A DNA stretch of 64,000 nt from Candidatus Poseidoniaceae archaeon (lineage in GTDB: Archaea; Thermoplasmatota; Poseidoniia; Poseidoniales; Poseidoniaceae): positions 1 to 64,000 of the forward strand of contig JASLKG010000002.1 of the NCBI GenBank assembly GCA_030747695.1, given 5' to 3'. The position numbers and the translations under genes are program-made. Positions 1-64,000 of this stretch are shown one piece after another; position 1 is the first letter of the stretch; each line of letters starts with the position of its first letter. The notes beneath the pieces were generated by a model. It searched no databases. It saw only the letters and a program-made list of their open reading frames with translations, and was not told the origin of the DNA.

Positions 1-300
1 TGCAATTTCATCCACATCCAGAACTCCATCATCATCTAAATCATAGTCACAACTACCATCTTCATCAGTTGCAGTTGGATTGAAATTATTAGCCGTTGAA
101 TCCGTACATCCATCTATCTCATCTACATCCAGAACTCCATCATCATCTAAATCATAATCACAACTTCCATCTTCATCAGTTGCCAACAGATCGAAATTGT
201 TGGCAATAGGATCAGTACATCCTTCAATTTCATCGACATCTAGTATGCCATCATCATCTAAATCATAATCACAACTGTGGTTGTTTACTCCTGCATTGCT
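1..300 (-). repeat. Tandem 111-bp (37-codon) repeat, three copies visible
   Basis: The string catcatcatctaaatcat recurs at 27, 138 and 249, exactly 111 bp apart, and the flanking codons repeat too. Each unit encodes a Cys-containing GCTD...DGSC segment followed by an Asp-rich calcium-type loop. The array runs off the left edge, so total copy number is unknown. Copies 1 and 2 are nearly identical at DNA level, which suggests recent duplication or gene conversion. Confidence 0.9.
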
Positions 301-2319
301 ATCGTAGTTGTTAGCAGTTTGATTTGTACAACCTAGAATTGGTGGCACCATAACTTGCCATGCTCTGCTTGCACCAGCAGTCCAAGGGTTAGAATCTGCT
401 GCATCATAAGCTCCAGCGCTCAAATTATCCAATGCTGAATTTATAATTGGCCTGAAATCAAAATTTCGAGGATCGACTAACATTGATTCAACGGAACCTT
501 CTGTCTCCTGATATCCGTTATAATTACTAGAATATGTCCCTGGAACTGGATTAGAAGTGTATGAGTTTGAGCGGTGAGCCGCAATAGTATCTGCAGCGTT
601 ATTTGCCGTGGTAGAATTTTCATTACCTGCACTGTTTTCATACAATATAATAATCTGATTCTTAGTCAAACCACTATCATTTCCAAAGACAGTATTGTTA
701 TGAGCATGATGATAATTTCCTTTTACCATTATTCCAGTCTTTATGTCCCACAAAACGTTGTGATGTACTGTTGCATTATTTCCAGTATTGGTTCCACCTG
801 CGGGGCCATCCATTCTTATTCCATATTTTGCAGTATTATATATCCAATTGTAAGCAACTTCGGCACCAGCTTGTTCCGCCATCATCATTTGCATCACAGC
901 ACCATCACTTTGGACAAAACCTGTTTGAGATACTTTGTTGTGGAAAAACTGTGGTGCATCACCGATACTTATTGTGGCTGATGCTCCAGTTTTATGAACG
1001 GTATTATTTGAAAATGTGTTATCCTTTCCACCATCGAAAACAGTAACCATCAATCCTGGTAAATCGGAACAAGACCAATCGATAAACTCGAAATTCGTAT
1101 TGTTAATTGTATTATTATGAGATTGTAGAGCCGCACCATGGAATTCAATCGCAGAACCATCTGTATGTGCGAAAGAAGAATTATCGATTAGACAATTGGA
1201 GCAACGATCCATTCGAGACACCCAGCGGTCTTCGGCATCTTCTCCAGCAATTCCAAGTCCTCTCTTCGATGTACTTGGGTACATCAAGTCTGAATCCAAA
1301 ACAGAACAACCATCGCACTGGTATGAACGGAATGTTGTAGCAAAAAATTCCAAACCCATTAAAGAAACGTTATCGCTATTAGTGATGTCAAAAGCATAGG
1401 CTTGAGTTTTAACTCGAATATCTAAATTGTTAGGATTTGTTCCATTTGGCAACAACATGTGAAGTCTGTCAGAAGTTGAGTTAATCCACCATTCACCTTC
1501 CACATCAATCAATTCTCTTTTACCTTCAAGGAAGTAATGATGATGCTTATTTTTCCAAGTTGGTACTGTATCATAATATATTGTTGCATTAGTAAAATCA
1601 TAATCAGTTATATTTCTACTGTATGTCCGAAATGAACCAACATTCAAAATTGCAATTGCTCCAACTGGATCAATACCGCTTGAGGTCAAATTATTGTTTG
1701 CTCCTGTCGTCCCTCCGGCATCTTCTAGCTCTCCATTAGAGTATGACCCCCCATTACCGATCGTACCGTGAGCCCAATAATGTGATTGATTCAGTACTGA
1801 GTAATCACTGAAGTTAGCATTAGGCCATCTCGCTGGAACCTGCTCTTCATAATCAATGAAAACTTGCCACGCATCTATTCCAATATCGACATAGTGAATT
1901 CCATCAGCAGAAAGATTCCAAGTCCCGCCTAAATCATTAGCAACACTTTGGGTTCCATCAAAAACAACTCTTTCATTCAAAGCAGATTTTATTGTCAAAT
2001 TTTGGAATCCAGAAACACTCACAGCCTCATGATAAACACCCTCATGAATAATTATTTCACTTCCGTCTAAGGACAAATTAAGGGCACCAGTTATCGACTC
2101 TAAAGGGCAATCAAAAGTTCCTGGATTTGTATCATCTCCTAATTGATTATCGACGTGAAACGGATCTTGAGAATTATGTGTTTGGTTTGAACAATCAATT
2201 GCAGATGAATTTCTAAAGGTGACCGCATCATCTAATGCAACATGATTTGTTGTAATCGAAATTGATATGCTAGAAAGACAAAGAATTACGATAAGCGATA
2301 ACGAAGATATTCTCCCCAT
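1..2319 (-). CDS. Secreted right-handed beta-helix protein with calcium-type repeats (partial, C-terminus beyond window)
   Basis: The frame is open from an ATG at 2319 down to base 1, so at least 773 residues are present and the C-terminus is missing. The N-terminus is a signal peptide (MGRISSLSLIVILCLSS then a polar stretch). The middle is rich in Asn, Thr and short beta-strands, with phrases such as 'NLTIKSA' and 'GIHYVDIG' that resemble pectin-lyase-fold parallel beta-helix proteins; this is a fold impression only. The last 300 bases of the visible part encode 37-residue repeats combining a GCTD..ANNF..ATDEDGSC unit with an Asp-rich DYDLDDDGVLDVDEI unit, like thrombospondin type 3/EF-hand-type calcium loops. 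It probably acts at the cell surface or is exported. Substrate unknown. Confidence 0.8.
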   Translation of the reverse strand, partial: MGRISSLSLIVILCLSSISISITTNHVALDDAVTFRNSSAIDCSNQTHNSQDPFHVDNQLGDDTNPGTFDCPLESITGALNLSLDGSEIIIHEGVYHEAVSVSGFQNLTIKSALNERVVFDGTQSVANDLGGTWNLSADGIHYVDIGIDAWQVFIDYEEQVPARWPNANFSDYSVLNQSHYWAHGTIGNGGSYSNGELEDAGGTTGANNNLTSSGIDPVGAIAILNVGSFRTYSRNITDYDFTNATIYYDTVPTWKNKHHHYFLEGKRELIDVEGEWWINSTSDRLHMLLPNGTNPNNLDIRVKTQAYAFDITNSDNVSLMGLEFFATTFRSYQCDGCSVLDSDLMYPSTSKRGLGIAGEDAEDRWVSRMDRCSNCLIDNSSFAHTDGSAIEFHGAALQSHNNTINNTNFEFIDWSCSDLPGLMVTVFDGGKDNTFSNNTVHKTGASATISIGDAPQFFHNKVSQTGFVQSDGAVMQMMMAEQAGAEVAYNWIYNTAKYGIRMDGPAGGTNTGNNATVHHNVLWDIKTGIMVKGNYHHAHNNTVFGNDSGLTKNQIIILYENSAGNENSTTANNAADTIAAHRSNSYTSNPVPGTYSSNYNGYQETEGSVESMLVDPRNFDFRPIINSALDNLSAGAYDAADSNPWTAGASRAWQVMVPPILGCTNQTANNYDSNAGVNNHSCDYDLDDDGILDVDEIEGCTDPIANNFDLLATDEDGSCDYDLDDDGVLDVDEIDGCTDSTANNFNPTATDEDGSCDYDLDDDGVLDVDEIA

Positions 2320-2368
2320 GTTTGGTGCTATACAATTAGCAAATAGAATGTTATCCTTTAATCAAAGG

Positions 2369-2950
2369 TTAAACACGCTTGAAGATTGTAGAAATATACG
2401 GGCGTTCGCCACCAAATGGATTAATGTGAGTATGTCTAATAGATTCGATTAGAATCCAATCATCTCCAAGCAATTCAATCAACATATTCTCATCATACGT
2501 ATATAAATCCAAGCCGCAACAAATCTGCGCTCCATCTTTTGAAAAGGTCTCAATCACCGCAAAACCACCGCTTGAAATACACGATTTCATATTAGCAAGA
2601 TATGTTTGCCTCTCACTTTCCTTCAACAGGAAATGTAATACTGCACGATCGTGCCATATATCGAAATCTCCTAAATCTAGTTCTTCAGATAAATCCGCTT
2701 GGACATAATTCAAATTATCTCCATGACGCTGTTTCATTATTTCCAATGCTTTATCTGAAATGTCAAGAGCTGTAATTTCATACTCCTTTTCTAGCAAAGA
2801 ATCGATCAGGGTCGTAGTTCCAACTCCAACATCGATCAACCGAATTCCTTTGCATGATGAAATTAATTGTAGTGAAACTGAATGTTCCTTTTGGTACCAC
2901 CCTAGTTTTGTAGTATCCGCATCACTATATGCGGCATTCCAATGAATCAC
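2369..2950 (-). CDS. Class I SAM-dependent methyltransferase
   Basis: A 193-residue Rossmann methyltransferase. Motif I is 'LIDVGVGTTTL' near residues 38-48, the acidic residue after strand 2 is in 'ITALDIS', motif II in 'VQADLSE', and motif IV region is 'FDIWHDRAVLHFL'. This layout is that of small-molecule methyltransferases (methyltransferase domain 11/25, thiopurine or trans-aconitate type); the real substrate cannot be read from sequence. The start is GTG at 2950. It is the last gene of a leftward run TusA-RibA-OsmC-methyltransferase, with only 21 bases between it and the OsmC stop, so it is probably co-transcribed with them. Confidence 0.8.
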   Translation of the reverse strand: MIHWNAAYSDADTTKLGWYQKEHSVSLQLISSCKGIRLIDVGVGTTTLIDSLLEKEYEITALDISDKALEIMKQRHGDNLNYVQADLSEELDLGDFDIWHDRAVLHFLLKESERQTYLANMKSCISSGGFAVIETFSKDGAQICCGLDLYTYDENMLIELLGDDWILIESIRHTHINPFGGERPYISTIFKRV

Positions 2951-2971
2951 ATCGCTGGGAATAGAACCACC

Positions 2972-3370
2972 TCATTCGAATGTTACATCAACTTCCATGC
3001 TCTCACTGACTGAAACACAAATAGGACAATTACAGCCTTCAGTAATCAACCATGCTCTGTCTTCGATTGGAATTCCATTAGGGAGTTCAATTGTAATATC
3101 CAACTTTGCAATTCTTCTAGGATCAGAGGCCATCGATTTCTCAACACTTCCCTTCATATTTTTCACATCAATATTCCGAGAATCTGCCCTAATTGCGACT
3201 ATTGTCATAATACAAGTAAGCATTGAAGTTGCTAGCAAATCTGTAGGAGAGAATGATTCACCTTTACCCACATTATCAGTGGGCGCATCGGTAATCAGTT
3301 CGGCACCAGAGGGTGTGTGCGTGGCAGTACATCGTAAATTCCCATCATATCTTGCGTTAATTCTAACCAC
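2972..3370 (-). CDS. OsmC/Ohr family thiol-dependent peroxidase-like protein
   Basis: A 132-residue OsmC-fold protein. The family signature is visible: 'SPTDLLATSMLTCIMTIV' carries the first redox Cys (about residue 58) and 'EGCNCPICVSVSESM' near residues 112-126 the second. OsmC proteins reduce organic hydroperoxides, although the wider family also has non-peroxidase members. The GTG start abuts the TGA of ribA (TGAGTG), so translation is probably coupled. The neighbouring TusA-like sulfur carrier points to thiol chemistry. Confidence 0.88.
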   Translation of the reverse strand: MVRINARYDGNLRCTATHTPSGAELITDAPTDNVGKGESFSPTDLLATSMLTCIMTIVAIRADSRNIDVKNMKGSVEKSMASDPRRIAKLDITIELPNGIPIEDRAWLITEGCNCPICVSVSESMEVDVTFE

Positions 3371-3973
3371 TCACTCACCATCCAATTCAATATCGTGCCC
3401 CATACGCTTGGCCTTGGTTTCCAAATAGTCTCGATTGCCACTCCCTACACCTACAATTAATGGCATTCTTTCAACAATGTTTATGCCATATTTTTCTAGT
3501 TGTGTTGCTTTATCAGGGTTATTTGAAAGTAAACAAATATCTTTCACTCCTATTGATTCTAGCATTGTGCGAGCAATACGATAATTACGCGCATCACCAG
3601 GCAGTCCTAGCATCAAATTTGCATCAAGTGTATCTGCACCTTTATCCTGTAAATGATATGCTTGTATTTTTGCATGAAGACCTATACCTCTTCCCTCTTG
3701 TCGCAAATAAATAACTACACCCCACCCCTTCTCAGAAATTGCGCGAAGTGCAGCATCTAGCTGTGGGCCACAATCACAACGAAGAGAGCCGAATGCATCG
3801 CCTGTTAAGCATTCAGAATGCAAGCGCATCAATACTGGATCTGGACCCATCATATCCCCCATAGTGAGTGCAACATGGTCCAATCCAGTTTCGGATTCAT
3901 GGAACACTCTTATTCGGAAATTACCATGTTCGGTGGGCAGACGTGCGTCGCTTGGAACCTCATCTATACTCAT
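3371..3973 (-). CDS. ribA: GTP cyclohydrolase II (RibA), bacterial type
   Basis: A 200-residue single-domain enzyme of the usual RibA length. It opens the imidazole ring of GTP to 2,5-diamino-6-ribosylamino-pyrimidinone phosphate, the first step of riboflavin synthesis. The zinc site is 'HSECLTGDAFGSLRCDCG' (three Cys), the catalytic/GTP-binding loop is 'RQEGRGIGL', and the C-terminal 'NIVERMPLIVG' is conserved with the Escherichia coli enzyme. There is no fused RibB domain. It overlaps the upstream TusA-like gene by 4 bases (ATGA). Many archaea use the unrelated GTP cyclohydrolase III (ArfA) instead, so this gene was probably acquired from bacteria. Confidence 0.95.
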   Translation of the reverse strand: MSIDEVPSDARLPTEHGNFRIRVFHESETGLDHVALTMGDMMGPDPVLMRLHSECLTGDAFGSLRCDCGPQLDAALRAISEKGWGVVIYLRQEGRGIGLHAKIQAYHLQDKGADTLDANLMLGLPGDARNYRIARTMLESIGVKDICLLSNNPDKATQLEKYGINIVERMPLIVGVGSGNRDYLETKAKRMGHDIELDGE

Positions 3974-4200
3974 GGCTTCACCTCTATAATGATTCGGAAC
4001 TCGCCCGCAGATTTGATTACATCGATTATTTGATGCCCCAATCTGTCGATTAGAATTGGAATATCATGAAGTGCCTCTGGATCATCTGATAAAACCTCCA
4101 ATACATCACCTGATACTAATTCTACCAAGGCTTTTCTTGTTTGGTGCACTGGTACAGGACAAAAATGTCCCAACACATCAAGTTGATAAGTCGGCTCCAC
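3970..4200 (-). CDS. TusA/SirA-like sulfurtransferase
   Basis: A 76-residue protein of TusA size and fold. The signature 'LDVLGHFCPVPVHQTRKAL' has the persulfide-carrying Cys14 in a CPxP motif, followed by 'GDVLEVLSDDPEALHDIP', matching the family's conserved DDP...DI segment. TusA proteins relay sulfur for tRNA thiolation or other thio-cofactors. It is the first gene of the leftward operon with ribA and starts at GTG 4200. Which acceptor it serves here is unknown. Confidence 0.88.
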   Translation of the reverse strand: MEPTYQLDVLGHFCPVPVHQTRKALVELVSGDVLEVLSDDPEALHDIPILIDRLGHQIIDVIKSAGEFRIIIEVKP

Positions 4201-4276
4201 GTTTAGGGCAAGGTATTGACTTATTCAATCTCTCGATAAAGTGAGACTTCATCAATGAGAGCATATAGTCCACCGT

Positions 4277-5248
4277 ATGGGCGAGGGGCAAGATGATAAA
4301 TTGGCTCCAAAATCGAATCCAAGTACAAATGAGATTGATGACCTGTCATGGTCAGAAGTTGGAGTCCTAGCCAAAAGCTACCTCCGAATTCCAGTTGCGC
4401 TTATTTTGGTTGAGATGTTTTACTGGTTCATTACTCAACCAACAAATACACTGGGCCTAATACAAGAATCTGAAGCATGGATTTGGTATGAGCTCACTGA
4501 GCTCATTTATGGATCCGGCACTGCGACTCTATCTGAATATAATGGTTGGACTACAATGGTGACTTTACACCATGCTGATTTTTGGGCAGATCGTATTAAT
4601 CTCTATGTTTCAGATGAATGTGCTGGAGTTCATGAAATGATATTCATATCTGTACTAATGATTATGACAACCGGTGTACCACAACGTCTGAGAATCAAGA
4701 GTGCCCTCATTGCTTGCGGGGTTGTTTATGTAGTCAATATCGCTCGTTTATTGGTTCTTTATCCTATGGCTGTTTCTGGTTGCAATGAGAATCCCAATTT
4801 ATTTAATTGTGAAAAACCAATGCATGATTTTCACACATTTTTTTATGAATGGGGTTTCCTACTTTTGTTAGTATTAATTTGGCTATTGTGGTTCAAATGG
4901 GTCAATGCTGGTAATCTTATTCAAAGAGAAAACAATCGTAGTAAAGGAAAATGGAAATTTATTTATCGCAACAAATGGCAAGATAAACATAAAATTGCAC
5001 TAGTTATTTCAGTACTACTAATAATTGGTGCATTTGCTAATGTGATGTTAGATAACAATGCTATGGATGCAAAAGAAGCTGTCGATACCTGTGAATTTTA
5101 TTCAAGTGTTACTGGATCATGTGGTGATGCAAGGGACATATGGGCACAAGAGATTCAGTCATCCTGGTCTCTTGCTACTCTTGGATTCTTAGGCTTAGTA
5201 GGCACTGTAGTAACAATCGATAAGCCGAAAGAAATTGAAGAAGAGTAA
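4277..5248 (+). CDS. Exosortase/archaeosortase-family transmembrane protein
   Basis: A 323-residue multi-pass protein with about five to seven hydrophobic segments. The family's catalytic trio is visible: Cys in 'DECAGVHEMIF' (about residue 115), Arg in 'VVNIARLLVLYP' (about 157) and His in 'HDFHTFFYEWGF' (about 186-196). Archaeosortases cleave C-terminal sorting signals (for example PGF-CTERM) from S-layer or surface proteins and attach them to lipid. There is a second cluster of hydrophobicity at 240-260 and a last segment near residue 300, making it longer than ArtA. The three giant surface proteins in this window end in ordinary transmembrane anchors with cytoplasmic tails, so no obvious substrate is encoded here. 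It converges on the helicase with no spacing. Confidence 0.82.
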   Translation: MGEGQDDKLAPKSNPSTNEIDDLSWSEVGVLAKSYLRIPVALILVEMFYWFITQPTNTLGLIQESEAWIWYELTELIYGSGTATLSEYNGWTTMVTLHHADFWADRINLYVSDECAGVHEMIFISVLMIMTTGVPQRLRIKSALIACGVVYVVNIARLLVLYPMAVSGCNENPNLFNCEKPMHDFHTFFYEWGFLLLLVLIWLLWFKWVNAGNLIQRENNRSKGKWKFIYRNKWQDKHKIALVISVLLIIGAFANVMLDNNAMDAKEAVDTCEFYSSVTGSCGDARDIWAQEIQSSWSLATLGFLGLVGTVVTIDKPKEIEEE

Positions 5249-6649
5249 TTAATTTTCAATAACTGATGCATTGATATTGTTTGAATTAAATGATTTTAAT
5301 GCTAAACTTGCGTGCTTATTGTGGACTTCAACAATAGTACAATCACTATTAATTACAATATCACCAATTGCTAGTTCACTACAATTCAATGAAGATGTTA
5401 TTTTATTTACGAGTTGATTCTTTGAAAAATTCGTTGCTTCTAATCTTATTGGTACCATTCCAAATACATCTGCAGCTTCTGTATTGTCTTCTTGTTTTCG
5501 CACAGGGTCTCTTTCCATACCATCAGGTAGATCGGGAGCATCTGAGGGAATTATGTTAAGTGAATGTGTTGCAATTATCTTGTTTAACTGTGGCACATCG
5601 TCTCTACCTACAAGCATCCATGCTTCTCCCTTGCGGCCAATTCTTCCAGTTCGTCCAATTCGGTGAACATAATTGTCTACATCATCAGGTACATCGTAAT
5701 TTATCACTAGTGTTATCCCATCGACATCTAGGCCACGTGCTGCTACATCTGTAGCAATTACAACTCGTGAGTTTCCTTCCTTAAAATTCGCAATAATTTT
5801 TTCCCTTTGATTTTGAGACATGTCCCCATGTATTCCTTGAATATCAAATCGGTTTTTCTTTAATCTTTGTACTAAAATATCAACCATTCTTTTTGTATTT
5901 GTAAATATTATTGTTTGATCCTCATCGCTCATGTGTGATAGCAATCTTCCTACTACCCACAATTTATTTGCTCGTCCAATTCTAACACTAAATTGATCAA
6001 TAGGAGGAATATCTAGTTTCTCAGTACTAGTTAGTACAAATTCAGGCTCATCCATGAACTCATTGGCTGCATCAATAATTTCTTGTGGAAATGTTGCTGA
6101 AAATAGTAAGGTTTGTTTTCTGTTAACCATTCTCTCAATTATCCACATAATATCTGGAAAGAATCCCATATCTAGCATACGATCTGCTTCATCAAGAACG
6201 AACATTGATGGTGCAGACAGGTCAATATGACCTCGCTTACTCATATCCATTACTCTTCCAGGTGTTCCAACAACTATGTCTACACCCGCATCCAGGCTTT
6301 TTGCCTGCTTTTCTAAATCTGTTCCTCCATATACAGTAATTATTTTCAAGCCCTTTTTTCCTTGAATTGAGTTAATATCATCTGATACTTGGTTTGCTAA
6401 TTCACGTGTTGGCGCTAATATTAGAGCTTGTAAATTACCTGTTGGCTTACAAGAGTTCAAAACGGGTAATCCGAATGCCGCTGTTTTTCCTGAACCGGTT
6501 CTTGCTTGACCTATTACATTCACTCCCGAAATTGCCAATGGAATAGTATCTTTTTGGACTTGGGTTGAAAATTCCCATCCTAATTCATTGAGTCCATCAA
6601 TCAGATCATTACTCAAGTCCCAAGCGGTGAATGGAGTTGTGGTAAACAT
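5249..6649 (-). CDS. DEAD-box RNA helicase with DbpA-like C-terminal RNA-binding domain
   Basis: A 466-residue helicase. Motifs in order: Q-motif around residues 7-33, Walker A TGSGKT 51-56, PTRELA 80-85, DEAD 153-156, SAT 184-186, and motif VI HRIGRTGR 329-336. Residues about 395-466 form an extra domain ('VFGMVPIRLEATNFSK...') that resembles the DbpA/CsdA RNA-binding domain used in bacterial ribosome assembly and cold response. The likely role is RNA remodelling, such as rRNA maturation or mRNA decay. The two strong hairpins between its start and the upstream gene (6671-6708) may lie in its 5' UTR or end upstream transcription. Confidence 0.95.
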   Translation of the reverse strand: MFTTTPFTAWDLSNDLIDGLNELGWEFSTQVQKDTIPLAISGVNVIGQARTGSGKTAAFGLPVLNSCKPTGNLQALILAPTRELANQVSDDINSIQGKKGLKIITVYGGTDLEKQAKSLDAGVDIVVGTPGRVMDMSKRGHIDLSAPSMFVLDEADRMLDMGFFPDIMWIIERMVNRKQTLLFSATFPQEIIDAANEFMDEPEFVLTSTEKLDIPPIDQFSVRIGRANKLWVVGRLLSHMSDEDQTIIFTNTKRMVDILVQRLKKNRFDIQGIHGDMSQNQREKIIANFKEGNSRVVIATDVAARGLDVDGITLVINYDVPDDVDNYVHRIGRTGRIGRKGEAWMLVGRDDVPQLNKIIATHSLNIIPSDAPDLPDGMERDPVRKQEDNTEAADVFGMVPIRLEATNFSKNQLVNKITSSLNCSELAIGDIVINSDCTIVEVHNKHASLALKSFNSNNINASVIEN

Positions 6650-6670
6650 TGGTCTCCCTCTTCCGCCCCT

Positions 6671-6708
6671 CCCATAGTATGGGTCACCGGGACGGGGGCG
6701 ACCCCCGT
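6671..6708 (-). promoter_or_regulatory. Two perfect inverted repeats upstream of the helicase gene
   Basis: Bases 6671-6683 read CCCATA-G-TATGGG and 6692-6708 read ACGGGGG-CGA-CCCCCGT, both perfect. They sit 22-59 bases upstream of the helicase ATG and just downstream of the preceding gene's stop. No T-run follows. They could be a terminator, a protein operator or 5' UTR structure; the sequence alone does not decide. Confidence 0.5.
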
Positions 6709-6715
6709 GTCACGT

Positions 6716-6982
6716 TCAGAATCCTTCGCTATCTCTTGCTTCTATTTTCAGGATACCCATCCAGTATTTCAGGGCATTTTCCCTATTAAGAGGGCGCTTC
6801 ATCTGGCGAACATGCTCTAGAATGTACTGGCGGAACTTCAATGATTTAGTGCGATTAATTCCCTTGGGAGTTACTCCATCCCACAGGTCATTGAACTGCT
6901 TCTCTTTATCATTAAAGGTTTCATCGGTCATCAAGTACGTCTCCTTGAGCAGTTCGGCGACCAGCCTACCCCTCTTAACCAT
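6716..6982 (-). CDS. Small conserved-looking protein of unknown function
   Basis: An 88-residue, mostly charged alpha-helical protein (MVKRGRLVAELLKETYLM...). I recognise no family. It overlaps the 3' end of the HEAT-repeat gene by 8 bases, which supports it as a real, co-transcribed gene. Its segment 'LKFRQYILEHVRQMKR...ALKYWMGIL' suggests a helical bundle. It has no signal peptide or membrane segment, so it should be cytoplasmic, perhaps a partner of the HEAT-repeat protein. Confidence 0.65.
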   Translation of the reverse strand: MVKRGRLVAELLKETYLMTDETFNDKEKQFNDLWDGVTPKGINRTKSLKFRQYILEHVRQMKRPLNRENALKYWMGILKIEARDSEGF

Positions 6983-8261
6983 GTCGAGAGGAGGTATCCT
7001 TCTTCTTAGGAGGTTCTAACTCTTCCATTCCCACTGTATGTCCTTGAGATTCTGCAACCTCTCGATCGATTTGCGGGACCGCTGGTGCTGGAGCTAAGAA
7101 CCTGTTTTTCTGTTCCTCAGTCCCTTGTATTTGAAGATCGATACTCATTTCCCTTAATTCCTTGATAACTCGAGGATCCTTTTCTTCACGCAATAATGCA
7201 TCGCAATGATTTCTCAAAATTTCATCACCCATTAATCTAGGTAATATCTTAACACATGCTAAACGAACATTAGCATGCTTATGGCTACATCCAGCTAGCA
7301 CAAGTTCCCTCGCTCTTCCGTGGTCTGTATCTAATGTCTCGATACATTTGATCGCTGAAAGCATAACCTTTGAATCCCGATCTAATATTGCGCGTTCTGC
7401 GAGTATTGTGGCAATTCTATATTCCTTATGTGCCAATGGAACAAGGCATTTTGCTGCTCTCCTTCTAGTTTCTACATCTTCATCATCGAGTGCCCACCCT
7501 ATCAAATCCCAAGAGGCAGCACCACCTTTTGACAACACTTTTCGAAGTAAAGCTGCGGCATTGCGCCTTAATTCCAGGTTTTCTTCCTGTAATAATTCAT
7601 CTAGGTGGTCGCAGGCCACTTCTGGCCATGTTAAACATAATTCTCCAAGTCCAGAAAAAGCTGCATCTCTCCTACTGCGAACTGCATGACGTAATTCATT
7701 TGACAAAGTGATCTCTGTTGCACTAGGGAAAATCGCTGCAACTCTCTTCAAACACTCGCTTGCTGAAGTCCTGACACTCCCATCCTTATCATCCAATAAC
7801 ACAGAAAGATGGTCGAACAACTCATCTGGGCAGGTTTCAGCAACCACGGGCAATGCAAATAGTGCTGCTGATCTTATTTCTGGACTCTCATCCATAAGGC
7901 AATCCAATAGGACCTGATGTCCTTGATGTGCAAGGGCTCCTGACAATATAGATAATGCCTTTATTCCATCGATTTGCTCCAGATAATGATATTTTTCTTT
8001 CCAAGTTACCCTTTGAGTATCAAGTTCACCCGTAGCTAACGGTATCACTGCTTGGTGTGGAATTGCCATCCATGGCCCACTTTCTATTTTCGCACCCTTG
8101 CGCTTACGCTTACGAGTCGATACGTTCAGAGGACGTCCCGTTCTTGGGTCGCGTGCGACATATTCTCGTGCCATAGCGAACCGGGCATACCGCCAAAGGT
8201 CATGAACCCTCGCATAAAATGGCTTATCAATTAGGGTAACCCTCAAGCCCTTAATACTCAA
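6975..8261 (-). CDS. HEAT-repeat protein with basic N-terminal patch
   Basis: A 428-residue protein in which residues about 95-370 are tandem 30-40-residue helical repeats of HEAT/PBS-lyase type (for example 'SPEIRSAALFALPVVAE', 'DVETRRRAAKCLVPLA', 'HANVRLACVKILPRLM'). A very basic stretch RKRKRKGAK lies near residue 52, and an acidic/proline-rich tail follows residue 380. HEAT solenoids usually act as protein or nucleic-acid scaffolds. The longest frame starts at TTG 8261; an internal ATG at residue 30 (8174) is an alternative. It is divergent from the Kelch gene with only 9 bases between the two starts. Confidence 0.85.
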   Translation of the reverse strand: MSIKGLRVTLIDKPFYARVHDLWRYARFAMAREYVARDPRTGRPLNVSTRKRKRKGAKIESGPWMAIPHQAVIPLATGELDTQRVTWKEKYHYLEQIDGIKALSILSGALAHQGHQVLLDCLMDESPEIRSAALFALPVVAETCPDELFDHLSVLLDDKDGSVRTSASECLKRVAAIFPSATEITLSNELRHAVRSRRDAAFSGLGELCLTWPEVACDHLDELLQEENLELRRNAAALLRKVLSKGGAASWDLIGWALDDEDVETRRRAAKCLVPLAHKEYRIATILAERAILDRDSKVMLSAIKCIETLDTDHGRARELVLAGCSHKHANVRLACVKILPRLMGDEILRNHCDALLREEKDPRVIKELREMSIDLQIQGTEEQKNRFLAPAPAVPQIDREVAESQGHTVGMEELEPPKKKDTSSRHG

Positions 8262-8270
8262 GCGACAATC

Positions 8271-11200
8271 ATGACGCGAGCCAACTACACCCTCGTTCTT
8301 CTCGCAGTCATTCTACTTGCACCATGGACAAACTACTCCACACAACTATCCTCAAATGTCAAAACAAATACTGTGATTTCTGATTCTGATTTTAATTCCA
8401 CCGGCTTCCTTCAAAGTCAAACATACCAAACATCTGATGGTGAAATGCATGTTTCCCGGCCTGACATTTATTGGAGCCAAGCAAATTCTGGACTTGTAAA
8501 TATGAGAACTGGTGCTTGTTCTGTAGCGATACCCGAACTTGGGGAAATGTGGGTGATGGGAGGAATGGTGGATGTCGATCCTCAACAAACTGGTGATGAG
8601 ATGTCAACAAATATGATTGAAAAATTGTATAATTCAAATAAAACATGGTCGCCACCAGATGAATTTGTCATGGTATATGAGCAACAATATTGTGAGGCTG
8701 AATATGTTGATGATTTTATTTACGTAATTGGAGAATGGAACAAAAATTCTAATCCATTTCAGGAAGCAACCGGTGTTGTCCAAATATACAATATGTCAAA
8801 TCAAACTTGGTTTGAAGGAGAAAGAATGCCTGCATCATCAGAGCGTGGTCTAGGGGGTATGGCTGCGCACAATGGTAGCTTATATTATGCAGGAGGAATA
8901 ACTAACGCAGGGGCAACTGATCATTCGAATCAAACATGGAAATATGACATCAGTACTAATACTTGGTCAAGAATGGCAAATATGACAAATGCTCGTTCCT
9001 CTTTCCCATTAGTAAATTATCATGACCAATTATATGCAATAGGTGGCATGACTGGAACTAGTACGTGGAATCGTTTAGCTATTGATTATGTAGAAAGGTA
9101 TGATCCTATCACTGATACATGGACCAATTTGTCATCACTACCTGTAGGAATTTTTGGTTCTGACGCTGTAGTTTACAATGATGAAATTGTAATTGTGGGC
9201 GGTTATAATGGTGGCCCAAAGAAGACTGTTTATCATTGGAATCCCATTGATGATACTTGGAGAAGTGGTCAAGATATTGTTGGTTCTGGCCACTTTGACA
9301 TAACATTGGAGGTCATTAATGGTTCAATAATTTGGGCTAGTGGAGATAAATCATCATACGCTTACTCTAATTGGGGACAGCAATATTCTTCAGATTCTGA
9401 ATATCAAAACGAAACTGTGACTCATTCGGGGTGGATTACATCTCCTATAATCGATTTGAGACCACTTAATCATTCACACGCAACACCAGTTGAAATGGAA
9501 CTGCTGGGCACTGATTATAGTGGAGGAAAACTTGGAATCCAATATAGAACTAATAACGATTATAATTTGATTTCTTTTACAGATTGGCGCGGACATGATG
9601 GGACAATAAATTCAACTTATTCGCTAGGGCAAATAATTCTTAACCATTCAGAAAACTCAAATTTCTTTCAATATCGTATTGAAATGGAAATAACTGATTT
9701 AGAAAATTGGGATGAGCCTAATTTAGATTCGGTAACTATTGTTGCTGAACATGCTGGGATTAATTCTATTGTTCCAACACTTATTCATCCTAGATCTGAA
9801 ACAATGAATTTTATGACATCTCATTATATTCACGATAATGGTACGATGGGATTGGCTTTCGCCATGTGTAACTCAAACGGATACATTACGGGTCCTTGGT
9901 CCAATCTAACATGGAGTGAGTCGAGTATGAATATCGATGATGTCCAAGGTCTATTCATCTCAGCTTACGCATCGATTAATGGTTCCACGGAAAATCACAC
10001 TAATGTTTCATGGCAAATCGATTTCAATGACCTTGTTGGAATTTCATATCTCTGCTTGAAAACAACGTCTCAGGGTAAGGTAACAACTTCATACCTGCAT
10101 CCTACAACTATGGAAATAGACAGAAATCTTGAGGTTATAATTGACAACGTTTCTGGTCTAAATTCAAGTGATTCAATAATAGGTGATGAAGAAATTGAGA
10201 TAAATATCTCACACTATTTTTCATCAACTGGTATGTCAGTGAATAGTGGAAATATTCAGGCAAGGTTGACTTTTAGTATCGCTGTTATTACTGCTGGTAG
10301 CGATCACACTTCGAATTGGACAAATATCACTACAAGTTGGAACAATTTAACCATTGGAACAAGTGATACCATAGTTTGGACACCACCTAATGATATTTCG
10401 GGAAGGGTTGATATTCTGCTTGAAGCACGTAGTGATCAGCCATTTACGATAGCGGCTATTTCTAATTCGACATGGTTAATCTTGGACAATGAAAATCCTA
10501 TTTTTGTCTCGAGTATTCCAGTTTCTGGAACTTATATTAACAGTCAAGACGACAGAGAAATTAGCGTACAGATGGCAGATACATCTGGATTTATTTTGGA
10601 AAGCGTATTTGCCAAAGTATGGGTGCAGGGTCTTGATGACGGTAGTGACGGGACTATCCCAGACGCAGTTCCCCAAATTTCAGAATTTCGAATCGTAAAC
10701 CATACAATGGAAAACGAGGGGACAATATGGTGGTTCAACATAACTCAATCTGATTCGATAAATGCAGATCATGACGAAGTACATTTCAAACTTGAACTCA
10801 CAGATACTGTTGGTAATTTACCTGAACCATTGATAGAAATTTATTGGGAAACTCGTGATTCACATCAATCTGTTATTGAACAAATAAGTAACGAAAATTC
10901 AACCGTTTTTTGGGAAATCTCACGTGATGTAAGTTGGGGACTAGAGATTAGTGATGAAAATTCAATATCAGACGTCATGTTTGTTGAAGTTCTATTTGGT
11001 AATGATACGCAATTTGGATTTGTTTACGAAATATCTGATAGCACCTGTTATGTTCATGATGATAGAATTAATCAAGAAAGTTTGGCTTGCTCCCACTACA
11101 TTTATAATAATCATTTATACTTCAATTTCACTGTATCAGTAGGTTGGAGTGTTGATCTATCATTACTTGAAATTGGGAAAATTGACGTATTTGTTACCGA

Positions 11201-12749
11201 CATTGATGGCATAGCTAAGAGTACTTATCAGGATATGTGGATTATTTCTGAAATATTTGATACAGCAATCAATTCGGTCGATGATATCACTGGTGAAGTT
11301 ACAGGAAATATTTCCAATCAAAGTATAGTTATGAGCGGAGATACAATACAATTGATTGGAACTATCTTTCACGACTATTCTGGTTTGCCATTTGAGGGCG
11401 AATTATCAATGAGCTGGTATGGTACATTGCAAGGTATTTCTTGGTATGGGGGAGCAACAATTTCGGTTGTCAATGGAGTGATTAATAGTACCATTACAAT
11501 GCCGTTGACTGGTGGATTAATCGATTTTACAGTGTTAATAATGGATCCATTTGAGTTAAGAACATTAATCACATACGATATTCCAACATTTGTAATAGAT
11601 TCGGTACGGCCAATACTTTTGGACAACAGTGTACAAACTTATTCGAGATACCATCTCGACAGCATAAGTATTGGAATCAATATGGATGAGAATGTAGGTT
11701 ACAATGGTAATTTAACATTAACATGCCAGGTGCGTTCGACAGAAATTATGTGGGACAAAGTCACTCAAACCAAATATAAAGATACTATTTTCCAAGGTAT
11801 TACACTATTTTCATTTAACCTTGACATGAATGATTTAGGCGATCCTTCTGAACTTTCACCGGAAGCAAGAATTGATTGTTGGGCTAATGGAATTGATGAT
11901 TCTGGATGGAATCTATTAGCTTCAAATCAAAATACAGAAAATGAACCATGGATATCCTTGCCTCTAAACAATATTGGACCCAATATTCAATTGGTCGAGG
12001 TGAATTTAGAGGGAAATGCACTGCCGGGGGATGATTTACGCATAGAAATTGTGGTAAAAAATTCTGGTGAGTCTTTGACAACATCATTCAGTGTAACGGT
12101 ATATGTTGTAACAGAAAGTTACAGAGACAAGGTTGGAAGTTATACACAAGGGCAAATAGCAAGTGGTCAAGGAATTGTGAAAAGGGTTCTAATTACTGTT
12201 CCAAATGAAGATTGGACTCTCGAAGTACTTGTTGATGAAGAACAGCAAATTTGGGAACTAGATGAAAATGATAATTATTACTCGGAAACTTTCACTATGA
12301 CGGAAGAAGACAATAAGTCATTGATGCTGATTATAGGTGCAATATCGATTTCGTCAATTATTACTATTGCCATACTGATAATGAAAAAGAAAAATAGATC
12401 AAATGAACCAAAAAACATGCCTAAATTAGAAGATCTACCAAGGGGTGGAGATCCTGTCGATATGAGGTCCAAGAGTCCTCGGAATAATGAACAAAAAGCA
12501 AAGAAAGGACCTCCGCCAAAAGCAAATATCGAATCCACAAAGGATAGTAGCACTCCTGATATCGGTGATGCTATGAACAAATTAAGTCTGGAAGATTTGC
12601 CAGGAAATAATGAATTAAAAGTGACGTCATATGAAAAACTACCCGGTGGTGGCGATTACCAATACCTCGCTGAAGGTACGTTTTACATAGTACAAGATAT
12701 TGGAAAATGGAAACTGGAAGAAGACGGTTCATTCTCAAAGGTGGAATAA
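8271..12749 (+). CDS. Giant secreted Kelch-repeat surface protein with C-terminal membrane anchor and cytoplasmic tail
   Basis: A 1492-residue protein with a signal peptide (MTRANYTLVLLAVILLAPW). Residues about 60-380 carry Kelch beta-propeller repeats ('GGMAAHNGSLYYAGG', 'LVNYHDQLYAIGG', 'DAVVYNDEIVIVGG'). Long Ig-like beta-sandwich regions follow, with many N-glycosylation sequons (NxS/T). A CARDB-like domain sits near 1225-1335 ('VKNSGESLTTSFSVTVYV'). One transmembrane helix (about 1350-1371) is followed by a KKK stop-transfer and a roughly 120-residue cytoplasmic tail with repeated LEDLPxG/EKLPGGGDY motifs, ending in 'WKLEEDGSFSKVE'. The role is probably adhesion or polymer binding at the cell surface. 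The stop codon abuts the next gene's ATG. Confidence 0.88.
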   Translation: MTRANYTLVLLAVILLAPWTNYSTQLSSNVKTNTVISDSDFNSTGFLQSQTYQTSDGEMHVSRPDIYWSQANSGLVNMRTGACSVAIPELGEMWVMGGMVDVDPQQTGDEMSTNMIEKLYNSNKTWSPPDEFVMVYEQQYCEAEYVDDFIYVIGEWNKNSNPFQEATGVVQIYNMSNQTWFEGERMPASSERGLGGMAAHNGSLYYAGGITNAGATDHSNQTWKYDISTNTWSRMANMTNARSSFPLVNYHDQLYAIGGMTGTSTWNRLAIDYVERYDPITDTWTNLSSLPVGIFGSDAVVYNDEIVIVGGYNGGPKKTVYHWNPIDDTWRSGQDIVGSGHFDITLEVINGSIIWASGDKSSYAYSNWGQQYSSDSEYQNETVTHSGWITSPIIDLRPLNHSHATPVEMELLGTDYSGGKLGIQYRTNNDYNLISFTDWRGHDGTINSTYSLGQIILNHSENSNFFQYRIEMEITDLENWDEPNLDSVTIVAEHAGINSIVPTLIHPRSETMNFMTSHYIHDNGTMGLAFAMCNSNGYITGPWSNLTWSESSMNIDDVQGLFISAYASINGSTENHTNVSWQIDFNDLVGISYLCLKTTSQGKVTTSYLHPTTMEIDRNLEVIIDNVSGLNSSDSIIGDEEIEINISHYFSSTGMSVNSGNIQARLTFSIAVITAGSDHTSNWTNITTSWNNLTIGTSDTIVWTPPNDISGRVDILLEARSDQPFTIAAISNSTWLILDNENPIFVSSIPVSGTYINSQDDREISVQMADTSGFILESVFAKVWVQGLDDGSDGTIPDAVPQISEFRIVNHTMENEGTIWWFNITQSDSINADHDEVHFKLELTDTVGNLPEPLIEIYWETRDSHQSVIEQISNENSTVFWEISRDVSWGLEISDENSISDVMFVEVLFGNDTQFGFVYEISDSTCYVHDDRINQESLACSHYIYNNHLYFNFTVSVGWSVDLSLLEIGKIDVFVTDIDGIAKSTYQDMWIISEIFDTAINSVDDITGEVTGNISNQSIVMSGDTIQLIGTIFHDYSGLPFEGELSMSWYGTLQGISWYGGATISVVNGVINSTITMPLTGGLIDFTVLIMDPFELRTLITYDIPTFVIDSVRPILLDNSVQTYSRYHLDSISIGINMDENVGYNGNLTLTCQVRSTEIMWDKVTQTKYKDTIFQGITLFSFNLDMNDLGDPSELSPEARIDCWANGIDDSGWNLLASNQNTENEPWISLPLNNIGPNIQLVEVNLEGNALPGDDLRIEIVVKNSGESLTTSFSVTVYVVTESYRDKVGSYTQGQIASGQGIVKRVLITVPNEDWTLEVLVDEEQQIWELDENDNYYSETFTMTEEDNKSLMLIIGAISISSIITIAILIMKKKNRSNEPKNMPKLEDLPRGGDPVDMRSKSPRNNEQKAKKGPPPKANIESTKDSSTPDIGDAMNKLSLEDLPGNNELKVTSYEKLPGGGDYQYLAEGTFYIVQDIGKWKLEEDGSFSKVE

Positions 12750-13310
12750 ATGCAGGATAATGATGTGTTGGATATAAAACGCGTTATTGCAATATGTTTT
12801 CGCATGGGGGTACCTCTATCTCCCGATGATTTAGAACGCATGATTTCATATGACATGGATTGGATGGATACCGATAAAGCTCATGATTCAATCAAAGCAT
12901 TGGTATTTGCAGGATGGTTGCTAGATAAGGATGGTATGCTAGAGCCTAATACAGATTTCAAAGGTATTGAAGCACCACTGGGCTGGCAACCAAGACCAAA
13001 TCGCCTAACTGACCCAATTGTCAATGAAGAAAAACTAATTAAAAATAAAACTGTAGAAATAGCTCCAATTAAAGAAAAGATTGTACTACCTTTGGATGAA
13101 GAGACTGGAGATCCAAGAGCTCGTGTAGAGAAACGGTTGAAACGTTTCATCGCAAAAGAATCTGGACTAGATATAGAAGAAATTGAAAGGCGGATTGAAC
13201 GCAAAGTTAAATCTCTAAAAATTTGTACAAATTGGCTTGCTTTGTGTCTATTAAGTCGAGAACAAGGATTAGAAATGGAACCGATTATCCAATCCCTAAG
13301 TGCTTCGTGA
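12750..13310 (+). CDS. DUF2240-like archaeal protein
   Basis: A 186-residue soluble protein. Its N-terminal half ('SPDDLERMISYDMDWMD', 'AGWLLDKDGMLEP', 'IEAPLGWQPRP') follows the order and spacing I remember for the archaeal DUF2240 family, including the D-W pair and the P-x-G-x-x-P turn. The C-terminal part ('NWLALCLLSREQGLEM') also fits. The middle is highly charged and helical. Its ATG directly follows the TAA of the Kelch gene, so the two are translationally coupled. Function is unknown; the family assignment is from memory and moderate. Confidence 0.7.
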   Translation: MQDNDVLDIKRVIAICFRMGVPLSPDDLERMISYDMDWMDTDKAHDSIKALVFAGWLLDKDGMLEPNTDFKGIEAPLGWQPRPNRLTDPIVNEEKLIKNKTVEIAPIKEKIVLPLDEETGDPRARVEKRLKRFIAKESGLDIEEIERRIERKVKSLKICTNWLALCLLSREQGLEMEPIIQSLSAS

Positions 13311-15839
13311 CTGATTTTCTGACATGATTAGCAAAACTGGTAAGACAAGGACTGAAAGTAGTAGTGAAAATGTTACTGTTAGGGCTGTTACTAGTCCAAA
13401 TTGTTGCACAAGTGGCATCGGTGAAAGTAATAGTACTAAGAATCCAAGAACTGTTGTACCTGCAGAAAGTACCAAGGCAATACCAGTTGTAGATATCGTC
13501 TCAGTTAATGCATCCCAAATATTATCATAGTGCTTACGTTCAGATTCAAATCTTCTCCACATATGTATAGCATAGTCAATGCCAATACCCAGTGATAGAG
13601 CAGTTACCATAACGGTTAGTACATTCCATTTCAATGAGAGTACAACCATGGACCCAACTACCCATATTGTTGCAAGAACCACTGGCGTGAGAACAACCAT
13701 CGTAGGAGTAATTTTTCTTGTCAATATTAACAATACAATGAATGAAACTCCAAATGAGATTGCTGTTGATGATAATTGGGAAGAATTCAATCCATCTAAT
13801 ACGGTCTGTAATGCTACTAAATCCCCAGTAACATGTACTATTGCTATACCCGATAAAGAATATCTTATCTTTCCTGAATCATCCTCTTGGCCCAACATCT
13901 CTTCAAACCAACTTACAACTCTACTAGACTCGGATGATGTCGATGCATCTACACGTATTTCTATCCTGATATGCTTTATTTCACTACCATCCAAATGGAC
14001 AGTGGAACTTACCCTATCAGCCCAGGTTTCACCGGTAAATGGATCTGCAATAGAATAATTTGTATTTAGATTTGATAGTGCTGCTCCTAGATCAATATTG
14101 CTAGAATTCAATAATTTTAATTTCCCACTATTTGTGCTCAGACCATATTTTACCCCAAAGGATTCATTGTTTTCGACAGCATCAAACAACACATTGTATG
14201 GCCCCTCATATGAAGGCGAAGAGTCACATGAGACGCCACCTCCTCCGACTACATCATGATTATTAGCTAAAGCACAATGTATTATTCTCAGATTATAAAG
14301 TAGAGTTTCATCATTATCTATAGCGTCTCCAGATGCTGGTTCCATATGCACATAAATTAATTTCCATCCTGCACTTTCATATGAATAATCTAATTGTTCT
14401 CTAACTTCCATTATCGGCATATCCTCATCTAGGAAATCTGCCAAATCAAATTCAGTTTCAAGACCTAAGGCACCAATTACAGATGCTCCAGTCAATAATA
14501 ATGCGATTAACAATATTGTGACCTGCTGACTCTTTTGTATTGAAACAACCTTTGCTGAAAGGAGAGGCATTAAAATTGGTTCTGCTCTTCTTTCAGGAAG
14601 TCGTGAATCTAGCACAATATGTAATGCACCAACTACAATTGTTGCATTGAAAAAGGCTGATAACACTCCAACTGCTAATGCAATACCAAATGTTTCTAGT
14701 GGAGGTAACGGTGAAACAATATTAGCTAAGAATGCTGCAACAGTTGTAATTACTGCTAAGCCAAGTGGTGTCGATAAACGCGCACATGAAGCCAACCATG
14801 ATTCGGCAGCATCATCGATTTTGTTACGGAACTTGACATGCCGTCTTTGCAAATGTATAGAATAATCTATACCCAAACCAAGTACTAATGGAGCCACTGC
14901 AACTTCCAATGCTGTGAAGCGGGCTCCAGTTAAATTTAGTAATCCATATGTCCAGATTAGAGCAAATGAAAGCCCAACAAGGGGAAAAACAACACCTTTG
15001 AAACTTCTAAATGCTATTGCTAGAAGAACAACTACTACAAGCACTGCCAAGAAAATAAGTGTTGCAAGATTATCGAATGTACCCTCGTCAATATCATGTG
15101 AGATTAAATCCAATGAGGCAACTCCATAATTTAGTTCACTATCTTTGCTTAACTGAGAAAATAAAGTTCTGAGTTCGTTTTGCTTTTCCTTACGGTCTTT
15201 AGAAGAGATATTTGGATCAATTTCTAATATCCAAAGTGTAGATGATGAATTGACCTCTGGGCTTCCATTTTCACCATTACTTTGAATCCAAGCACAAATC
15301 TCATCACCGTCAAAATCCTTATTCAACATACCGTCAAGAATAAATTGTGCAACTTCACGCTGTTTTGAAATATCGCCTGGACAGTCAGTGTCTTCGATAT
15401 CCTCTATTGTAGAATTTAGCATGTATTCCCAATTTTCAATACTTGATAGTTCGGTACCATTTGCCTGTTCATCCAAAGCCACTTGCAGTATCGAAGGTGC
15501 AGTTATCCAATTTACCACTAGACCTCCCATCTCATCACTCTTATCCTGTACAAGTTGTAGATGCTCATTCATCAAATGTATACTTGACATTTCAAGCACA
15601 TTTCCACCATTATCATTTGTAACATGTACAAACATCGGTCGCGTTTCATTTCCGAAATATTCTGAAATCCTCTCATGTGCATCGGCTGATTCTGAATCAG
15701 GTGCAAAATCTGCTAGATCTGTATTTACTGATGGTGTATTGATTAACGCTAAATCAACAACTAATCCGACAGTTAAGAGAGTTGAAAGAATCAATAATGG
15801 CCAAGCCATTTTTTTGAATCGCGGTGCCTGCGCCCGCAT
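13296..15839 (-). CDS. RND superfamily exporter (MMPL/HAE3-like)
   Basis: About 847 residues from the ATG at 15839; a GTG nine codons upstream (15866) is possible but touches a hairpin. It has the duplicated RND layout: TM1, a large extracytoplasmic loop, five or six TMs, then a second copy. The signature GxxxDYxIH occurs twice, as 'GLGIDYSIHLQRR' in the first half and 'SLGIGIDYAIHMWRR' in the second. Family members export lipids, hopanoids or other amphiphiles using proton motive force. The 3' end overlaps the convergent DUF2240-like gene by 15 bases. A second, 941-residue paralogue lies at 24911-27736. Confidence 0.92.
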   Translation of the reverse strand: MRAQAPRFKKMAWPLLILSTLLTVGLVVDLALINTPSVNTDLADFAPDSESADAHERISEYFGNETRPMFVHVTNDNGGNVLEMSSIHLMNEHLQLVQDKSDEMGGLVVNWITAPSILQVALDEQANGTELSSIENWEYMLNSTIEDIEDTDCPGDISKQREVAQFILDGMLNKDFDGDEICAWIQSNGENGSPEVNSSSTLWILEIDPNISSKDRKEKQNELRTLFSQLSKDSELNYGVASLDLISHDIDEGTFDNLATLIFLAVLVVVVLLAIAFRSFKGVVFPLVGLSFALIWTYGLLNLTGARFTALEVAVAPLVLGLGIDYSIHLQRRHVKFRNKIDDAAESWLASCARLSTPLGLAVITTVAAFLANIVSPLPPLETFGIALAVGVLSAFFNATIVVGALHIVLDSRLPERRAEPILMPLLSAKVVSIQKSQQVTILLIALLLTGASVIGALGLETEFDLADFLDEDMPIMEVREQLDYSYESAGWKLIYVHMEPASGDAIDNDETLLYNLRIIHCALANNHDVVGGGGVSCDSSPSYEGPYNVLFDAVENNESFGVKYGLSTNSGKLKLLNSSNIDLGAALSNLNTNYSIADPFTGETWADRVSSTVHLDGSEIKHIRIEIRVDASTSSESSRVVSWFEEMLGQEDDSGKIRYSLSGIAIVHVTGDLVALQTVLDGLNSSQLSSTAISFGVSFIVLLILTRKITPTMVVLTPVVLATIWVVGSMVVLSLKWNVLTVMVTALSLGIGIDYAIHMWRRFESERKHYDNIWDALTETISTTGIALVLSAGTTVLGFLVLLLSPMPLVQQFGLVTALTVTFSLLLSVLVLPVLLIMSENQSRST

Positions 15840-15866
15840 TGAATCTTCAAAATTGGAGGAACCCAC

Positions 15867-15883
15867 GGACCCCCTAGGGGTCC
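15867..15883 (-). promoter_or_regulatory. Perfect 7-3-7 hairpin upstream of the RND exporter
   Basis: The bases read GGACCCC-CTA-GGGGTCC, a perfect 7-bp stem with a 3-base loop. It ends 27 bases before the ATG at 15839 and touches the alternative GTG at 15866. That argues for the ATG as start and for a structured leader or an operator site. Confidence 0.5.
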
Positions 15884-16012
15884 GATTCAGTACTAAAGCG
15901 AGATGGTTAAATCATCATTTGTGTAACGAATTCAAACAAAATTGAGTGCTTCCGAAAGCATGTTTGCTGCATAAGGTTCATCAATGGGGGGCTGGACGGC
16001 TCACTGGTTGAT

Positions 16013-16270
16013 ATGCCAGTAAAGCTACTTGCTCGGGACAAAAATGAATTAAGAGTTCGATTCATAGGTGAATCGCACACTTCGTTGCAAATTCTTCGTG
16101 AAAGACTGAATAGTGACAAAGATGTAGACTATGCAAATTACTTTCCAGGACATCCAGATTTGGATGAACCAGAGTTTTTCATTCGCACAAATAAGGGTGT
16201 AGATCCAGCTGACTTACTTATGAAGTTAGTAGGAGACATCAAGGGCGATTATGATTCTCTTTCAATTTGA
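16013..16270 (+). CDS. rpoL: DNA-directed RNA polymerase subunit L (Rpo11)
   Basis: An 85-residue protein, the normal size for archaeal RpoL, homologous to eukaryotic Rpb11/AC19. The family pattern is clear: 'FIGESHTSLQILRERL' (cf. GEDHT..N.L...L), 'DYANYFPGHPDLDEPEFFI' (Y...HP....P) and 'TNKGVDPADLLMK'. With subunit D it forms the platform on which the polymerase assembles. Its last codons overlap the region where truD begins, so the two genes are coupled. Confidence 0.93.
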   Translation: MPVKLLARDKNELRVRFIGESHTSLQILRERLNSDKDVDYANYFPGHPDLDEPEFFIRTNKGVDPADLLMKLVGDIKGDYDSLSI

Positions 16271-16284
16271 AGCGGGTCTGCCTA

Positions 16285-17682
16285 ATGACAGGCAATGATA
16301 CTCTTGCTGAAAGTATTGGATTAGTAGGTTATTCTACTATTGGTGAAGGTATTGGTGGAGTATTGAAAGCTCGTGTACAAGATTTTCGTGTTGAAGAGAT
16401 TTCAGCCAAAATATCTCTTGACCCAAAGGGAAGATTTACTGCAGCAAATATTACTCTAACAAATTGGGAAACAAATCGATTTGTTACAAAATTAGCTGCT
16501 GCGTGTGGAATCTCACGTAATCGAATATTTTTTGCAGGCACAAAGGACAAAAGGGCTGTTACCCGCCAAGTTTTCATCATCGATGCGCCACAAAAAAAGG
16601 TTGCATCTGTAGAAATGCCAGATGTCGAAATTGAAATTATTGGACGGACCCATCAAAAAATTGGCTTTGGTAATCACAAGGGAAACCGGTTCACAATCGT
16701 AGCACGAGGTTGTTGCCACACAGATGGTAAGCCAATGAATGATTCTGATGCACTCCGGATAATTGGAGAAATCGAAACCGAAATGGAAGGCAAAATTGGG
16801 CCAAATCTATTTCCTAACTGGATTGGCCCTCAGCGTTTTGGTTCTGGTAGACCTGTTACTCCAATAGTTGGTCGCTATGTTGTTTCAGATGACTGGGAAG
16901 CGGCAGTAATGACCTATATTTCAATGGAAGGTGATGAGAGAGATGATGTTGCTAAATTCAGAAAACACGTTAGAGAAAATGGAATCACAAGTGAATCTCT
17001 TGAGATAATACCACACTGGTTAGGATTTGAACGTGAAATGATTAATCATCTTTTGTCTAATCCTGAAGACTGGATTGGAGCCTTTAGAAAATTGCCAAAT
17101 AACCTACAATTAATGACTGTGCATTCATTACAAAGTGTGGTTTTTAATCGCACAATAAAGAAGAGAATTGATTCAAATGTTACTCTTTCTAAACCGATTG
17201 CAGGAGACCTAGTAGGCAGAATTGATGACAATGGGCAACTTGAAACTTCATCTCTTGTTGAAGTTGAAGAAAGGACACTTAATCGAATTACGCGTAATTG
17301 CGAAAAGGGGAGACTTACTGTTACCGGCCAATTACCTGGATCAACAGTGGGAAAACCTAGCGGAATACCTGGTGAAATTGAACAACAAGTTCTCGAAGAT
17401 ATGCAATTAGCCGATCAAAATTGGAATGTTGAGGGAATACGAAGGTTATCGACAAAGGGAACTAGGAGATCCTTTGTTACAGGTTTTAGTGAATTTCAAT
17501 ATGAACCTGTTCCAATTGCTGGAGATGAAACAATGGGTGATGAATGGAACAAAGGAGTACCTGAAGGCCAATTATGGCATCCCGAGGGCGCATGCATACG
17601 GTTTCGATTTACACTACCATCTGGTAGCTATGCCACAACACTGTTGCGTGAGTTCATGCGTTGTCCATTGAAGCAGTTGTAG
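16285..17682 (+). CDS. truD: tRNA pseudouridine synthase TruD
   Basis: About 465 residues from ATG 16285; a TTG start at 16267 that overlaps the rpoL stop is also possible. TruD makes pseudouridine 13 in tRNA. Motifs: 'VQDFRVEEIS' (KxxxFxVxE motif), 'FAGTKDKRAVTRQ' containing the catalytic Asp, 'NWIGPQRFGSGRPVTP' (the N-x-x-G-x-QRFG motif) and the C-terminal 'LPSGSYATTLLREFMRCP'. The length fits archaeal TruD with its insertion domain. The 3' end overlaps the convergent membrane-protein gene by 29 bases. Confidence 0.95.
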   Translation: MTGNDTLAESIGLVGYSTIGEGIGGVLKARVQDFRVEEISAKISLDPKGRFTAANITLTNWETNRFVTKLAAACGISRNRIFFAGTKDKRAVTRQVFIIDAPQKKVASVEMPDVEIEIIGRTHQKIGFGNHKGNRFTIVARGCCHTDGKPMNDSDALRIIGEIETEMEGKIGPNLFPNWIGPQRFGSGRPVTPIVGRYVVSDDWEAAVMTYISMEGDERDDVAKFRKHVRENGITSESLEIIPHWLGFEREMINHLLSNPEDWIGAFRKLPNNLQLMTVHSLQSVVFNRTIKKRIDSNVTLSKPIAGDLVGRIDDNGQLETSSLVEVEERTLNRITRNCEKGRLTVTGQLPGSTVGKPSGIPGEIEQQVLEDMQLADQNWNVEGIRRLSTKGTRRSFVTGFSEFQYEPVPIAGDETMGDEWNKGVPEGQLWHPEGACIRFRFTLPSGSYATTLLREFMRCPLKQL

Positions 17683-18343
17683 ATTCTTCATCTATTGAAT
17701 CTACTACTTTTCTCGATTGCCTATATCTTTCAAGTGCTCCAAATATTGCTAGTGCCACCATAGTATATGTTAGAGGGGTTTCTACTCTGTAACCACCAGA
17801 ATATCCATAATTACCACTACTAATTATTATCACTTCGATAACATAATCAATCAATCCTACCACTATTGAAATTAATAATGAATATGCCGCAATTTTTTCA
17901 TCTGAAAACTGTGAAAATCCCCACAAACCCAGTGGTACTGATATCATCAATAATGTAACTCTATCACCATTAATAGCCCTCAGAACATATACTAACAATC
18001 CAAGTATTATCATGAAAATAAATACAAAATCAAGAGGCATATTGATCTCTAATTTTGTCAAACCATAATGGATAAATGTTAGCGTAAATCCCAAACTAAA
18101 AAATATAGGTAACAACTCAATTGGGACTGCACTATTGATGAAAAAATTTGAGTCACCGTACTCCCATTTACCGATAGATGTGCCAACTAATTCTACTGCT
18201 AAGTCCATAAAACAAAGAATCATTCCAAACGCAAAACTACGCTTCAAGAGATTCTTATCTCCAAAACCTCTGCCTACAATAATCAGAATTAGGCACAACA
18301 AAATTCCAGATATGGATATCCAAGTTAGTCCCCCTCCATCCAT
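17654..18343 (-). CDS. Multi-pass membrane protein, unknown
   Basis: About 229 residues from the ATG at 18343 (MDGGGLTWISISG). A TTG 18 codons upstream would add a hydrophilic, Cys-containing stretch that looks unlike coding for a membrane protein. I count seven likely transmembrane helices. A conserved-looking segment, 'ELVGTSIGKWEYGDSNFFI', sits between helices 2 and 3 and recalls carotenoid-pathway membrane proteins of the lycopene cyclase/CruF type, but I cannot place it in that family with confidence. It is convergent with truD. Confidence 0.72.
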   Translation of the reverse strand: MDGGGLTWISISGILLCLILIIVGRGFGDKNLLKRSFAFGMILCFMDLAVELVGTSIGKWEYGDSNFFINSAVPIELLPIFFSLGFTLTFIHYGLTKLEINMPLDFVFIFMIILGLLVYVLRAINGDRVTLLMISVPLGLWGFSQFSDEKIAAYSLLISIVVGLIDYVIEVIIISSGNYGYSGGYRVETPLTYTMVALAIFGALERYRQSRKVVDSIDEESTTASMDNA

Positions 18344-18425
18344 ATTGGTCACTTTCCATTTGCATCGTGTGCAAGATAGACTATAGGTTTTGAACAAATG
18401 ATGCAGAAATTAAATTGAGTTCCAA

Positions 18426-18698
18426 TCAAAGAAGTCCCATGGAAAGTACTTCTACTTCTCCAGTTCCTCTAATGGATCTCATATTTTCTTCAAAAACATC
18501 AGACAAACCCGGGCCATCATTCATAACAACGTGGACTTGTATGAATTTCAGACCAAAAGCTAATGGTTTCGTTTCACATAATTGAACATCATAAATATCA
18601 TCCGCAAGAGAAGATATCTGCTCTACAATATTTTCTGGCGAAACATCATCTACATTAGAATCAGGCATCACTTTGTACGTTATTGCAACCATACCCAT
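18426..18698 (-). CDS. ef1b: Translation elongation factor aEF-1beta
   Basis: A 90-residue protein matching archaeal EF-1beta length. It starts 'MGMVAITYKVMPDS', and has 'VQLCETKPLAFGLKFIQVHV' and ends 'GEVEVLSMGLL', the conserved ends of the family (the P-I/L-A-F-G-L-K motif contacts EF-1alpha). It is the GDP/GTP exchange factor for aEF-1alpha. It lies 12 bases downstream of the zinc-ribbon gene, an arrangement conserved in many euryarchaea. Confidence 0.95.
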   Translation of the reverse strand: MGMVAITYKVMPDSNVDDVSPENIVEQISSLADDIYDVQLCETKPLAFGLKFIQVHVVMNDGPGLSDVFEENMRSIRGTGEVEVLSMGLL

Positions 18699-18710
18699 GT
18701 TATCACCTAA

Positions 18711-18878
18711 TCAAGGTCCTTGGAATCCGCACTTGCACATATATGGGACTCCTTGATTACGGCATCTAGGACTCCTTCCAATTGATTCTTCTCCACAGCC
18801 TGGGCACAAGAATGTTGTTGAGCCCTTTTCTACTAATGGGACTCCTGAAGCGGTGCAAACAGTTGCTCTCTCGGACAT
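18711..18878 (-). CDS. Archaeal zinc-ribbon RNA-binding protein (COG2888/DUF1610)
   Basis: A 55-residue protein with four CxxC-type zinc knuckles: 'CTASGVPL' (first pair degenerate), 'FLCPGCGEESI', 'PRCRNQGVPYMCKCGFQGP'. It is the predicted translation-associated zinc-ribbon protein usually found next to aEF-1beta. I choose ATG 18878 because it gives the standard family start and has a Shine-Dalgarno-like GAGGTG six bases upstream; a longer frame to 18974 runs into a hairpin and the rlmE 3' end. Confidence 0.88.
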   Translation of the reverse strand: MSERATVCTASGVPLVEKGSTTFLCPGCGEESIGRSPRCRNQGVPYMCKCGFQGP

Positions 18879-18894
18879 TATATACACCTCAGTG

Positions 18895-18935
18895 CAGCAC
18901 GGCCACGGCCTCCCCCTCTTTATGCTTGCGTGCTG
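18895..18935 (-). promoter_or_regulatory. Stem-loop in the leader of the zinc-ribbon/aEF-1beta operon
   Basis: A perfect 7-bp stem (CAGCACG with CGTGCTG, 18895-18901 and 18929-18935) encloses a 27-base loop containing GGCCxxGGCC. It sits just upstream of the Shine-Dalgarno-like GAGGTG. It could be a structured leader for control of this translation operon, or part of a terminator region. A T/A-rich stretch further upstream (18936-18960) may hold the promoter. Confidence 0.4.
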
Positions 18936-18963
18936 TAATTTTGATAAATAAAGCAAAAAATAG

Positions 18964-19707
18964 TCAATTATCATTGCTACGTCGTTTTCTAATTGAAAAT
19001 GTTGTTTTAGCAGGCTCTATGTCTTCATTTGGCTCCAGTCCGCCTTTTCTTTCGTTTAGTGATTCTTCAAAAGCAGGCCTTATTTTCCAATCGGGACCCT
19101 TTTTTGGCCCATGATTCTTACAAACAAGATATACTTCGGATGAAGAATTACGACTCGCCATCGGAGAGAATCTTTTGACAGTTTGAAAATGAGGTTTTAC
19201 TAAATCAATAAGTTCCTCTACACCAACTCCTTGGAATATTTTTGTCACAAAATTGCCACCCTTTCTGAGAACTGGTAAAGCAAAATCGAATACTTCAGCA
19301 ACAAGCATCAAAGATACTGCCTGATCAATGTCCCATTTCCCCGTAATGTGTGGAGAAATATCGCTAACCACAACGTCTATTGTAGAAGATTCAAACGCAT
19401 CGAGCACAATTTTCTGAGTGTGTTCATCAGTGATGTCGCCCACAATCAAATTAGCGCCATCAACTGGGACACATGATTGTAAATCAACACCTACAACTTT
19501 CCCATTCTCTCCAGTTAACTCCACTGCAACTTGTGCCCACCCTCCTGGATGGCACCCTACATCCAATACTAGTGAGCCTTTTTCGACAATTTTGTGGCGC
19601 TCTTGTATTTGTTTCAACTTGAATGCAGACCTAGCACGGTATCCGCTGGCTTTAGCCTGCTTACGCCATGAATCTCTTTGGTGATCCTGAACCCAGCGGT
19701 CAACCAT
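18964..19707 (-). CDS. rlmE: rRNA 2'-O-ribose methyltransferase RlmE (FtsJ/RrmJ family)
   Basis: About 247 residues from the ATG at 19707, chosen because a GGGAG Shine-Dalgarno lies just upstream and it gives the family start 'MVDRWVQDHQRDSWRKQA'; 20 further codons are open upstream. SAM motif I is 'VLDVGCHPGGW'. The catalytic K-D-K-E tetrad is visible: Lys in 'RARSAFKLKQ', Asp in 'VVVSDISPHITG', Lys in 'NFVTKIFQG' and Glu in 'SSEVYLVC'. It methylates the 23S rRNA A-loop U. The C-terminal 45 residues are a basic extension. Confidence 0.95.
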   Translation of the reverse strand: MVDRWVQDHQRDSWRKQAKASGYRARSAFKLKQIQERHKIVEKGSLVLDVGCHPGGWAQVAVELTGENGKVVGVDLQSCVPVDGANLIVGDITDEHTQKIVLDAFESSTIDVVVSDISPHITGKWDIDQAVSLMLVAEVFDFALPVLRKGGNFVTKIFQGVGVEELIDLVKPHFQTVKRFSPMASRNSSSEVYLVCKNHGPKKGPDWKIRPAFEESLNERKGGLEPNEDIEPAKTTFSIRKRRSNDN

Positions 19708-19777
19708 TGTGCTCCCTCTGTTCATGCGGTGAGCCTTTTCTGTGATAAGTTCATGCACATGATGCACTGCCCCCCGG

Positions 19778-20596
19778 ATGATGCGGGCAGCAATTTGGGC
19801 AATTGCGTTAGTTCTGTGTATGTCACAAATTAATATTGCACTAGCTGCATCAATTAGTGGAAAGGAAACTTATTCTCTAAGTAGAAGTGTTCTGATAGAA
19901 GAGAGGACTGCAATATGGTGTCCTTCGTGTGCAGAAATAGATCCACAACTTAACGACGTGCAAAGAAGTCATGGAATGCGCATTGCTATGGTTGCCTTGC
20001 ACGTTGGTGATGAATTTGAAAATGATGCATCGCGTGAACGAATGGAATATCAAAATAAAACTCACACTGGAAATTTTGGAACTCCTAGCTTTTTTGTTGA
20101 TGGTTTGATGACTGCTGAGGGTTATGATTCATGGAATGACGTACAGAGGAAGATATTGACACAAGAACTTTCACGCGGCAATCCTACTCAAATTAACGTA
20201 TCATACAATCAAGAGATAGAATACGAAAAACCACCTCATGGACAATTGTCAATACTCATCCTAGAGCATGAAAAAAAAGTTCCCGAAGGTGTTGAAAATC
20301 CTGGAGGCGTGGACAGAGATCGAGTATTAGTCGGGTACATTGTCGTAGATGATAACGGAACTGAAGTTAAATCCCTAGGAGTTACTAATCCAAGTCAAAT
20401 AGAAAAATGGTCTTTAATTTTCATACATGAACCGGTAAATGGAGGAGAACCATATGGGGTTTTTGAACTGTCTAATAGAATCCTGACACAGGAAATATCA
20501 GATCTACTATTTGAAATAGTTTTTATTACATCTATGTTGGGTGCAATATTGATATTTATGCCGAAAAATAAATTTCCGGACTCAGAAGAAGAATAA
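19778..20596 (+). CDS. Extracytoplasmic thioredoxin-fold protein with C-terminal membrane anchor
   Basis: A 272-residue protein with a signal peptide (MMRAAIWAIALVLCMSQINIALAA). The redox motif is 'AIWCPSCAEIDPQL' (CPSC, about residues 48-51) and the cis-Pro loop is 'GTPSFFVDG' (about 105). A beta-rich domain (about 140-235) follows, then one transmembrane helix (about 242-260) and a short acidic tail. It is likely a membrane-tethered thiol reductase/oxidase outside the cell membrane. It is 400 bases from the VKOR operon, so a shared disulfide pathway is plausible. Confidence 0.82.
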   Translation: MMRAAIWAIALVLCMSQINIALAASISGKETYSLSRSVLIEERTAIWCPSCAEIDPQLNDVQRSHGMRIAMVALHVGDEFENDASRERMEYQNKTHTGNFGTPSFFVDGLMTAEGYDSWNDVQRKILTQELSRGNPTQINVSYNQEIEYEKPPHGQLSILILEHEKKVPEGVENPGGVDRDRVLVGYIVVDDNGTEVKSLGVTNPSQIEKWSLIFIHEPVNGGEPYGVFELSNRILTQEISDLLFEIVFITSMLGAILIFMPKNKFPDSEEE

Positions 20597-20603
20597 GTTA
20601 TTA

Positions 20604-20638
20604 TTTCCTTAAATCGGTGATTTTTTTCCTTAAACCGG
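20604..20638 (+). promoter_or_regulatory. Paired direct repeat, 21 bp apart, upstream of gene at 20682
   Basis: TTTCCTTAAATCGG at 20604-20617 and TTTCCTTAAACCGG at 20625-20638 differ by one base and are exactly 21 bp apart, two helical turns. They end 12 bases before a TATA-like ATATATTTA (20651-20659). This is the geometry of a dimeric activator or repressor site on one face of the helix. Confidence 0.55.
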
Positions 20639-20650
20639 AAGAAATGGAGA

Positions 20651-20659
20651 ATATATTTA
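20651..20659 (+). promoter_or_regulatory. Probable archaeal TATA box for gene at 20682
   Basis: ATATATTTA lies 23-31 bases upstream of the ATG at 20682, the spacing expected for a TATA box if the transcript is leaderless or nearly so. There is no Shine-Dalgarno sequence before the ATG, which fits a leaderless message. Confidence 0.5.
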
Positions 20660-20681
20660 CCCAAAACACCGCATCATTCAT

Positions 20682-20975
20682 ATGCCTGCAAAACAAGTAT
20701 TAATTATGGAACCAGCAAATGAGGCAACCGACGAGTGGGAAATGAGTACTCTAAGATCTTGGATGGTAGAGTATTCCGTACATATTGATGAGGAGAAACA
20801 TAGACATCTATCGATGATTTCAGCTGCAAATGTTTCCGAAGTACACCATCGTTTATTAGCAGAATTAAGAAAGAATTACCATAGTAGTGAACGCATTGAT
20901 GTTACAGTGCATAGAATTGAACCGGTTACAACAAATACTGATGCACTCTATTTTGAAGGGATTTACGCACCTTAA
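20682..20975 (+). CDS. Small protein of unknown function
   Basis: A 97-residue soluble protein (MPAKQVLIMEPANEATDEW...). I recognise no family. It has an alpha/beta look, with 'LRSWMVEYSVHIDEEKHRHLSMISAANVSEVHHRLLAELRKNY' as a helical centre and a final beta segment 'TNTDALYFEGIYAP'. It has its own promoter-like TATA and a paired direct repeat upstream, so its expression is probably regulated separately from the neighbouring redox genes. Confidence 0.6.
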   Translation: MPAKQVLIMEPANEATDEWEMSTLRSWMVEYSVHIDEEKHRHLSMISAANVSEVHHRLLAELRKNYHSSERIDVTVHRIEPVTTNTDALYFEGIYAP

Positions 20976-20983
20976 TGTAAAGA

Positions 20984-21523
20984 TTACTCATGTGAAGTAT
21001 ATGTGATAATTATTTGTTGGGCGTCCTCCAACAGATGGTTTTGATAATCATTACTTATTTCTCCATCGACTTTCATTTCAATATCTCCATCACGGTAATC
21101 AAAAATTCCTGTTTCATCAAAATGAACTCCCCATACATCAAAAAAAACCTCTAATGGTACATCAACTACTTCAGTGTGTTCAACATGTAACTTCCCACTA
21201 TCATCATGTGTGTGAGTAACATGCATTGCAGAAGGACATATTGTTGTGTCTATCCCTGTGTTTGATGGTATGGGTATTTCTTCATCATCAACAATAATAG
21301 TTAGATAAGGATGGAAATGCATTGCCATACCATCATGACCATCAAGGCAATCTTCCCCAAGCGGGTGTACCGCATCAGAAGTGTCAAACAACTCTAATTC
21401 ATCCTCGTTAATTTCCTCAGAATTATTGAGCATATTATCAAAATATCCTTGCTCAATACTGACAAATATCAAAAGTGTTAGAGATAAAATGAAAACAATC
21501 ACTGAAGAGTTGTTTCCCTTCAA
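20984..21523 (-). CDS. Membrane-anchored His-rich extracytoplasmic protein
   Basis: A 179-residue protein with one N-terminal transmembrane segment ('VIVFILSLTLLIFVSI'). The outer domain has 'CLDGHDGMAMHFHPYLTIIV', 'IPIPSNTGI', 'CPSAMHVTHTHDDSGKLHVEH' and 'FFDVWGVHF'. The two His clusters and two Cys recur in a known but uncharacterised prokaryotic domain (HxHxxLxIxVDG...LHTHDxSGxIHVE), a likely metal (copper or iron) site. The start is TTG 21523, supported by GGAGGA eight bases upstream and by its position three bases after the VKOR stop. It is the fourth gene of the epimerase-thioredoxin-VKOR operon. Confidence 0.75.
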   Translation of the reverse strand: MKGNNSSVIVFILSLTLLIFVSIEQGYFDNMLNNSEEINEDELELFDTSDAVHPLGEDCLDGHDGMAMHFHPYLTIIVDDEEIPIPSNTGIDTTICPSAMHVTHTHDDSGKLHVEHTEVVDVPLEVFFDVWGVHFDETGIFDYRDGDIEMKVDGEISNDYQNHLLEDAQQIIITYTSHE

Positions 21524-21526
21524 AAA

Positions 21527-22216
21527 TCATTCCTCCGAGTCGTCCTTTATGGTTGGTGCAATGTATCCTCTGGTTTTTCTACGTTCCTTTCGAGCTGCTC
21601 TTGCATCATCCATCATACCAACGCCCCATTCAGAAGTCCCATGCATTTTTGATAGGCTAAAGAATCCATATGTTGCAATCAAATGAGAGACGTGAGCTGT
21701 GGAACAGTACTGGCACAATTTCCCTATCTCTATTTCTGCATAAATTAGGTACATTACTATCAAAATTCCCGCACCGCCTAATGCCAAACCATACCTGATA
21801 TAAGCCGAAACCCATGTTTCGGCTAATCCCTTTGAAATGGATATCGTAAGCCACAAAAAGACACAAAATGCAAGCATTCCTGCTAGCCCCCAAGGAATGT
21901 CTACGAATGGCATTGTATTCCACTCATCATTGCCAATTACACTAGAACAATCCCAGATTCCTCCACCTGCACAAAAGTCGCCAGATCCAATTTCCTTTGC
22001 CTTGTTGTGTATCCAATATGTGTGTGCTGAAACTGTAAAACCACCAAACATTGCAAGAAGCATTCCTCCAATTGTCCGGCCTCTCTTTGTTTCCATACTA
22101 GGCCATTTAGCTGATATTGATCTCCCTAATGATTCACCCCATGGAGACATTAATGTCAATCCTAAAAGGATAGGTATCCAATGAAATAGCAATTGTGTAT
22201 CAGCACTAATTGCCAT
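21527..22216 (-). CDS. Vitamin K epoxide reductase (VKOR) family disulfide-forming protein
   Basis: About 229 residues from ATG 22216, which has GGAGG upstream and follows the thioredoxin stop by one base. It has four to five transmembrane helices. The loop cysteines are Cys82 and Cys90 ('FCAGGGIWDCSSV') and the quinone-side active site is CQYC (168-171, 'KLCQYCSTAHVSH'). VKOR homologues oxidise a periplasmic thioredoxin partner and pass electrons to quinone, so they drive disulfide formation. The adjoining thioredoxin-fold gene is the expected partner. A charged cytoplasmic C-terminal tail follows. Confidence 0.92.
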   Translation of the reverse strand: MAISADTQLLFHWIPILLGLTLMSPWGESLGRSISAKWPSMETKRGRTIGGMLLAMFGGFTVSAHTYWIHNKAKEIGSGDFCAGGGIWDCSSVIGNDEWNTMPFVDIPWGLAGMLAFCVFLWLTISISKGLAETWVSAYIRYGLALGGAGILIVMYLIYAEIEIGKLCQYCSTAHVSHLIATYGFFSLSKMHGTSEWGVGMMDDARAARKERRKTRGYIAPTIKDDSEE

Positions 22217-22217
22217 A

Positions 22218-22856
22218 TTATTGGCCTCCTGACGGTATGAGGTCATCCATAGCAGCCCAGACATTTTCATAAGAACCACCTTCAGGTGAAGAATATTTCA
22301 CAATCCCATTTGGTGCAATTAAGAAATAAGAGGGTGTCCCTTGTACTTCCCATATGTCACGAAATACATTGTCTTGGCCATCCATATAATTGAATTCGTG
22401 CGAATATTGACTTCGGAATTCTTGTATCTCAGGTTTGCCATACTTCCATCCAGGATTATCTAATTTTATTGAAACTGCCAAGAATTCCACATTTATCTCT
22501 GCGGGCGCAGGGCTAGATGACCCAAACCAATAGTCTTGTGCTGGCGGGAAATTATCTTGTGCCGCTTGCTGACAATGTCCACAATTTGTATCCATGAATT
22601 CAACCATAATCCAAGTGCCGGGAAGACCTGGCTCCCAATCTGTATTTATTCGATCTTCTAATTTATAGACGGACCATGATTCACCATCCCAAACCGAACC
22701 TTCTAGATCAGGCGCCATATCACCAACAGATGTTCCTGTGTAGAAGGGATTTGTTGTCATTGCTATGATGCTGTATGCTGCTACAAATATGACTGTAACA
22801 AACATCGTTGCATCGGCTCTCGCACTTGCTTCCTCAGAAATTTTTCTCCTGTACAA
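22218..22856 (-). CDS. TlpA/DsbA-like membrane-anchored thioredoxin, probable VKOR partner
   Basis: A 212-residue protein with an N-terminal membrane segment (about residues 18-33) and a thioredoxin fold. The active site is 'FMDTNCGHCQQAA' (CGHC, Cys92/Cys95) and the cis-Pro loop 'VQGTPSYFLIAPNG'. The start is TTG 22856 with GGGGGA eight bases upstream; ATG at residue 18 would cut away the cytoplasmic tip only. It lies two bases after the epimerase stop and one base before VKOR, so these genes are one transcription unit. Confidence 0.88.
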   Translation of the reverse strand: MYRRKISEEASARADATMFVTVIFVAAYSIIAMTTNPFYTGTSVGDMAPDLEGSVWDGESWSVYKLEDRINTDWEPGLPGTWIMVEFMDTNCGHCQQAAQDNFPPAQDYWFGSSSPAPAEINVEFLAVSIKLDNPGWKYGKPEIQEFRSQYSHEFNYMDGQDNVFRDIWEVQGTPSYFLIAPNGIVKYSSPEGGSYENVWAAMDDLIPSGGQ

Positions 22857-22858
22857 TA

Positions 22859-23806
22859 TTATTCCCCCATTATTTCTTTAATTAAGGCCCTAGTAGTATA
22901 TGCCACAGCGTCTTCGCTTTCATATTTGACGCTGAAGCCAAGTTGTTTGAGCCTATCTATTGACAAACGAGCTTTCGGAATATCTCCTGCCCAACCTCTA
23001 TCTCCGCCAGTATATTCTATAGAAGCCCCTTTACAACCAGTTTCTTCTATCACAATTTCTGCAATTCTTCTAACACTGCATGTGTCGTTAGATCCTAAGT
23101 TGTAAAGATTGAATGGTTGATTTGTAGATTCAATCACATGTAATATTGCATCAACACAATCACCAACTTCCATATACGATTTCTCCTGTAATCCATTGCC
23201 CAAAACTTCAAGTCGATTAGGATCTGATTTCAATTTGTGTATGAAATCAAAAATTACTCCATGAGTACCTCTGCGGCCAATTATATTAGCAAACCTAAAG
23301 ACCCATGCTTGGAAACCAAATGTTCCAACCCATGAGCCAATCAATCCCTCTCCACCTTGTTTTGATGCACCGTATAACGAAATAGGTATGCAAGGGCCAT
23401 GTGTTTCAGGTGTTGGCATCGGTGCTCCTTCTCCATAGACAACACTCGATGAAGAAAATGCAATTTTTGATACCCCTGCTAATCGCATAGCTTCAAGAAC
23501 ATTGTAGGTAACTATTGTTCCTTCATTTAGATCTGTGTCAGTTATTTTTGTTCCGAGTCTAATATCTGCATTTGCTGCTAAATGGTAAACCATGTCGATC
23601 TCATGCATTAATGGTTTCAGATCTGATAAATTTTTCAAATCTATATTATGGAAAATTATCGAACCATCATCCACATGTTTTCGAATAAAATCAAATACAC
23701 CGGAGGACAAATTGTCAACTACAGTGACTTCATCTCCCCGGGACACTAGTCTGTCTATAAGATGGGAACCGATGAATCCAGCACCTCCAGTAACCATAAC
23801 TCGCAT
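22859..23806 (-). CDS. NAD-dependent sugar epimerase/dehydratase (extended SDR, GalE-like)
   Basis: A 315-residue extended short-chain dehydrogenase. The NAD-binding motif is 'VTGGAGFIGSHLIDRL' (residues 5-20), the catalytic Tyr-Lys is 'YGASKQGGE' (about 144-152), with 'SSSSVVYGEG' supplying the Ser. The product is probably a UDP-glucose 4-epimerase or related NDP-sugar enzyme for surface glycans or glycoprotein sugars. It heads the leftward operon with the thioredoxin and VKOR genes. Confidence 0.92.
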   Translation of the reverse strand: MRVMVTGGAGFIGSHLIDRLVSRGDEVTVVDNLSSGVFDFIRKHVDDGSIIFHNIDLKNLSDLKPLMHEIDMVYHLAANADIRLGTKITDTDLNEGTIVTYNVLEAMRLAGVSKIAFSSSSVVYGEGAPMPTPETHGPCIPISLYGASKQGGEGLIGSWVGTFGFQAWVFRFANIIGRRGTHGVIFDFIHKLKSDPNRLEVLGNGLQEKSYMEVGDCVDAILHVIESTNQPFNLYNLGSNDTCSVRRIAEIVIEETGCKGASIEYTGGDRGWAGDIPKARLSIDRLKQLGFSVKYESEDAVAYTTRALIKEIMGE

Positions 23807-23856
23807 GAACGGCCGTTACTATTCACTCGTTTCAAGCCATCGCGTACAAACTCAGA

Positions 23857-23871
23857 GGTTTACGATAAACC
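23857..23871. promoter_or_regulatory. Inverted repeat between divergent epimerase and glycosyltransferase genes
   Basis: GGTTTA-CGA-TAAACC, a perfect 6-bp inverted repeat with a 3-base centre. It is about midway in the 123-base divergent intergenic region and could be a shared operator or a hairpin. Confidence 0.35.
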
Positions 23872-23900
23872 ATACATGATGTGAAAAGTAAGCGATGGTC

Positions 23901-23908
23901 ATATAATC
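23901..23908 (+). promoter_or_regulatory. Probable TATA box of the glycosyltransferase gene
   Basis: ATATAATC lies 22-29 bases upstream of ATG 23930, the distance expected for a leaderless archaeal transcript. Confidence 0.4.
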
Positions 23909-23929
23909 AACCGTTTTCGCCCCGTGTAC

Positions 23930-24862
23930 ATGGAGAATGCTGCCCAACCTCGTATACGTGTGGTTGCAGGCCTTCCTATGTACAACGAAGAAGAGACCAT
24001 TGGAACTGTCATTACCAAAGTCTTGGAACACGTTGATGAAGTAATATGCGTAGATGATGGATCATCAGATTCCAGCGCACGAATTGCTGAATCATGTGGA
24101 GCTAAGGTCCACAGGCACCGAATAAATAGAGGATATGGTGGTGCCCTCAAAACTTTGTTCTCTGTGGCAAAAGAAATGGATGCTGATGCTTTAATTATTC
24201 TAGACAGTGATGGACAGCACGATACTGAAGATATACCTCAATTAATTAGTCCAATCTTGTCAGGAGATGCTGACTTTGTAATCGGAAGTAGGTTCATCAA
24301 TGGAGGTAGCAGTCAAGAGATGCCCGCCTATCGTCGTTTGGGAATTAAAGTAATTACAGCAGCATCTAACCTTTCTAGTGATTTAGACATAAAGGACACA
24401 CAATCTGGATTCCGTGCCTTTTCTAAACTTGCATTAGACCGTTTGAGATTTGATGCAGAAGGTATGGAATTATCATTAGAGATGCTTGAAGATGCACATG
24501 AAAAAAATCTGAAGATCAAGGAAGTTCCTACGATAATTCGTTATGATGTGCCAAAAGGTAGTAATTTTACTGCTATATCACACGGTTTTACTGTTTTAAC
24601 TTGGGCTTTATTATCACTCTCTCAAAAGAAACCATTACTTGTTTTGGGGCTACCCGGAATGGGATTGTTTGCAGCAGGTGCTGCAATGGGCCTAAATGCA
24701 GTAAATCAATTTACAGATTCTGTTGATTATCTTGTTGGCCCAGGTTTGACCGCAATATGGGTTGGTGTTTTGGGATTATCACTGATCGCAACTGGTCTAG
24801 TATTGCAATCCGCTAGAAACTTTATCCGCCACTTGTTAATTAGAGAGTTTGGCTTAGATTGA
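23930..24862 (+). CDS. Family 2 glycosyltransferase, dolichyl-phosphate sugar synthase-like
   Basis: About 310 residues from ATG 23930 (GTG 23924 also in frame). GT2 motifs: 'GLPMYNEEETIG', 'VICVDDGSSDSS', 'DALIILDSDGQHD' (metal-binding DxD) and 'DTQSGFRAFSK'. Two transmembrane helices at the C-terminus (about 228-290) anchor it. This is the architecture of enzymes that transfer a sugar to dolichol/polyprenyl phosphate for N-glycosylation. It is divergent from the sugar epimerase, so both likely feed surface glycan synthesis. Confidence 0.92.
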   Translation: MENAAQPRIRVVAGLPMYNEEETIGTVITKVLEHVDEVICVDDGSSDSSARIAESCGAKVHRHRINRGYGGALKTLFSVAKEMDADALIILDSDGQHDTEDIPQLISPILSGDADFVIGSRFINGGSSQEMPAYRRLGIKVITAASNLSSDLDIKDTQSGFRAFSKLALDRLRFDAEGMELSLEMLEDAHEKNLKIKEVPTIIRYDVPKGSNFTAISHGFTVLTWALLSLSQKKPLLVLGLPGMGLFAAGAAMGLNAVNQFTDSVDYLVGPGLTAIWVGVLGLSLIATGLVLQSARNFIRHLLIREFGLD

Positions 24863-24882
24863 TACTATCCGCAACATAGTAT
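24862..24882 (+). terminator. Possible terminator hairpin after the glycosyltransferase
   Basis: ATACTAT and ATAGTAT form a perfect 7-bp stem with a 7-base loop that begins at the stop codon; T-rich sequence follows. The exact position may be off by one base. Confidence 0.3.
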
Positions 24883-24910
24883 TCATTTCCTAATTCGAAC
24901 ACGGGCATTC

Positions 24911-27736
24911 ATGTCCGATGAAGACTCGAAGTTCAGTCTCATCCGTAATCGTGTTAAATCTACCTTCGAGGATTCGATAGATTCAATGTACTCACAACTC
25001 TTAGCTCAGCCCAAAACAACTGTTGTAATCATGCTTATCATCACCGCTTGGTTTGCAAATGTTGGCTCAACTTTTCAAAATCAAATAGAAGATGATGTAG
25101 AGATATTCTTACCTGAAGATGCTGATTCAACGGATTTATTGCTCGAAGTTAGAAGCGAATGGTCAACTGATATCGCAATAATATACATACAAACAATGAA
25201 TGCTGAAGATCCTGTCAACTATGGAAATAGCAGCAACATAAGCAATGTACAGATAATGCACGAGATAAGTTGGATTGAAGGTGATAATGAATATGTTAGC
25301 CAACCTGATATGAAATATCATGGAATCGATTGGGACAAAGAGGATCATGGACGTAATGATGGAGTACTATGGGTGATTTCGTTTCCTCAAATTGTGAAGG
25401 AAATCAATTCAAGTGATGGTCGTTTTTACAATGCTTCTTGTGAAGGACCAGGTGAGAGGATAAGTCAACAAATTGTAAATTGCGAGGCACTGCAAGCAAT
25501 TCCTGGAAATAAAGGTGGTTTGTATGCAATCCCCGATGAACAGTCACGTATTGATGACATTGTATCGAGAGCAGATGGTGGATTTGATTCATTGGTTAGG
25601 GACACAAATGGCGATGGGGTGTGGGATACAACAGCTGTAATAATTGGGATGACTCATGATATGAGTATCACTCCTCATTGGAAGGATTACAAAGGATTTT
25701 TTGCGCATGTTGATGAAATTATTTCTGAAGAAAATAGACCTCAAGAATATAGACAAACAGAGATGACTCAAACAGGGCTTTCAAAAATACTTGAAGATGT
25801 TTCTGATAAAATATATTTGGACTTACTAGACATGTTACCTATCTCTATGCTGTTAACTGTTCTAGTAATTACTGCAATACATCGTTCATGGAAAGTTGTA
25901 GTTATTACTGGCACACCAATTTTGATGGCACTGTCATTCACATTTGGAGCATCTGTGTTGCTCAAATTAACACTTACTCCAATGATTATTGCAACTTTTC
26001 CGATATTGATTGGTTTAGGCGTAGATTATGCATTACATATGGTGAATAGAATTGAAGAAGTTCGGAAAAAACGCCTTGACAAAGCAGTTGAAGAATCTGA
26101 AAGTAATCGTAGAAAGGGACAAGCAATAACACCTATTCCAGAGATGTGGGATCCTGAATTTTACAGATCATGTGTCATGGAAATGACTAGAACAACTGGT
26201 GTTGCTGTAATGCTTTCTGCCGCTACTACTGTCGTTGGATTTAGTGTATTAATTGCTCCAAATATTGTCTCAATTATTCCAATCAGATCTGTAGGAATGA
26301 CACTTGTTTCTGGAATTGCAGCAACTCTATTATTTTCAATTATATTAGTACCAACATTGTCATGGTTGTTAAAATATTCAAAACGAACAAACTATGATTC
26401 TAAATGGGGGAAAATATCACGAGGACCAATCAAATATTTTTATGTGACAATAATTGTAGCGTTATTGATTACAGCTACAGGACTTTACTATAATGATGAA
26501 ATGTCAAAGCCAATAACTGGGTCTGATCAGACTCCAGATAATATTCCATCTATGGAAGCAATGGTAAAATATTCTCGTACTTTCAGTGGAGGACAGACTT
26601 CACTATTCATTTTTGATGCCACCAAACACTCAAACACTGAAGAATTTAAAATTAGGGATTTATCTGTATTAGATTCAATGGATGCACTGGAACAAAAAAT
26701 TGCTGAGGTCGAACATACAAATACAACTAGTGTTATCACATTCCTAAAGGCAATACCTGTTTCATTAACTGATCCTAATACTAATCTTAGCTTATATGAA
26801 GGGACCTTATGGGAATTGTTACATGAAGAATGTTGGGAATCTAATGAACCAAGTTGTGCTGCTTGGATAGCCTTAGATGCTACTAGTCCTGATGGTAAGG
26901 GTAGAGAACATTTACGAAAAGATATGGTTAATGTCGCTTACGATACGCTCTCAAAAGAAGTTCAATGGATGCTGACTAACGAAGGAGGCAATAAGGCATT
27001 AGTTTACGTAACTCAACCATACATCAACCTAACTGCTGCAAGTGAATTAAGGGATGAGATTGATGGTATGCTTAACGAACCAATGGACGAACCCGGAATC
27101 AGAGTTTCACCATTAACTGGAGGATTGCCTGTATCTCTTGACATAAACAAAGGTATACATGATACACAAAATTATACTACACTGCTAACATTGCTAATAC
27201 TGACAATTGTCCTGTGTATAGTATTCAGATCTCCTCGAATTGGAATATACACCATGATACCTGTAGCCACAATCATCGTTTGGCAACCTCTACTCATGAA
27301 ATCGGGAGATGTTAACGTTAACATATTTACGGCAATGATTGGTACGATAGTGTTTGGAATTGGTGTCGATGATGCAATACATGTAATGCACAGAATCCAA
27401 GAAGAAGGTGAGACCGCTATTGGTATTTCACACACAATCGAAAAGACTGGACAGACTATTTTCGAAACAACAGCAACAACGGTTGCTGGTTTAGGAGCTG
27501 GTTTCTTTGTAGCATTCCCTGGTCTTGAAAATTTCTTTATTCTGATGATGACATTGATTTGTTTTGCATTCTTGACAAGTGTTTTCCTATTACCAGCATG
27601 TATCACTTGTGATCATGTGGTTCGAAATATGATCTCTAGAGAACGTGGAATTAGTGATAAAAAATTCATAGATTTTGGAGAAGTTGCAGTTTTCACTGAT
27701 GAAAATATGGAAGCTGTTGATGCCATTATCGAATAA
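24911..27736 (+). CDS. RND superfamily exporter (MMPL/SSD type)
   Basis: A 941-residue protein with duplicated RND architecture: TM near residues 36-52, a large outer loop, a membrane block at about 300-480, a second loop, and a last block at about 755-905. The signature appears as 'GLGVDYALHMVNRI' (about 370) and 'FGIGVDDAIHVMHRI' (about 815, with Asp-Asp in place of Asp-Tyr). It exports lipids or other hydrophobic molecules by analogy with the family. It is a distant paralogue of the gene at 13296-15839. Its stop codon almost touches the 3' end of the convergent RNase P RNA. Confidence 0.92.
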   Translation: MSDEDSKFSLIRNRVKSTFEDSIDSMYSQLLAQPKTTVVIMLIITAWFANVGSTFQNQIEDDVEIFLPEDADSTDLLLEVRSEWSTDIAIIYIQTMNAEDPVNYGNSSNISNVQIMHEISWIEGDNEYVSQPDMKYHGIDWDKEDHGRNDGVLWVISFPQIVKEINSSDGRFYNASCEGPGERISQQIVNCEALQAIPGNKGGLYAIPDEQSRIDDIVSRADGGFDSLVRDTNGDGVWDTTAVIIGMTHDMSITPHWKDYKGFFAHVDEIISEENRPQEYRQTEMTQTGLSKILEDVSDKIYLDLLDMLPISMLLTVLVITAIHRSWKVVVITGTPILMALSFTFGASVLLKLTLTPMIIATFPILIGLGVDYALHMVNRIEEVRKKRLDKAVEESESNRRKGQAITPIPEMWDPEFYRSCVMEMTRTTGVAVMLSAATTVVGFSVLIAPNIVSIIPIRSVGMTLVSGIAATLLFSIILVPTLSWLLKYSKRTNYDSKWGKISRGPIKYFYVTIIVALLITATGLYYNDEMSKPITGSDQTPDNIPSMEAMVKYSRTFSGGQTSLFIFDATKHSNTEEFKIRDLSVLDSMDALEQKIAEVEHTNTTSVITFLKAIPVSLTDPNTNLSLYEGTLWELLHEECWESNEPSCAAWIALDATSPDGKGREHLRKDMVNVAYDTLSKEVQWMLTNEGGNKALVYVTQPYINLTAASELRDEIDGMLNEPMDEPGIRVSPLTGGLPVSLDINKGIHDTQNYTTLLTLLILTIVLCIVFRSPRIGIYTMIPVATIIVWQPLLMKSGDVNVNIFTAMIGTIVFGIGVDDAIHVMHRIQEEGETAIGISHTIEKTGQTIFETTATTVAGLGAGFFVAFPGLENFFILMMTLICFAFLTSVFLLPACITCDHVVRNMISRERGISDKKFIDFGEVAVFTDENMEAVDAIIE

Positions 27737-27738
27737 GG

Positions 27739-28041
27739 AGAGGGTGCAGGGAGTAAGCCCCTTTCTGTTACCTTACGGCGACTGCATTCAACTAAGCATC
27801 CTACCTGTCCCTATACGTGCCGCATTTATGGGACTGTTTGGACTTGCTCCAGCGGGGTTGCTCGTCTCATTGACAAAATGGTAATCTCTTCCTTCCGGAT
27901 TCATTGTACACACCACTAATCATTCGTTTCTGCACCATTAACCGACCCATCTCTGTGTCTGACTTCTGTCATCCGCCTGCACTATGGAGAGGGGACTTTC
28001 CTCAGACTCGAAGTCTGTCAGCAGTCCTCCTGCACCCTCGA
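27739..28041 (-). ncRNA. rnpB: RNase P RNA (archaeal type A-like)
   Basis: Reading the minus strand, the gene shows the universal RNase P RNA core: GAGGAAAGTCC (bases 27993-28003), AGCAA and GGTAACAGAAA near the 3' side (27762-27768 and adjacent), then GGGGCTTACTCCC. The P1 helix closes it: GAGGGTGCAGG at the 5' end (about 28030-28039) pairs with CCCTGCACCCTC at the 3' end (about 27740-27753). The size is about 300 nt, normal for archaea. It processes tRNA 5' ends with Pop5/Rpp proteins. Ends are estimated from P1 and may be a few bases off. It fills the only gap of over 300 bases between protein genes. Confidence 0.95.
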
Positions 28042-28085
28042 ACACTCTGTGACGGGTAACCTTCTTGAATGGTTTGACTGAAGTA

Positions 28086-31000
28086 TCATTCAACATCCAT
28101 GTCATATTCACGCTGTTTTGAAGGACCTGACATCAACAAATAACCAAGTAATGTTGCTAGCAGTAATGCTATTATTACAAATCCAGTTAGCATACCTCCG
28201 TCTGCATTTTCAAGTCCACCAACTATGAAAGTTGTTTCACCCTTGTCAACTTGCTCAGGTGATGTTCTTACTAGTGTCCCATCGGGCATTGAAACTTCTA
28301 TCCACGCCGTACCTGCTTCCTCAGGGTACCAATATGTTTCAAAGGATGCGGATTCTCCACCAGGAATATTTACTTCTGCAATTTCCAATAATCTTCTAGT
28401 TCCACCATCCTCAATGGCTTCAACACGAACGCTAGATATGCCAGTTGCCTGGCCAATATTGTGGACCGTGATATTCAGATTTACCTTTTGCCCAACAGAA
28501 GGTTGTGGGTTTGAGAGTAAGACGTCACCAGCATCTATTGTTAATTCTGGTTGTCTATTTTCTAGAGTTAATACAGCAACTGGGCTCTCCCTACTGTTAA
28601 ATGATGATTCTATCTGCTGCCCTGCTAGATCATTTCCAGTAACCCACACCCATAAGTCCCAACTGTTTTGTCGAGTAGTCTCCGGGAGTATGGAATCAAG
28701 ATTTAGTATTGCTTGAGATGGGATTGAAGAACCAGAACCAGTACCTGAAATAATTTCAAGAGAAACATTACCCCCAAGTAATGCCATCTCGGGTATCATC
28801 ATTCCGTTTGGCATGATCAACCAATGCATTCGCAATGAATCTAATTGCAAACCTTCGGTTTCTTCTAAAACAAATTCAAATGGGAGATTTTTCCAGTCTC
28901 TTTCCTCTATCTTTTCATCTAAAGATGGGGAAACTAATTGCGTAACTCTTGGTGGTGATGCATCAACTACCAACCATGCAACTACAGAATCACTATCGGT
29001 CCTATCAATACCTCCTGCAGGGAGGTTGATTACATCAACCTGGACCGTATAAATTCCTGAGGAATTTGGCGAGGTTATTAGTACATCTATGAGCCCATTA
29101 TGAGAAAGTCCATGATAATCCACTCCACTCAAAACTGCCACAATTTCTATGGTTGTTTCAACCTTACCTCCGCCTTTGGCCCAAATTAATTCCCCAACAA
29201 GATTTGTAGTTGAAAGCGGTGCGATATATGCAACTCCATTCATGAATCCTATGGTATTAGTATCAATTTCAACTTCGCCAGAATATCTCCACTGTTCATC
29301 TGGTAAATCGACTCTCTGAGATTGACCAGAATCATCTGAAGCCATGACCATTATATCCCGCATAATTGATGAATCTGGGTTGAAATCCCAATCAAGGGAT
29401 ATTGTTACAGACAGTGTAAATATTTCATCAAAATGGCTAGCTTCACCAAGTATATCGCATGACTCAACACTAAGTGAGGGATTACTAGAACTACAACCAG
29501 AATGTGCTGACCATATTACAGTAAGATTCTCTGAAGAACCAGATGAGAAATCAATCAAGACTTGTTCTATATCGCCATATCCGTTTACATCACTCATTGG
29601 AACCAAGAATGAATAATTTGAGCCAGGATGAAACCAAGTATTTTCGTCAGCCCAACCTAACCCCTCAGCCAAAATATTCGGAGCACCGTCTTCTTTGAAT
29701 TGCAACTGGAATAACGGATTCATACGAGTTCCCTGATTGACTAAATGATGCCCAGCAGGATCTACAACCTCTAACCATCCGATGATTACATCACCTTCAT
29801 TTGCACCATATGTATCGAATATCGTGTGATATAATCCCTGGAAATTGTTTAGGTCCTCTGGCTGTAATAAATCGATAACATGATCGCCATCCCATGAAGT
29901 TGACAAATACAATTTTGAATGCCTTGGCAATACAGGCCTATCTCCAATTGTGAATTCAAAAGACAGTGGTTGGCCTGGAGTTCTGTGATCAAGTGGGGCA
30001 ACATTAGAGGACAATAATACTGGAGCCACATCATCAAGCAAAAACAACCCTTCAGAATCTACCATCCAGGTCACTTCTTGACCTCCTAAACTAGTTACTG
30101 TTAACGACAAATGGACATCGGTTGCTTCAGTATTTGGAGTAAATCTTAGAGTTGCAACACCATTGTTTAATTCCTGAGTTGAATCAACAGATTGATTGTC
30201 CATAAACAACTTTACATCAAACGAACCACTTCTGGGAGTATCATCAAGATCTGTAAATCTGAGTTGAACACTAACTATATTTTCACCTGAAGTATCTATA
30301 TACAATGCATCTGAAGGAGATTTAGAATTGTTAAAAGACAAGTACCAGTCCTCAACAACAATATCTTGTTGGACTCCCATTGACCATCCAGGACCAAATC
30401 TAATTTGAGCTGGAGCGCTCAATTGGCCCCCCATCTCAATCGATGAAGAAACTGTCAAAGCAGTTTCATCAGGCCACATTGATGAAATTCTAATTCTATG
30501 ACTAAATGTAACAAACGAACCGGAAAAGGTGTGTGAAAAATGTGACAATAGTATCCCTTGTGCGTTTGTACAAGAATGATCTATTATTGAACATGTTATT
30601 CCTCTCGACCAATAACCACCTATTAAATCAAATTTAGATGACCAACCTTCATCATAGAAATGAGCTGCAGCATCATTAATTCCTATATTTGACAAATCAA
30701 ATTTACTTTCAAATTCGTACCAATCATCACCTGCAACCAATGTATCTGTTTGATTCGTCATAGTCAAATATAGTGCTACTGGAGATGGTCTTGTATTCAT
30801 TCCATGATCATGTATTATGATTTTACCCTCTGAATCCATACGGGTTGGAATTTGTATTTCGTGATAGCCTGATACTGCCTGTGTTGATGGTAGATAAGCA
30901 TTAATTGCAGCAATCAAATCTGATTCATCATTATCTAATTCCAAAGTGCTATGATATGGTATACTAATTCCGCTAATGGTTGCATGTTCTCCTTGTGTTG

Positions 31001-32852
31001 CTGTTATTTGAATCTCAACAATTTGAAAATCTAAATTATTGTCAAATTCAATTTCTGGGTTACTAGAATCCATGGCACTCAGTAACGCAACTTTGTCAAA
31101 ACTATCTAAATTAACTTCGGAAAAACCATCAACATAGCCCACATTCTTTGTAACTACTATTGTATTATCTACAAGTAAATTTGCTATTACTCCATCCAAA
31201 CCAACTTCGCTACTAATATGAAAAGTCATTTCACCAATTTCATCCTTATGACTATTATGAGGATGTAATAATTCTACAACCTCTCCTGATGACAGATTTA
31301 ATTTTTCACTATTACTGCCATCTGCAAGTTGATTTTGCCAACCAAATGGTCCAATTCCTTCACCGGAAAAGGCGAATTCAGAAACACCATCGAAACCTAC
31401 ATCTAATTCAAGATTTAGCGGGTATGATTGCATATTGAGAGTTAAATCAATCCGGTCCATACCCCACGAAGAAGCTGAATTCCAACGCAACTTTGTGCTC
31501 GTTATTGGTAGTGGCAATGTAATCTCACCACTTGAAGGTATATCCATCCAATTTCCATCAAATAAACATTGGAAATTACCAGTACCACTTCCTGAATAAT
31601 CAACTGTCAAACCTGAAAATGGCCGGTTACTGGTAAATTCTGGAGATTCAAATGTAGAAGAACCATAAGCACGACCATTTGAATGGGAACTGTGTCCTGA
31701 CCATCCTCTATTTGTTGGATTCTCATCGAAAGATTCCGAATAACCTCCAAAATTGATTGAATTAATTACTGGACTATCTCCTGCTGATTCCATTCTTACT
31801 GTAAATTGAATCCTTGGATATACATCAGGATCTAATGAAGCCAAATTAGCAACAAAATCCTGCCTACTATCAAAGCCCGGAATCGTTTGTCCTGTATCGA
31901 AATCAATCAAAGACCAGAACATTATCGAACCGATGGGTGTATATGCATCCAGTGACATAACAGAGTAAGGCATTTTGAAATTTCCAGCTGCACCGGGTCC
32001 AAAAGGTTGGCTTGTCCAATTACCAACACCTGTTCCAGTATTGCCTCTTGGCTCTAGCAGAACGTCATCTACATTCCAACCCGTATATTGGATCGAACCA
32101 TCTGAACTCCCTAATCCGAATCTGACCTGGAACTGACTGTTGCCATTTGCATAAGAACTGACATCATGTGACTTTTGTGTAAATGAACCATCATTTACTG
32201 TACCATAAGGATTTGAATATACATTAACCCAAGCTCCATTGGTATTTTTAACCGCAACATAAGCATGATCAAAGGATGCTGATTCTACTCCTAATCGACT
32301 CCAATACTTGAAATCCCAAGTACCCTGGCATGAAGAGCAATCAATTACTGGAGAGGTTGCCCAATAGGGCCCACCCATGTATGTTGGATAATTTCCAGTG
32401 TATGTATAAATTGCCGATGAACCTGAGTGCACTCCCCCAGAAGCACCCAATGTGGAATCATATCCATGAGCCCATCCCCCGCCGGGCCCAATTGTCCAAC
32501 CCTGACTTGATCCTTCAAAATCCCATTCATGGCTCATAGGAAGTATCTTCAATCCAGTACTATTGAAATCTACACCATCAAAAACAGATCCTGATGCCCA
32601 ATCAGATTTTTCTGATATCGAGTTAGTTGCCTCTAAAGGCCAAATTCCTGGTTCAAGTTTTAAATCCAATCCCGTTACAATTTCGCCCTCTGGTACTGAT
32701 ACAGAAAATTCAGTTGACATACCGTTTGGAGAGGTAGGGACGACAATAGAAACTGACCTATCAGGTGTCTCTCCTGCATTGGCAATTACAGGTAACATTG
32801 AAGAAAAAACGAACAACGTAACGAGAAATATCGCTTTAGTATGCCCGGCCAT
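28086..32852 (-). CDS. Giant secreted surface protein with MAM/jelly-roll-like domain and C-terminal anchor
   Basis: About 1588 residues from ATG 32852, which gives a clear signal peptide (MAGHTKAIFLVTLFVFSS...VIANA). The frame remains open for 109 more codons, but those overlap rpiA on the other strand and are not a plausible N-terminus. Residues about 100-270 look like a MAM/concanavalin-type jelly roll ('GGWAHGYDSTLG', 'WNVDDVLLEPRG'). Many beta-sandwich segments follow, with a CARDB-like region near 1440-1530 ('VHNIGQATGISSVRVEA'). The C-terminus has one transmembrane helix and a short charged tail. Function is probably binding of polymers or particles. Confidence 0.85.
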   Translation of the reverse strand: MAGHTKAIFLVTLFVFSSMLPVIANAGETPDRSVSIVVPTSPNGMSTEFSVSVPEGEIVTGLDLKLEPGIWPLEATNSISEKSDWASGSVFDGVDFNSTGLKILPMSHEWDFEGSSQGWTIGPGGGWAHGYDSTLGASGGVHSGSSAIYTYTGNYPTYMGGPYWATSPVIDCSSCQGTWDFKYWSRLGVESASFDHAYVAVKNTNGAWVNVYSNPYGTVNDGSFTQKSHDVSSYANGNSQFQVRFGLGSSDGSIQYTGWNVDDVLLEPRGNTGTGVGNWTSQPFGPGAAGNFKMPYSVMSLDAYTPIGSIMFWSLIDFDTGQTIPGFDSRQDFVANLASLDPDVYPRIQFTVRMESAGDSPVINSINFGGYSESFDENPTNRGWSGHSSHSNGRAYGSSTFESPEFTSNRPFSGLTVDYSGSGTGNFQCLFDGNWMDIPSSGEITLPLPITSTKLRWNSASSWGMDRIDLTLNMQSYPLNLELDVGFDGVSEFAFSGEGIGPFGWQNQLADGSNSEKLNLSSGEVVELLHPHNSHKDEIGEMTFHISSEVGLDGVIANLLVDNTIVVTKNVGYVDGFSEVNLDSFDKVALLSAMDSSNPEIEFDNNLDFQIVEIQITATQGEHATISGISIPYHSTLELDNDESDLIAAINAYLPSTQAVSGYHEIQIPTRMDSEGKIIIHDHGMNTRPSPVALYLTMTNQTDTLVAGDDWYEFESKFDLSNIGINDAAAHFYDEGWSSKFDLIGGYWSRGITCSIIDHSCTNAQGILLSHFSHTFSGSFVTFSHRIRISSMWPDETALTVSSSIEMGGQLSAPAQIRFGPGWSMGVQQDIVVEDWYLSFNNSKSPSDALYIDTSGENIVSVQLRFTDLDDTPRSGSFDVKLFMDNQSVDSTQELNNGVATLRFTPNTEATDVHLSLTVTSLGGQEVTWMVDSEGLFLLDDVAPVLLSSNVAPLDHRTPGQPLSFEFTIGDRPVLPRHSKLYLSTSWDGDHVIDLLQPEDLNNFQGLYHTIFDTYGANEGDVIIGWLEVVDPAGHHLVNQGTRMNPLFQLQFKEDGAPNILAEGLGWADENTWFHPGSNYSFLVPMSDVNGYGDIEQVLIDFSSGSSENLTVIWSAHSGCSSSNPSLSVESCDILGEASHFDEIFTLSVTISLDWDFNPDSSIMRDIMVMASDDSGQSQRVDLPDEQWRYSGEVEIDTNTIGFMNGVAYIAPLSTTNLVGELIWAKGGGKVETTIEIVAVLSGVDYHGLSHNGLIDVLITSPNSSGIYTVQVDVINLPAGGIDRTDSDSVVAWLVVDASPPRVTQLVSPSLDEKIEERDWKNLPFEFVLEETEGLQLDSLRMHWLIMPNGMMIPEMALLGGNVSLEIISGTGSGSSIPSQAILNLDSILPETTRQNSWDLWVWVTGNDLAGQQIESSFNSRESPVAVLTLENRQPELTIDAGDVLLSNPQPSVGQKVNLNITVHNIGQATGISSVRVEAIEDGGTRRLLEIAEVNIPGGESASFETYWYPEEAGTAWIEVSMPDGTLVRTSPEQVDKGETTFIVGGLENADGGMLTGFVIIALLLATLLGYLLMSGPSKQREYDMDVE

Positions 32853-32865
32853 GCCTACGGCATGG
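32849..32865 (-). promoter_or_regulatory. Perfect 7-3-7 inverted repeat overlapping the start codon of the giant secreted protein
   Basis: CCATGCC-TAC-GGCATGG is a perfect 7-bp inverted repeat whose left arm contains the ATG at 32852. In the mRNA it would place the start codon inside a hairpin stem and could limit translation; at DNA level it could be an operator. Confidence 0.4.
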
Positions 32866-32928
32866 AGGGATAGCACTTCAGGGATTCGCTTCAAATTACT
32901 TATTGACCCGGCGCATTTGTAAGCAAAT

Positions 32929-33636
32929 ATGGGAGATGTTGAATCCATGAAAAAGCAGGCCGGAATTGCGGCTTGTGAATTTGTAAAAAGTGGCATGAAG
33001 ATTGGGCTTGGCACTGGTTCAACAGTAAAACACACAGTAATCGAAATTGGACGTAAAATAATTGATGAAAATTTAGAAATTGTGGGGGTGCCAACAAGCC
33101 TGGCAACTGAAAAATTAGCACTAGAAGTGGGAATACCATTAGTTGAACTATCTGATATAGATGGTCTAGATTTAGTCATTGATGGTGCTGATGAATTTGA
33201 TCCTAATTTTCAATTGATAAAAGGGGGCGGTGCTGCCTTATTGAGGGAGAAAATTGTTGCTCAAGAAAGTCTGGCAATGGTGGTTGTAGCGGATGAAAGA
33301 AAAAAGGTAGAAACATTAGGAGCATTTCCGCTGCCAATCGAGGTGACACCGTTTTCACATGAAGCCACAGTTCGTGCGCTTGGTAGATTATTAGATTGTA
33401 GAGTTAACATTAGAATGTCTGGCAATGGGCCAGTCATAACTGATAATGGTAACATGATTGCTGACGCTCACACAGGCCCAAAAATCACCAACCCAATTAA
33501 AACTGAATCAGAAATATTGATGATTGCTGGTGTTGTACAGGTAGGACTATTCAACAATATGTGTGATGCAGTAGTACTTGCTGGATCATCTGGAATTGAA
33601 ACTTTCGTTAAACCAAATGGAAGACTCTCGGATTAG
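32929..33636 (+). CDS. rpiA: Ribose-5-phosphate isomerase A
   Basis: A 235-residue enzyme of the usual RpiA length. It interconverts ribose 5-phosphate and ribulose 5-phosphate. Motifs: 'IGLGTGSTVKH' (phosphate loop), 'DLVIDGADEFDPNFQLIKG' with the two catalytic Asp, the Glu and the Lys, and 'GGGAALLREKIVA'. The C-terminal 'VGLFNNMCDAVVLAG' is also typical. It is divergent from the giant surface protein and is followed by tRNA-Lys. Confidence 0.96.
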   Translation: MGDVESMKKQAGIAACEFVKSGMKIGLGTGSTVKHTVIEIGRKIIDENLEIVGVPTSLATEKLALEVGIPLVELSDIDGLDLVIDGADEFDPNFQLIKGGGAALLREKIVAQESLAMVVVADERKKVETLGAFPLPIEVTPFSHEATVRALGRLLDCRVNIRMSGNGPVITDNGNMIADAHTGPKITNPIKTESEILMIAGVVQVGLFNNMCDAVVLAGSSGIETFVKPNGRLSD

Positions 33637-33665
33637 ATTAAATATTGATGCCCAAACCCAGAACT

Positions 33666-33739
33666 GGGCCTGTAGCTTAGTCAGGTAGAGCGACGGACTC
33701 TTAATCCGTCGGCCGCGGGTTCGAACCCCGTCAGGCCCG
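33666..33739 (+). tRNA. tRNA-Lys (anticodon CTT)
   Basis: A complete cloverleaf: acceptor GGGCCTG/CAGGCCC, D-loop AGTCAGGTA, anticodon stem ACGGA/TCCGT with loop CTCTTAA (anticodon CTT), T-arm GCGGG-TTCGAAC-CCCGT, discriminator G. The CCA end is not encoded. No intron is seen. It abuts the stop codon of the convergent carbamate kinase gene. Confidence 0.97.
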
Positions 33740-34648
33740 CTATGAAACAATACGAGTTCCTGCCTGTCCTCTAAGTGCTTTTATTGCATCACCAGGTTGG
33801 CATAATATTGCCTTAGTTTTAGGCAACTTTTCAACCACATCACAAAGACTTGCAACCTTTGGCCCCATCGAGCCTACAGGGAATTGTCCACTCTCTAGAT
33901 TTGAATATGCATCTTCCAAACTGATACTAGTAAGTGTTTGCTCACTAGGAGTATTAAAGTTTAATTTTAGAGAATCAATAGCTGTAGAAATGATCAGTGC
34001 CTCTGCTTCTAATTCAATTGCCAATAGTGCTGAAAAGCGATCTTTATCGACCACTGCTGGAATTCCTCTAAAATGATCTTCCAATCGCAATATGGGAATT
34101 CCACCTCCACCTCCACAAATTACTATTGCTCCAGCCCCTACTAATGCCTTTATTACTTCAATATCGATTATCTCTCGAGGGATTGGGCTCGCTACAACTC
34201 TTCTAGGGCCACTTGTAGTTTCAGCAATATCCCAATCTAGAGACATTGCATCACTATCACTTAGTACAGGGCCAACTGGCTTGGTGGGAAATTCAAGCCC
34301 CTTATCATTGGAGTCAATTTCGACCCTTGTTAGTAATACAGCTGTTTTCTCAGGCCTACCTCGTTTCCTCAATATTGAATCCAAATTTATTGACAAATCA
34401 TGACCTATCATCCCTTGTGTTGCAGCAACCCATGAATCCATTGATTGTGAATTATCTAATGACATCAAATGCCCAACTTGTGGCCCATTACCATGTGTCA
34501 GTACTACTTTCCAACCAGATTCTAGCAAATCTACAACGTCGCTCATTACTTTAGCTAATACTAATGCTGTTTCCTCATCACTTGGCCTTGTAGGAGAAGA
34601 TAATGCATTCCCACCTAAAGCATAGACCACAATACCGGGCATGTCCAT
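33740..34648 (-). CDS. arcC: Carbamate kinase
   Basis: A 302-residue amino-acid-kinase-fold protein, the usual length for carbamate kinase. Motifs: 'VVYALGGNAL', 'VVLTHGNGPQVGHLM' and 'AIVICGGGGGIPIL', all characteristic of the family. It makes ATP from carbamoyl phosphate and ADP, or carbamoyl phosphate in reverse. No arginine deiminase or ornithine carbamoyltransferase gene is in the window, so the pathway direction is open. The stop codon touches the tRNA-Lys gene on the other strand. Confidence 0.92.
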   Translation of the reverse strand: MDMPGIVVYALGGNALSSPTRPSDEETALVLAKVMSDVVDLLESGWKVVLTHGNGPQVGHLMSLDNSQSMDSWVAATQGMIGHDLSINLDSILRKRGRPEKTAVLLTRVEIDSNDKGLEFPTKPVGPVLSDSDAMSLDWDIAETTSGPRRVVASPIPREIIDIEVIKALVGAGAIVICGGGGGIPILRLEDHFRGIPAVVDKDRFSALLAIELEAEALIISTAIDSLKLNFNTPSEQTLTSISLEDAYSNLESGQFPVGSMGPKVASLCDVVEKLPKTKAILCQPGDAIKALRGQAGTRIVS

Positions 34649-34733
34649 CGTACAAACTTACTCATGTTTCATGCTTTCTCAAATTATACATTTGAAGCGA
34701 GGCATTCAAGCGTTATGCCTACTACGGCGTGTC

Positions 34734-36065
34734 ATGGCGAAGGAGATCTGGATAGCCGATGTCCAGTCTGGTGCCCATGATGGGGACGAGATTGAGTTAA
34801 AGGGATGGGTAAAAAGAACTCGCGGCTCAAATAAAATTCGTTTTGTAGTATTACGTGATTCCACAGCCACAATACAATGTGTTGCCAAACGTGATTCTAT
34901 TGGTGATGAATCCTTTGAAGAATTGAAGGGTGCTCTTATCGAAGCCTCTCTCGAAATTAGAGGAATTGTAAATCCTGATGATAGAGCTCCTGGAGGTCAT
35001 GAATTAATCGTAACTTCAGTACGTGTTGTAGGTGGCGTCAGACCTGATTCACCATTCCCAATAACTGAGAGTGCAATGGAATCTGCAGATGGTGGAGAAA
35101 CTGAATTTTTACTAGATAATAGACACCTTTACCTTAGGACTAGTAGGATGACAAACATGCTTAAAATTCGTTCATCTGTCTTTGGTGCAATTCACTCTTA
35201 CTTCCGTGATCTTGACTTTACTGAATATCAGGCTCCAAACTTTGTAGCTGGTGCTGTAGAAGGGGGTTCGACACTATTCGAGGTTCCTTATTTTGGTAAA
35301 AAGGCTTACTTGACACAATCATGGCAGTTGTATGCCGAAGCCGCAATGCCGGCACTTGAAAGATTATACACAATTGCTCCCTCTTTTAGAGCTGAGAAAA
35401 GTAGAACACGTAGACATCTTACTGAATTCTGGCATGCTGAAATGGAAGTAGCGTGGGCATCTAACTCTGAGATTATGAACCATGGAGAAGGAGTTGTGCG
35501 TCATATTGCAAAGAGATTGTTGAATGAACGAGAAAATGAATTGAACGAAATTGGACGAGATTTGGATTTATTGGCAAGATATGCTGACAACCCGTACCCT
35601 CGTATGCGTTATGATGAAGCCATAGAAACACTACAAAGTATGAATGTAGATGTCGAATGGGGACAAGATTTAGATTACTCTAAAGAGAAGGTTTTGACTC
35701 AAGACTTTGATGTACCTCACTTCTTAACTCATTATCCCAAGGTCGCTAAACCATTCTATCATAGAGTTGATCCAGATGATGAAAAATACGTACTTTGTCA
35801 TGACCTCCTAGCACCTGAAGGATATGGAGAAATAATTGGTGGAGGAGAACGTACTTGGAGTGAAGAAGAAATTCTTGCTAGAATAGACGAGGAAGGTGTT
35901 CCGCGAGAGCCATACCAATTTTACATTGATACACGTACTTACGGAGGAGTCCCCCACGGTGGATTTGGGCTTGGAGTTGACAGAGTATGCAGTTGGTTAA
36001 GTGGAGCCGAACATATTCGAGAAGTTATTCCCTTCCCACGTGATAGTAGAAGAGTTACCCCTTGA
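34734..36065 (+). CDS. asnS: Asparaginyl-tRNA synthetase
   Basis: About 443 residues from ATG 34734 (the frame is open 31 codons upstream, but those overlap the divergent gene). The N-terminal OB-fold anticodon domain runs to about residue 110; the class II core follows. Motif 2 is 'PSFRAEKSRTRRHLTEFWH', motif 3 'HGGFGLGVDRVCSWL'. Several phrases ('AVEGGSTLFEVPYFGKKAYL', 'LLAPEGYGEIIGGGE', 'YGGVPHGGFGLG') match archaeal AsnRS rather than AspRS. It charges tRNA-Asn directly, so the transamidation route may not be needed for Asn. Confidence 0.9.
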   Translation: MAKEIWIADVQSGAHDGDEIELKGWVKRTRGSNKIRFVVLRDSTATIQCVAKRDSIGDESFEELKGALIEASLEIRGIVNPDDRAPGGHELIVTSVRVVGGVRPDSPFPITESAMESADGGETEFLLDNRHLYLRTSRMTNMLKIRSSVFGAIHSYFRDLDFTEYQAPNFVAGAVEGGSTLFEVPYFGKKAYLTQSWQLYAEAAMPALERLYTIAPSFRAEKSRTRRHLTEFWHAEMEVAWASNSEIMNHGEGVVRHIAKRLLNERENELNEIGRDLDLLARYADNPYPRMRYDEAIETLQSMNVDVEWGQDLDYSKEKVLTQDFDVPHFLTHYPKVAKPFYHRVDPDDEKYVLCHDLLAPEGYGEIIGGGERTWSEEEILARIDEEGVPREPYQFYIDTRTYGGVPHGGFGLGVDRVCSWLSGAEHIREVIPFPRDSRRVTP

Positions 36066-36762
36066 TGTAACTCTTAATTGCTGATAAGACATCATTTAGA
36101 TCTCTCGACCTAATAGTGAGATCTGCTATTTCTACTGGCTTCTCATCCCATGGGTTAAAACAAATTGATAGTCCAGATTCAAGAAACATACCAATATCAC
36201 CAGCAGAGTCTCCAATAGTGACTGTGTTTTCTTTAGGTATCCCTAGTCTCCTTTGTAGCATTTTAACTATTGAGCCCTTACCATTCATTTGTACCATGTA
36301 CCGTCCAAAATCATCAATGCTACCATCAATGGTCCTTAGCCAGCCATTTGTAAAAACATGGAAAACCGTATCTCTGCCGTCATGTCTGTCAATTCCTCCC
36401 CAGCGACGTGTCCACTTACCCCTGGGATACATCAATGCAATTTCCCGTGCTGTTTGTTGCATTCCACCACTAATTATTGCTAATTCATGCCCGGATTCCA
36501 CAAGATAGGATAGGCAATTTTCGATACCTTTCATCAGTGGTGTTCCATCACATAATTGTCGTAATTGATTATCATCAATATCTGGATAAGTTTCTTTCAT
36601 CAAAGCTATATCCATTTTTAGCCAATCCCATTCATTTAGAAGTCCTTGATTATATAGATCGAAAGCCTGCTCATTAGAAATATCCAATTTATCATAAACA
36701 TATTGCCATGTAGACATATGATCTACCAGAACTCGATCCATGTCAAAACAAATTAAATGTGT
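36055..36762 (-). CDS. HAD-family phosphatase, phosphoserine phosphatase-like
   Basis: About 235 residues from ATG 36762, which has GAGGG just upstream; an upstream TTG overlaps the neighbouring gene. HAD motif I is 'LICFDMDRVLVD' (DxD nucleophile), motif II 'LAIISGGMQ', motif III Lys near 'GKGSIVKMLQ', motif IV 'IGDSAGDIGMF'. The order and the 'SGG' are those of the SerB/PSP branch, but the substrate could differ. It overlaps the 3' end of asnS by 11 bases and follows the glycosyltransferase-like gene. Confidence 0.85.
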   Translation of the reverse strand, partial: THLICFDMDRVLVDHMSTWQYVYDKLDISNEQAFDLYNQGLLNEWDWLKMDIALMKETYPDIDDNQLRQLCDGTPLMKGIENCLSYLVESGHELAIISGGMQQTAREIALMYPRGKWTRRWGGIDRHDGRDTVFHVFTNGWLRTIDGSIDDFGRYMVQMNGKGSIVKMLQRRLGIPKENTVTIGDSAGDIGMFLESGLSICFNPWDEKPVEIADLTIRSRDLNDVLSAIKSYIKG

Positions 36763-36773
36763 CATAATAACCC

Positions 36774-37598
36774 TCACATTTTTTTGGGCCAATCATCATA
36801 TTGCGATTGTATTTGCTTGACCTGTTTTCCCATTATGTAGAGAATCAATCCTACCATCATTGCAAAAAGACCCATCAATGTTACTGCAATTACTGCAAGT
36901 CCAACGCCGATTGTGGTTTCATTCCACTCTTGGAAATTATCTAACACATTTCCCGATAACTTGTAACCTACAAAAAATAGTACGACTCCTGGAATTCCAA
37001 ATAACAATAATGGATGCTTAGATTCTAACATCCAATAGAATAGTTGAGCAAATCGAGATGCCGTTGCTAGTGATTCTCTTTGTTGAACCTTAGGAACTGG
37101 TTTTGAATAAAGAACGCGTACCTTAAGATCCTCAGGTAAATCGATAGCTGATTCTTCATTTGAGGCTTTAGAAAGGGCCAATAGACCCTCATGTGAAGCT
37201 GCCATATGAACAACTTCTGATTCTGCATAAATTGCTTCCTGGGGATTGGATAATTCAGTTTCTTTGGCACTGAATGCCATATGAACGTCCCATCTTTCCC
37301 TTGCTCTATTTATTAGCAGAGGTAAGTCACGTAATTTAAACCTGGAATCGATCTTTACAATTAGTGTTGATTTACAACCCGGTAATTCAAGTGATTTTTT
37401 GGCAAGTGGTATTGCTCTAGATTCACCATCATATTCAACCACGTCGCAGTCAATCTTTTTTGCCAACTCAATTGTGCCATCATTACTTCCCTGGTCAAAG
37501 ATTACTACATGATCACTAACTTCGAGAGACCTTACTACTAAAGATACTAAACGCAATTCAAAATTTGCGCCCAATAATATAACCCTAAGGCCCTCCAT
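36774..37598 (-). CDS. Glycosyltransferase-2-fold membrane protein with altered active site
   Basis: About 274 residues from ATG 37598, chosen for the strong Shine-Dalgarno AGGAGGT five bases upstream. The N-terminal half follows GT-A order ('HVVIFDQGSNDGT', 'STLIVKIDSRFKLRDLP'), but the usual VDDGS is FDQGS and the DxD region reads IDSR, so catalysis may be altered or lost. Two C-terminal transmembrane helices (about 190-260) match dolichyl-phosphate sugar synthase-like proteins. It is divergent from an intact GT2 gene at 37659. Confidence 0.72.
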   Translation of the reverse strand: MEGLRVILLGANFELRLVSLVVRSLEVSDHVVIFDQGSNDGTIELAKKIDCDVVEYDGESRAIPLAKKSLELPGCKSTLIVKIDSRFKLRDLPLLINRARERWDVHMAFSAKETELSNPQEAIYAESEVVHMAASHEGLLALSKASNEESAIDLPEDLKVRVLYSKPVPKVQQRESLATASRFAQLFYWMLESKHPLLLFGIPGVVLFFVGYKLSGNVLDNFQEWNETTIGVGLAVIAVTLMGLFAMMVGLILYIMGKQVKQIQSQYDDWPKKM

Positions 37599-37621
37599 AG
37601 TACCTCCTGTTAGTCCGATGT

Positions 37622-37636
37622 CCATGAAGTTCATGG
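37622..37636. promoter_or_regulatory. Perfect inverted repeat between divergent glycosyltransferase genes
   Basis: CCATGAA-G-TTCATGG is a perfect 7-bp inverted repeat in the 60-base region between the starts at 37598 and 37659. It is a candidate shared operator. Confidence 0.4.
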
Positions 37637-37658
37637 CTAGTCACTGTGTGGGAGTACT

Positions 37659-38489
37659 ATGTTCGAAGGCTGGAACATAGGCGTCGTGGTTCCTGCAAGA
37701 AATGAAGCAGAGCACATTGAACTAGTTCTAAAAACAGTTCCAGATTTTGTTGATAAAACCGTAGTTATTGACGATGGTTCGACAGATGGTACTGGGAATC
37801 TAGTGGGAAATGCAGATTTAGTGACACTTACAGGAAAAGGTGTTGGTGCTGCAATCGATGCTGGACATAGGCATTTGTTGTCAGAATTAGAAAAGCCATT
37901 TATCTCTGTAGTAATGGCTGGTGATGGTCAAATGGACCCTGATGATATGGAATCATTACTGAGGCCTATAATAACTCGTGAGGCACATCATGTGAAGGGT
38001 GAAAGGTTTGACCGTGCAGAAAAAATGCCTTTTACTAGGAGGTTTGGAACATTCTTACTCTCAATATTGACTAACCTTGCATGTGGACAAAGTATTCGGG
38101 ACCCGCAATGCGGTTATACAGCAACAACTAGTCAGGTGCTAGAGTCATGGGATTGGAATAATTCCTGGAGAGGTTATGGATACCCAAATTGGTGGTTAAT
38201 GCGCTTATCCCAGAATGGATGGGTTATTGCACATGCGCCTGTCAAGGCTATTTATCAGGGGCAAAAAAGTGGAATTAAGATTACTAATTTTTTGTTTAAG
38301 ACCTCATTGATGCTTTTTCTAGGGTTGCATTTGCGAATTGTTGACAATACAATGAACAGACAAAGTTTGGCTATTCCATTAATTTGGATCACATACATAG
38401 CTGGTTGGTTCTACAGTCCTATAATCTGGATTGCAACTCATTTATTTGATAGGTGGCACGTAAGCAAAATTAGGAGAGTTACAAGATGA
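37659..38489 (+). CDS. Family 2 glycosyltransferase with membrane anchor
   Basis: A 276-residue GT2 protein. Motifs: 'GVVVPARNEAEHI', 'TVVIDDGSTDGTG', 'VVMAGDGQMDPDDM' (DxD-like GDGQ), and 'DPQCGYTATTSQ'. One or two hydrophobic segments near residues 208-265 anchor it. GGGAG precedes the ATG. It likely transfers a sugar to a lipid carrier or surface glycan. It overlaps the parvulin gene by 4 bases (ATGA), so the two are translated together. Confidence 0.9.
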   Translation: MFEGWNIGVVVPARNEAEHIELVLKTVPDFVDKTVVIDDGSTDGTGNLVGNADLVTLTGKGVGAAIDAGHRHLLSELEKPFISVVMAGDGQMDPDDMESLLRPIITREAHHVKGERFDRAEKMPFTRRFGTFLLSILTNLACGQSIRDPQCGYTATTSQVLESWDWNNSWRGYGYPNWWLMRLSQNGWVIAHAPVKAIYQGQKSGIKITNFLFKTSLMLFLGLHLRIVDNTMNRQSLAIPLIWITYIAGWFYSPIIWIATHLFDRWHVSKIRRVTR

Positions 38490-38791
38490 AATTGCCAGGG
38501 AGATATGCTAATGCTAGACACATACTAGTAGGAAGTAAAACACAGGCCCAAAGTATCCTAGATGAAATTAGTAATTCAAGAAATAAACTACGTACATTCA
38601 AAAAAATGGCTAAGTTATATTCGTCATGCACTTCGGCTGAGAAAAAAGGAGATCTTGGTGACTTCCATGAAAAGCAAATGGTACCTCTCTTTTCAAAGCA
38701 GGTTTGGTCACAAGATCTAAATCAATGTGACTGTTTCATAAAAACACAATTTGGATATCACTTAATTTGGGTTCATTCTCGAGATGAATAA
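38486..38791 (+). CDS. Parvulin-type peptidyl-prolyl isomerase
   Basis: A 101-residue single-domain parvulin. The family pattern is complete: 'NARHILVGSKTQAQSIL', 'FKKMAKLYSSCTSAEKKGDLGDF', 'QMVPLFSKQVW' and 'KTQFGYHLIWVHSRDE'. It has no signal peptide, so it acts in the cytoplasm, catalysing cis-trans isomerisation of Xaa-Pro bonds. It is coupled to the preceding glycosyltransferase gene. Confidence 0.92.
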   Translation: MKLPGRYANARHILVGSKTQAQSILDEISNSRNKLRTFKKMAKLYSSCTSAEKKGDLGDFHEKQMVPLFSKQVWSQDLNQCDCFIKTQFGYHLIWVHSRDE

Positions 38792-38824
38792 ATGGACAAT
38801 TGTTGTACACAGAGAGTAAAGAGG

Positions 38825-38899
38825 TGGGTCTGTCCAGATTTGAACTGGAGTCCAAGCGTCCCAAACGCCCGAGTATAGGCCAAGCTAACCCACAGACCC
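38825..38899 (-). tRNA. tRNA-Pro (anticodon TGG)
   Basis: On the minus strand: acceptor GGGTCTG/CAGACCC, anticodon stem GGGCG/CGCTT with two G-T wobbles and loop TTTGGGA (anticodon TGG), T-arm CTCCAG-TTCAAAT-CTGGA region, discriminator A as expected for archaeal tRNA-Pro. CCA is not encoded and no intron is visible. Confidence 0.94.
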
Positions 38900-38933
38900 T
38901 CAAAGCAGGGGCCAAGGTTTCCCTTCTTGAATG

Positions 38934-39347
38934 TCACTGTAATAAAACAAAATTTTCTTCACCACAATCAAATAGTAATCCCTGAGAAATTGCTTCCTGT
39001 ATTACATAGGAAACTTCAATCATTATTCCACGAGACAATAGTGATGAGGACAACATTTCGGTAGTTAATTTACCATCGATAGAAGCGTCCTCTATTGCCA
39101 GTAATAAGTCTCCAGGAGAAGGTTTTGATATTACTTCGATATTACGTGGCATTTTTCTTGCCATCTCATCTCTCAACTCTGTTGGCATATTGGCTAATGC
39201 AACTGCCCTTTGTAGATCACCAGCACTATCCATGGTTCCTACTACTTCTGAATCTGAAAAAATTGAACCACAATGTGGACACTTTTTTGCACGCCCTTTA
39301 GAACCTGAATGGCGTTCACAATTTATGCACTTAATAACATAATACAT
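38934..39347 (-). CDS. Zinc-ribbon protein with C-terminal helical (wHTH-like) domain
   Basis: A 137-residue protein starting 'MYYVIKCINCERHSGSKG' and continuing 'KKCPHCGSIF', a four-Cys zinc ribbon of the type seen in archaeal DUF5817-like proteins. The C-terminal half (about 75-137) looks like a small winged-helix ('GKLTTEMLSSSLLSRGI...VIQEAISQGLLFD'). This suggests a nucleic-acid-binding or regulatory protein; the target is unknown. It is followed, leftward, only by tRNA-Pro and the convergent parvulin gene. Confidence 0.78.
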   Translation of the reverse strand: MYYVIKCINCERHSGSKGRAKKCPHCGSIFSDSEVVGTMDSAGDLQRAVALANMPTELRDEMARKMPRNIEVISKPSPGDLLLAIEDASIDGKLTTEMLSSSLLSRGIMIEVSYVIQEAISQGLLFDCGEENFVLLQ

Positions 39348-39356
39348 TTTATCACT

Positions 39357-40040
39357 TCAGAGGGAAAAATCAGTCCCGCCGTCAGTGTTTTGTCTTCTCT
39401 GTCCAGGCCTCATTGCTGGCGCTGCTGGTGCCTTTGTATCTACTCTCTTAGCAGCGTTAGCCATTGCATCAGTGGCTTGTCGTGTTAATCCACCACGAAC
39501 ACGTCCTACAGAACCACCACCGCTTAATTTGAGAGATTCTGGTAAAATCAATGCCGCCATAGCAACACCAAAATGCTCCTGAGCCGCTGTCACTTCATCA
39601 ACTGCGACATCAAATGATTGAACTTCCAAATCTCTACTAGCTAATCTTCTTTGCAAATTACGTTTTAGCCTCGATTCCGTTTCTTCATAATCAAGTTCTG
39701 TAGATATTTTCGCAACTATAGCACAATCTTCCCCCTCTGGTGTAGTGCATGCTGCCCATGCAACACCTGCACAAGCACTTGAACCATTATAGGCATATGC
39801 AGTTGCCAAGTGACACTCTACCAATGAGCCCATAGGCAGTGCTTGAGGAGGAGTTGCCTCGAAACCCATTGGCAAAAAAGCTCCATGGACTTCAATCAAA
39901 CGTGAGTCGCCTAATCCCATTTCAACTAAGCCTTGATCGTATGCATCTTCAGCGTTTTCACCCCATGGTGCTACTGCTGTCATTAACCACCCTGGACAAG
40001 CCGCGGCCGCTGCTTTTGGAGTATTGCCGGTTCCGAACAT
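39357..40040 (-). CDS. Pyruvoyl-dependent arginine decarboxylase homologue lacking the pyruvoyl-forming serine
   Basis: About 227 residues from ATG 40040 (a TTG four codons upstream also fits). The framework matches PdaD: 'NAEDAYDQGLVEMGLGDSRL', 'LPMGSLVECHLATAY', 'DYEETESRLKRNL' and 'EHFGVAMAALIL'. PdaD cleaves itself between two Ser in an 'ISSIMPP'-like segment to make a pyruvoyl group; here the aligned segment is 'IEVHGAFLPMG', so both Ser are gone. The catalytic Glu that follows the 'C-G-L-I-M' strand also appears to be Lys ('CAIVAKIS'). A Gly/Arg/Ala-rich C-terminal tail of about 60 residues is extra. It may be a non-catalytic paralogue or have a new activity. Confidence 0.75.
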   Translation of the reverse strand: MFGTGNTPKAAAAACPGWLMTAVAPWGENAEDAYDQGLVEMGLGDSRLIEVHGAFLPMGFEATPPQALPMGSLVECHLATAYAYNGSSACAGVAWAACTTPEGEDCAIVAKISTELDYEETESRLKRNLQRRLASRDLEVQSFDVAVDEVTAAQEHFGVAMAALILPESLKLSGGGSVGRVRGGLTRQATDAMANAAKRVDTKAPAAPAMRPGQRRQNTDGGTDFSL

Positions 40041-40093
40041 ATAGTAAGCCAAGAGGGGTGAGGTTCATCAAGGCCTTGGTCTTAACCACTGGT

Positions 40094-40393
40094 ATGGCGA
40101 TGAATTCGCGGACATTGTTATTCGTCGGAGCCATAATGATCTTGACAATTACATCGGGAGCATTTCTAAGTAGCGGTTCGGGATGGAAAATGCCCATGAC
40201 TGTCATATTAGTCGGTCTGTTTGTTGCACTAAATTTATTTGTTTTCGGAGTATTCCTAGATTCAAAATCAACTGGAAAAGGTTCAACGCCTCTTCAGGTA
40301 AAAAAGGCTACTAAAGCAAATAATTCTGATATTGAATCCAACGAAAACCTTCCCAATCCTGAAGAAAGCGGAATTGAACTGCCAATTTTATAA
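40094..40393 (+). CDS. Small membrane protein, unknown
   Basis: About 99 residues from ATG 40094 (ATG 40100 also possible). Two transmembrane helices ('TLLFVGAIMILTITSGAFL' and 'MTVILVGLFVALNLFVFGV') are followed by a polar, Asn/Glu-rich cytoplasmic tail. The frame is open upstream, but that part overlaps the divergent PdaD-like gene. No family recognised. Its stop directly precedes the convergent fttA stop. Confidence 0.6.
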   Translation: MAMNSRTLLFVGAIMILTITSGAFLSSGSGWKMPMTVILVGLFVALNLFVFGVFLDSKSTGKGSTPLQVKKATKANNSDIESNENLPNPEESGIELPIL

Positions 40394-42298
40394 TCAACTT
40401 AATCTCACAGTTTCAAGATTTTGTGGTGCATAGGTTCTAACTTTGAATTTTTCTCGAAGTGTCCTACCTAATTCATTGCACTTGAAATAATCACCATGGT
40501 GACAAATAACATTCTTAGGCCGTGGACTCATGTTTTCTATAAATTCAAGGAGTTGCCTTCTATCAGAATGTCCACTAAAGCCGTCAATTGTAGCCATTTC
40601 ACATCCAATTTTGACTATTTCTGTTTTACCTTCAATTATCATTGGTACTTCACTAAATCCTTTTTGCAATCTACGGCCAAGAGTGCCTTCTGCTTGATAT
40701 CCAACGAAGCAGAGTGAATTTCTATTTTCATGTGCCCAATTTTGGAAATATTGCATGACAGGCCCTCCATTCATCATACCACTAGTTGCTAGAACAATAC
40801 AAGGTCTACTATCCATAAGTATCGATTCTCGCATCTCTCTCCCCTGAACTGGCCGGAACCAATCAGAAGTGAAGGGATTGTCATCATCATCCTTCAACAA
40901 ACTCTTGCGCAAAACCTGTGTCAGATAATTAGGATGGGCCGAATGAATTGCTGTTGCTTCCTGTATCATCCCATCTAAATACACTGGAACTGGATTTACA
41001 GTACCTGATCTAAACAATTCATCTATAGCAATCATGACCTCTTGTGAACGACCTACAGCAAACACAGGACATATCAATTTACCACCTCGTTTTATTGTTC
41101 GACTAACTATGTCTTGCAACTCTTGATTTGCTTCTTCCCTACTTGGTTGAAAATCACCTGATGCTCCATATGTGGATTCTATTACCAGTGTTTCACACCT
41201 CGGAAAACGCGTATTTGCGGCATCAAATAGCCATGATTTCTCATATTTTTGATCACCACTAAAGACAATATTATGCTTACCATCTCCTACATGTAGATGT
41301 ACAGATGATGATCCTAAAATGTGCCCAGCATTATGCAGTGTCAGCTTAATATCCGGTGCAACATCTACTGTTTGTCCCCAATCCACATCAACAACGTGAC
41401 GCATACAAGTTCTGATATCTTCCATATCATATGGAGCTCTCTTGCCCTCTGCCCCTCCAACTTTAAGATAGTCTGATTGTAATAATAACATCATATCCCT
41501 TGTAGGAGGTGTGCAATAAACGGGTCCGCGATAGCCATAACGAAATAATACTGGCAACATACCTGCATGATCTAGATGTGCGTGTGTTAGTATTACTGCA
41601 TCCAATTTGTCCATTGGTAGTGCTTCGGGCGCAGTGAAATAGGGCATTGGATCTGTGTCTGATGCAATATTCACGCCTACATCAATCATCACTCGGCTTT
41701 CATTTGTGGTTACCAAATGGCAAGCTCTACCAACTTCTCTATATGAGCCAAGACCTGTAGTCCTTACCCAAAATGAGCCAGGTCGTTGTGGGCGGTATAT
41801 GTTTAGACCGAAATCTTTCAACATTTTCCGTCTTTCTTTAGCATGTGCTGCTCGATAGCCTCTGATATCATGAACCGTTTTTGAATGAATAGGAGGTGTT
41901 CTTTCAAATTTAACTAGCCATCCGCATTCATCTCTAATTGATTTAGCATTAACGCCACGGCGGCCGACTGCCTCTCCAGGATTGCCACAAACTACTGTTA
42001 CTTCACAATAACATCCATCAAAATAAATTGCCTCGACACCAGCCTTTTCATCCAATAGTTCTCTGATAAATATCTCAGTTTCTTCCTCTGATTTCATTAT
42101 AGATTCATGTGGCCTCAGTACTATTCTTCGCTTTATTTTCTTAGCAATTTTACCAATTAAACCATCACCAGATCCAAAAACTTCCGGATTAGGAGTAATT
42201 ATTGCAATGTCTCCAGCCTCCAAATCAACATCGTAGTCCGTCCCCTTAGGGACTATCTTAGCAATTTCATCTTTCATCTCTTTGAAACTTAATCTCAT
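40394..42298 (-). CDS. fttA: FttA/aCPSF1, KH-domain beta-CASP ribonuclease and transcription termination factor
   Basis: A 634-residue protein, the usual length. Two N-terminal KH-like domains (to about residue 150; 'GVEAIYFDGCYCEVTVVCG', 'VGRRGVNAKSIRDECGW') precede the metallo-beta-lactamase core with 'LTHAHLDHAGMLP' (HxHxDH), 'HNAGHILGSSSVH', and the beta-CASP part ending 'DGFSGHSDRRQLLEFIE'. It is homologous to eukaryotic CPSF73 and in archaea cleaves nascent RNA to end transcription. A GGAGGTG Shine-Dalgarno lies upstream of the ATG. The 88-base gap to psmB carries two hairpins. Confidence 0.96.
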   Translation of the reverse strand: MRLSFKEMKDEIAKIVPKGTDYDVDLEAGDIAIITPNPEVFGSGDGLIGKIAKKIKRRIVLRPHESIMKSEEETEIFIRELLDEKAGVEAIYFDGCYCEVTVVCGNPGEAVGRRGVNAKSIRDECGWLVKFERTPPIHSKTVHDIRGYRAAHAKERRKMLKDFGLNIYRPQRPGSFWVRTTGLGSYREVGRACHLVTTNESRVMIDVGVNIASDTDPMPYFTAPEALPMDKLDAVILTHAHLDHAGMLPVLFRYGYRGPVYCTPPTRDMMLLLQSDYLKVGGAEGKRAPYDMEDIRTCMRHVVDVDWGQTVDVAPDIKLTLHNAGHILGSSSVHLHVGDGKHNIVFSGDQKYEKSWLFDAANTRFPRCETLVIESTYGASGDFQPSREEANQELQDIVSRTIKRGGKLICPVFAVGRSQEVMIAIDELFRSGTVNPVPVYLDGMIQEATAIHSAHPNYLTQVLRKSLLKDDDDNPFTSDWFRPVQGREMRESILMDSRPCIVLATSGMMNGGPVMQYFQNWAHENRNSLCFVGYQAEGTLGRRLQKGFSEVPMIIEGKTEIVKIGCEMATIDGFSGHSDRRQLLEFIENMSPRPKNVICHHGDYFKCNELGRTLREKFKVRTYAPQNLETVRLS

Positions 42299-42318
42299 AG
42301 TTAAGCACCTCCAAACCC

Positions 42319-42370
42319 AAGAACTGACATGGTGAACCCCTCAAAGGGATCCACGGGTCAAAGCCCGCGG
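42319..42370 (-). terminator. Two adjacent GC-rich hairpins between psmB and fttA
   Basis: On the minus strand, CCGCGGG-CTTTGA-CCCGTGG (one G-T pair) is followed by a shorter CCC-TTTGA-GGGG hairpin; both loops share TTTGA. They lie downstream of psmB and upstream of the fttA Shine-Dalgarno. They could end psmB transcription or form an fttA leader. Boundaries are approximate. Confidence 0.35.
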
Positions 42371-42386
42371 GTAGAGTTGTAATTGG

Positions 42387-43031
42387 TTACTTTTTCAGAA
42401 CCTTGTTGATTTCGCTCTGTTCGACAGGAACGAATCCATCTTTTGAAGTAATTACAGCTAGGTCCATGCCGTTTCCAGACGCTGCATCACGCTGTGCGGA
42501 GGCAGAAAGGGATCGTGCTGCCAAGGCAACGGCTTCATCTCTTGACATTGAATCGCTAAATCCATCCTCTAAGACACCATACATATATGGTGAGCCTGAG
42601 CCTGTTGCACAATATGAATCCGGTATTGAGCCACCCGCTGAATCAATAGAATATACTGAACCACCATCATCATCGACACCAACTATCAACAGTTGTACCC
42701 AATGTGGTCTTCCAGAAAGTATGTTTGCAGTTAGTGTTGCTGCACCCTTTACAGTCATCTTATCATCTCTCTTTAGTTCAAAGAGTGAAACTTCTGCTGC
42801 TAGCGTTCTAGCAAGAGATTGTGCGTGTCCAACTAATCCAGCAGTTGTAAGTGCAAGATTATCTCCTATCTTGAATAGTTTCTGTACGCTTTTATTTGCA
42901 ACGAAATGGCCCATTGTAGCCCTGTGATCTGCACCAACAACGACACCACCTTTGAATGTGATTCCTATGGTGCTAGTACCGGTTTTGAATGCTCCTGGAC
43001 CCTCATCGCTCATCGATAAACCCTCTGACAT
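42387..43031 (-). CDS. psmB: Proteasome subunit beta
   Basis: A 214-residue precursor. The propeptide (about 18 residues) is removed before Thr19 in 'FKTGTSTIGI', exposing the catalytic N-terminal Thr. The Asp and Lys of the active site lie in 'VVVGADHRATMG' and 'NKSVQKLFKI'. The C-terminal half contains 'YSIDSAGGSIPDSYCATGSG' and 'SRDEAVALAARSL', standard for archaeal beta subunits. It forms the 20S core with an alpha subunit encoded elsewhere. Confidence 0.96.
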   Translation of the reverse strand: MSEGLSMSDEGPGAFKTGTSTIGITFKGGVVVGADHRATMGHFVANKSVQKLFKIGDNLALTTAGLVGHAQSLARTLAAEVSLFELKRDDKMTVKGAATLTANILSGRPHWVQLLIVGVDDDGGSVYSIDSAGGSIPDSYCATGSGSPYMYGVLEDGFSDSMSRDEAVALAARSLSASAQRDAASGNGMDLAVITSKDGFVPVEQSEINKVLKK

Positions 43032-43108
43032 AAGATTCCTCCATATTCGTCGGAAACAAGCCTCCGTCTCGCGGGACCCTTATCAACCAACCGTCACACC
43101 AGCCCCTC

Positions 43109-43573
43109 ATGACGGAGGATGAGGAGCGCCAAACCTCGCTCGACACATTCAGTGGCGCACCGCCAAGAACCCTGAATTTGCCTTCAGAACAAAATCTCAA
43201 CGCTGTTGTCGATGATTCACAATCTTCAACATATCATGACCTTGATTCTTTGTATCCTAATGCACCTGTACCCAAACAAAGTGGTGGCTTGGTTTTGCAT
43301 AGAGCTACACTGCATGATGTTACAGGTGTAAATACACTACTAGACTGGCTTGCTGATGGTGAAGCTGTGATTGTTGAAATGGAGAGGTTAATGTCTAGAG
43401 GTGTTGAATTAACAACCGCTTTAGAGCAATTAACTAAATTTATAGAACTCGACACAGGAGGGCAAATTGTAAGGTTAACTGATACAAGATTGATGTTGTT
43501 GCCTCCTGGATGTAGAGGCGTACGTGGAGTTGAAACTGAAGCATTTGCCTCTGACATGGATGATTTGTTGTGA
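43109..43573 (+). CDS. SepF-like cell-division protein
   Basis: A 154-residue protein. Residues about 65-135 match the SepF core (DUF552): 'HRATLHDVTGVNTLLDWLADG', 'AVIVEMERL', 'LTTALEQLTKFIE', 'GGQIVRLTDTRLMLLPPG'. SepF links FtsZ rings to the membrane and is the main FtsZ anchor in many archaea. The N-terminal 60 residues are polar and lack an obvious amphipathic membrane-targeting helix. It precedes the ZPR1 gene by 9 bases. Assignment is good but not certain. Confidence 0.75.
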   Translation: MTEDEERQTSLDTFSGAPPRTLNLPSEQNLNAVVDDSQSSTYHDLDSLYPNAPVPKQSGGLVLHRATLHDVTGVNTLLDWLADGEAVIVEMERLMSRGVELTTALEQLTKFIELDTGGQIVRLTDTRLMLLPPGCRGVRGVETEAFASDMDDLL

Positions 43574-43582
43574 GGGGCATTT

Positions 43583-44188
43583 ATGGATGAAGTACCTATT
43601 GCGACACCTTGTCCTGTCTGTGGTGTGGAAGGACATGTCGGAATGTTAACACATATCGATGAGATACCATACTTTGGCGAGCACACACAAGTTACAGTTC
43701 TGTGCCATGATTGTGGATGGAGACAATCAGATTTTATTCCTGCAGAGGGGAAAAAACCTGGCGCTTGGAGTTTAATCATTAACAAGCCAGAGCATATCAG
43801 AGCGCGTGTTGTCCGGTCTTCTTCTTGCACAATACGTATTTCTGAACTTGATTTAGAAGTTAATCCAGGGACTTCCTCTACTGGATATGTTTCAAATGTA
43901 GAGGGCGTAATTGACAGGTTCATGGAGATCATCGTTATGGTTACGAGGCAAGCCTATGTTGATGATTCTGAAATCGAAGTAATAAATCAATTACAAAAAA
44001 TGCATACAACACTTCTCGAACTAAAAGAGGACCCAATTCCTAATCCAGTTACACTTGAATTTCTAGACCCTCAAGGCCACTCACAAATATTACACGAAGA
44101 TTCTGTTAGTAGAGAATTAGAACCTGATGAGTTTGAACAATTACCTACTGGACCTGAACCTGCTGTATTTGAGAAAAATGATTTGTAG
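43583..44188 (+). CDS. ZPR1 zinc-finger domain protein
   Basis: A 201-residue archaeal ZPR1 with a four-Cys zinc finger ('TPCPVCGVEGHVGM...VTVLCHDCGWRQSDF', two CxxC pairs) and the A-domain ('SGTSSTGYVSNVEGVIDRF'-like; here 'NPGTSSTGYVSNVEGVIDR'). In eukaryotes ZPR1 is an EF-1A folding chaperone, and the archaeal form may serve aEF-1alpha. A GAGGGG Shine-Dalgarno precedes the ATG. Co-transcribed with the SepF-like gene; converges on trpS. Confidence 0.93.
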   Translation: MDEVPIATPCPVCGVEGHVGMLTHIDEIPYFGEHTQVTVLCHDCGWRQSDFIPAEGKKPGAWSLIINKPEHIRARVVRSSSCTIRISELDLEVNPGTSSTGYVSNVEGVIDRFMEIIVMVTRQAYVDDSEIEVINQLQKMHTTLLELKEDPIPNPVTLEFLDPQGHSQILHEDSVSRELEPDEFEQLPTGPEPAVFEKNDL

Positions 44189-44192
44189 ACCA

Positions 44193-45560
44193 TTACTCAA
44201 AGAACAATTCCACAAGATGCTCTGTTTCATCTCGCTTTTCTTTAAGGTTAGAAAGCCATTCTGTTGCCCTGTCAATGCACATTTGTTTCATTTCCCCTGC
44301 CAAAATCTTTCCTGACCGGTACCCCTGATTTATTTCTTCAAGGAAAACATCATCCTTCTCAAAGAAATACATCATGTACTGGTAGGCAACGTCAACATCC
44401 GGGTTACCCCCCAATCTTCTGTGCTCTTCAACTGTTGCTTGACCTCCGGAAAACGATTTCTTGATTTTCTTTTCAGTTGTCTCTTTATCATCAGTTAAGA
44501 AAAGTGTAGTTTTTGGTTTAGATGATGACATTTTGTCTCCTGTCATCCCAATTGCAAATCTGTGATATGTGCTAGATGGTGCTAATAGACCCATTCCGCC
44601 AAGGCTGCGTTCCAGAGAAAGTAGGGCCAAACGTATCGAAGCCTTATCACTTCTAGTAGCTGAAGGGACATTCACAGTTCCATGTTTTGGGTTTGACATT
44701 ATATCTGAAAAACCAAGATTTTTTATTGAATTTACAACACCATCAAAAATTGCTTTTTGTTTCTCTTTGTTTATCCGTCCATTTGGCATTACGCCCATTA
44801 TTTCTGAGTTTTCTTCCTGTAAGGAGATTCCAACTTGTAACCCCATTTTTGCTTCGTTTACATTGAACCAATTTGTCTTTGACGCCAAACCTCTAGTTAA
44901 TCTCAAATGTGGATCTTGATCAACTCCTACTGGCACTACTATTGGCCTCAATCCTCCATAATCTTCCAATTGTGGGTGTAATATGTCACCTGCCTGTACA
45001 AGTGGAGCCTGTATATGAGCCAAATTTGTAGCACCATCGAAACCGTATATTGATTCGAATTCCGACATATTTGTTCTTTTACCTAGTTGGAAACCTAATC
45101 TTTGCACAATACTCCTTTCAGATTGAAAGTATACATTTGTATTCTCAGGATTGAGTCCTAAGGCAGCATAGTTTGCGACATATTCCTCCTTTGCAACTCT
45201 ACGGCCCTCACTAAGTGAAATGCCTCTTGTTGCATTTGATTCGAGATCAGCAACCGCGATTGTGACATCGCCACCAAGTTTTTGGAACCAATTTGCCTGT
45301 TCGATAACCATTGAATGACCCAAATGCATTCTTCCCGATGGCATTAGACCTGTTAGCACCCCGAAGGGATCTCCTTTTCGGTTTGAATCTATAACTAAAT
45401 CAAGATCTCTGTGCGCAAACACGATTCCCCTTCTATGTAAGTGACTGGGGTTAGGTAAATCGATACCGTCAAGTGATTGCAAGCCAAAATGATCTATTAT
45501 TCTTGAATAATCTGTAGACTGTGACGAGCCCCACGGATCTATGCGCATATCATCCGCCAT
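44193..45560 (-). CDS. trpS: Tryptophanyl-tRNA synthetase
   Basis: A 455-residue class I synthetase of archaeal/eukaryotic type. The HIGH motif is 'MPSGRMHLGHSMV' and the KMSKS motif is 'GDKMSSSKPKTT'. The N-terminal 'IDPWGSSQSTDYSRIIDHFG' and the middle 'PVGVDQDPHLRLTRGLA' are diagnostic of TrpRS. Its start overlaps the 3' end of the following upstream secreted-protein gene by 11 bases, so it is second in a leftward unit. Confidence 0.95.
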   Translation of the reverse strand: MADDMRIDPWGSSQSTDYSRIIDHFGLQSLDGIDLPNPSHLHRRGIVFAHRDLDLVIDSNRKGDPFGVLTGLMPSGRMHLGHSMVIEQANWFQKLGGDVTIAVADLESNATRGISLSEGRRVAKEEYVANYAALGLNPENTNVYFQSERSIVQRLGFQLGKRTNMSEFESIYGFDGATNLAHIQAPLVQAGDILHPQLEDYGGLRPIVVPVGVDQDPHLRLTRGLASKTNWFNVNEAKMGLQVGISLQEENSEIMGVMPNGRINKEKQKAIFDGVVNSIKNLGFSDIMSNPKHGTVNVPSATRSDKASIRLALLSLERSLGGMGLLAPSSTYHRFAIGMTGDKMSSSKPKTTLFLTDDKETTEKKIKKSFSGGQATVEEHRRLGGNPDVDVAYQYMMYFFEKDDVFLEEINQGYRSGKILAGEMKQMCIDRATEWLSNLKEKRDETEHLVELFFE

Positions 45561-46749
45561 TATTCTTCACCGTATCGATGACATCCAAGTATTCTTCGGC
45601 TCTATTATGCTCGTTAGAGTCCTTTTTCAATACAAGGAATACTAACGAGATGGTCCCTACAAGTGTTAGTAGACCTACGTATGGCAACCATGCCAATCCT
45701 TCATCTAGACTTCTAGGACTAATTAGCCATGTGAATTTCAGGTCTGGATTATCATCAAATCTCGATGACCATTTGAATAAATCTGTAGTTGAATGGCCTG
45801 CTATCGTCACTGCAGTACTTTTGTTATTGAAAAATTTAGTTCTTCCAAGAATATCATATTCTGTTCCATTAGACAATTCTAATGTTACTTCATTTCCTCT
45901 TTGTACGCTCACGTATAATTGTGAACCCTCTTGCCTCCAACCTTCTTGTGTAGTACGCGTAGATTCTGAGATCATGGGTAAATTAGAATCTAAGACAGAT
46001 GAATTACCTATTTCAAATATCCATGTTACAGGAATATTCCATGCAAAAGGTGCTGCTGAATTACAAGCTTCAGTGTCTTCATGAATGAATAATAAAGTTT
46101 CATTAATGATTGAATGATCAATCTGATAGCATCTTTCCACAGTCCAACGTGAATATACTTCACCCCAGGTCGTGAACCAAATATCATCACGCGATTCTAA
46201 CAATTGAACAACATCCTTGTCATGCCTTATAGTGATATCATCAATCCTTCCTATCCAATACATGTTAACTAAACCTCCCGAATTCAACTCACTAGTTAGC
46301 ATTTCAATATCTGCAATCCCCTTTTCAAGAGAACCCCCTCTGCGGCCCAGATCATACCAGTCATATTCCCATTCAGGCTCATCTTCATAATCATGCCATG
46401 CCGTAGAATTTTGACCAGTATAATCTCCATGCACTGTAAATCCTTGTTCTTTAATCGTAACATGTTCAGCAGCCGTCAAACCATTTGGAGTAAAAGTTGA
46501 AAGTGGGTTATTCCCCCATTTTGATGCTTCAATACGCTGTTCTATATATTCATAACATTCCATAGCAGTAGCACCTGGATCGCCTTTCCAGGAAAGATTT
46601 GGCATGCCATAACACCCAAACTCATCGCCACTGGAGAGGTACTCTTGTCCAATCGTTGCCAACCAACCATCTTCTTCCCAATCCATATCTGCTAAAACTG
46701 GTGAAGCGATGGTTGCTGTTAGAAGCATTACTAGCACAAGCACCCGCAT
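45550..46749 (-). CDS. Secreted, C-terminally anchored protein; possible divergent polysaccharide deacetylase-like domain
   Basis: About 399 residues from ATG 46749, which gives a clean signal peptide (MRVLVLVMLLTATIASPVLA); two upstream ATGs exist. A single transmembrane helix near residues 365-385 and a short charged tail end it. The segment 'SRDDIWFTTWGEVYSRW' recalls the end of NodB/polysaccharide deacetylase domains, and an HD pair ('TIRHDKDVV') precedes it, but I do not see the full zinc motif. It carries several N-glycosylation sequons. Function unproven. Confidence 0.72.
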   Translation of the reverse strand: MRVLVLVMLLTATIASPVLADMDWEEDGWLATIGQEYLSSGDEFGCYGMPNLSWKGDPGATAMECYEYIEQRIEASKWGNNPLSTFTPNGLTAAEHVTIKEQGFTVHGDYTGQNSTAWHDYEDEPEWEYDWYDLGRRGGSLEKGIADIEMLTSELNSGGLVNMYWIGRIDDITIRHDKDVVQLLESRDDIWFTTWGEVYSRWTVERCYQIDHSIINETLLFIHEDTEACNSAAPFAWNIPVTWIFEIGNSSVLDSNLPMISESTRTTQEGWRQEGSQLYVSVQRGNEVTLELSNGTEYDILGRTKFFNNKSTAVTIAGHSTTDLFKWSSRFDDNPDLKFTWLISPRSLDEGLAWLPYVGLLTLVGTISLVFLVLKKDSNEHNRAEEYLDVIDTVKNNGG

Positions 46750-46835
46750 ATCCGCTGCTCGATTAAACTCCTCTTTCAGCATTACCACAACAAAATATTG
46801 GATAATCATCAAAGGTAATCGAGGTCCGCAACTGA

Positions 46836-47603
46836 TTGATGGACGAACTCAAAGAGGCGTGGTATGCCCTTGAGGGGCACTGGAAAATTGAGCCTTCAAG
46901 GAAACGCATTTCCGGAGACAAGTCATACGGATTTATGCGATGGACCTTAGCTCCTCTTTTCAGAATGATACTGAGAGTAAAGATTAGGGGGATTGCTAAT
47001 GTTCCTAAATCTGGACCTGTAATACTTGCAGCTAACCATCTTTCACACGTAGATCCTTTGGTAGTTATACTCGCTAGCAGAAGAAAAACACATTATTTGG
47101 CAAAAGATGGTCACTTTCGTAATTTTGCCCTTGCAGCATTTATGCGTGCAACTGGGCAAATAAAAACAAACAGAGAGGCTGGTGGTTCCGGAGTTTTATC
47201 TAATGCCGCTGTAGTTTTACATGCAAATAGAGCTCTGGGGATTTTTCCAGAAGGTACTAGATCAAAGAAAGATCAACCCCCCTACCTGCTTCCAGGAAAA
47301 ACAGGAATCGCAAGAATTGCTGCATCTAATCCAGATGTCCCAATCGTACCAATAGGGTTGATGGGGACTCGCGAATTCATGACTCCCTCGAAACATAAAA
47401 TTCCACGCTTGTGGAGGGCTGTAAATATTTCATACGGCAAACCAGTTACATGGTGGGAATGGCTAGGGGAAAATTCCAGTGTCAACGATTTGCAAGCACT
47501 AACTAACAAAGAGGACCATGAGGTTATTTCAGAACTTTCAGGACTTTACAGAAAGTTCACTGATGAATTTATGGAACTAATCAGAGGACAAGGTGCACCG
47601 TGA
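46836..47603 (+). CDS. PlsC-type 1-acyl-glycerol-3-phosphate acyltransferase
   Basis: A 255-residue acyltransferase. The catalytic HX4D is in '[15 protein letters not shown]', the glycerol-phosphate site is '[12 protein letters not shown]', and '[11 protein letters not shown]' is the third conserved block. Such enzymes add fatty acyl groups to glycerol phosphate, a bacterial/eukaryotic lipid reaction. Their presence in an archaeon fits reports that Marine Group II genomes encode bacterial-type lipid genes. It is followed by thyA and folA in the same direction. Confidence 0.9.
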
Positions 47604-47637
47604 AAATCCTCAAAGGCCCAATTGCGTAGTAGACACG

Positions 47638-48432
47638 ATGCAGGAATACCTTGACCTAATCCAGCGCATCCTCGATGAGGGTGAACAAAAGGGTGACAGG
47701 ACTGGGACTGGTACGATTTCAGTTTTTGGTCATCAAATGCGTTTTGATTTATCAAAGGGGTTTCCAATGGTTACAACAAAAAAACTACATTTAAGATCGA
47801 TAATTCACGAATTGCTGTGGTTTCTAAAGGGCGATACTAATGTCAAATATCTACAAGAAAATGGTGTCAGAATATGGAACGAGTGGGCTGATGAAAATGG
47901 TGATTTGGGGCCAGTATATGGGAAGCAATGGCGTGAATGGAAGACCGCAGATGGTCGCGTGATTGATCAAATTAGTGAAGCCATTGAGATGATAAATAAT
48001 AATCCAAATTCGCGTAGAATAATCGTAAGTGCATGGAATGTTGGTGAATTAGATCAAATGGCGTTGATGCCTTGTCATGCATTTTTCCAATTCCATGTTG
48101 CTAATGGAAAGTTGAATTGTCAATTATACCAAAGAAGTGCTGATGTTTTTCTGGGTGTTCCATTTAACATTGCATCGTATGCATTGCTTACACATATGGT
48201 TGCACAGGTTTGCAATTTAAAACCAGGAACATTTGTTCATACCATTGGTGATGCTCATTTGTATTCAAACCACTTAGAACAGGCAAAAATGCAACTTGGT
48301 CGCGAACCACTGCCATTGCCAACATTAAACCTTAATGATAATATTGAAGATATCGATGAGTTTACTTTCGAAGATATTGAGGTTCATGGTTATGAACATC
48401 ATCCACATATTTCAGCTCCAATTGCGGTGTGA
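47638..48432 (+). CDS. thyA: Thymidylate synthase (ThyA), bacterial type
   Basis: Exactly 264 residues from ATG 47638, the same length as the Escherichia coli enzyme; a GTG 15 codons upstream is less likely. Motifs: '[20 protein letters not shown]', 'YGKQWREW', catalytic Cys in '[12 protein letters not shown]', '[19 protein letters not shown]' and '[12 protein letters not shown]'. It makes dTMP using methylene-tetrahydrofolate and yields dihydrofolate, which explains the DHFR gene immediately downstream. Confidence 0.96.
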
Positions 48433-48436
48433 TTGT

Positions 48437-48892
48437 ATGCTAGGTATGATTGTTGCATGTGACAGGAATGGTGCAATAGGTAGAAATGGTAAACTGCCTT
48501 GGAAACAGTCTACTGATCTGAAGCATTTCAAGAATATAACACTTAATTCAAACATAATTATGGGTAGGAAAACATGGGAATCATTACCAGGTAAATTACC
48601 AAAAAGGCGTCACTTTGTTCTTTCAAGGAATAATGTTGAAAATGTTGAAACAATTTCATTTGATGATGCATTAAAATTGGAAGGATGGATTATTGGAGGA
48701 GGGGAAATCTACAAATTATTCCTCCCACATGTAAAAACATTGCATCGAACTATAATTGATACCAGAATTACTGGTGCCGATACATTTTTCCCGGATATTA
48801 CCGGTATGGGTTTTGAATTAATTGAACAGAAACAAATTAGTGCAGGAGAAAATGATCAATTTGATATGATTTTTCAGCAGTGGGAACGCTAA
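48437..48892 (+). CDS. folA: Dihydrofolate reductase
   Basis: About 151 residues from ATG 48437, four bases after the thyA stop. DHFR landmarks: 'MIVACDRNGAIGRNGKLPW', the substrate Asp in 'STDLKHFKNIT', 'IIMGRKTWESLP', 'HFVLSRN', 'IIGGGEIYKLFLP' and 'DTFFPDI'. It regenerates tetrahydrofolate after ThyA. It converges with the MazG-like gene, overlapping by 4 bases. Confidence 0.95.
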   Translation: MLGMIVACDRNGAIGRNGKLPWKQSTDLKHFKNITLNSNIIMGRKTWESLPGKLPKRRHFVLSRNNVENVETISFDDALKLEGWIIGGGEIYKLFLPHVKTLHRTIIDTRITGADTFFPDITGMGFELIEQKQISAGENDQFDMIFQQWER

Positions 48893-49272
48893 TTTTGATA
48901 CTCTGTCACTCGAATTCCAAGTCTGCCTGTAATCGCAGATCGTTTCATTATCCGTTCATATTTAGATTCAAATGCTGCCTTTAGATCAATTTCCATTGCT
49001 AGTGAATGCCCCATTAGCAAGATCAGTATATCAGCCATCTCTTCTGCACATTCTTCAATTGGTTTACCTTTGGTAATCGCTGCTGCCAATTCTCCTAATT
49101 CTTCCACGGTTAATGCAATTCTATAACCCATATCATGGCCATTTTTGCTGGCAAAATCATGCTTGTGATGGAATGCTGCAACCTTACGCATCATGCAAGA
49201 CCATTCATCATTTTCATTGCTATCCAACCACTGCTCAACATTGCGACCCATGATTTGGGCTCTTGTCGACAA
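48889..49272 (-). CDS. MazG-like nucleotide pyrophosphohydrolase
   Basis: A 127-residue all-alpha NTP pyrophosphatase. The metal site is 'LTVEELGELAAAITKGK' (EExxE) with a downstream 'CAEEMADILILLMGHSLAMEID' (EE-x-D...D), the MazG/iMazG pattern. It likely hydrolyses non-canonical or excess dNTPs, a good fit beside ThyA and DHFR. It is encoded 7 bases after the MTA-phosphorylase-family gene's stop on the same strand. Confidence 0.88.
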   Translation of the reverse strand: MSTRAQIMGRNVEQWLDSNENDEWSCMMRKVAAFHHKHDFASKNGHDMGYRIALTVEELGELAAAITKGKPIEECAEEMADILILLMGHSLAMEIDLKAAFESKYERIMKRSAITGRLGIRVTEYQN

Positions 49273-49279
49273 GCGTTAG

Positions 49280-50017
49280 TTATTGCGTAAGTGCTTTAAT
49301 GCATTCAAACACTGGTCCTAGTCTACTTTCAGCATTTGAACTAACTTCTTCGTGATTTAAATCCTTAGAGGAATCTCCAGGTTCGCGGCCAGCAGCCCAA
49401 TTGCTAGCCACTACTATTGCTGAATATGGAATTGATAACTCAGCAGATAATTTACATTCCCTGGGCATTGTCATTCCGATTACATCTCCGCCCAATTTTT
49501 CTATCGCATTAATTTCGGCTTTGGTCTCATATTGTGGGCCTTGTGTGAGCCAATAGGTTCTTTCAAGGTTAATATTCGGTTGTATCTTTTCCAGTACTCT
49601 AGAAATTTTTGTATTCATTACTGAATCGAAGGGCTCTGTGACCGATGTAAATTGTGCTTCGGACTCAAAAAAGGATACTGCTACTCCAGTGAAATCGATA
49701 TATTGAGTAGCATATCCTATACTTCCAGGTGGGAAATTACTAGAAATTGTTCCAACCGAACAGATTGCAAGAATCTTTTCCACGCCAGCTTCCTTCAGTG
49801 CCATTATATTGGCACGATGATTTATCATGTGAGGTACTTTCATTCCAGCACCATGATGCCTCTGCAAGAATATCAATTCGTTTTTACCTGTACTAACACA
49901 GGTTAAAGGAACTTCACCATATTTTGTTGAAACTACAACCTCGTCAATTCTAGACTCATCGTAATCATCGGCCAAACGTGTCATTGCTGTGCCGCCGATG
50001 AGGCCAATACGCATCAT
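49280..50017 (-). CDS. mtnP: S-methyl-5'-thioadenosine phosphorylase family (MtnP/MTIP)
   Basis: A 245-residue purine nucleoside phosphorylase-fold enzyme. Motifs: 'IGLIGGTAM', phosphate site 'IFLQRHHGAGMKVPHMINHRAN'-region, 'SVGTISSNFPPGSI', and the family hallmark 'GPQYETKAEI', then 'VIGMTMPRECKLSAEL'. It splits 5'-methylthioadenosine or 5'-methylthioinosine with phosphate, feeding methionine salvage. It follows the S3Ae gene by 8 bases and precedes the MazG-like gene. Confidence 0.92.
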   Translation of the reverse strand: MMRIGLIGGTAMTRLADDYDESRIDEVVVSTKYGEVPLTCVSTGKNELIFLQRHHGAGMKVPHMINHRANIMALKEAGVEKILAICSVGTISSNFPPGSIGYATQYIDFTGVAVSFFESEAQFTSVTEPFDSVMNTKISRVLEKIQPNINLERTYWLTQGPQYETKAEINAIEKLGGDVIGMTMPRECKLSAELSIPYSAIVVASNWAAGREPGDSSKDLNHEEVSSNAESRLGPVFECIKALTQ

Positions 50018-50025
50018 AATTCAAC

Positions 50026-51015
50026 TCACTCTAGAAGACGAGCGACAATATCTGCCTTAGTTCCCGATGATGAAACGCCTGCAGCTTTAGCCTTCTCAAC
50101 TAATTCCGCTTTCTTTAATTTCATTAAGTCATCTTCGCCTTCAGTTGATTTTTCGCTTTCATCTGAAACTTCTTCAGTTGATTCTTCTACCGCTCCATCT
50201 CCATCGGCTTTCTCGGAAATTGATTCCATAGCTTCTGCTGCTGCAAGTAAATCGCCACTAGATTCAGCTTCTTCCTCTATTTCTTCCACTACTTCCCCGG
50301 ACTCTGCTGCAGCTATTGCTGCGGCCTTCTTTGCAGCCATTTCCGCTTCCGCTCTGGCTTCCTCGGCATGTATTTCATCCAATGTCGGGCCTTTTTCAGT
50401 AACTACGCCAACCTGTAAAAGTTGACTCTTTCTAATTACTACAGTTTTACAAGGATAAATTACTTTGACAGCATTACTAATTTCTGTTTCCAAATCTCCA
50501 CCAAGCATTGCTTCTTGTATTTTTGAATAAGTTGACTTTGCAGCGAATGCACGAATCAATTCAGCAGATTTCGCTCTAATTGCTTGCTTTACGGAAGTTT
50601 GTACCCTACGTTCTGTAATCATCAATGGTTTCAAACGAATCAAATACCCATCGGTTGAAACTACATCCACAGCATCATCAACCTTACCTCTGTACCTGCG
50701 TACTTGACGGCGTGTATGATCTGATTGATGTGCATGGCCAACGAAAGTTGTTAGAGCATCTTGCCCAACGACTTCTGTGACACGGAATCGTAAAACGACA
50801 TGCATCTTTGTGAAGTCGCCACTGAATTCTTGTTGAGTCATTTCATAGACTCTTCCCATAATATGATCTTCAGTTTCTCCGAGAGTTTCTCCTATTTGCT
50901 TGAAGTTCCATGGATGACGTGGTGCACGTATGGTGTACCATCGTTTGTTCTTCCATTTGTCACGCTGTTTTCGTGCTGCAACACGTGCTTTCGCACTCAT
51001 CTTCTTCGTGGCCAT
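50026..51015 (-). CDS. rps3ae: Ribosomal protein eS1 (S3Ae) with C-terminal SAP domain
   Basis: About 329 residues from ATG 51015 (MATKKMSAK). The eS1 core occupies about residues 1-205 ('KWYTIRAPRHPW' -like start 'KNKRWYTIRAPRHPW', 'GRVYEMTQQEFSGDF', 'DGYLIRLKPLMITERRVQTS'). Archaeal eS1 usually ends near residue 200-220. Here an Ala/Glu/Ser-rich acidic linker (about 215-290) leads to a 35-residue SAP motif ('LKKAELVEKAKAAGVSSSG', 'KADIVARLLE'), a nucleic-acid-binding helix-hairpin. So it is an eS1-SAP fusion. Upstream are GC-rich hairpins (51035-51092). Confidence 0.93.
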   Translation of the reverse strand: MATKKMSAKARVAARKQRDKWKNKRWYTIRAPRHPWNFKQIGETLGETEDHIMGRVYEMTQQEFSGDFTKMHVVLRFRVTEVVGQDALTTFVGHAHQSDHTRRQVRRYRGKVDDAVDVVSTDGYLIRLKPLMITERRVQTSVKQAIRAKSAELIRAFAAKSTYSKIQEAMLGGDLETEISNAVKVIYPCKTVVIRKSQLLQVGVVTEKGPTLDEIHAEEARAEAEMAAKKAAAIAAAESGEVVEEIEEEAESSGDLLAAAEAMESISEKADGDGAVEESTEEVSDESEKSTEGEDDLMKLKKAELVEKAKAAGVSSSGTKADIVARLLE

Positions 51016-51035
51016 TAGAATCAACTCTCAGTTTG

Positions 51036-51093
51036 CGGGGGCTACCCCACTAGCAGGCATGCGACCAACAACCCCTATTTGAAGGGGCACGCT
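51036..51093 (-). promoter_or_regulatory. GC-rich short hairpins upstream of S3Ae
   Basis: On the minus strand CCCC-TTCAAATA-GGGG is followed by GGGG-TAG-CCCC. Both stems are only 4 bp but all G-C in AT-rich DNA. They sit between pdxS and the S3Ae start and may be a leader or a terminator. Confidence 0.35.
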
Positions 51094-51119
51094 GAGTAAT
51101 TTTGGCGTTATTTTCGTAA

Positions 51120-52121
51120 TTACCAACCACGTTGGTCCAATCTTACTTCAAGAGTTTCCAATTCATCGCCCTTCATCGGCTCTCCCAACATCATTCCCAT
51201 TGCTTCTGCAACTTTATCTGGGTCGTCATAATGTGCAGTAGCAAGTACTATTGCATCAGCCATTGTTTCGGGATCTTCTGATTTAAAAATTCCAGAACCA
51301 ACAAAAATACCATCAACACCCATCTGCATCATCAAAGATGCATCAGCAGGTGTTGCTATTCCACCTGCACAAAATGTCACTACTGGTAAACGTCCCATTT
51401 CTGCAACTTCAACAAGTATCTCTCGGATTTTTCCATGCATTTCATCATCTATATTACCAAATGGTGTAACTAAAGATTTACCTGGTAGTTCACTTGAATT
51501 AGCCAAAATGCTGTATCGACTCATTATTTTAGAAGCAGCAGAATCGAGGCCATCATCGTCTAAATTTTGTACCTGTCTAATTTCTTGATCTATCAATCTT
51601 GCATGTGTCACTGCTGCTACAACATTGCCTGTTCCAGCTTCGCCTTTGGTTCGGATCATAGCAGCACCTTCATAGATTCTACGAACGGCCTCCCCTAGGC
51701 CAGTAGCCCCACACACAAAGGGGATATCATGTGCATTTTTATTGATATGAAAATAAGGATCTGCAGGTGTTAATACTTCAGATTCATCAACCATGTCAAC
51801 TCCAAGTGATTGTAAGACTTGTGCTTCTCCTTCATGGCCAATACGGCTCTTAGCCATTACAGGTATTGAGGTACATTCGATAATTCCAGTAATCATTTTT
51901 GGATGTGATGTTCGTGCAACTCCACCTGCTTTCCTTATATCGGCTGGAACCCTTTCTAACGCCATCACTGAAACCGCCCCAGCTGATTCAGCGACTGATG
52001 CTTGTTCTGGTGTTACAACATCCATAATTACACCGCCTTGTAACATACGCGCAAAGCCACGCTTAACTAATTCTGAAGCATGTCGAAAGGAGTTTACATC
52101 AGCATCGCGATTCATCGCCAT
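51120..52121 (-). CDS. pdxS: Pyridoxal 5'-phosphate synthase subunit PdxS
   Basis: About 333 residues from ATG 52121 ([12 protein letters not shown]); the frame is open ten more codons, but these encode a hairpin rather than conserved residues. Family landmarks: '[17 protein letters not shown]' (lysine-bearing strand region), '[20 protein letters not shown]', '[10 protein letters not shown]', '[17 protein letters not shown]', and '[12 protein letters not shown]'. PdxS makes PLP from ribose 5-phosphate, glyceraldehyde 3-phosphate and ammonia with PdxT, which is not in this window. Confidence 0.95.
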
Positions 52122-52127
52122 CAAACG

Positions 52128-52144
52128 GGGGGAGTGTCTCCCCC
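52128..52144 (-). promoter_or_regulatory. Perfect 7-3-7 hairpin just upstream of pdxS
   Basis: GGGGGAG-TGT-CTCCCCC, a perfect 7-bp GC-rich stem with 3-base loop, seven bases upstream of the chosen pdxS ATG and 29 bases after the ferredoxin stop. It could be a terminator for the ferredoxin gene or a translational control element. Confidence 0.5.
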
Positions 52145-52172
52145 TCATCAACGTTGGTCAAAGAATAAAATT

Positions 52173-52448
52173 TCAATCTGCAAGAACTTCTGATTCGCCA
52201 GTGGCTATTTCAGCATCGATTGATTCATCCTCATTCCTTTGTAGCCATGATTCTTCACCGTCTGGTATATCTGTGTCTGCAAAAATTGCATCAACAGGAC
52301 ATTCGGGGACACAAGCTCCACAATCAATACATTCATCAGGATCGATTACCAAATATGTTTCTGCTTCTCTAAATGCTTCTACAGGACAAACTGCTACACA
52401 TTCTTGATATTTGTGATCTACACATGCTGTTGTTACTACATGGGTCAT
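52173..52448 (-). CDS. Ferredoxin, [3Fe-4S]/[4Fe-4S] type
   Basis: A 91-residue ferredoxin. The first cluster ligands are '[19 protein letters not shown]' (C-x7-C-x3-C, missing the usual second Cys, as in 7-iron ferredoxins) and the second '[19 protein letters not shown]' (CxxCxxCxxxCP). An acidic 30-residue C-terminal tail follows. It is a cytoplasmic electron carrier; the partner enzyme is not evident in the window. Confidence 0.93.
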
Positions 52449-52497
52449 AGGTATCTCCGCATGTAGTCGTAACGAATAACCATATAATTACTTGTCC

Positions 52498-52956
52498 TTA
52501 CTTTTCGGGTAACCTAAGATGCAGTGCGTCTTTTATTGCCTTTTTCAGTGTTTTATTGGCAACCTCCAAAACATCATCACCCGGATATACTTGGAGTTTG
52601 GTTTTTCCTTTAATTGTGGGTCGATTTCCCACGTCTGCCAAATTTATTTTCCCAGAAATAAGATCATGTAAATCAAGACGGATGTGGATGGTTTTTTCAT
52701 CATCAATTCGTTGTTCCAAAGTTGACAAGATTTCTTCCAAAGCATCTGGACCTAAACGTTGTAGTGACTTTGTAGCGGCACCCTTGCTTTTTAATTCAGC
52801 GGTTATTACATGTAAATTAGAACCATAATAGGAACTTGTCTCTTCAATTTCAACAATTTCGTTATTGCCTACAAGCCAAGACATGGCATCTGCTATCACA
52901 AACTCATCCTCTACACCACTAGCGGTTGCATGCCAAGCAATGTAGTGTACACCCAT
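52498..52956 (-). CDS. COG1325-type RNA-binding protein (predicted exosome-associated)
   Basis: A 152-residue protein with the COG1325 layout: 'MGVHYIAWHATASGVEDE', 'ETSSYYGSNLHVITAEL', 'HIRLDLHDLISGKINLAD' and a C-terminal 'TKLQVYPGDDVLEVANKTL'. This archaeal family is predicted to bind RNA and to be linked to the exosome, from genomic context in other archaea. It may start an RNA-related cluster, though here its neighbours are a ferredoxin and a small unknown gene. Confidence 0.82.
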   Translation of the reverse strand: MGVHYIAWHATASGVEDEFVIADAMSWLVGNNEIVEIEETSSYYGSNLHVITAELKSKGAATKSLQRLGPDALEEILSTLEQRIDDEKTIHIRLDLHDLISGKINLADVGNRPTIKGKTKLQVYPGDDVLEVANKTLKKAIKDALHLRLPEK

Positions 52957-52992
52957 TATGCAGGCGTATACAAAACAGGGTCATGAGCATTT

Positions 52993-53238
52993 TCAATCGA
53001 GAGGATGTTCGACACCCTCTTCACCCAACGTCCATTTCAGTGTTTTTATTACGCCATCGAGGGCCTTGTGGTTACTTGCTGCCTCCTTCATACCATCACG
53101 GTCTTCGTCTCTCTTGCACTGTTCAAACCACTTTTTCCACTGTGCTCTGCGCTCAATTGCTTTGTTTAGCATTTCTTCGATTTCGCCCCAAGATCTATCG
53201 TAAGTCCTGATTGGACTCGCATCATCACTAGTGGCCAT
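52993..53238 (-). CDS. Small helical protein, unknown
   Basis: An 81-residue charged, alpha-helical protein (MATSDDASPIRTYDRSWGEIEEMLNKAIERRAQWKK is the start in part: 'RSWGEIEEMLNKAIERR'). No family recognised. It is rich in Trp, Lys and Glu, with no membrane segment. It lies 36 bases upstream of the COG1325 gene on the same strand. Confidence 0.55.
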   Translation of the reverse strand: MATSDDASPIRTYDRSWGEIEEMLNKAIERRAQWKKWFEQCKRDEDRDGMKEAASNHKALDGVIKTLKWTLGEEGVEHPLD

Positions 53239-53289
53239 GTTTCCTCGCCAATTATCGGGGTATAATAAACAGATGCCGGCTTGATTTAA

Positions 53290-54306
53290 TTATGGGCGTC
53301 TTTCATTTTGTAAATCGATAGATAATTTTTGATTATCTCCAATAACACAATTTAATATCCGTGACTCGATAATTGTGTTTTGTCCAACTATACTCTTTTC
53401 TGCGACTCCACTTATACTTGAATTCGCCATAACTACAGAATCTACTACTGCTCCTGTTACTGAACCACCTTCAAGTACAATACTTCTTTCGATATGCCCG
53501 CTAACAGCTGCATATTTAGAAATAAAAGAACCATCATTGAGTATTTCTCCTTCTGGCATGGGGAAGGGCAAATCGTTTCGTTTTGAAATTAATGTCATCT
53601 GGGCTTTGTGCAATTCAAATGGATGGCCCACATCAAACCAAATACCCTTTACAGTTTTTGCATACATAGGTAAATCATTAGAAAGAATCATTGGAAATAA
53701 TTGCTTCGAAAAATCAAATTTCTCATTTTCTGGCACAAGGTCCATGACCTCTGGTTCAATGATATATAATCCAGCATTTATCAAATTAGAAAAGGCTTCA
53801 TCCTCACTTGGCTTTTCTTTGAATTTACGAATATAACCTTCTCGTAAATTAGATTTAATTTCGCCATTTATTGATTCTGAAAGTCCCACTATTCCAAATT
53901 CAGTAGGATCCTCTACTTCCCATAATGCCATTGTGACCATTGCACCTGATTTCTTATGTGAAGATATTAAATCTTGAATATCAAATGATGCAACACTATC
54001 TCCACTTCCAACGACAAATGTCTCTGTTAGCTGGTCACTCAACAACTTAACACTACCCGCAGTACCCATGGGGACTTCTTCTTGATTGACTCTTGATTTT
54101 ATGCCCCAAGAGTCAACATGTGAGATCAGTTGTTCACCCTGATATCCAGTAGTAACTACAATTTCTGTTAATCCAGCAGCTACCATAGCATCTTTGACAT
54201 AATCAATTACTGGGCGTGATAAAACAGGGACCATTGGCTTGGGTCTGTCTTTGGTTAGTGGCATAAGCCTAGTTCCACGGCCACCGGCCATGATTACGCC
54301 TAACAA
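53290..54306 (-). CDS. NDP-sugar pyrophosphorylase (mannose-1-phosphate guanylyltransferase-like)
   Basis: A 338-residue nucleotidyltransferase. The N-terminal 'MLGVIMAGGRGTRLMPLTKD' and 'RPKPMVPVLSRPVIDYV' are the nucleotide-binding loop and the Lys motif; 'VGSGDSVASFDIQDLI' carries a metal Asp. The C-terminal 80 residues form a short left-handed beta-helix ('GSFISKYAAVSGHIERS'). The TTG start at 54306 is favoured because it gives the exact family N-terminus. It supplies an activated sugar for the glycosyltransferases. Confidence 0.92.
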   Translation of the reverse strand: MLGVIMAGGRGTRLMPLTKDRPKPMVPVLSRPVIDYVKDAMVAAGLTEIVVTTGYQGEQLISHVDSWGIKSRVNQEEVPMGTAGSVKLLSDQLTETFVVGSGDSVASFDIQDLISSHKKSGAMVTMALWEVEDPTEFGIVGLSESINGEIKSNLREGYIRKFKEKPSEDEAFSNLINAGLYIIEPEVMDLVPENEKFDFSKQLFPMILSNDLPMYAKTVKGIWFDVGHPFELHKAQMTLISKRNDLPFPMPEGEILNDGSFISKYAAVSGHIERSIVLEGGSVTGAVVDSVVMANSSISGVAEKSIVGQNTIIESRILNCVIGDNQKLSIDLQNERRP

Positions 54307-54311
54307 TCAAG

Positions 54312-55322
54312 TCACTTCCTTCCGCGGGAAGCTGTCATATCAACTCGACGCATTCCCTTTTTCTTTTGGGATTGTGTTCTTTTGGCACTCAAACCACCTC
54401 GATCTCCAGACATAGTTCCACCAAACGTCAAATTACCAGCGCTTAGCAAATGATCAACCATTGATTCAGCTACTTTAGAATCCTCAGCGCCTGTTTTCAT
54501 TTCTTTCATGACTGAAGCGTTGTGATCAGTAATCCAAGATTCTCTTTCCTCTCGGGCCATTTTGAGTTTGTCACGTGTTTCATTAACTTCTTTCATTAAT
54601 TCAACGATTTTCTGATGAACTTCATCTGCCTTTTCTTTACAACCTACAAATTCATTGTGGAAACGTTGTTGCTCTCCTTTTAAGAAATCTCGATGTGAGA
54701 ACAATTCCTTCATTTCTTTGGACATACCCTTGGCTTTTTCCAAGCACTCAATGAATTGTTTATGTGCTAAATCTGCTTCTGCCTTCAAAGTTGCAATTGC
54801 TTCGTCACGGTTAGATAAGTCGACCTTAATCATTTGAAGTTCTGCAATTTCTGGCTCTAATTCCTTCATTCGTCTACGCATGTTCTTAATCTTCTCAATG
54901 GTTTCTTTCTCCTTCTTTGGAGACATTCCACCACGAGTTTCATAGATTCGTTCCATTGTATCTACTTCACTAGATAGTTTATTGAATTCAAAAGTGGCGG
55001 ATTTCTTTGTATCCGCATCTCCTCTCTGAGACTTTGCTTGTCCAATCAAATCTCTGATTTGGGCTTGTATTGCATCCCTACGTTCTTTATGCAAATTTTG
55101 TTCAGCACGTACTGCCTTAACCTCTGCTAATGCAAAATCTACTTTCTCCCGATGTTCTTTGTACTGACTTTGTATAGAATTTCGTTGATCTGCAAATCTC
55201 TTTGCCTGTTCGTTATGGGCGCCACGCGCATCACGTAACTTACGAACTTTAGACTCCATCTGGTGTAAATGATCTCTCAAATCAACATCAGGGATTGTAT
55301 CCTCCCCCGAGCCTGCAGTCAT
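54312..55322 (-). CDS. COG1340-type archaeal coiled-coil protein
   Basis: A 336-residue, almost entirely coiled-coil protein (residues about 12-270) with a disordered Gly/Lys/Arg-rich C-terminus ('GGLSAKRTQSQKKKGMRR'). The conserved 'RNSIQSQYKEHREKVDFA', 'ERIYETRGGMSPKKEKETI' core matches the widespread but uncharacterised archaeal family COG1340. It has a proposed ribosome or RNA association in some archaea, which I cannot verify. Two other coiled-coil genes of the same style lie at 60068 and 63889. Confidence 0.85.
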   Translation of the reverse strand: MTAGSGEDTIPDVDLRDHLHQMESKVRKLRDARGAHNEQAKRFADQRNSIQSQYKEHREKVDFALAEVKAVRAEQNLHKERRDAIQAQIRDLIGQAKSQRGDADTKKSATFEFNKLSSEVDTMERIYETRGGMSPKKEKETIEKIKNMRRRMKELEPEIAELQMIKVDLSNRDEAIATLKAEADLAHKQFIECLEKAKGMSKEMKELFSHRDFLKGEQQRFHNEFVGCKEKADEVHQKIVELMKEVNETRDKLKMAREERESWITDHNASVMKEMKTGAEDSKVAESMVDHLLSAGNLTFGGTMSGDRGGLSAKRTQSQKKKGMRRVDMTASRGRK

Positions 55323-55325
55323 GAT

Positions 55326-55344
55326 ACGCCCACAGCGTGGACGT
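55326..55344 (-). promoter_or_regulatory. 8-bp hairpin (one mismatch) upstream of the COG1340 gene
   Basis: ACGCCCAC-AGC-GTGGACGT forms an 8-bp stem with one C/A mismatch and a 3-base loop, four bases upstream of the ATG at 55322. It resembles the other short-loop hairpins near starts in this window. Confidence 0.35.
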
Positions 55345-55365
55345 TTTCAATGCTACTATCCAATC

Positions 55366-56862
55366 TCAGGTAGTATATAGCACTGATAATGCTTGCATAA
55401 TTACAGTTGTAATGAGGCCAAAACCACCTGCAAAATAGCATATCAATGTACCTGTGTGTCTAATCCACGAAAAGAATTCTGGACGTACATTAACATTAAT
55501 TTGACGTCCATATAATAGATCACCACTTACATCTTCTATCCGAATTGAAACACTAGCATCACCCGTTTTTTCAGGCAATAATGTTTGCCATGTTACTGTA
55601 CCCTCATTGAGCAGTTTAGACATCAGGCTAATTCTATCACTGTCACCATCGTTTGATAATGGAACTGGCTCTATGGGCCACAATTCACTATTTCCGGCTG
55701 GTATAAGATATCTTAATGACAAATCATTTGGTCGGAAATCCGGAGAATTTACTCTCACTACGATTTGTCTATCCTCTGCGGAAAGATTATGGAAAAAGCA
55801 AAACATATTTGCTCTATTTTTTACGACATTTTCAATATCTGCATCGAATACTAAACCATCAATTTCAGACTTTCTACCAGCAGCTAAATCTTGTTCTAAA
55901 CGATCTATTAACCGGTAAAATGCACGACAAGATTTCTCTGAACGATCTATTATTCGCCGCCAGATTTCTTCGCTAAAGTCTGAATGCTTGATTACAAATT
56001 GTACACCCTCATCAGTTAGTATCTCAGATAGTTCAACTTGTGATGTTGCTGTATTCAATCCCCCTCTACGTCTTCTATAAATTATCATCAATAATTTCTC
56101 ACGCGCAAACTTGGGTTGAACTCCTGGTTTCAATAACTTATCAAATTCCGATATAAAATCATCAAAATTGCTGCGTAATATTGGATCCATGTGTGTCCTT
56201 AACAACTCTGTAAACGCTAACTCCAACGTTGATGGGTGATAAGGAGGGTCGTATGCATAAAGTAAACCATCTTTACTCGTCATTCTGAATTTATGCTCAC
56301 GCGTAGACATATGTTGTCCAAGTGATAATATGACCAAAGAACTTGTAACTAATATTGCTTTTTCAGTTAATTCTGATGTTGGATCAATGAATAATATTGA
56401 GAAATTAATCACTAAAGCAACAAAACTAATCCACATTGCTTTCGTATGTGTTGATTGTGTACGCGAAATTAAACTTTTAAGAGAGGCATAGCCATGCATT
56501 GAACGTAATGGTTTGTGGCTTTCATCTGCTTGTTTTACTATCGCATCGAATACAGCACAAGTCCTGATAACTCTTATCCTATGTAAGGATAAGGAACCAC
56601 TATATCCTAACAGTATTGCAAATGAGATTAATAAAAGTAGAACTGACAAACTAAGTCCTATACTAGGTTCAATGTTATCTAGCCACCATAGAGGGCTCTG
56701 ATCTTTGTATGCCCATGCTCCAAATAAGAAAATCAATGAGGAAGCTGGCAACAAAAGTACAAGTCTGAGTGTATTGCTAACCAATTGATCAAGATATTGT
56801 GCCTTGCGCTCTTTTGCCATCAATTCTTCTACTAATGACTCCTTTTCATCCAAGATTAACAC
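55366..56862 (-). CDS. Large membrane protein of unknown function
   Basis: A 498-residue protein with a TM pair near residues 33-50 and 70-88, another pair near 143-185, a soluble region of about 250 residues, and a C-terminal TM (about 473-492). I recognise no domain. The GTG start at 56862 lies within the 3' end of the DtxR-type regulator gene (7-base overlap); ATG 56817 is an alternative. Tight coupling to a metal-dependent regulator suggests, but does not prove, a role in metal handling. Confidence 0.75.
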   Translation of the reverse strand: MLILDEKESLVEELMAKERKAQYLDQLVSNTLRLVLLLPASSLIFLFGAWAYKDQSPLWWLDNIEPSIGLSLSVLLLLISFAILLGYSGSLSLHRIRVIRTCAVFDAIVKQADESHKPLRSMHGYASLKSLISRTQSTHTKAMWISFVALVINFSILFIDPTSELTEKAILVTSSLVILSLGQHMSTREHKFRMTSKDGLLYAYDPPYHPSTLELAFTELLRTHMDPILRSNFDDFISEFDKLLKPGVQPKFAREKLLMIIYRRRRGGLNTATSQVELSEILTDEGVQFVIKHSDFSEEIWRRIIDRSEKSCRAFYRLIDRLEQDLAAGRKSEIDGLVFDADIENVVKNRANMFCFFHNLSAEDRQIVVRVNSPDFRPNDLSLRYLIPAGNSELWPIEPVPLSNDGDSDRISLMSKLLNEGTVTWQTLLPEKTGDASVSIRIEDVSGDLLYGRQINVNVRPEFFSWIRHTGTLICYFAGGFGLITTVIMQALSVLYTT

Positions 56863-57512
56863 CTCAATACTATTTGATTTGAAAGATTTTCATCTATTGA
56901 TATTAAATTCCCATTGCAATAATAATCATCATCCTTTCTTTCAATAAATGATCCAATTTCAAGTCCAATAGATTGTAGAACTTTCCTTGATTCACTGGTG
57001 TGAATTATCAGCAAAATCTTTCCCGAATTACCAGATGATAATTTGTTCATTTTACACATATCATTACTTGATTTGTCTAATCTTTTTGCTATACGTTCAC
57101 TAGGCTGCGGGATGTTTTTACCCGAGGGGTCCAATATTGGATTACCAAGCAAAAGTGAAATACAAACTTCAAGATCATCATCAAACGCATGCTCTAAGCG
57201 ACATGCTGTCTCATGAATATCACCATCAAATGGCAACGCAGATAGTAACACCTCGGCCAGTCTATGTCTTCTCTTCATCATTTGACCATGTTCTAATCCT
57301 TTTTCTGTAAGTAATACACCTTTGTAAGCAACATAATCAACAAACCCATTGCGTGCCAATCTTTGAACCATCTCTGTAGCAGATGCTGGTGATATATTGA
57401 GATAATTAGCTAAATCTCCATTACGCACCCTTTCCCCAGGTTTTAGTTCATGGAAATGGTAGAGGGTTTCCAAATATTCATCTTCGAATTCCTGAAAATG
57501 ACCTCCGCCCAT
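56856..57512 (-). CDS. DtxR/MntR-family metal-dependent transcriptional regulator
   Basis: A 218-residue regulator. The N-terminal winged helix is 'EDEYLETLYHF...GDLANYLNISPASATEMVQRL...GFVDYVAYKGVLLTEKGLE', given here in parts. The dimerisation/metal region has 'RRHRLAEVLL' and 'HETACRLEHAFDDDLEV', with the His, Glu and Cys ligands of the family. A C-terminal FeoA/SH3-like part (about 145-218) follows. It should repress iron or manganese uptake when metal-bound. It is first in the unit with the large membrane protein. Confidence 0.9.
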   Translation of the reverse strand: MGGGHFQEFEDEYLETLYHFHELKPGERVRNGDLANYLNISPASATEMVQRLARNGFVDYVAYKGVLLTEKGLEHGQMMKRRHRLAEVLLSALPFDGDIHETACRLEHAFDDDLEVCISLLLGNPILDPSGKNIPQPSERIAKRLDKSSNDMCKMNKLSSGNSGKILLIIHTSESRKVLQSIGLEIGSFIERKDDDYYCNGNLISIDENLSNQIVLRC

Positions 57513-57546
57513 AAATAGCCCACCACTTTATCCAAATTCAAATTAT

Positions 57547-59988
57547 CTAATCCTTTCTTGCTTCAAAAATAGTCTCACAAGCAGGACATCTGGCATTAGC
57601 AGGCCTTCTATCATATGGAACCTTTAGTTTACGTGAACACTTGGGACAACCCAAGATGTCGTCTGATGAAGAAGACCACAATCCCTCTTCCACCTTTTCA
57701 TCGACCTCTGGTTCCTTTGTTTGTTCATTAGTTGGTTGTTGGTTTTCTACACCTTTTACATCGAAGCGTGTTTCACATTCAGGACAGCGTACTGCACCGG
57801 AATAAGTTGATGGGACTTTCAATCTCCTATCGCATGAAGGACATCCTACCTCCACTTTTTCATTGTCTTCCTTCGGTTGAGAAACGTTAGTTGGTTTGGC
57901 CTTTTTCTCTTTTTTAGGACCTGATTTTAATCTAATTGCTAAAACTAAGAAAATACCTAACGAAAGACCACCCAATATGCCACCCCAAGGTATGACAATT
58001 GAGTCTTTATTATCTGATATTTCTTCAGATAGTACACTTTTTCTTGCATCTACTTCATATGATTCAACAACCCATATGGCTGTTAATGAAACTAATTCAC
58101 CTTCAGGCCAAATTATAGATGTGCTAATAGTCTGAGTCTCAGTATCAAACGATGGTGTCTCTGAAAGTGACAGTTCAATTCCAGAAGGATTTGTGATGAT
58201 TAATGTTCCACTTGGTACTGTACCAGGCCCACTATTTGTTAGTAAGCAATGTATTGTAACAACATCATTTACTGAAGGCATTTGAGGCTGTACTGATTCA
58301 ATGCTTATTTGCGGAATTATAGAATTGTCAGGTATTATCATTGACTTAAATAATTGTGAATTAAGGCCACTAGTCCAATCATCAAATTCGATTGTAACAA
58401 ATATCTCTTCTCCATTTACATCACCTAAGGAAATACCTCCAGTTGTAATTCCTGGTTGTATCAATATTGACTGCTGGATTAGATTTGTATTTATTCCATC
58501 TAATGTTGATCCATATGTTAGTTCGACCATACGTGATTTTCCATCATCAAATTCTATATCCCATTCAACTTCGATACCCGTATCACTATATGCTAATGAT
58601 GTAAGATTAATTGCAATATTTTGAGCTGGCAAAACAGGGATTTGAATTAATCCAGAGAGATTCTCCTCAACTGCAGAATCCATACTCTGAATTGACCAAT
58701 TGACGTAATGTGTCCCTGGCGATTCAAACGTTAACTTGTGAGTTACCTCACCTGCTTTACCTGCATCTAATGTGATTATTGGGCCAATAGTACTATTGGT
58801 AGAAATATCTCCTAAAATACCTTCATATTCAAGGTGAAGGCTTGATGTCCCTTGGATATTACCTTCATTCCTCAAGAGCAAAGAGACTAGTATCTCATCT
58901 CCAACGTGCCAAGGACCCTGTAACAATGAAGGTGTAGAGCTCCCGGCGCTCATAAAAATACCAGAGTTCATAGAAATTGTATCACTTGCTGAATTATTTG
59001 TGATCGTTCTTGATCCATCATGGCTACAAATCAAAACTCCCGGCCTAGATTGTATGCCAACATTAACTATAGTAGAGGCATTAACCTGTATCGATACTGC
59101 TTCCCTTGAAATTTCTTCACCTTCAAATGTGCAAAACAATTCTCCATTGAATACAGCCATGCCATCATTTGAAGCACTAAGATTCCACACAGTGTTATTT
59201 CCAGGTGATGGTTCAACAATTTTATCCAAAGAGAGAGTTAATTCAGGGAGAGGAGGGGGATTTACTGAAAATGGCATTGTTCCAGAATTATCAGACGTGT
59301 CCGCATCATCATCACCATCTAATGATACTGAAATTGTATGTGATCCTTCACTTAATGCCATAGTTAAAAAGGACACTATAGATGTCGAATCACCTAATAC
59401 ACTAACGTTTTGTGATGTTAAAGAGGTCCCGTCAATTGACAAATTAACAGAACCTGTCCAATTTACATCTCCATCATTAACCACAGGCACATCTATCCTA
59501 GCGTGATCGCCATCATTTACGGTCAAATTTCCAGTTTCATTTCCACTGGAATCTACTCCTGTGATTGTCGGTTGGGCAATCGAAATATCTAGAGGCCTCA
59601 AACGATGAACTATAGTATACCATTCTACATACTGATTTGCACCAGGAGTTCCTACATCTCCACTTAACAAGACACTTAAATTTGAATAACCAAGTGGTGC
59701 ATCACCTAATGTCGTTTCAACGAAAACATTCACTCCATCTTCAACTAATGTATTTCCATTGTCAGAATCTATTACTACTCCTTCCATATTTGACAAAGTA
59801 ATTGTCCAATTAACTGATGAGGAAGTCGCACCACCTACTCCGACCAATGTCAGATTAACTGAAACTGGACCAGCTCCTATTACACCACTTCCATTAATGG
59901 AAACTGAATCGATTACACCCCCCGTTGCAGATGCTGGTGGTACTGACGCTAATGCAATCAACATCACCAACAAAATGGCCCGGCGCAT
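57547..59988 (-). CDS. Surface protein with CARDB-like repeats, membrane anchor and cytoplasmic twin zinc ribbon
   Basis: About 813 residues from ATG 59988, which gives a good signal peptide (MRRAILLVMLIALASVPPASA); the frame opens 12 codons earlier at a GTG inside a palindrome. The outside part has several CARDB/Ig-like domains ('VNDGDVNWTGSVNLSIDG', 'LLRNEGNIQGTSSLHLEYEG'). One transmembrane helix (about 667-686) is followed by a Lys-rich stop and a 120-residue cytoplasmic tail with two zinc ribbons ('CPSCDRRLKVP...VRCPECETRF' and 'CPKCSRKLKVP...ARCPACETIF'). This architecture could pass a surface signal inward. It is divergent from the coiled-coil/TUT-like operon. Confidence 0.87.
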   Translation of the reverse strand: MRRAILLVMLIALASVPPASATGGVIDSVSINGSGVIGAGPVSVNLTLVGVGGATSSSVNWTITLSNMEGVVIDSDNGNTLVEDGVNVFVETTLGDAPLGYSNLSVLLSGDVGTPGANQYVEWYTIVHRLRPLDISIAQPTITGVDSSGNETGNLTVNDGDHARIDVPVVNDGDVNWTGSVNLSIDGTSLTSQNVSVLGDSTSIVSFLTMALSEGSHTISVSLDGDDDADTSDNSGTMPFSVNPPPLPELTLSLDKIVEPSPGNNTVWNLSASNDGMAVFNGELFCTFEGEEISREAVSIQVNASTIVNVGIQSRPGVLICSHDGSRTITNNSASDTISMNSGIFMSAGSSTPSLLQGPWHVGDEILVSLLLRNEGNIQGTSSLHLEYEGILGDISTNSTIGPIITLDAGKAGEVTHKLTFESPGTHYVNWSIQSMDSAVEENLSGLIQIPVLPAQNIAINLTSLAYSDTGIEVEWDIEFDDGKSRMVELTYGSTLDGINTNLIQQSILIQPGITTGGISLGDVNGEEIFVTIEFDDWTSGLNSQLFKSMIIPDNSIIPQISIESVQPQMPSVNDVVTIHCLLTNSGPGTVPSGTLIITNPSGIELSLSETPSFDTETQTISTSIIWPEGELVSLTAIWVVESYEVDARKSVLSEEISDNKDSIVIPWGGILGGLSLGIFLVLAIRLKSGPKKEKKAKPTNVSQPKEDNEKVEVGCPSCDRRLKVPSTYSGAVRCPECETRFDVKGVENQQPTNEQTKEPEVDEKVEEGLWSSSSDDILGCPKCSRKLKVPYDRRPANARCPACETIFEARKD

Positions 59989-60022
59989 GTAACTCCGGCG
60001 ACGCAGGGGGTTTTTCACCTTC

Positions 60023-60042
60023 ACCCACCCTTAAGGGTGGGT
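60023..60042. promoter_or_regulatory. Perfect 20-bp palindrome between the surface protein and the coiled-coil/TUT-like operon
   Basis: ACCCACCCTTAAGGGTGGGT is its own reverse complement. It lies 26 bases upstream of the GTG/ATG start of the coiled-coil gene and 35 bases from the divergent ATG at 59988. It is a candidate operator shared by both units, or a bidirectional hairpin. Confidence 0.6.
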
Positions 60043-60067
60043 CGAACCCTTTATCGAAGATGTACAG

Positions 60068-60901
60068 GTGGCCGCAACGATTCAGATGAATGCAGACGAC
60101 CTGCTGGCGGTAACTCCTAAACTACTCGCGCAAGCAATATTGCATCGCAGAGAGCGGTTAGCAGACCTGATTCCAGATGAATTAGATGCTCGGAAAAATG
60201 AGCAGCATGAGGCCGAACCATTGGCGAAATCCGCTCGCGAAGAAAGAGATAATATCAATTCCAAGGTTGCAAGCTTAAAAAATGAGAGAAATACATCACA
60301 GAAAAAGGCAGGCGACCTATTTGAAAAGGCAAACAATATACGTGAACAAATTTTTGCAGAAGGAGGAATAAAGACTCCTGATCCAAAATGGGCGCAAGAA
60401 AAATTGGCAAACAAATTGAAAGAAATTGAGAACCAATTGGAAACTAGCGCTGGCACACACAAAACGGAAGAGAGATTCATCAATGAAATGAAAGCACTGA
60501 TTAAGGAACATGAAGAATGGGTCGAAGAAAGAAGTTCCTCGCAACCACTTGTTAAGGAGATGCGTGATGCCCAAAAAAAGGCTCGGAAATTAATTGATTC
60601 AGCCCAAAAAGCACATGCTGCTATGGTTGAATTAGCAGAGGCAAATGCAACACGGCATGATGAATTTGTAAAATGGGAAGAAGTCAGAAGACGTTCTACG
60701 TCTCGTGCACAAAAACTAGAATCTGCACAGAAGAGTAGTCAATTAGCACTTGAATTCTGGAAAGAAAGAATAGTCGCAGATAATTTTGAAGATCTTCTCA
60801 CAGATTCTACAAGGGTCTCTGATGGCGGTATGTCCAGCAAGGCAGTGGCAAAGGCGAAGCGGCTTGAAAGAGACTTAAAAAACGGAGGTGAAGAAGAATG
60901 A
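60068..60901 (+). CDS. Coiled-coil protein (COG1340-like), coupled to TUT-like gene
   Basis: A 277-residue protein that is coiled coil through residues about 40-235, basic and mixed in charge. It begins MAATIQMNADDLLA at GTG 60068; ATG 60086 is an alternative. Phrases such as 'REERDNINSKVASLKNER', 'EGGIKTPDPKWAQEKLANKL' and 'MRDAQKKARKLIDSAQKA' repeat the style of the COG1340 gene at 54312. It overlaps the TUT-like nucleotidyltransferase by 4 bases (ATGA), so the two are made together and may form a complex through their coiled coils. Confidence 0.8.
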   Translation: MAATIQMNADDLLAVTPKLLAQAILHRRERLADLIPDELDARKNEQHEAEPLAKSAREERDNINSKVASLKNERNTSQKKAGDLFEKANNIREQIFAEGGIKTPDPKWAQEKLANKLKEIENQLETSAGTHKTEERFINEMKALIKEHEEWVEERSSSQPLVKEMRDAQKKARKLIDSAQKAHAAMVELAEANATRHDEFVKWEEVRRRSTSRAQKLESAQKSSQLALEFWKERIVADNFEDLLTDSTRVSDGGMSSKAVAKAKRLERDLKNGGEEE

Positions 60902-62973
60902 AGGATAACTGTGAAATCACAGGATTAAGTCCTGAAGATGCATCTCACTGGTCTGATTTTCATGCAATAATTACCGGCAAAAGTGATATTTCTAAACCAG
61001 AAAAGGGATCTTTAGATTCATATGAAAAGGCATTGAGTGCAACATTTTCTAATAACAAAACACACAAAGGTGATCAACGTAAAACAGAAAGTCTAGTTAC
61101 TCACTTGGAGAAATCGATATTGAGTAAATTCAAAGATTCCAAATTAATCCCATTTGGTTCTGTGAAAACGGGGTTATCTTTGAAGGGGGGGGATCTTGAT
61201 TTATGTTTCCAACAAAATAATGCAGACGCAAAAAAAGTCATTAAGCGAATAAGTGGTATGATGAGGGGGCAAGGTATGGAAAAGGTACAAGCCTTAACGC
61301 GTGCCAAAGTTCCCATCATAAAATTCATTGATCCAAGAAGTGGGATACACGTTGATATTTCTATAAACAATAGCCTTGCACTATACAATACAAAGTTGTT
61401 GGAAACATATGCTGAGATTGATGAAAGGGTCAAAAGGGTTGCATTATGTGTGAAACATTGGGCACTACATAGAAACATTTGTGATCCATTATCTGGTACA
61501 CTTTCCTCATATGCTTGGTCAAATTTGGTGATAGCACACCTCCAATTGGAAGGTTTACTACCTAATTTGCAAGAATCTGAAGACAGAACTATTGCGAAAG
61601 TTGACGGCAGAGAATATGATTTGACAATAAATACTGAGGCTATTGTAAAAGAAATCGAAACTTCTGCACATGAACTGTTAGTATGGTTCTTCTATCGATT
61701 CGCAAAATGGGATTGGGAAAATGACGTTGTGTCAATACGTAATAATGGGAAAATTAGTCGAGACGAGAAGGGTTGGAATAATGAAAACCCAACGGCATTA
61801 GAAGCTAATAATTCAGATTCAAAACTTAGGATGGGTTTACACCATCTCCCAATTGAAGATCCTTTTGACCTCGAACATGATTTATGTCGTGTTGTGAGGG
61901 CTGAAGGTGAATTATCAATCAAGAATGAATTAATTAGGGCAGTAAGAATGTTCAATGAAGGAGCATCATGGGAATCAATATGCGATACAGTTTCGCCGGA
62001 AAGGTTGGAACATTTAGAGCCTGCAGATCTATTTCATGACTTACGCACTCAGGACATGGAAAGTATTCGAAAAAATCGTGAAGAAATTTCTAAGGAGTTA
62101 AAGTCAAATGAAGAATTGATTGTTGCTTTGGAAGAAGAGAAACAATCATGCATCAAAATGTCGAAAGCAATGCGTGGAGTAATTGATGAAACAAGTGGAC
62201 TGCGAAAAGAGCACAAAGCTGTAGTTGTTGAACTCAAAAAACGTAACGCAATGATTGATCAGGCAAAAAACAAGCGGGATGAAATCAATTCAAACATCAT
62301 ATTACCTCTGCATATGATTGAAGAAGAATTAGCAAAGGTTTACTCGAGATTAACTGAAGAAATAGATCTACATAGAGTTCCTTCACTCGAAAAAGAAAAA
62401 TTACAATTTTCCTGGTTTATGGAACTGCAATCTATGCATTCTAAAGCCAATGAGGCCTCAGAATTACACAAAGAATTTATTAAATTAGTAAAGCAACAAA
62501 AGGAAGATATTACTAAATTAAAAATATTTGAAAATAAGCATGATGATACCACTAAAAAACTACTGGATTCTGAACCACTATTAAAAGATAAAAATGTGTC
62601 ACATAATGAAGTTAAATCGCACGATAAGCAGATTCAGAATGTACAAAAAATTCTGCGTAAAAAACGTGGTCAAATACATAAGTTGCGCCGGGAATTAGGG
62701 CGCTTGGATGCCTGGATTAGAAAACAGACGCAACCAAGATCAGGATCTGGAAAGAGATATGACAAAAGAAAGGGTGGCAGAAAAAATAAACCTGTAGACC
62801 ACAATATGCCAATTACACTTGGTGATATATCAGGACTATTAAGTGGAGAAAAAACACAATCTATTTCTTCGAAAAAAGAAAAACGGTCTTCGTCCAAAAA
62901 AGCTGGGATGAAAAAACTTAGCAACTTCGGCGCACATCGTGGTAAACGAAGTTCTTACCAGAAAAAAGACTAA
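60898..62973 (+). CDS. Cid1/TUT-like terminal nucleotidyltransferase fused to a coiled coil
   Basis: A 691-residue protein. Residues 60-330 are a eukaryotic-type non-canonical poly(A)/poly(U) polymerase. The catalytic loop is 'FGSVKTGLSLKGGDLDLCF' with Gly87-Ser88 and Asp99/Asp101; the third Asp153 is in 'GIHVDISINNSLA'. 'VALCVKHWALHR' and 'DPLSGTLSSYAWSNLVIAHL' are the PAP-associated domain, and 'IEDPFDLEHDLCRVV' (319-333) matches TUT4/TUT7 'IEDPFD.NHN.G', with His327 at the position linked to UTP selectivity in Cid1. Residues 385-620 are coiled coil and 640-691 a basic tail. By homology it adds nucleotides, perhaps U, to RNA 3' ends. Such enzymes are not part of the known archaeal RNA-decay set. 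Confidence 0.88.
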   Translation: MKDNCEITGLSPEDASHWSDFHAIITGKSDISKPEKGSLDSYEKALSATFSNNKTHKGDQRKTESLVTHLEKSILSKFKDSKLIPFGSVKTGLSLKGGDLDLCFQQNNADAKKVIKRISGMMRGQGMEKVQALTRAKVPIIKFIDPRSGIHVDISINNSLALYNTKLLETYAEIDERVKRVALCVKHWALHRNICDPLSGTLSSYAWSNLVIAHLQLEGLLPNLQESEDRTIAKVDGREYDLTINTEAIVKEIETSAHELLVWFFYRFAKWDWENDVVSIRNNGKISRDEKGWNNENPTALEANNSDSKLRMGLHHLPIEDPFDLEHDLCRVVRAEGELSIKNELIRAVRMFNEGASWESICDTVSPERLEHLEPADLFHDLRTQDMESIRKNREEISKELKSNEELIVALEEEKQSCIKMSKAMRGVIDETSGLRKEHKAVVVELKKRNAMIDQAKNKRDEINSNIILPLHMIEEELAKVYSRLTEEIDLHRVPSLEKEKLQFSWFMELQSMHSKANEASELHKEFIKLVKQQKEDITKLKIFENKHDDTTKKLLDSEPLLKDKNVSHNEVKSHDKQIQNVQKILRKKRGQIHKLRRELGRLDAWIRKQTQPRSGSGKRYDKRKGGRKNKPVDHNMPITLGDISGLLSGEKTQSISSKKEKRSSSKKAGMKKLSNFGAHRGKRSSYQKKD

Positions 62974-62995
62974 CCTAAATTGCACACTGATTGAT

Positions 62996-63454
62996 ATGGC
63001 AGCAAGTTGGATCTTAGGACCTAGCCCCAAACAGTTAGATTCGGAGATGGTCGAAGTAATCAGGCAACTATTCCTTGACCAGACTGGAGAAATATATATT
63101 CCAGAAAGTGTGAAAACTCTACCCATTCCTGAATGGTCAGGAAATTTGTTACTACTTGACGAAAACAAAATGATAAGAGGCGTCATGTGGGCAAAACCAT
63201 TCAAAGAAGATACAGTTAGAGTTGTTGCTTTTGCCATTGATTCAGACTATCAAGGAATTGGGCTTGGAAACCAAGCATGGAATCTCTTAGTTGATGCTGC
63301 AAAACTTGAAGGTAGAAATTTCATACAATTAGAAGTAAGGGGAGACAACAATTTTGCAATTGAATTCTACAAAAAGAGAGGTTTGAATATTGTGCAAGAC
63401 CTTGTTGGATACTATTCAAGCGGGATTGGATACATGATGCGTGGACAAATATAA
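62996..63454 (+). CDS. GNAT-family N-acetyltransferase (RimI-like)
   Basis: About 152 residues from ATG 62996; an upstream GTG overlaps the TUT-like gene. The acetyl-CoA motif A is 'AIDSDYQGIGLGNQAWNLL' (Q/R-x-x-G-x-G/A) and motif B 'LEVRGDNNFAIEFYKKRG', as in RimI-type protein acetyltransferases. The substrate is unknown. It sits 22 bases after the TUT-like gene and is probably in the same transcript. Confidence 0.88.
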   Translation: MAASWILGPSPKQLDSEMVEVIRQLFLDQTGEIYIPESVKTLPIPEWSGNLLLLDENKMIRGVMWAKPFKEDTVRVVAFAIDSDYQGIGLGNQAWNLLVDAAKLEGRNFIQLEVRGDNNFAIEFYKKRGLNIVQDLVGYYSSGIGYMMRGQI

Positions 63455-63492
63455 GCGCAATTGAGATAATCCTTCCACCATTACGTGATAAT

Positions 63493-63798
63493 GTGCGGAG
63501 TAGTGTAATCAGAGATTTAGCAGCCGATGATGCAATAGTTTCTGCTGCTTTGCTATCGCAAGATGGTTTTGTGATAGAAAATCACGGACCTGTTTTTGAC
63601 TTTAGTTCCCTAGTTGAAATACTAGAAATTAATAATGGAAACAAATTAATAACAATTGTAGGTGAAAAAAACACTGTTATAGCAGGTAGGATTGATTGTG
63701 GTGATGTTGTGTGCATTATTTGTGAATCCGGTGGAAATCTTGGAAAAATGAGGCTAATGATTGATGAAGCTATTAACTCAATTACGGAACTATCATGA
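63493..63798 (+). CDS. Roadblock/LC7-domain protein
   Basis: A 101-residue single-domain roadblock protein. 'LAADDAIVSAALLSQDGFVI' and 'GNKLITIVGEKNTVIAGR' give the strand-helix pattern of the family. These proteins often regulate Ras-like small GTPases or bind motor and signalling complexes. The start is GTG 63493; no ATG is in frame upstream. No GTPase gene is in the visible window, so the partner is elsewhere. Confidence 0.8.
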   Translation: MRSSVIRDLAADDAIVSAALLSQDGFVIENHGPVFDFSSLVEILEINNGNKLITIVGEKNTVIAGRIDCGDVVCIICESGGNLGKMRLMIDEAINSITELS

Positions 63799-63801
63799 TT
63801 T

Positions 63802-63818
63802 GCCTCCCTACGGGAGGC
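63802..63818 (+). terminator. Perfect 7-3-7 hairpin between the roadblock gene and the last gene
   Basis: GCCTCCC-TAC-GGGAGGC follows the roadblock stop by three bases and lies about 70 bases before the next start. There is no U-run after it. It may be a terminator or a 5' leader element. Confidence 0.4.
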
Positions 63819-63888
63819 TTCATAGGGAAGTTGGCATTCGCCGAGGTGCTGAGGAGTGGGAACTGCCAGCGAACAGGTGCGAATACGA

Positions 63889-64000
63889 ATGAGTGACATC
63901 AAGGTAATGCTGGATGAAAGAAGGAAACTAGTAGACCAAAAAGCAACAGAATATAGAAGCACTCGCGATGAATGGAATACTCGCACAAAAGAGCACACTG
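63889..64000 (+). CDS. Coiled-coil protein, N-terminal part only (COG1340-like)
   Basis: The frame opens at ATG 63889 and runs off the right edge with 37 codons visible (MSDIKVMLDERRKLVDQK..., then 'EYRSTRDEWNTRTKEHT'). The heptad-like charge pattern and the 'R-x-x-x-N...K-E-H' style match the coiled-coil genes at 54312 and 60068. The rest of the gene is outside the window. Confidence 0.6.
   Translation, partial: MSDIKVMLDERRKLVDQKATEYRSTRDEWNTRTKEHT

Follow-up and report, generated by a model that had tools for sequence, protein, structure and literature searches.

PdaL, a conserved pseudoenzyme with the fold of pyruvoyl-dependent arginine decarboxylase in Poseidoniales

We analyzed a gene, here called pdaL, in a 64,000-nucleotide stretch of a Candidatus Poseidoniaceae genome (the stretch is referred to as the window, and the genome as the host genome). 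The product of pdaL is a pseudoenzyme conserved in Poseidoniales (Marine Group II), and the gene is the positional descendant of an active pyruvoyl-dependent arginine decarboxylase (PdaD). Its pseudoenzyme status is well supported by the loss of the residues that self-cleavage and catalysis depend on in PdaD. An earlier sequence-only reading of the window had described a PdaD-fold protein lacking the catalytic apparatus; that observation holds overall, and only the register of Ser53 needs correction.

The pdaL gene and its neighborhood

The pdaL reading frame is real, running on the minus strand from an ATG at 40040 to a stop codon at 39357-39359, with a TTG at 40052 as a possible alternative start. 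The gene and its surroundings are given in Table 1. The small hydrophobic protein encoded between aCPSF1 and pdaL has a weak match to Oxidored_q3, below the cut-off. On the far side of psmB, the window contains a gene whose small product weakly matches SepF (43109-43573; E 0.023, below the cut-off), next to a gene for a ZPR1-like zinc protein (43583-44188); both are kept near psmB in relatives.

Table 1. Features of the pdaL locus (window positions)
Feature	Position	Strand	Evidence or remarks
pdaL, PdaD-fold pseudoenzyme, 227 aa	39357..40040	-	ORF, PF01862, phmmer, AlphaFold, Foldseek, VIA-align
Low-complexity C-terminal tail of PdaL, residues 172-227, ending in conserved DFSL	39360..39527	-	pLDDT about 40-55
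Codons 52-54 (H-G-A), place of self-cleavage Ser52-Ser53	39879..39887	-	Structural and mixed alignment; GA in 71/71
R47, replaces PdaD Asn47	39900..39902	-	70/71 rows, one X; canonical N47 52/52
K111, replaces catalytic Glu109	39708..39710	-	Orthologues T 42, K 24, S 4, gap 1 of 71
D35, retained active-site residue	39936..39938	-	70/71 rows, one X; also conserved in canonical PdaD
ZnR, zinc-ribbon and winged-helix protein (DUF5817-like)	38934..39347	-	9 bases downstream of pdaL stop, same strand; relatives match PF19134
Small hydrophobic protein gene between aCPSF1 and pdaL	40100..40393	+ (opposite)	Present in part of relatives
aCPSF1/FttA transcription termination factor, conserved neighbor	40394..42298	-	Pfam including KH_TffA; synteny
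Proteasome subunit (PsmB-like), conserved neighbor	42387..43031	-	PF00227 3e-50; synteny

Fold and tail of PdaL

The PdaD fold proposed from the sequence blocks was borne out by both profile and structure comparisons. PF01862 matched PdaL with an E value of 1.6e-7 (31.8 bits, cut-off 22.7), and TIGR00286 gave 34.7 bits, far under its equivalog cut-off of 106.95. When PdaL was compared with PDB sequences using phmmer, solved PdaD chains were the sole matches (1n2m at 4.9e-5). PdaD is a trimer whose active site lies between subunits; the AlphaFold2 model of PdaL, a monomer generated with 20 orthologues as input, has a core with pLDDT of about 85 to 97 and a disordered tail. The best 12 PDB matches found by Foldseek for this model were all M. 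jannaschii PdaD, with TM scores of up to 0.88 on the target. VIA-align gave Z scores of 21.1 (rmsd 2.0, 151 residues) and 20.9 (rmsd 1.7, 148 residues) against M. jannaschii PdaD, far higher than those for unrelated rows.

The Gly/Arg-rich C-terminal tail noted earlier is likewise present, with a composition rich in Gly, Ala, Arg, Ser, and Pro and with predicted disorder. The pattern [DN]F[STGN][LFIMW] terminates 68 of 70 PdaL tails, and MDF also occurs at the N-terminus of five members from one of the families carrying the gene (f2). A search of the host genome with the tail motif returned 18 matches, compared to 9 in a reversed control. Among these, the sole other long frame with a C-terminal DFSL encodes a lipoprotein-like, single-span membrane protein (L214:1501-2961, minus strand, contig C5), whose long low-complexity tail also has KAP and ends in ...KAPSVADEDFNDFSL; a Pfam scan of this protein gave no match. 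The DFSL common to the two proteins may be due to chance. We dropped the HbYX proteasome motif as a reading of DFSL, which does not fit the definition of HbYX.

Loss of the catalytic residues

VIA-align placed residue 55 of the PdaL model opposite residue 54 of processed M. jannaschii PdaD, the first modeled residue past the pyruvoyl group; therefore, A54 occupies the place of the pyruvoyl Ser53. Alignment of the LP(I/M)G block agrees with this register. Ser52 falls opposite either H52 or G53, according to the position chosen for a one-residue insertion. In the 71 distinct orthologues, which come from 113 loci, A54 and G53 are both invariant (71/71 each), position 52 varies among Q, K, E, H, and R, and no Ser, Thr, or Cys occurs at positions 52-54 in any sequence. 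The sequence-only reading had the serine pair replaced by HG: both serines are indeed absent, but its register for Ser53 was off by one, and of the HG pair, whose conservation it proposed to check, the glycine is constant and the histidine is not.

In 52 rows of canonical short-type PdaD, some genomes being entered twice, Ser53 and Asn47 occur without exception, and Ser52 and Glu109 reach at least 90%. Neither Asn47 nor Glu109 is kept as such in the PdaL orthologues, and the proposed change of the active-site Glu to Lys proved correct for PdaL itself. According to PDB titles, Asn47 and Glu109 of PdaD have been examined as mutants, and the S53A protein is a proenzyme. D35, which acts in substrate binding, is retained.

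Two further sites were considered and set aside. NGSSACAG, which had been offered as a serine pair that a better alignment might bring to the cleavage site, is excluded, lying about 33 residues downstream of that site with S/T positions that vary among orthologues; the claim of missing serines holds. C76 was rejected as a new catalytic residue because it is ancestral in the mixed alignment of PdaL and canonical PdaD. We are highly confident that pyruvoyl chemistry is absent from the PdaL protein.

Search for an active PdaD and the source of agmatine

Profile searches detected no canonical PdaD in any Poseidoniales genome searched; canonical PdaD is present in MGIII and in most other Thermoplasmatota. 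One search with PF01862 gave 23 of 194 hits, 20 from MGIII and three being pdaL itself. The phylum-level search gave 161 of 243, and among the matches listed the one in Poseidoniales was the pdaL of genome G059. On these searches we reject an active PdaD elsewhere in the host genome, and the suggestion that PdaL is a structural partner of such an enzyme is not supported. The host genome is 86.88% complete, and the first pass of the PF01862 genome search overlooked the host pdaL in spite of its direct match, which means that a second copy, if strongly diverged, may have escaped detection.

Of the 61 relatives, 54 have TiaS, the host among them, which implies that agmatine is still wanted. The PLP-type decarboxylase PF02784 was matched in 0 of the 61 relatives, compared to 13 of 14 control genomes, and AdoMet_dc (PF02675) in 55 of the 61, again including the host. 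On contig C5 of the host genome, a single 442-aa frame (L140:1784-3112, minus strand) joins an AdoMetDC-family domain, a probable SpeDA, to a deoxyhypusine-synthase/SpeY-like domain. The AdoMetDC domain keeps its cleavage serine (motif ESHVSAH), and the fusion gene adjoins an agmatinase-like gene, giving the host genome an AdoMetDC fold with a cleavage serine beside speB and speY/DHS. The best NCBIfam model for the DHS-like domain was homospermidine biosynthesis protein, below its cut-off. SpeDA-like and DHS-like genes are separate and adjacent in genomes G036 and G060. Genome G009 has a second AdoMetDC gene (L146:2501-2827; PF02675 E 4e-32), much nearer to the standard profile, which lies amid short ORFs on a contig of 3.3 kb and may stem from contamination or be a mobile copy. 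The SpeDA fold is unrelated to that of PdaD.

In PMC10407285, DAC51064 of Ca. Poseidoniales was assayed as an arginine decarboxylase (SpeDA) with a kcat/Km of 180 per M per s, AIF02979 of Marine Group II/III also had measured arginine decarboxylase activity, and both genes lie beside speB and speY. Most likely, arginine decarboxylation in Poseidoniales is done by the AdoMetDC-fold SpeDA, and by analogy with the assayed proteins the host fusion would be an active arginine decarboxylase. With SpeDA as a nonhomologous replacement, agmatine for TiaS and tRNA-Ile2 was probably not lost. Concern had been raised that losing PdaD function would endanger the agmatine supply; the need for agmatine is upheld by the presence of TiaS, but the supposed loss is largely answered by the SpeDA candidate.

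Distribution, selection, and descent

pdaL is present in 38 of the 61 relatives and in 135 of 243 genomes sampled from the class. Counted by family from our tables, it occurs in 109 of 119 f1 genomes and in 26 f2 genomes, all belonging to genera g15, g17, g19, and g22; genome searches did not find it in f2 genera g12, g13, g14, g16, g18, and g20. In six loci read from the pdaL-less f2 genera, psmB, aCPSF1, and ZnR are all kept, and pdaL is missing from the interval that separates aCPSF1 from ZnR. Where the gene occurs, its frame is open in nearly all relatives, the exceptions being one internal TAG in G130 (in the 243-genome search) and one TGA in G028 (in the 61-relative search only). Among 16 pairs chosen by hand for dN/dS analysis, omega was 0.007 to 0.084 in 13, and the other three were saturated in dS. 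Selection of this strength indicates that pdaL still performs some other function.

In a midpoint-rooted tree that included 16 of 21 chosen pdaL rows, all 16 fell on one side of a branch with support of 100/100, whose stem is very long (4.5), as for a single origin; the sister canonical group was not resolved. BLAST located ZnR beside pdaL, and codirectional with it, in 107 of 109 rows (some genomes appear twice among these rows), and the ORFs showed it in the remaining two; the gap between the two genes is -23 to +45 bases in 25 loci. In other Thermoplasmatota, we read 43 loci with short-type pdaD among the matches listed (L161, L163, L164, and L166-L205); in 31 of them a DUF5817-like zinc-ribbon/winged-helix gene lies directly 3' of pdaD, and the ends of the two genes often abut or overlap. 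The motif given for L181 in our table of canonical pdaD loci is a match elsewhere in its frame. pdaL thus has the gene neighbor of the PdaD lineage, and this shared ZnR neighbor is the best evidence that pdaL is a pdaD changed in place, a positional descendant rather than the paralogue that had been suggested. PdaD of MGIII, in the same class, is of the long type with SSILPP and has other neighbors, and we rejected it as the same kind of locus.

The ZnR partner

ZnR has four invariant cysteines and a predicted structure with pLDDT 93. A Foldseek search with this model found nothing at E 0.001 or better, returning generic, weak winged-helix matches alone. The ZnR in the host window had no PF19134 match at 0.05, and 3 of 20 Poseidoniales ZnR proteins matched at E 0.05 or better; of three scanned relatives beside canonical pdaD, two passed the cut-off of 31 bits (56.5 and 33.7) and one approached it (27.5). 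A profile built from ZnR genes also recovered the canonical pdaD partners genome-wide.

In Poseidoniales genera that lack pdaL, ZnR persists in all 22 loci read (L153-L158, L224-L239), so it does not strictly need pdaL. The first zinc knuckle is CxC in these 22 proteins, compared to CxxC in 20 of 20 pdaL-linked ZnR (set A3), and one canonical pdaD partner (L180) likewise has CxC. The CxC proteins of pdaL-less genera are probably one clade.

Proposed role of PdaL

The best overall explanation, which we think has an even chance of being right, is that SpeDA replaced PdaD and that pdaL was kept as a noncatalytic scaffold or regulator with ZnR. The retained fold, strong selection, lost chemistry, and old partner gene together point to such a role. 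PdaL would be what vertical inheritance has left of PdaD in Poseidoniales. The AdoMetDC-derived SpeDA would have taken over agmatine synthesis, after which PdaL would have lost the cleavage serine, Asn47, and Glu109, becoming unable to generate the pyruvoyl group and to decarboxylate arginine in its former active site. It would then have been retained, gaining its new tail, for a noncatalytic job, most likely as an oligomeric scaffold or regulator with ZnR, its presumed gene partner since before the catalytic loss; the flexible tails ending in DFSL would serve as putative docking motifs. We infer the order of events, the trimer, PdaL-ZnR contact, DFSL docking, and SpeDA activity in the host. 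The possible regulatory role raised in the sequence-only reading is near this explanation. Against a ZnR partnership, 12 of the 43 canonical pdaD loci among those listed have no recognized adjacent ZnR, and adjacency is not contact.

In a more tentative extension of the scaffold reading, PdaD itself would have an old second, nonenzymatic job with its DUF5817-like partner. Poseidoniales would have split the two jobs, leaving the chemistry to SpeDA and making PdaL a trimeric hub whose DFSL tails recruit proteins, perhaps including the DFSL-ending membrane protein.

Two alternatives seem unlikely, and to a like degree. The first is a new enzyme, in which PdaL-specific invariants (R47, E31, E75, H77, and others) would have turned the old pocket into a new active site. 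In the alignment of PdaL with canonical PdaD, each family conserves a residue of its own at more than 20 positions, several of them next to old active-site positions (L31->E, N32->D, N47->R, S53->A), and D35 is retained. The strongly conserved PdaL-specific residues W18, M20, E31, R47, E75, and H77 are as compatible with a new pocket or enzyme as they are with a scaffold. However, C76 and E149 were inherited from the ancestor, neither a catalytic motif of any known class nor a pathway context was seen, and the neighbors are information-processing genes and ZnR.

The second is that PdaL is a ligand sensor, binding arginine or agmatine through D35 without turnover and signaling to the winged-helix ZnR protein. 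The near-constant D35 (X in its one exception) and the codirectional gene for a protein with a zinc ribbon and a winged helix are consistent with this. Glu109 and Asn47 are lost, however, an arginine at position 47 should repel a guanidinium group, and the winged-helix matches of ZnR are weak and generic.

It is very improbable that PdaL is a decaying, functionless leftover: the gene is missing from several f2 genera in which psmB-aCPSF1-ZnR remain (6/6 loci), but the low omega values and open frames already contradict decay. Least credible is a PdaL processed at another residue into an active decarboxylase, for which the invariant T21, C76, and T100 could be invoked, since positions 52-54 lack Ser, Thr, and Cys in 71/71, Asn47 and Glu109 (both probed by PdaD mutant structures) are replaced, and SpeDA makes such an activity unnecessary.

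Significance and comparison with known systems

Our literature search, which covered few subscription journals, found no description of a PdaD pseudoenzyme and no paper on DUF5817, and for Marine Group II/Poseidoniales with arginine decarboxylase the sole paper found was PMC10407285. The accessible parts of that paper contain no mention of PdaD or PvlArgDC that we found, and neither a literature search on aCPSF1 and the proteasome nor passages of PMC4048286 gave a link to PdaD.

pdaL is a clear example from nature in which one enzyme was apparently displaced by another, unrelated one and then conserved as a pseudoenzyme, in a group among the most abundant marine archaea. Annotation based on PF01862 would wrongly assign Poseidoniales an arginine decarboxylase at this gene. 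A testable prediction is that the active PdaD of other archaea also serves a second function together with the uncharacterized DUF5817-like protein.

The AdoMetDC and DHS prozymes of trypanosomatids are dead relatives of polyamine-pathway enzymes that remain under selection and activate a living paralogue. PdaL resembles them as a dead relative kept by selection and differs in that no living PdaD was found. SpeDA (AdoMetDC-derived, PF02675) most likely does the former job of PdaD in the same organisms, and unlike PdaL it keeps its own cleavage serine. Relative to DUF5817 (PF19134), the ZnR relatives beside canonical pdaD reach or approach the cut-off, whereas the Poseidoniales ZnR have drifted. 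Compared to PdaD/PvlArgDC (PF01862, TIGR00286; M. jannaschii 1n2m, 1mt1, 2qqc, 2qqd), PdaL lacks Ser52/Ser53, Asn47, and Glu109, carries an extra low-complexity DFSL tail, and scores far under the equivalog cut-off. It is alike in fold over approximately 150 residues, in D35, and in several structural Gly and Ala residues, and it shares with short-type PdaD a DUF5817-like partner gene of the same kind.

Follow-up and report, generated by a model that had tools for sequence, protein, structure and literature searches.

A complete nucleotidyltransferase of the Cid1/TUT type – palm and PAP-associated domain – joined to a helical hairpin is encoded in the genome of a Poseidoniaceae archaeon (Table 1). 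The gene, here termed NTase-CC2, lies within the window analysed (64,000 nucleotides, G000:C2:1-64000) and is present as a single copy in its genome, an assembly of 1.79 Mb in 11 contigs (86.9% complete, 0.01% contamination). Family, fold, an intact and selected active site, the fusion, a co-translation signal and the distribution of the gene were all computed here.

Table 1. Features of NTase-CC2 and its locus. Positions are those of the window; conservation refers to the 90 catalytic homologues described in the text, and Cid1 numbering was counted along the aligned sequence.
Feature	Position	Strand	Remarks
CC1, partner coiled-coil protein, 277 aa	60068..60901	+	may in fact start at ATG 60086
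ATGA overlap of CC1 stop and NTase-CC2 start	60898..60901	+	translational coupling signal
Cid1/TUT-type nucleotidyltransferase fused to coiled coil (NTase-CC2), 691 aa	60898..62973	+	ATG 60898, stop 62973
Catalytic palm domain of Pol-beta type, aa 45-172	61030..61413	+	Pfam MTPAP-like_central, 4.5e-31 on genome
Gly87-Ser88 (Cid1 Gly89-Ser90)	61156..61161	+	90/90
Asp99-x-Asp101, metal-binding pair (Cid1 Asp101/Asp103)	61192..61200	+	Asp99 90/90, Asp101 89/90 (one X)
Asp153, third catalytic Asp (Cid1 Asp160)	61354..61356	+	90/90
Asn164-Thr165 (Cid1 Asn171-Thr172)	61387..61392	+	Asn 90/90; Thr 78, Ser 12
Lys186 (Cid1 Lys193)	61453..61455	+	90/90
GTLSSYA with Ser204-Tyr205 (Cid1 Ser211-Tyr212)	61495..61515	+	Ser 90/90, Tyr 89/90 (one X)
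PAP-associated domain, aa 259-327	61672..61878	+	PF03828, 41 bits against a cut-off of 22.6
Nucleotide recognition motif Asp321...His327 (Cid1 Asp330...His336)	61858..61878	+	Asp 90/90
Coiled-coil hairpin, aa 376-611, pI 9.2	62023..62730	+	AF2; stand-alone homologues
DLFxDLR motif, fusion joint	62026..62046	+	first block in common with stand-alone CC2 proteins
Low-confidence basic tail with short conserved LSxxDLxxLL helix motif	62731..62970	+	80 aa, 23 Lys/Arg against 6 Asp/Glu
GNAT acetyltransferase, conserved neighbour	62939..63454	+	likely start 62996
Small conserved ORF	63493..63798	+	roadblock/LC7-like by eye

A sequence-only reading had assigned the protein to the Cid1/TUT family and proposed a comparison with Cid1, TUT4/7, Trf4 and GLD2. 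The assignment is borne out by Pfam, by sequence searches of the PDB, by an AF2 model and by Foldseek. Both Pfam matches of the protein, to MTPAP-like_central (E 7.6e-30) and PAP_assoc (E 2.3e-10), exceed the curated cut-offs, and in a set of 40 aligned proteins PF03828 was matched in 30, a number equal to that of the fusions in the set that lie outside genus g11. NCBIfam gave no match for the protein, nor did Pfam match it to the PolyA_pol head domain (PF01743) of class II CCA enzymes and bacterial poly(A) polymerase I. Searched by sequence, the PDB returned URT1 (2.4e-41), Cid1 (2e-36), TUT4 (3.7e-36) and TUT7 (2e-32), with weaker matches to CutA (1.5e-30), GLD2 (6e-26) and Trf4 (1e-11). A family profile built from eight homologues gave TUT4 1.8e-85, URT1 1.3e-70, CutA 1.2e-59, Cid1 7.7e-58 and GLD2 1.6e-50; TUT4/7, URT1, CutA and Cid1 thus rank highest, above GLD2, TUT1 and Trf4.

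The AF2 model, which rests on a 40-row alignment, has a mean pLDDT of 83.6, the nucleotidyltransferase reaching about 92 and its blocks mostly 88-97. Its best Foldseek match is Cid1 (E 3.8e-20, TM 0.85 on the target, with a range over Cid1 of 0.80-0.88), and the best 50 matches are all Cid1, URT1, CutA, TUT7 or TUT1. Enzymes of the OAS, cGAS and CD-NTase kinds are absent among sequence matches to 1e-5 and among those best 50 fold matches; the result that would have overturned the assignment – a best match to a CCA, KNTase, CD-NTase or OAS enzyme – did not occur. In the model D153 falls within strand 151-156, and D99 and D101 are in or next to strand 100-106. That the three catalytic Asp cluster in space is predicted from the fold match, without coordinates.

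The condition of the active site was assessed across 95 distinct full-length fusions from Poseidoniales genomes, of which 90 are catalytic and the other five are the g11 proteins. Every residue named from the sequence alone proved correctly placed: Gly87-Ser88, Asp99, Asp101, Asp153, NN 157-158, NT 164-165, GTLSSYA 200-206, IEDPFDLEHDLCRVV and His327. The equivalent of Cid1 N165 is also kept in the 90 catalytic homologues. Cid1 Lys197, which we take to be a triphosphate contact, has no conserved equivalent in the archaeal proteins. Pairwise omega for the nucleotidyltransferase (0.025-0.135, over those close pairs that allowed its calculation) is similar to that of the coil, and mean identity is 47% for the former against 39% for the latter; the catalytic family is under purifying selection.

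His327 had been taken to occupy the position of the His tied to UTP choice in Cid1 and TUT enzymes. It does align with Cid1 His336, and this position is His in 80 of the 90 catalytic homologues, Arg in 7 and Val, Leu or Ile in 3. In Cid1, H336 selects UTP, and H336A or H336N produces a poly(A) polymerase (PMC4357723); in CutA the same position is Arg557, with R557H raising U and R557A raising A incorporation (PMC7498324). The archaeal Arg has appeared in place of the uracil-reading His in two lineages, one a subset of genus g2 (L131, L132, L134, L137-L139), the other in g8 (L038), as in fungal CutA, and altered base choice is predicted for these homologues. With ten of 90 homologues lacking His, the label 'uridylyl' cannot safely be applied to every member.

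Genus g11 presents a distinct outcome. Its five proteins (L039, L040, L140-L142) have lost the Ser, all three Asp, both Asn and the Lys together and are barely detected by Pfam. AF2 nonetheless returns the fold (pLDDT 82, from an alignment that includes active homologues), which Foldseek still matches to Cid1 (5e-15), and omega is 0.095-0.113. To judge from these residues, g11 carries a putative pseudo-nucleotidyltransferase, catalytically dead, under purifying selection and still fused to the coil. The dead N-terminal nucleotidyltransferase copy of TUT4/7 is comparable.

The fusion to a coiled coil, also part of the sequence-only reading, is equally well supported: AF2 places helices at 387-466, 497-558 and 569-611, with pLDDT mostly 75-93. 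Pfam finds only weak, scattered coiled-coil matches there. At the joint F379, D381 and L382 are invariant across the 40 aligned proteins, and a stand-alone CC2 coil without nucleotidyltransferase, starting with the same DLFxDL motif, occurs in the sister family and in Poseidoniaceae genera g6, g9 and g10. The coil is the older partner, existing alone in related genera. (The class is taken as Poseidoniia, and we infer that the two families are Poseidoniaceae, MGIIa, and Thalassarchaeaceae, MGIIb.)

In every locus that was read completely, CC1 precedes CC2, and 94 of 116 loci show an overlap of exactly 4 nt between the two genes. Since this holds with or without the nucleotidyltransferase, the pair is likely to be translationally coupled, and we infer that the two proteins likely bind each other as a complex. 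The surrounding order – MEM, DtxR and CARDB/Zn-ribbon genes on the minus strand, then CC1, CC2 (with or without the nucleotidyltransferase) and GNAT – is largely kept in both families. The gene at 57547-60024 (minus strand), which in the loci read is transcribed divergently from CC1, encodes CARDB-type repeats, what looks like a TM segment and, at the C terminus, two zinc-ribbon-like CxxC pairs. Pfam and NCBIfam gave no match for the small ORF downstream of GNAT. Three further coiled-coil proteins lie near the locus (window 54312-55322 and 60068-60901, and L166:4857-5768, which starts at window 63856). The first weakly resembles DUF7121, a likeness that for the neighbours CC1 and CC3 is below the Pfam cut-off; the last carries, close to its C terminus, an LSxxEL-type motif that it has in common with the tail of CC2.

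The distribution of the enzyme is narrow. Among 390 Thermoplasmatota genomes from 155 genera (other phyla were outside the scan) the family profile matched in only seven genera, all Poseidoniaceae, and PAP_assoc exceeded its cut-off in none of 14 control genomes, our only view beyond Thermoplasmatota. Carriage by phages or plasmids was considered and rejected: neither gave a match, and a profile scan of IMG/VR found no relatives. A tree of four neighbouring genes (1,700 columns) unites all genera with active fusions in a single clade (100/100); g9 is basal, and just outside lie g11 and g6 plus g10. The nucleotidyltransferase was thus most simply gained once, by addition to an existing coil in the ancestor of the active genera and g11. 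Genera g6 and g10 either lost it or branched before its gain, the order being unresolved. Fourteen g3 genomes have the coil without the nucleotidyltransferase while sister g3 genomes retain the fusion, which points to secondary loss; the enzyme is dispensable in part of this genus.

Where the enzyme came from is less clear. Trees were built with nine eukaryotic sequences, the PDB subject sequences from the alignments; GLD2 and Trf4 fragments had been used for searching alone. In these trees the archaeal proteins group in a single clade (97/99) whose placement among URT1, Cid1, CutA, TUT4/7 and GLD2, with Trf4 as outgroup, is unresolved. By the AU test, neither a separate eukaryotic core (p 0.41) nor a sister relationship to CutA, GLD2 or TUT4/7 (p 0.32-0.40) was rejected; URT1 was weakest (p 0.10). 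Transfer from a eukaryote is likely, given the narrow archaeal distribution and the resemblance to eukaryotic TUTs, although it is not shown and the donor is unresolved.

Exosome-type RNase PH genes (a Rrp41/42-type pair) are present in the window's genome. A third RNase PH-family protein beside them (G000:C3:153437-153826) is common across Poseidoniales. An RNase R-like gene occurs in g2, g3, g4, g5, g8 and some g1, that is in six of 11 Poseidoniaceae genera, all with active enzyme, and scores E 1.2e-90 against TIGR02063, below that model's cut-off; none was found among the sister-family genomes listed. This distribution suits an axis of U-tails and RNase R. It carries limited weight: the genera with both genes form one clade and thus represent one evolutionary coincidence, not many, and part of g3 has lost the TUT and kept the RNase R-like gene. 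The RNase R-like gene was not detected in the window's own genome or in most of its genus, so the link cannot be general, and for that genome RNase R as an obligatory partner is rejected. These RNB exoribonucleases (L173-L176; G002:C1:405328 and others) have an intact DAKDFDDA motif and are patchy, found mostly where the TUT is active; the G548 copy differs strongly (E 2.8e-112) and is possibly of foreign origin.

A role in CCA addition was also considered. None of 25 Poseidoniales genomes has the archaeal class I CCA enzyme. Another enzyme fills the tRNA CCA role, a class II PolyA_pol protein that 21 of the 25 carry and that a separate gene (G000:C1:84478) encodes in the window's genome; it looks like a replacement for the otherwise conserved class I enzyme. 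With that protein present instead of class I, and with the sister family lacking the nucleotidyltransferase, a CCA-adding role for NTase-CC2 is rejected. The window's two tRNAs have no clear encoded CCA end.

What, then, does NTase-CC2 do? We think it probable that it is a template-independent RNA 3′-terminal nucleotidyltransferase of the Cid1/TUT4-7/URT1 kind, working as follows. The N-terminal two-domain module would bind NTP and Mg2+ via Gly87-Ser88 and Asp99/Asp101/Asp153; the base would stack on Tyr205, and uracil would be read by His327, itself supported by Asp321. UMP – or more AMP or CMP where the His is replaced – would be transferred to RNA 3′ ends, giving short non-templated tails. 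The C-terminal coil, co-translated with CC1, would hold the enzyme in an old Poseidoniales complex, so that tailing would be aimed at RNA handled by that complex. The basic tail of the complex would probably contact RNA or ribosomes, an inference that rests on charge and helical shape only. The added tail would most likely mark RNA for 3′-5′ decay by the exosome and, in many genera, by the RNase R-like enzyme. Tailing, the preference for U, the RNA target, the fate of the tail, delivery by the coil complex and the CC1-CC2 complex are all inferred, with no biochemical or RNA-end data. Points against the proposal are the failure to keep Cid1 Lys197, the missing RNase R-like gene in the window's genome and the dispensability of the nucleotidyltransferase in part of g3.

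The most serious rival is that the protein is mainly a non-canonical poly(A) polymerase of GLD2 or Trf4 type, A-tailing RNA for an archaeal exosome whose cap prefers A-rich RNA. Archaeal exosomes do make and prefer A-rich tails (PMC4227792), the exosome core genes are present, and the three homologues with Val, Leu or Ile call to mind the Cid1 H336A/N poly(A) polymerase (PMC4357723). Yet the uracil-reading His is found in 80 of 90 homologues alongside an invariant Asp321 partner, and GLD2 and Trf4 score far under TUT4/7, URT1 and Cid1. An enzyme of GLD2 type should lack His at the UTP-reading position and lie closest to GLD2; His327 is present, and GLD2 (1.6e-50) falls short of TUT4 (1.8e-85). 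We consider this rival doubtful. Mixed or C-containing tags, as made by CutA, with specificity differing by species according to the His, Arg or aliphatic residue, seem less probable still. Arg stands at the CutA Arg557 position in seven homologues from two lineages and CutA follows just after Cid1 and URT1 in the Foldseek ranking, but the window protein has His, and a single substitution in CutA changed specificity only partly (PMC7498324).

It is hard to credit that the target is not RNA, or that the protein is mainly a nucleotide-binding regulator of the coiled-coil complex with RNA catalysis secondary. The selected dead domain of g11 and the lineages that dispense with the nucleotidyltransferase would fit such a role; the catalytic residues, unneeded for binding alone, are nevertheless invariant over 90 proteins outside g11, and RNA is what the closest relatives act upon. 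Eukaryotic contamination or chimeric assembly can be dismissed with near certainty, even though the closest solved relatives are all eukaryotic: the archaeal proteins constitute the single clade noted above, with ~40% identity between genera, and synteny, operon position and fusion recur in many independent genomes, including the one-contig 2.06 Mb genome G002.

Against this background the preferred reading, a TUT-like RNA tailing enzyme, can be set beside known systems. S. pombe Cid1, a poly(U) polymerase, has the same two-domain core, GS and three Asp, and its Asn171, Lys193, Ser211-Tyr212, Asp330 and His336 all have equivalents in NTase-CC2. The two proteins are 28% identical, and NTase-CC2 differs in its archaeal host, the absence of Lys197, the C-terminal coil and basic tail, and the coupling to CC1. 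Arabidopsis URT1 and human TUT4/TUT7, the best sequence and profile matches, likewise have His in the recognition motif; NTase-CC2 lacks their zinc knuckles and Lin28 module and has a single nucleotidyltransferase domain with an archaeal coil fused to it. CutA, the fungal CUCU-tagging enzyme, is similar in fold and pocket, and its Arg557 is matched in the seven Arg-bearing archaeal homologues; the window protein is not fused to CutA's domains. Tailing by the archaeal exosome (Rrp41/42 in reverse) is the described route in exosome-bearing archaea, the window's genome among those with such genes, but it is the work of an unrelated enzyme, phosphorolysis run backwards to give A-rich mixed tails, whereas NTase-CC2 should use NTPs and prefer U. 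A search of open-licence papers found no description of an archaeal TUTase or Cid1, or of a counterpart in Poseidoniales or Marine Group II; PMC6336850, whose Marine Group II genome set includes Guaymas genomes, and PMC6461757 are silent. NTase-CC2 is an architectural and phylogenetic novelty within a known kind of enzyme, undescribed in the literature searched.

RNA uridylation is the leading, though inferred, reading for this widespread family of marine archaea, which are uncultured. Whether Poseidoniaceae-type archaea practise it as a genuine system is, in our estimation, evenly balanced: the TUTase would have been acquired a single time, probably from a eukaryotic source, and, joined to the coil, would U-tag defined RNAs for decay by exosome or RNase R, and its His, Arg and aliphatic variants would diversify the tails. 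If true, this uridylation system would be the first known in archaea; in the literature consulted terminal uridylation is a eukaryotic RNA mark, and archaeal tailing is put down to the exosome working in reverse. Given this TUTase, a single recombinant protein and metatranscriptomes that already exist would allow a direct test of archaeal RNA uridylation. The natural series of His, Arg, aliphatic, dead and absent states offers a route to the evolution of base choice and to the wiring of a transferred enzyme into a host complex. An intact, strongly selected TUTase, attached to a lineage-specific coil and retaining the residue that reads uracil in the majority of ~90 species of archaea abundant in the surface ocean, suggests that these organisms tag RNA in a manner unreported for archaea.
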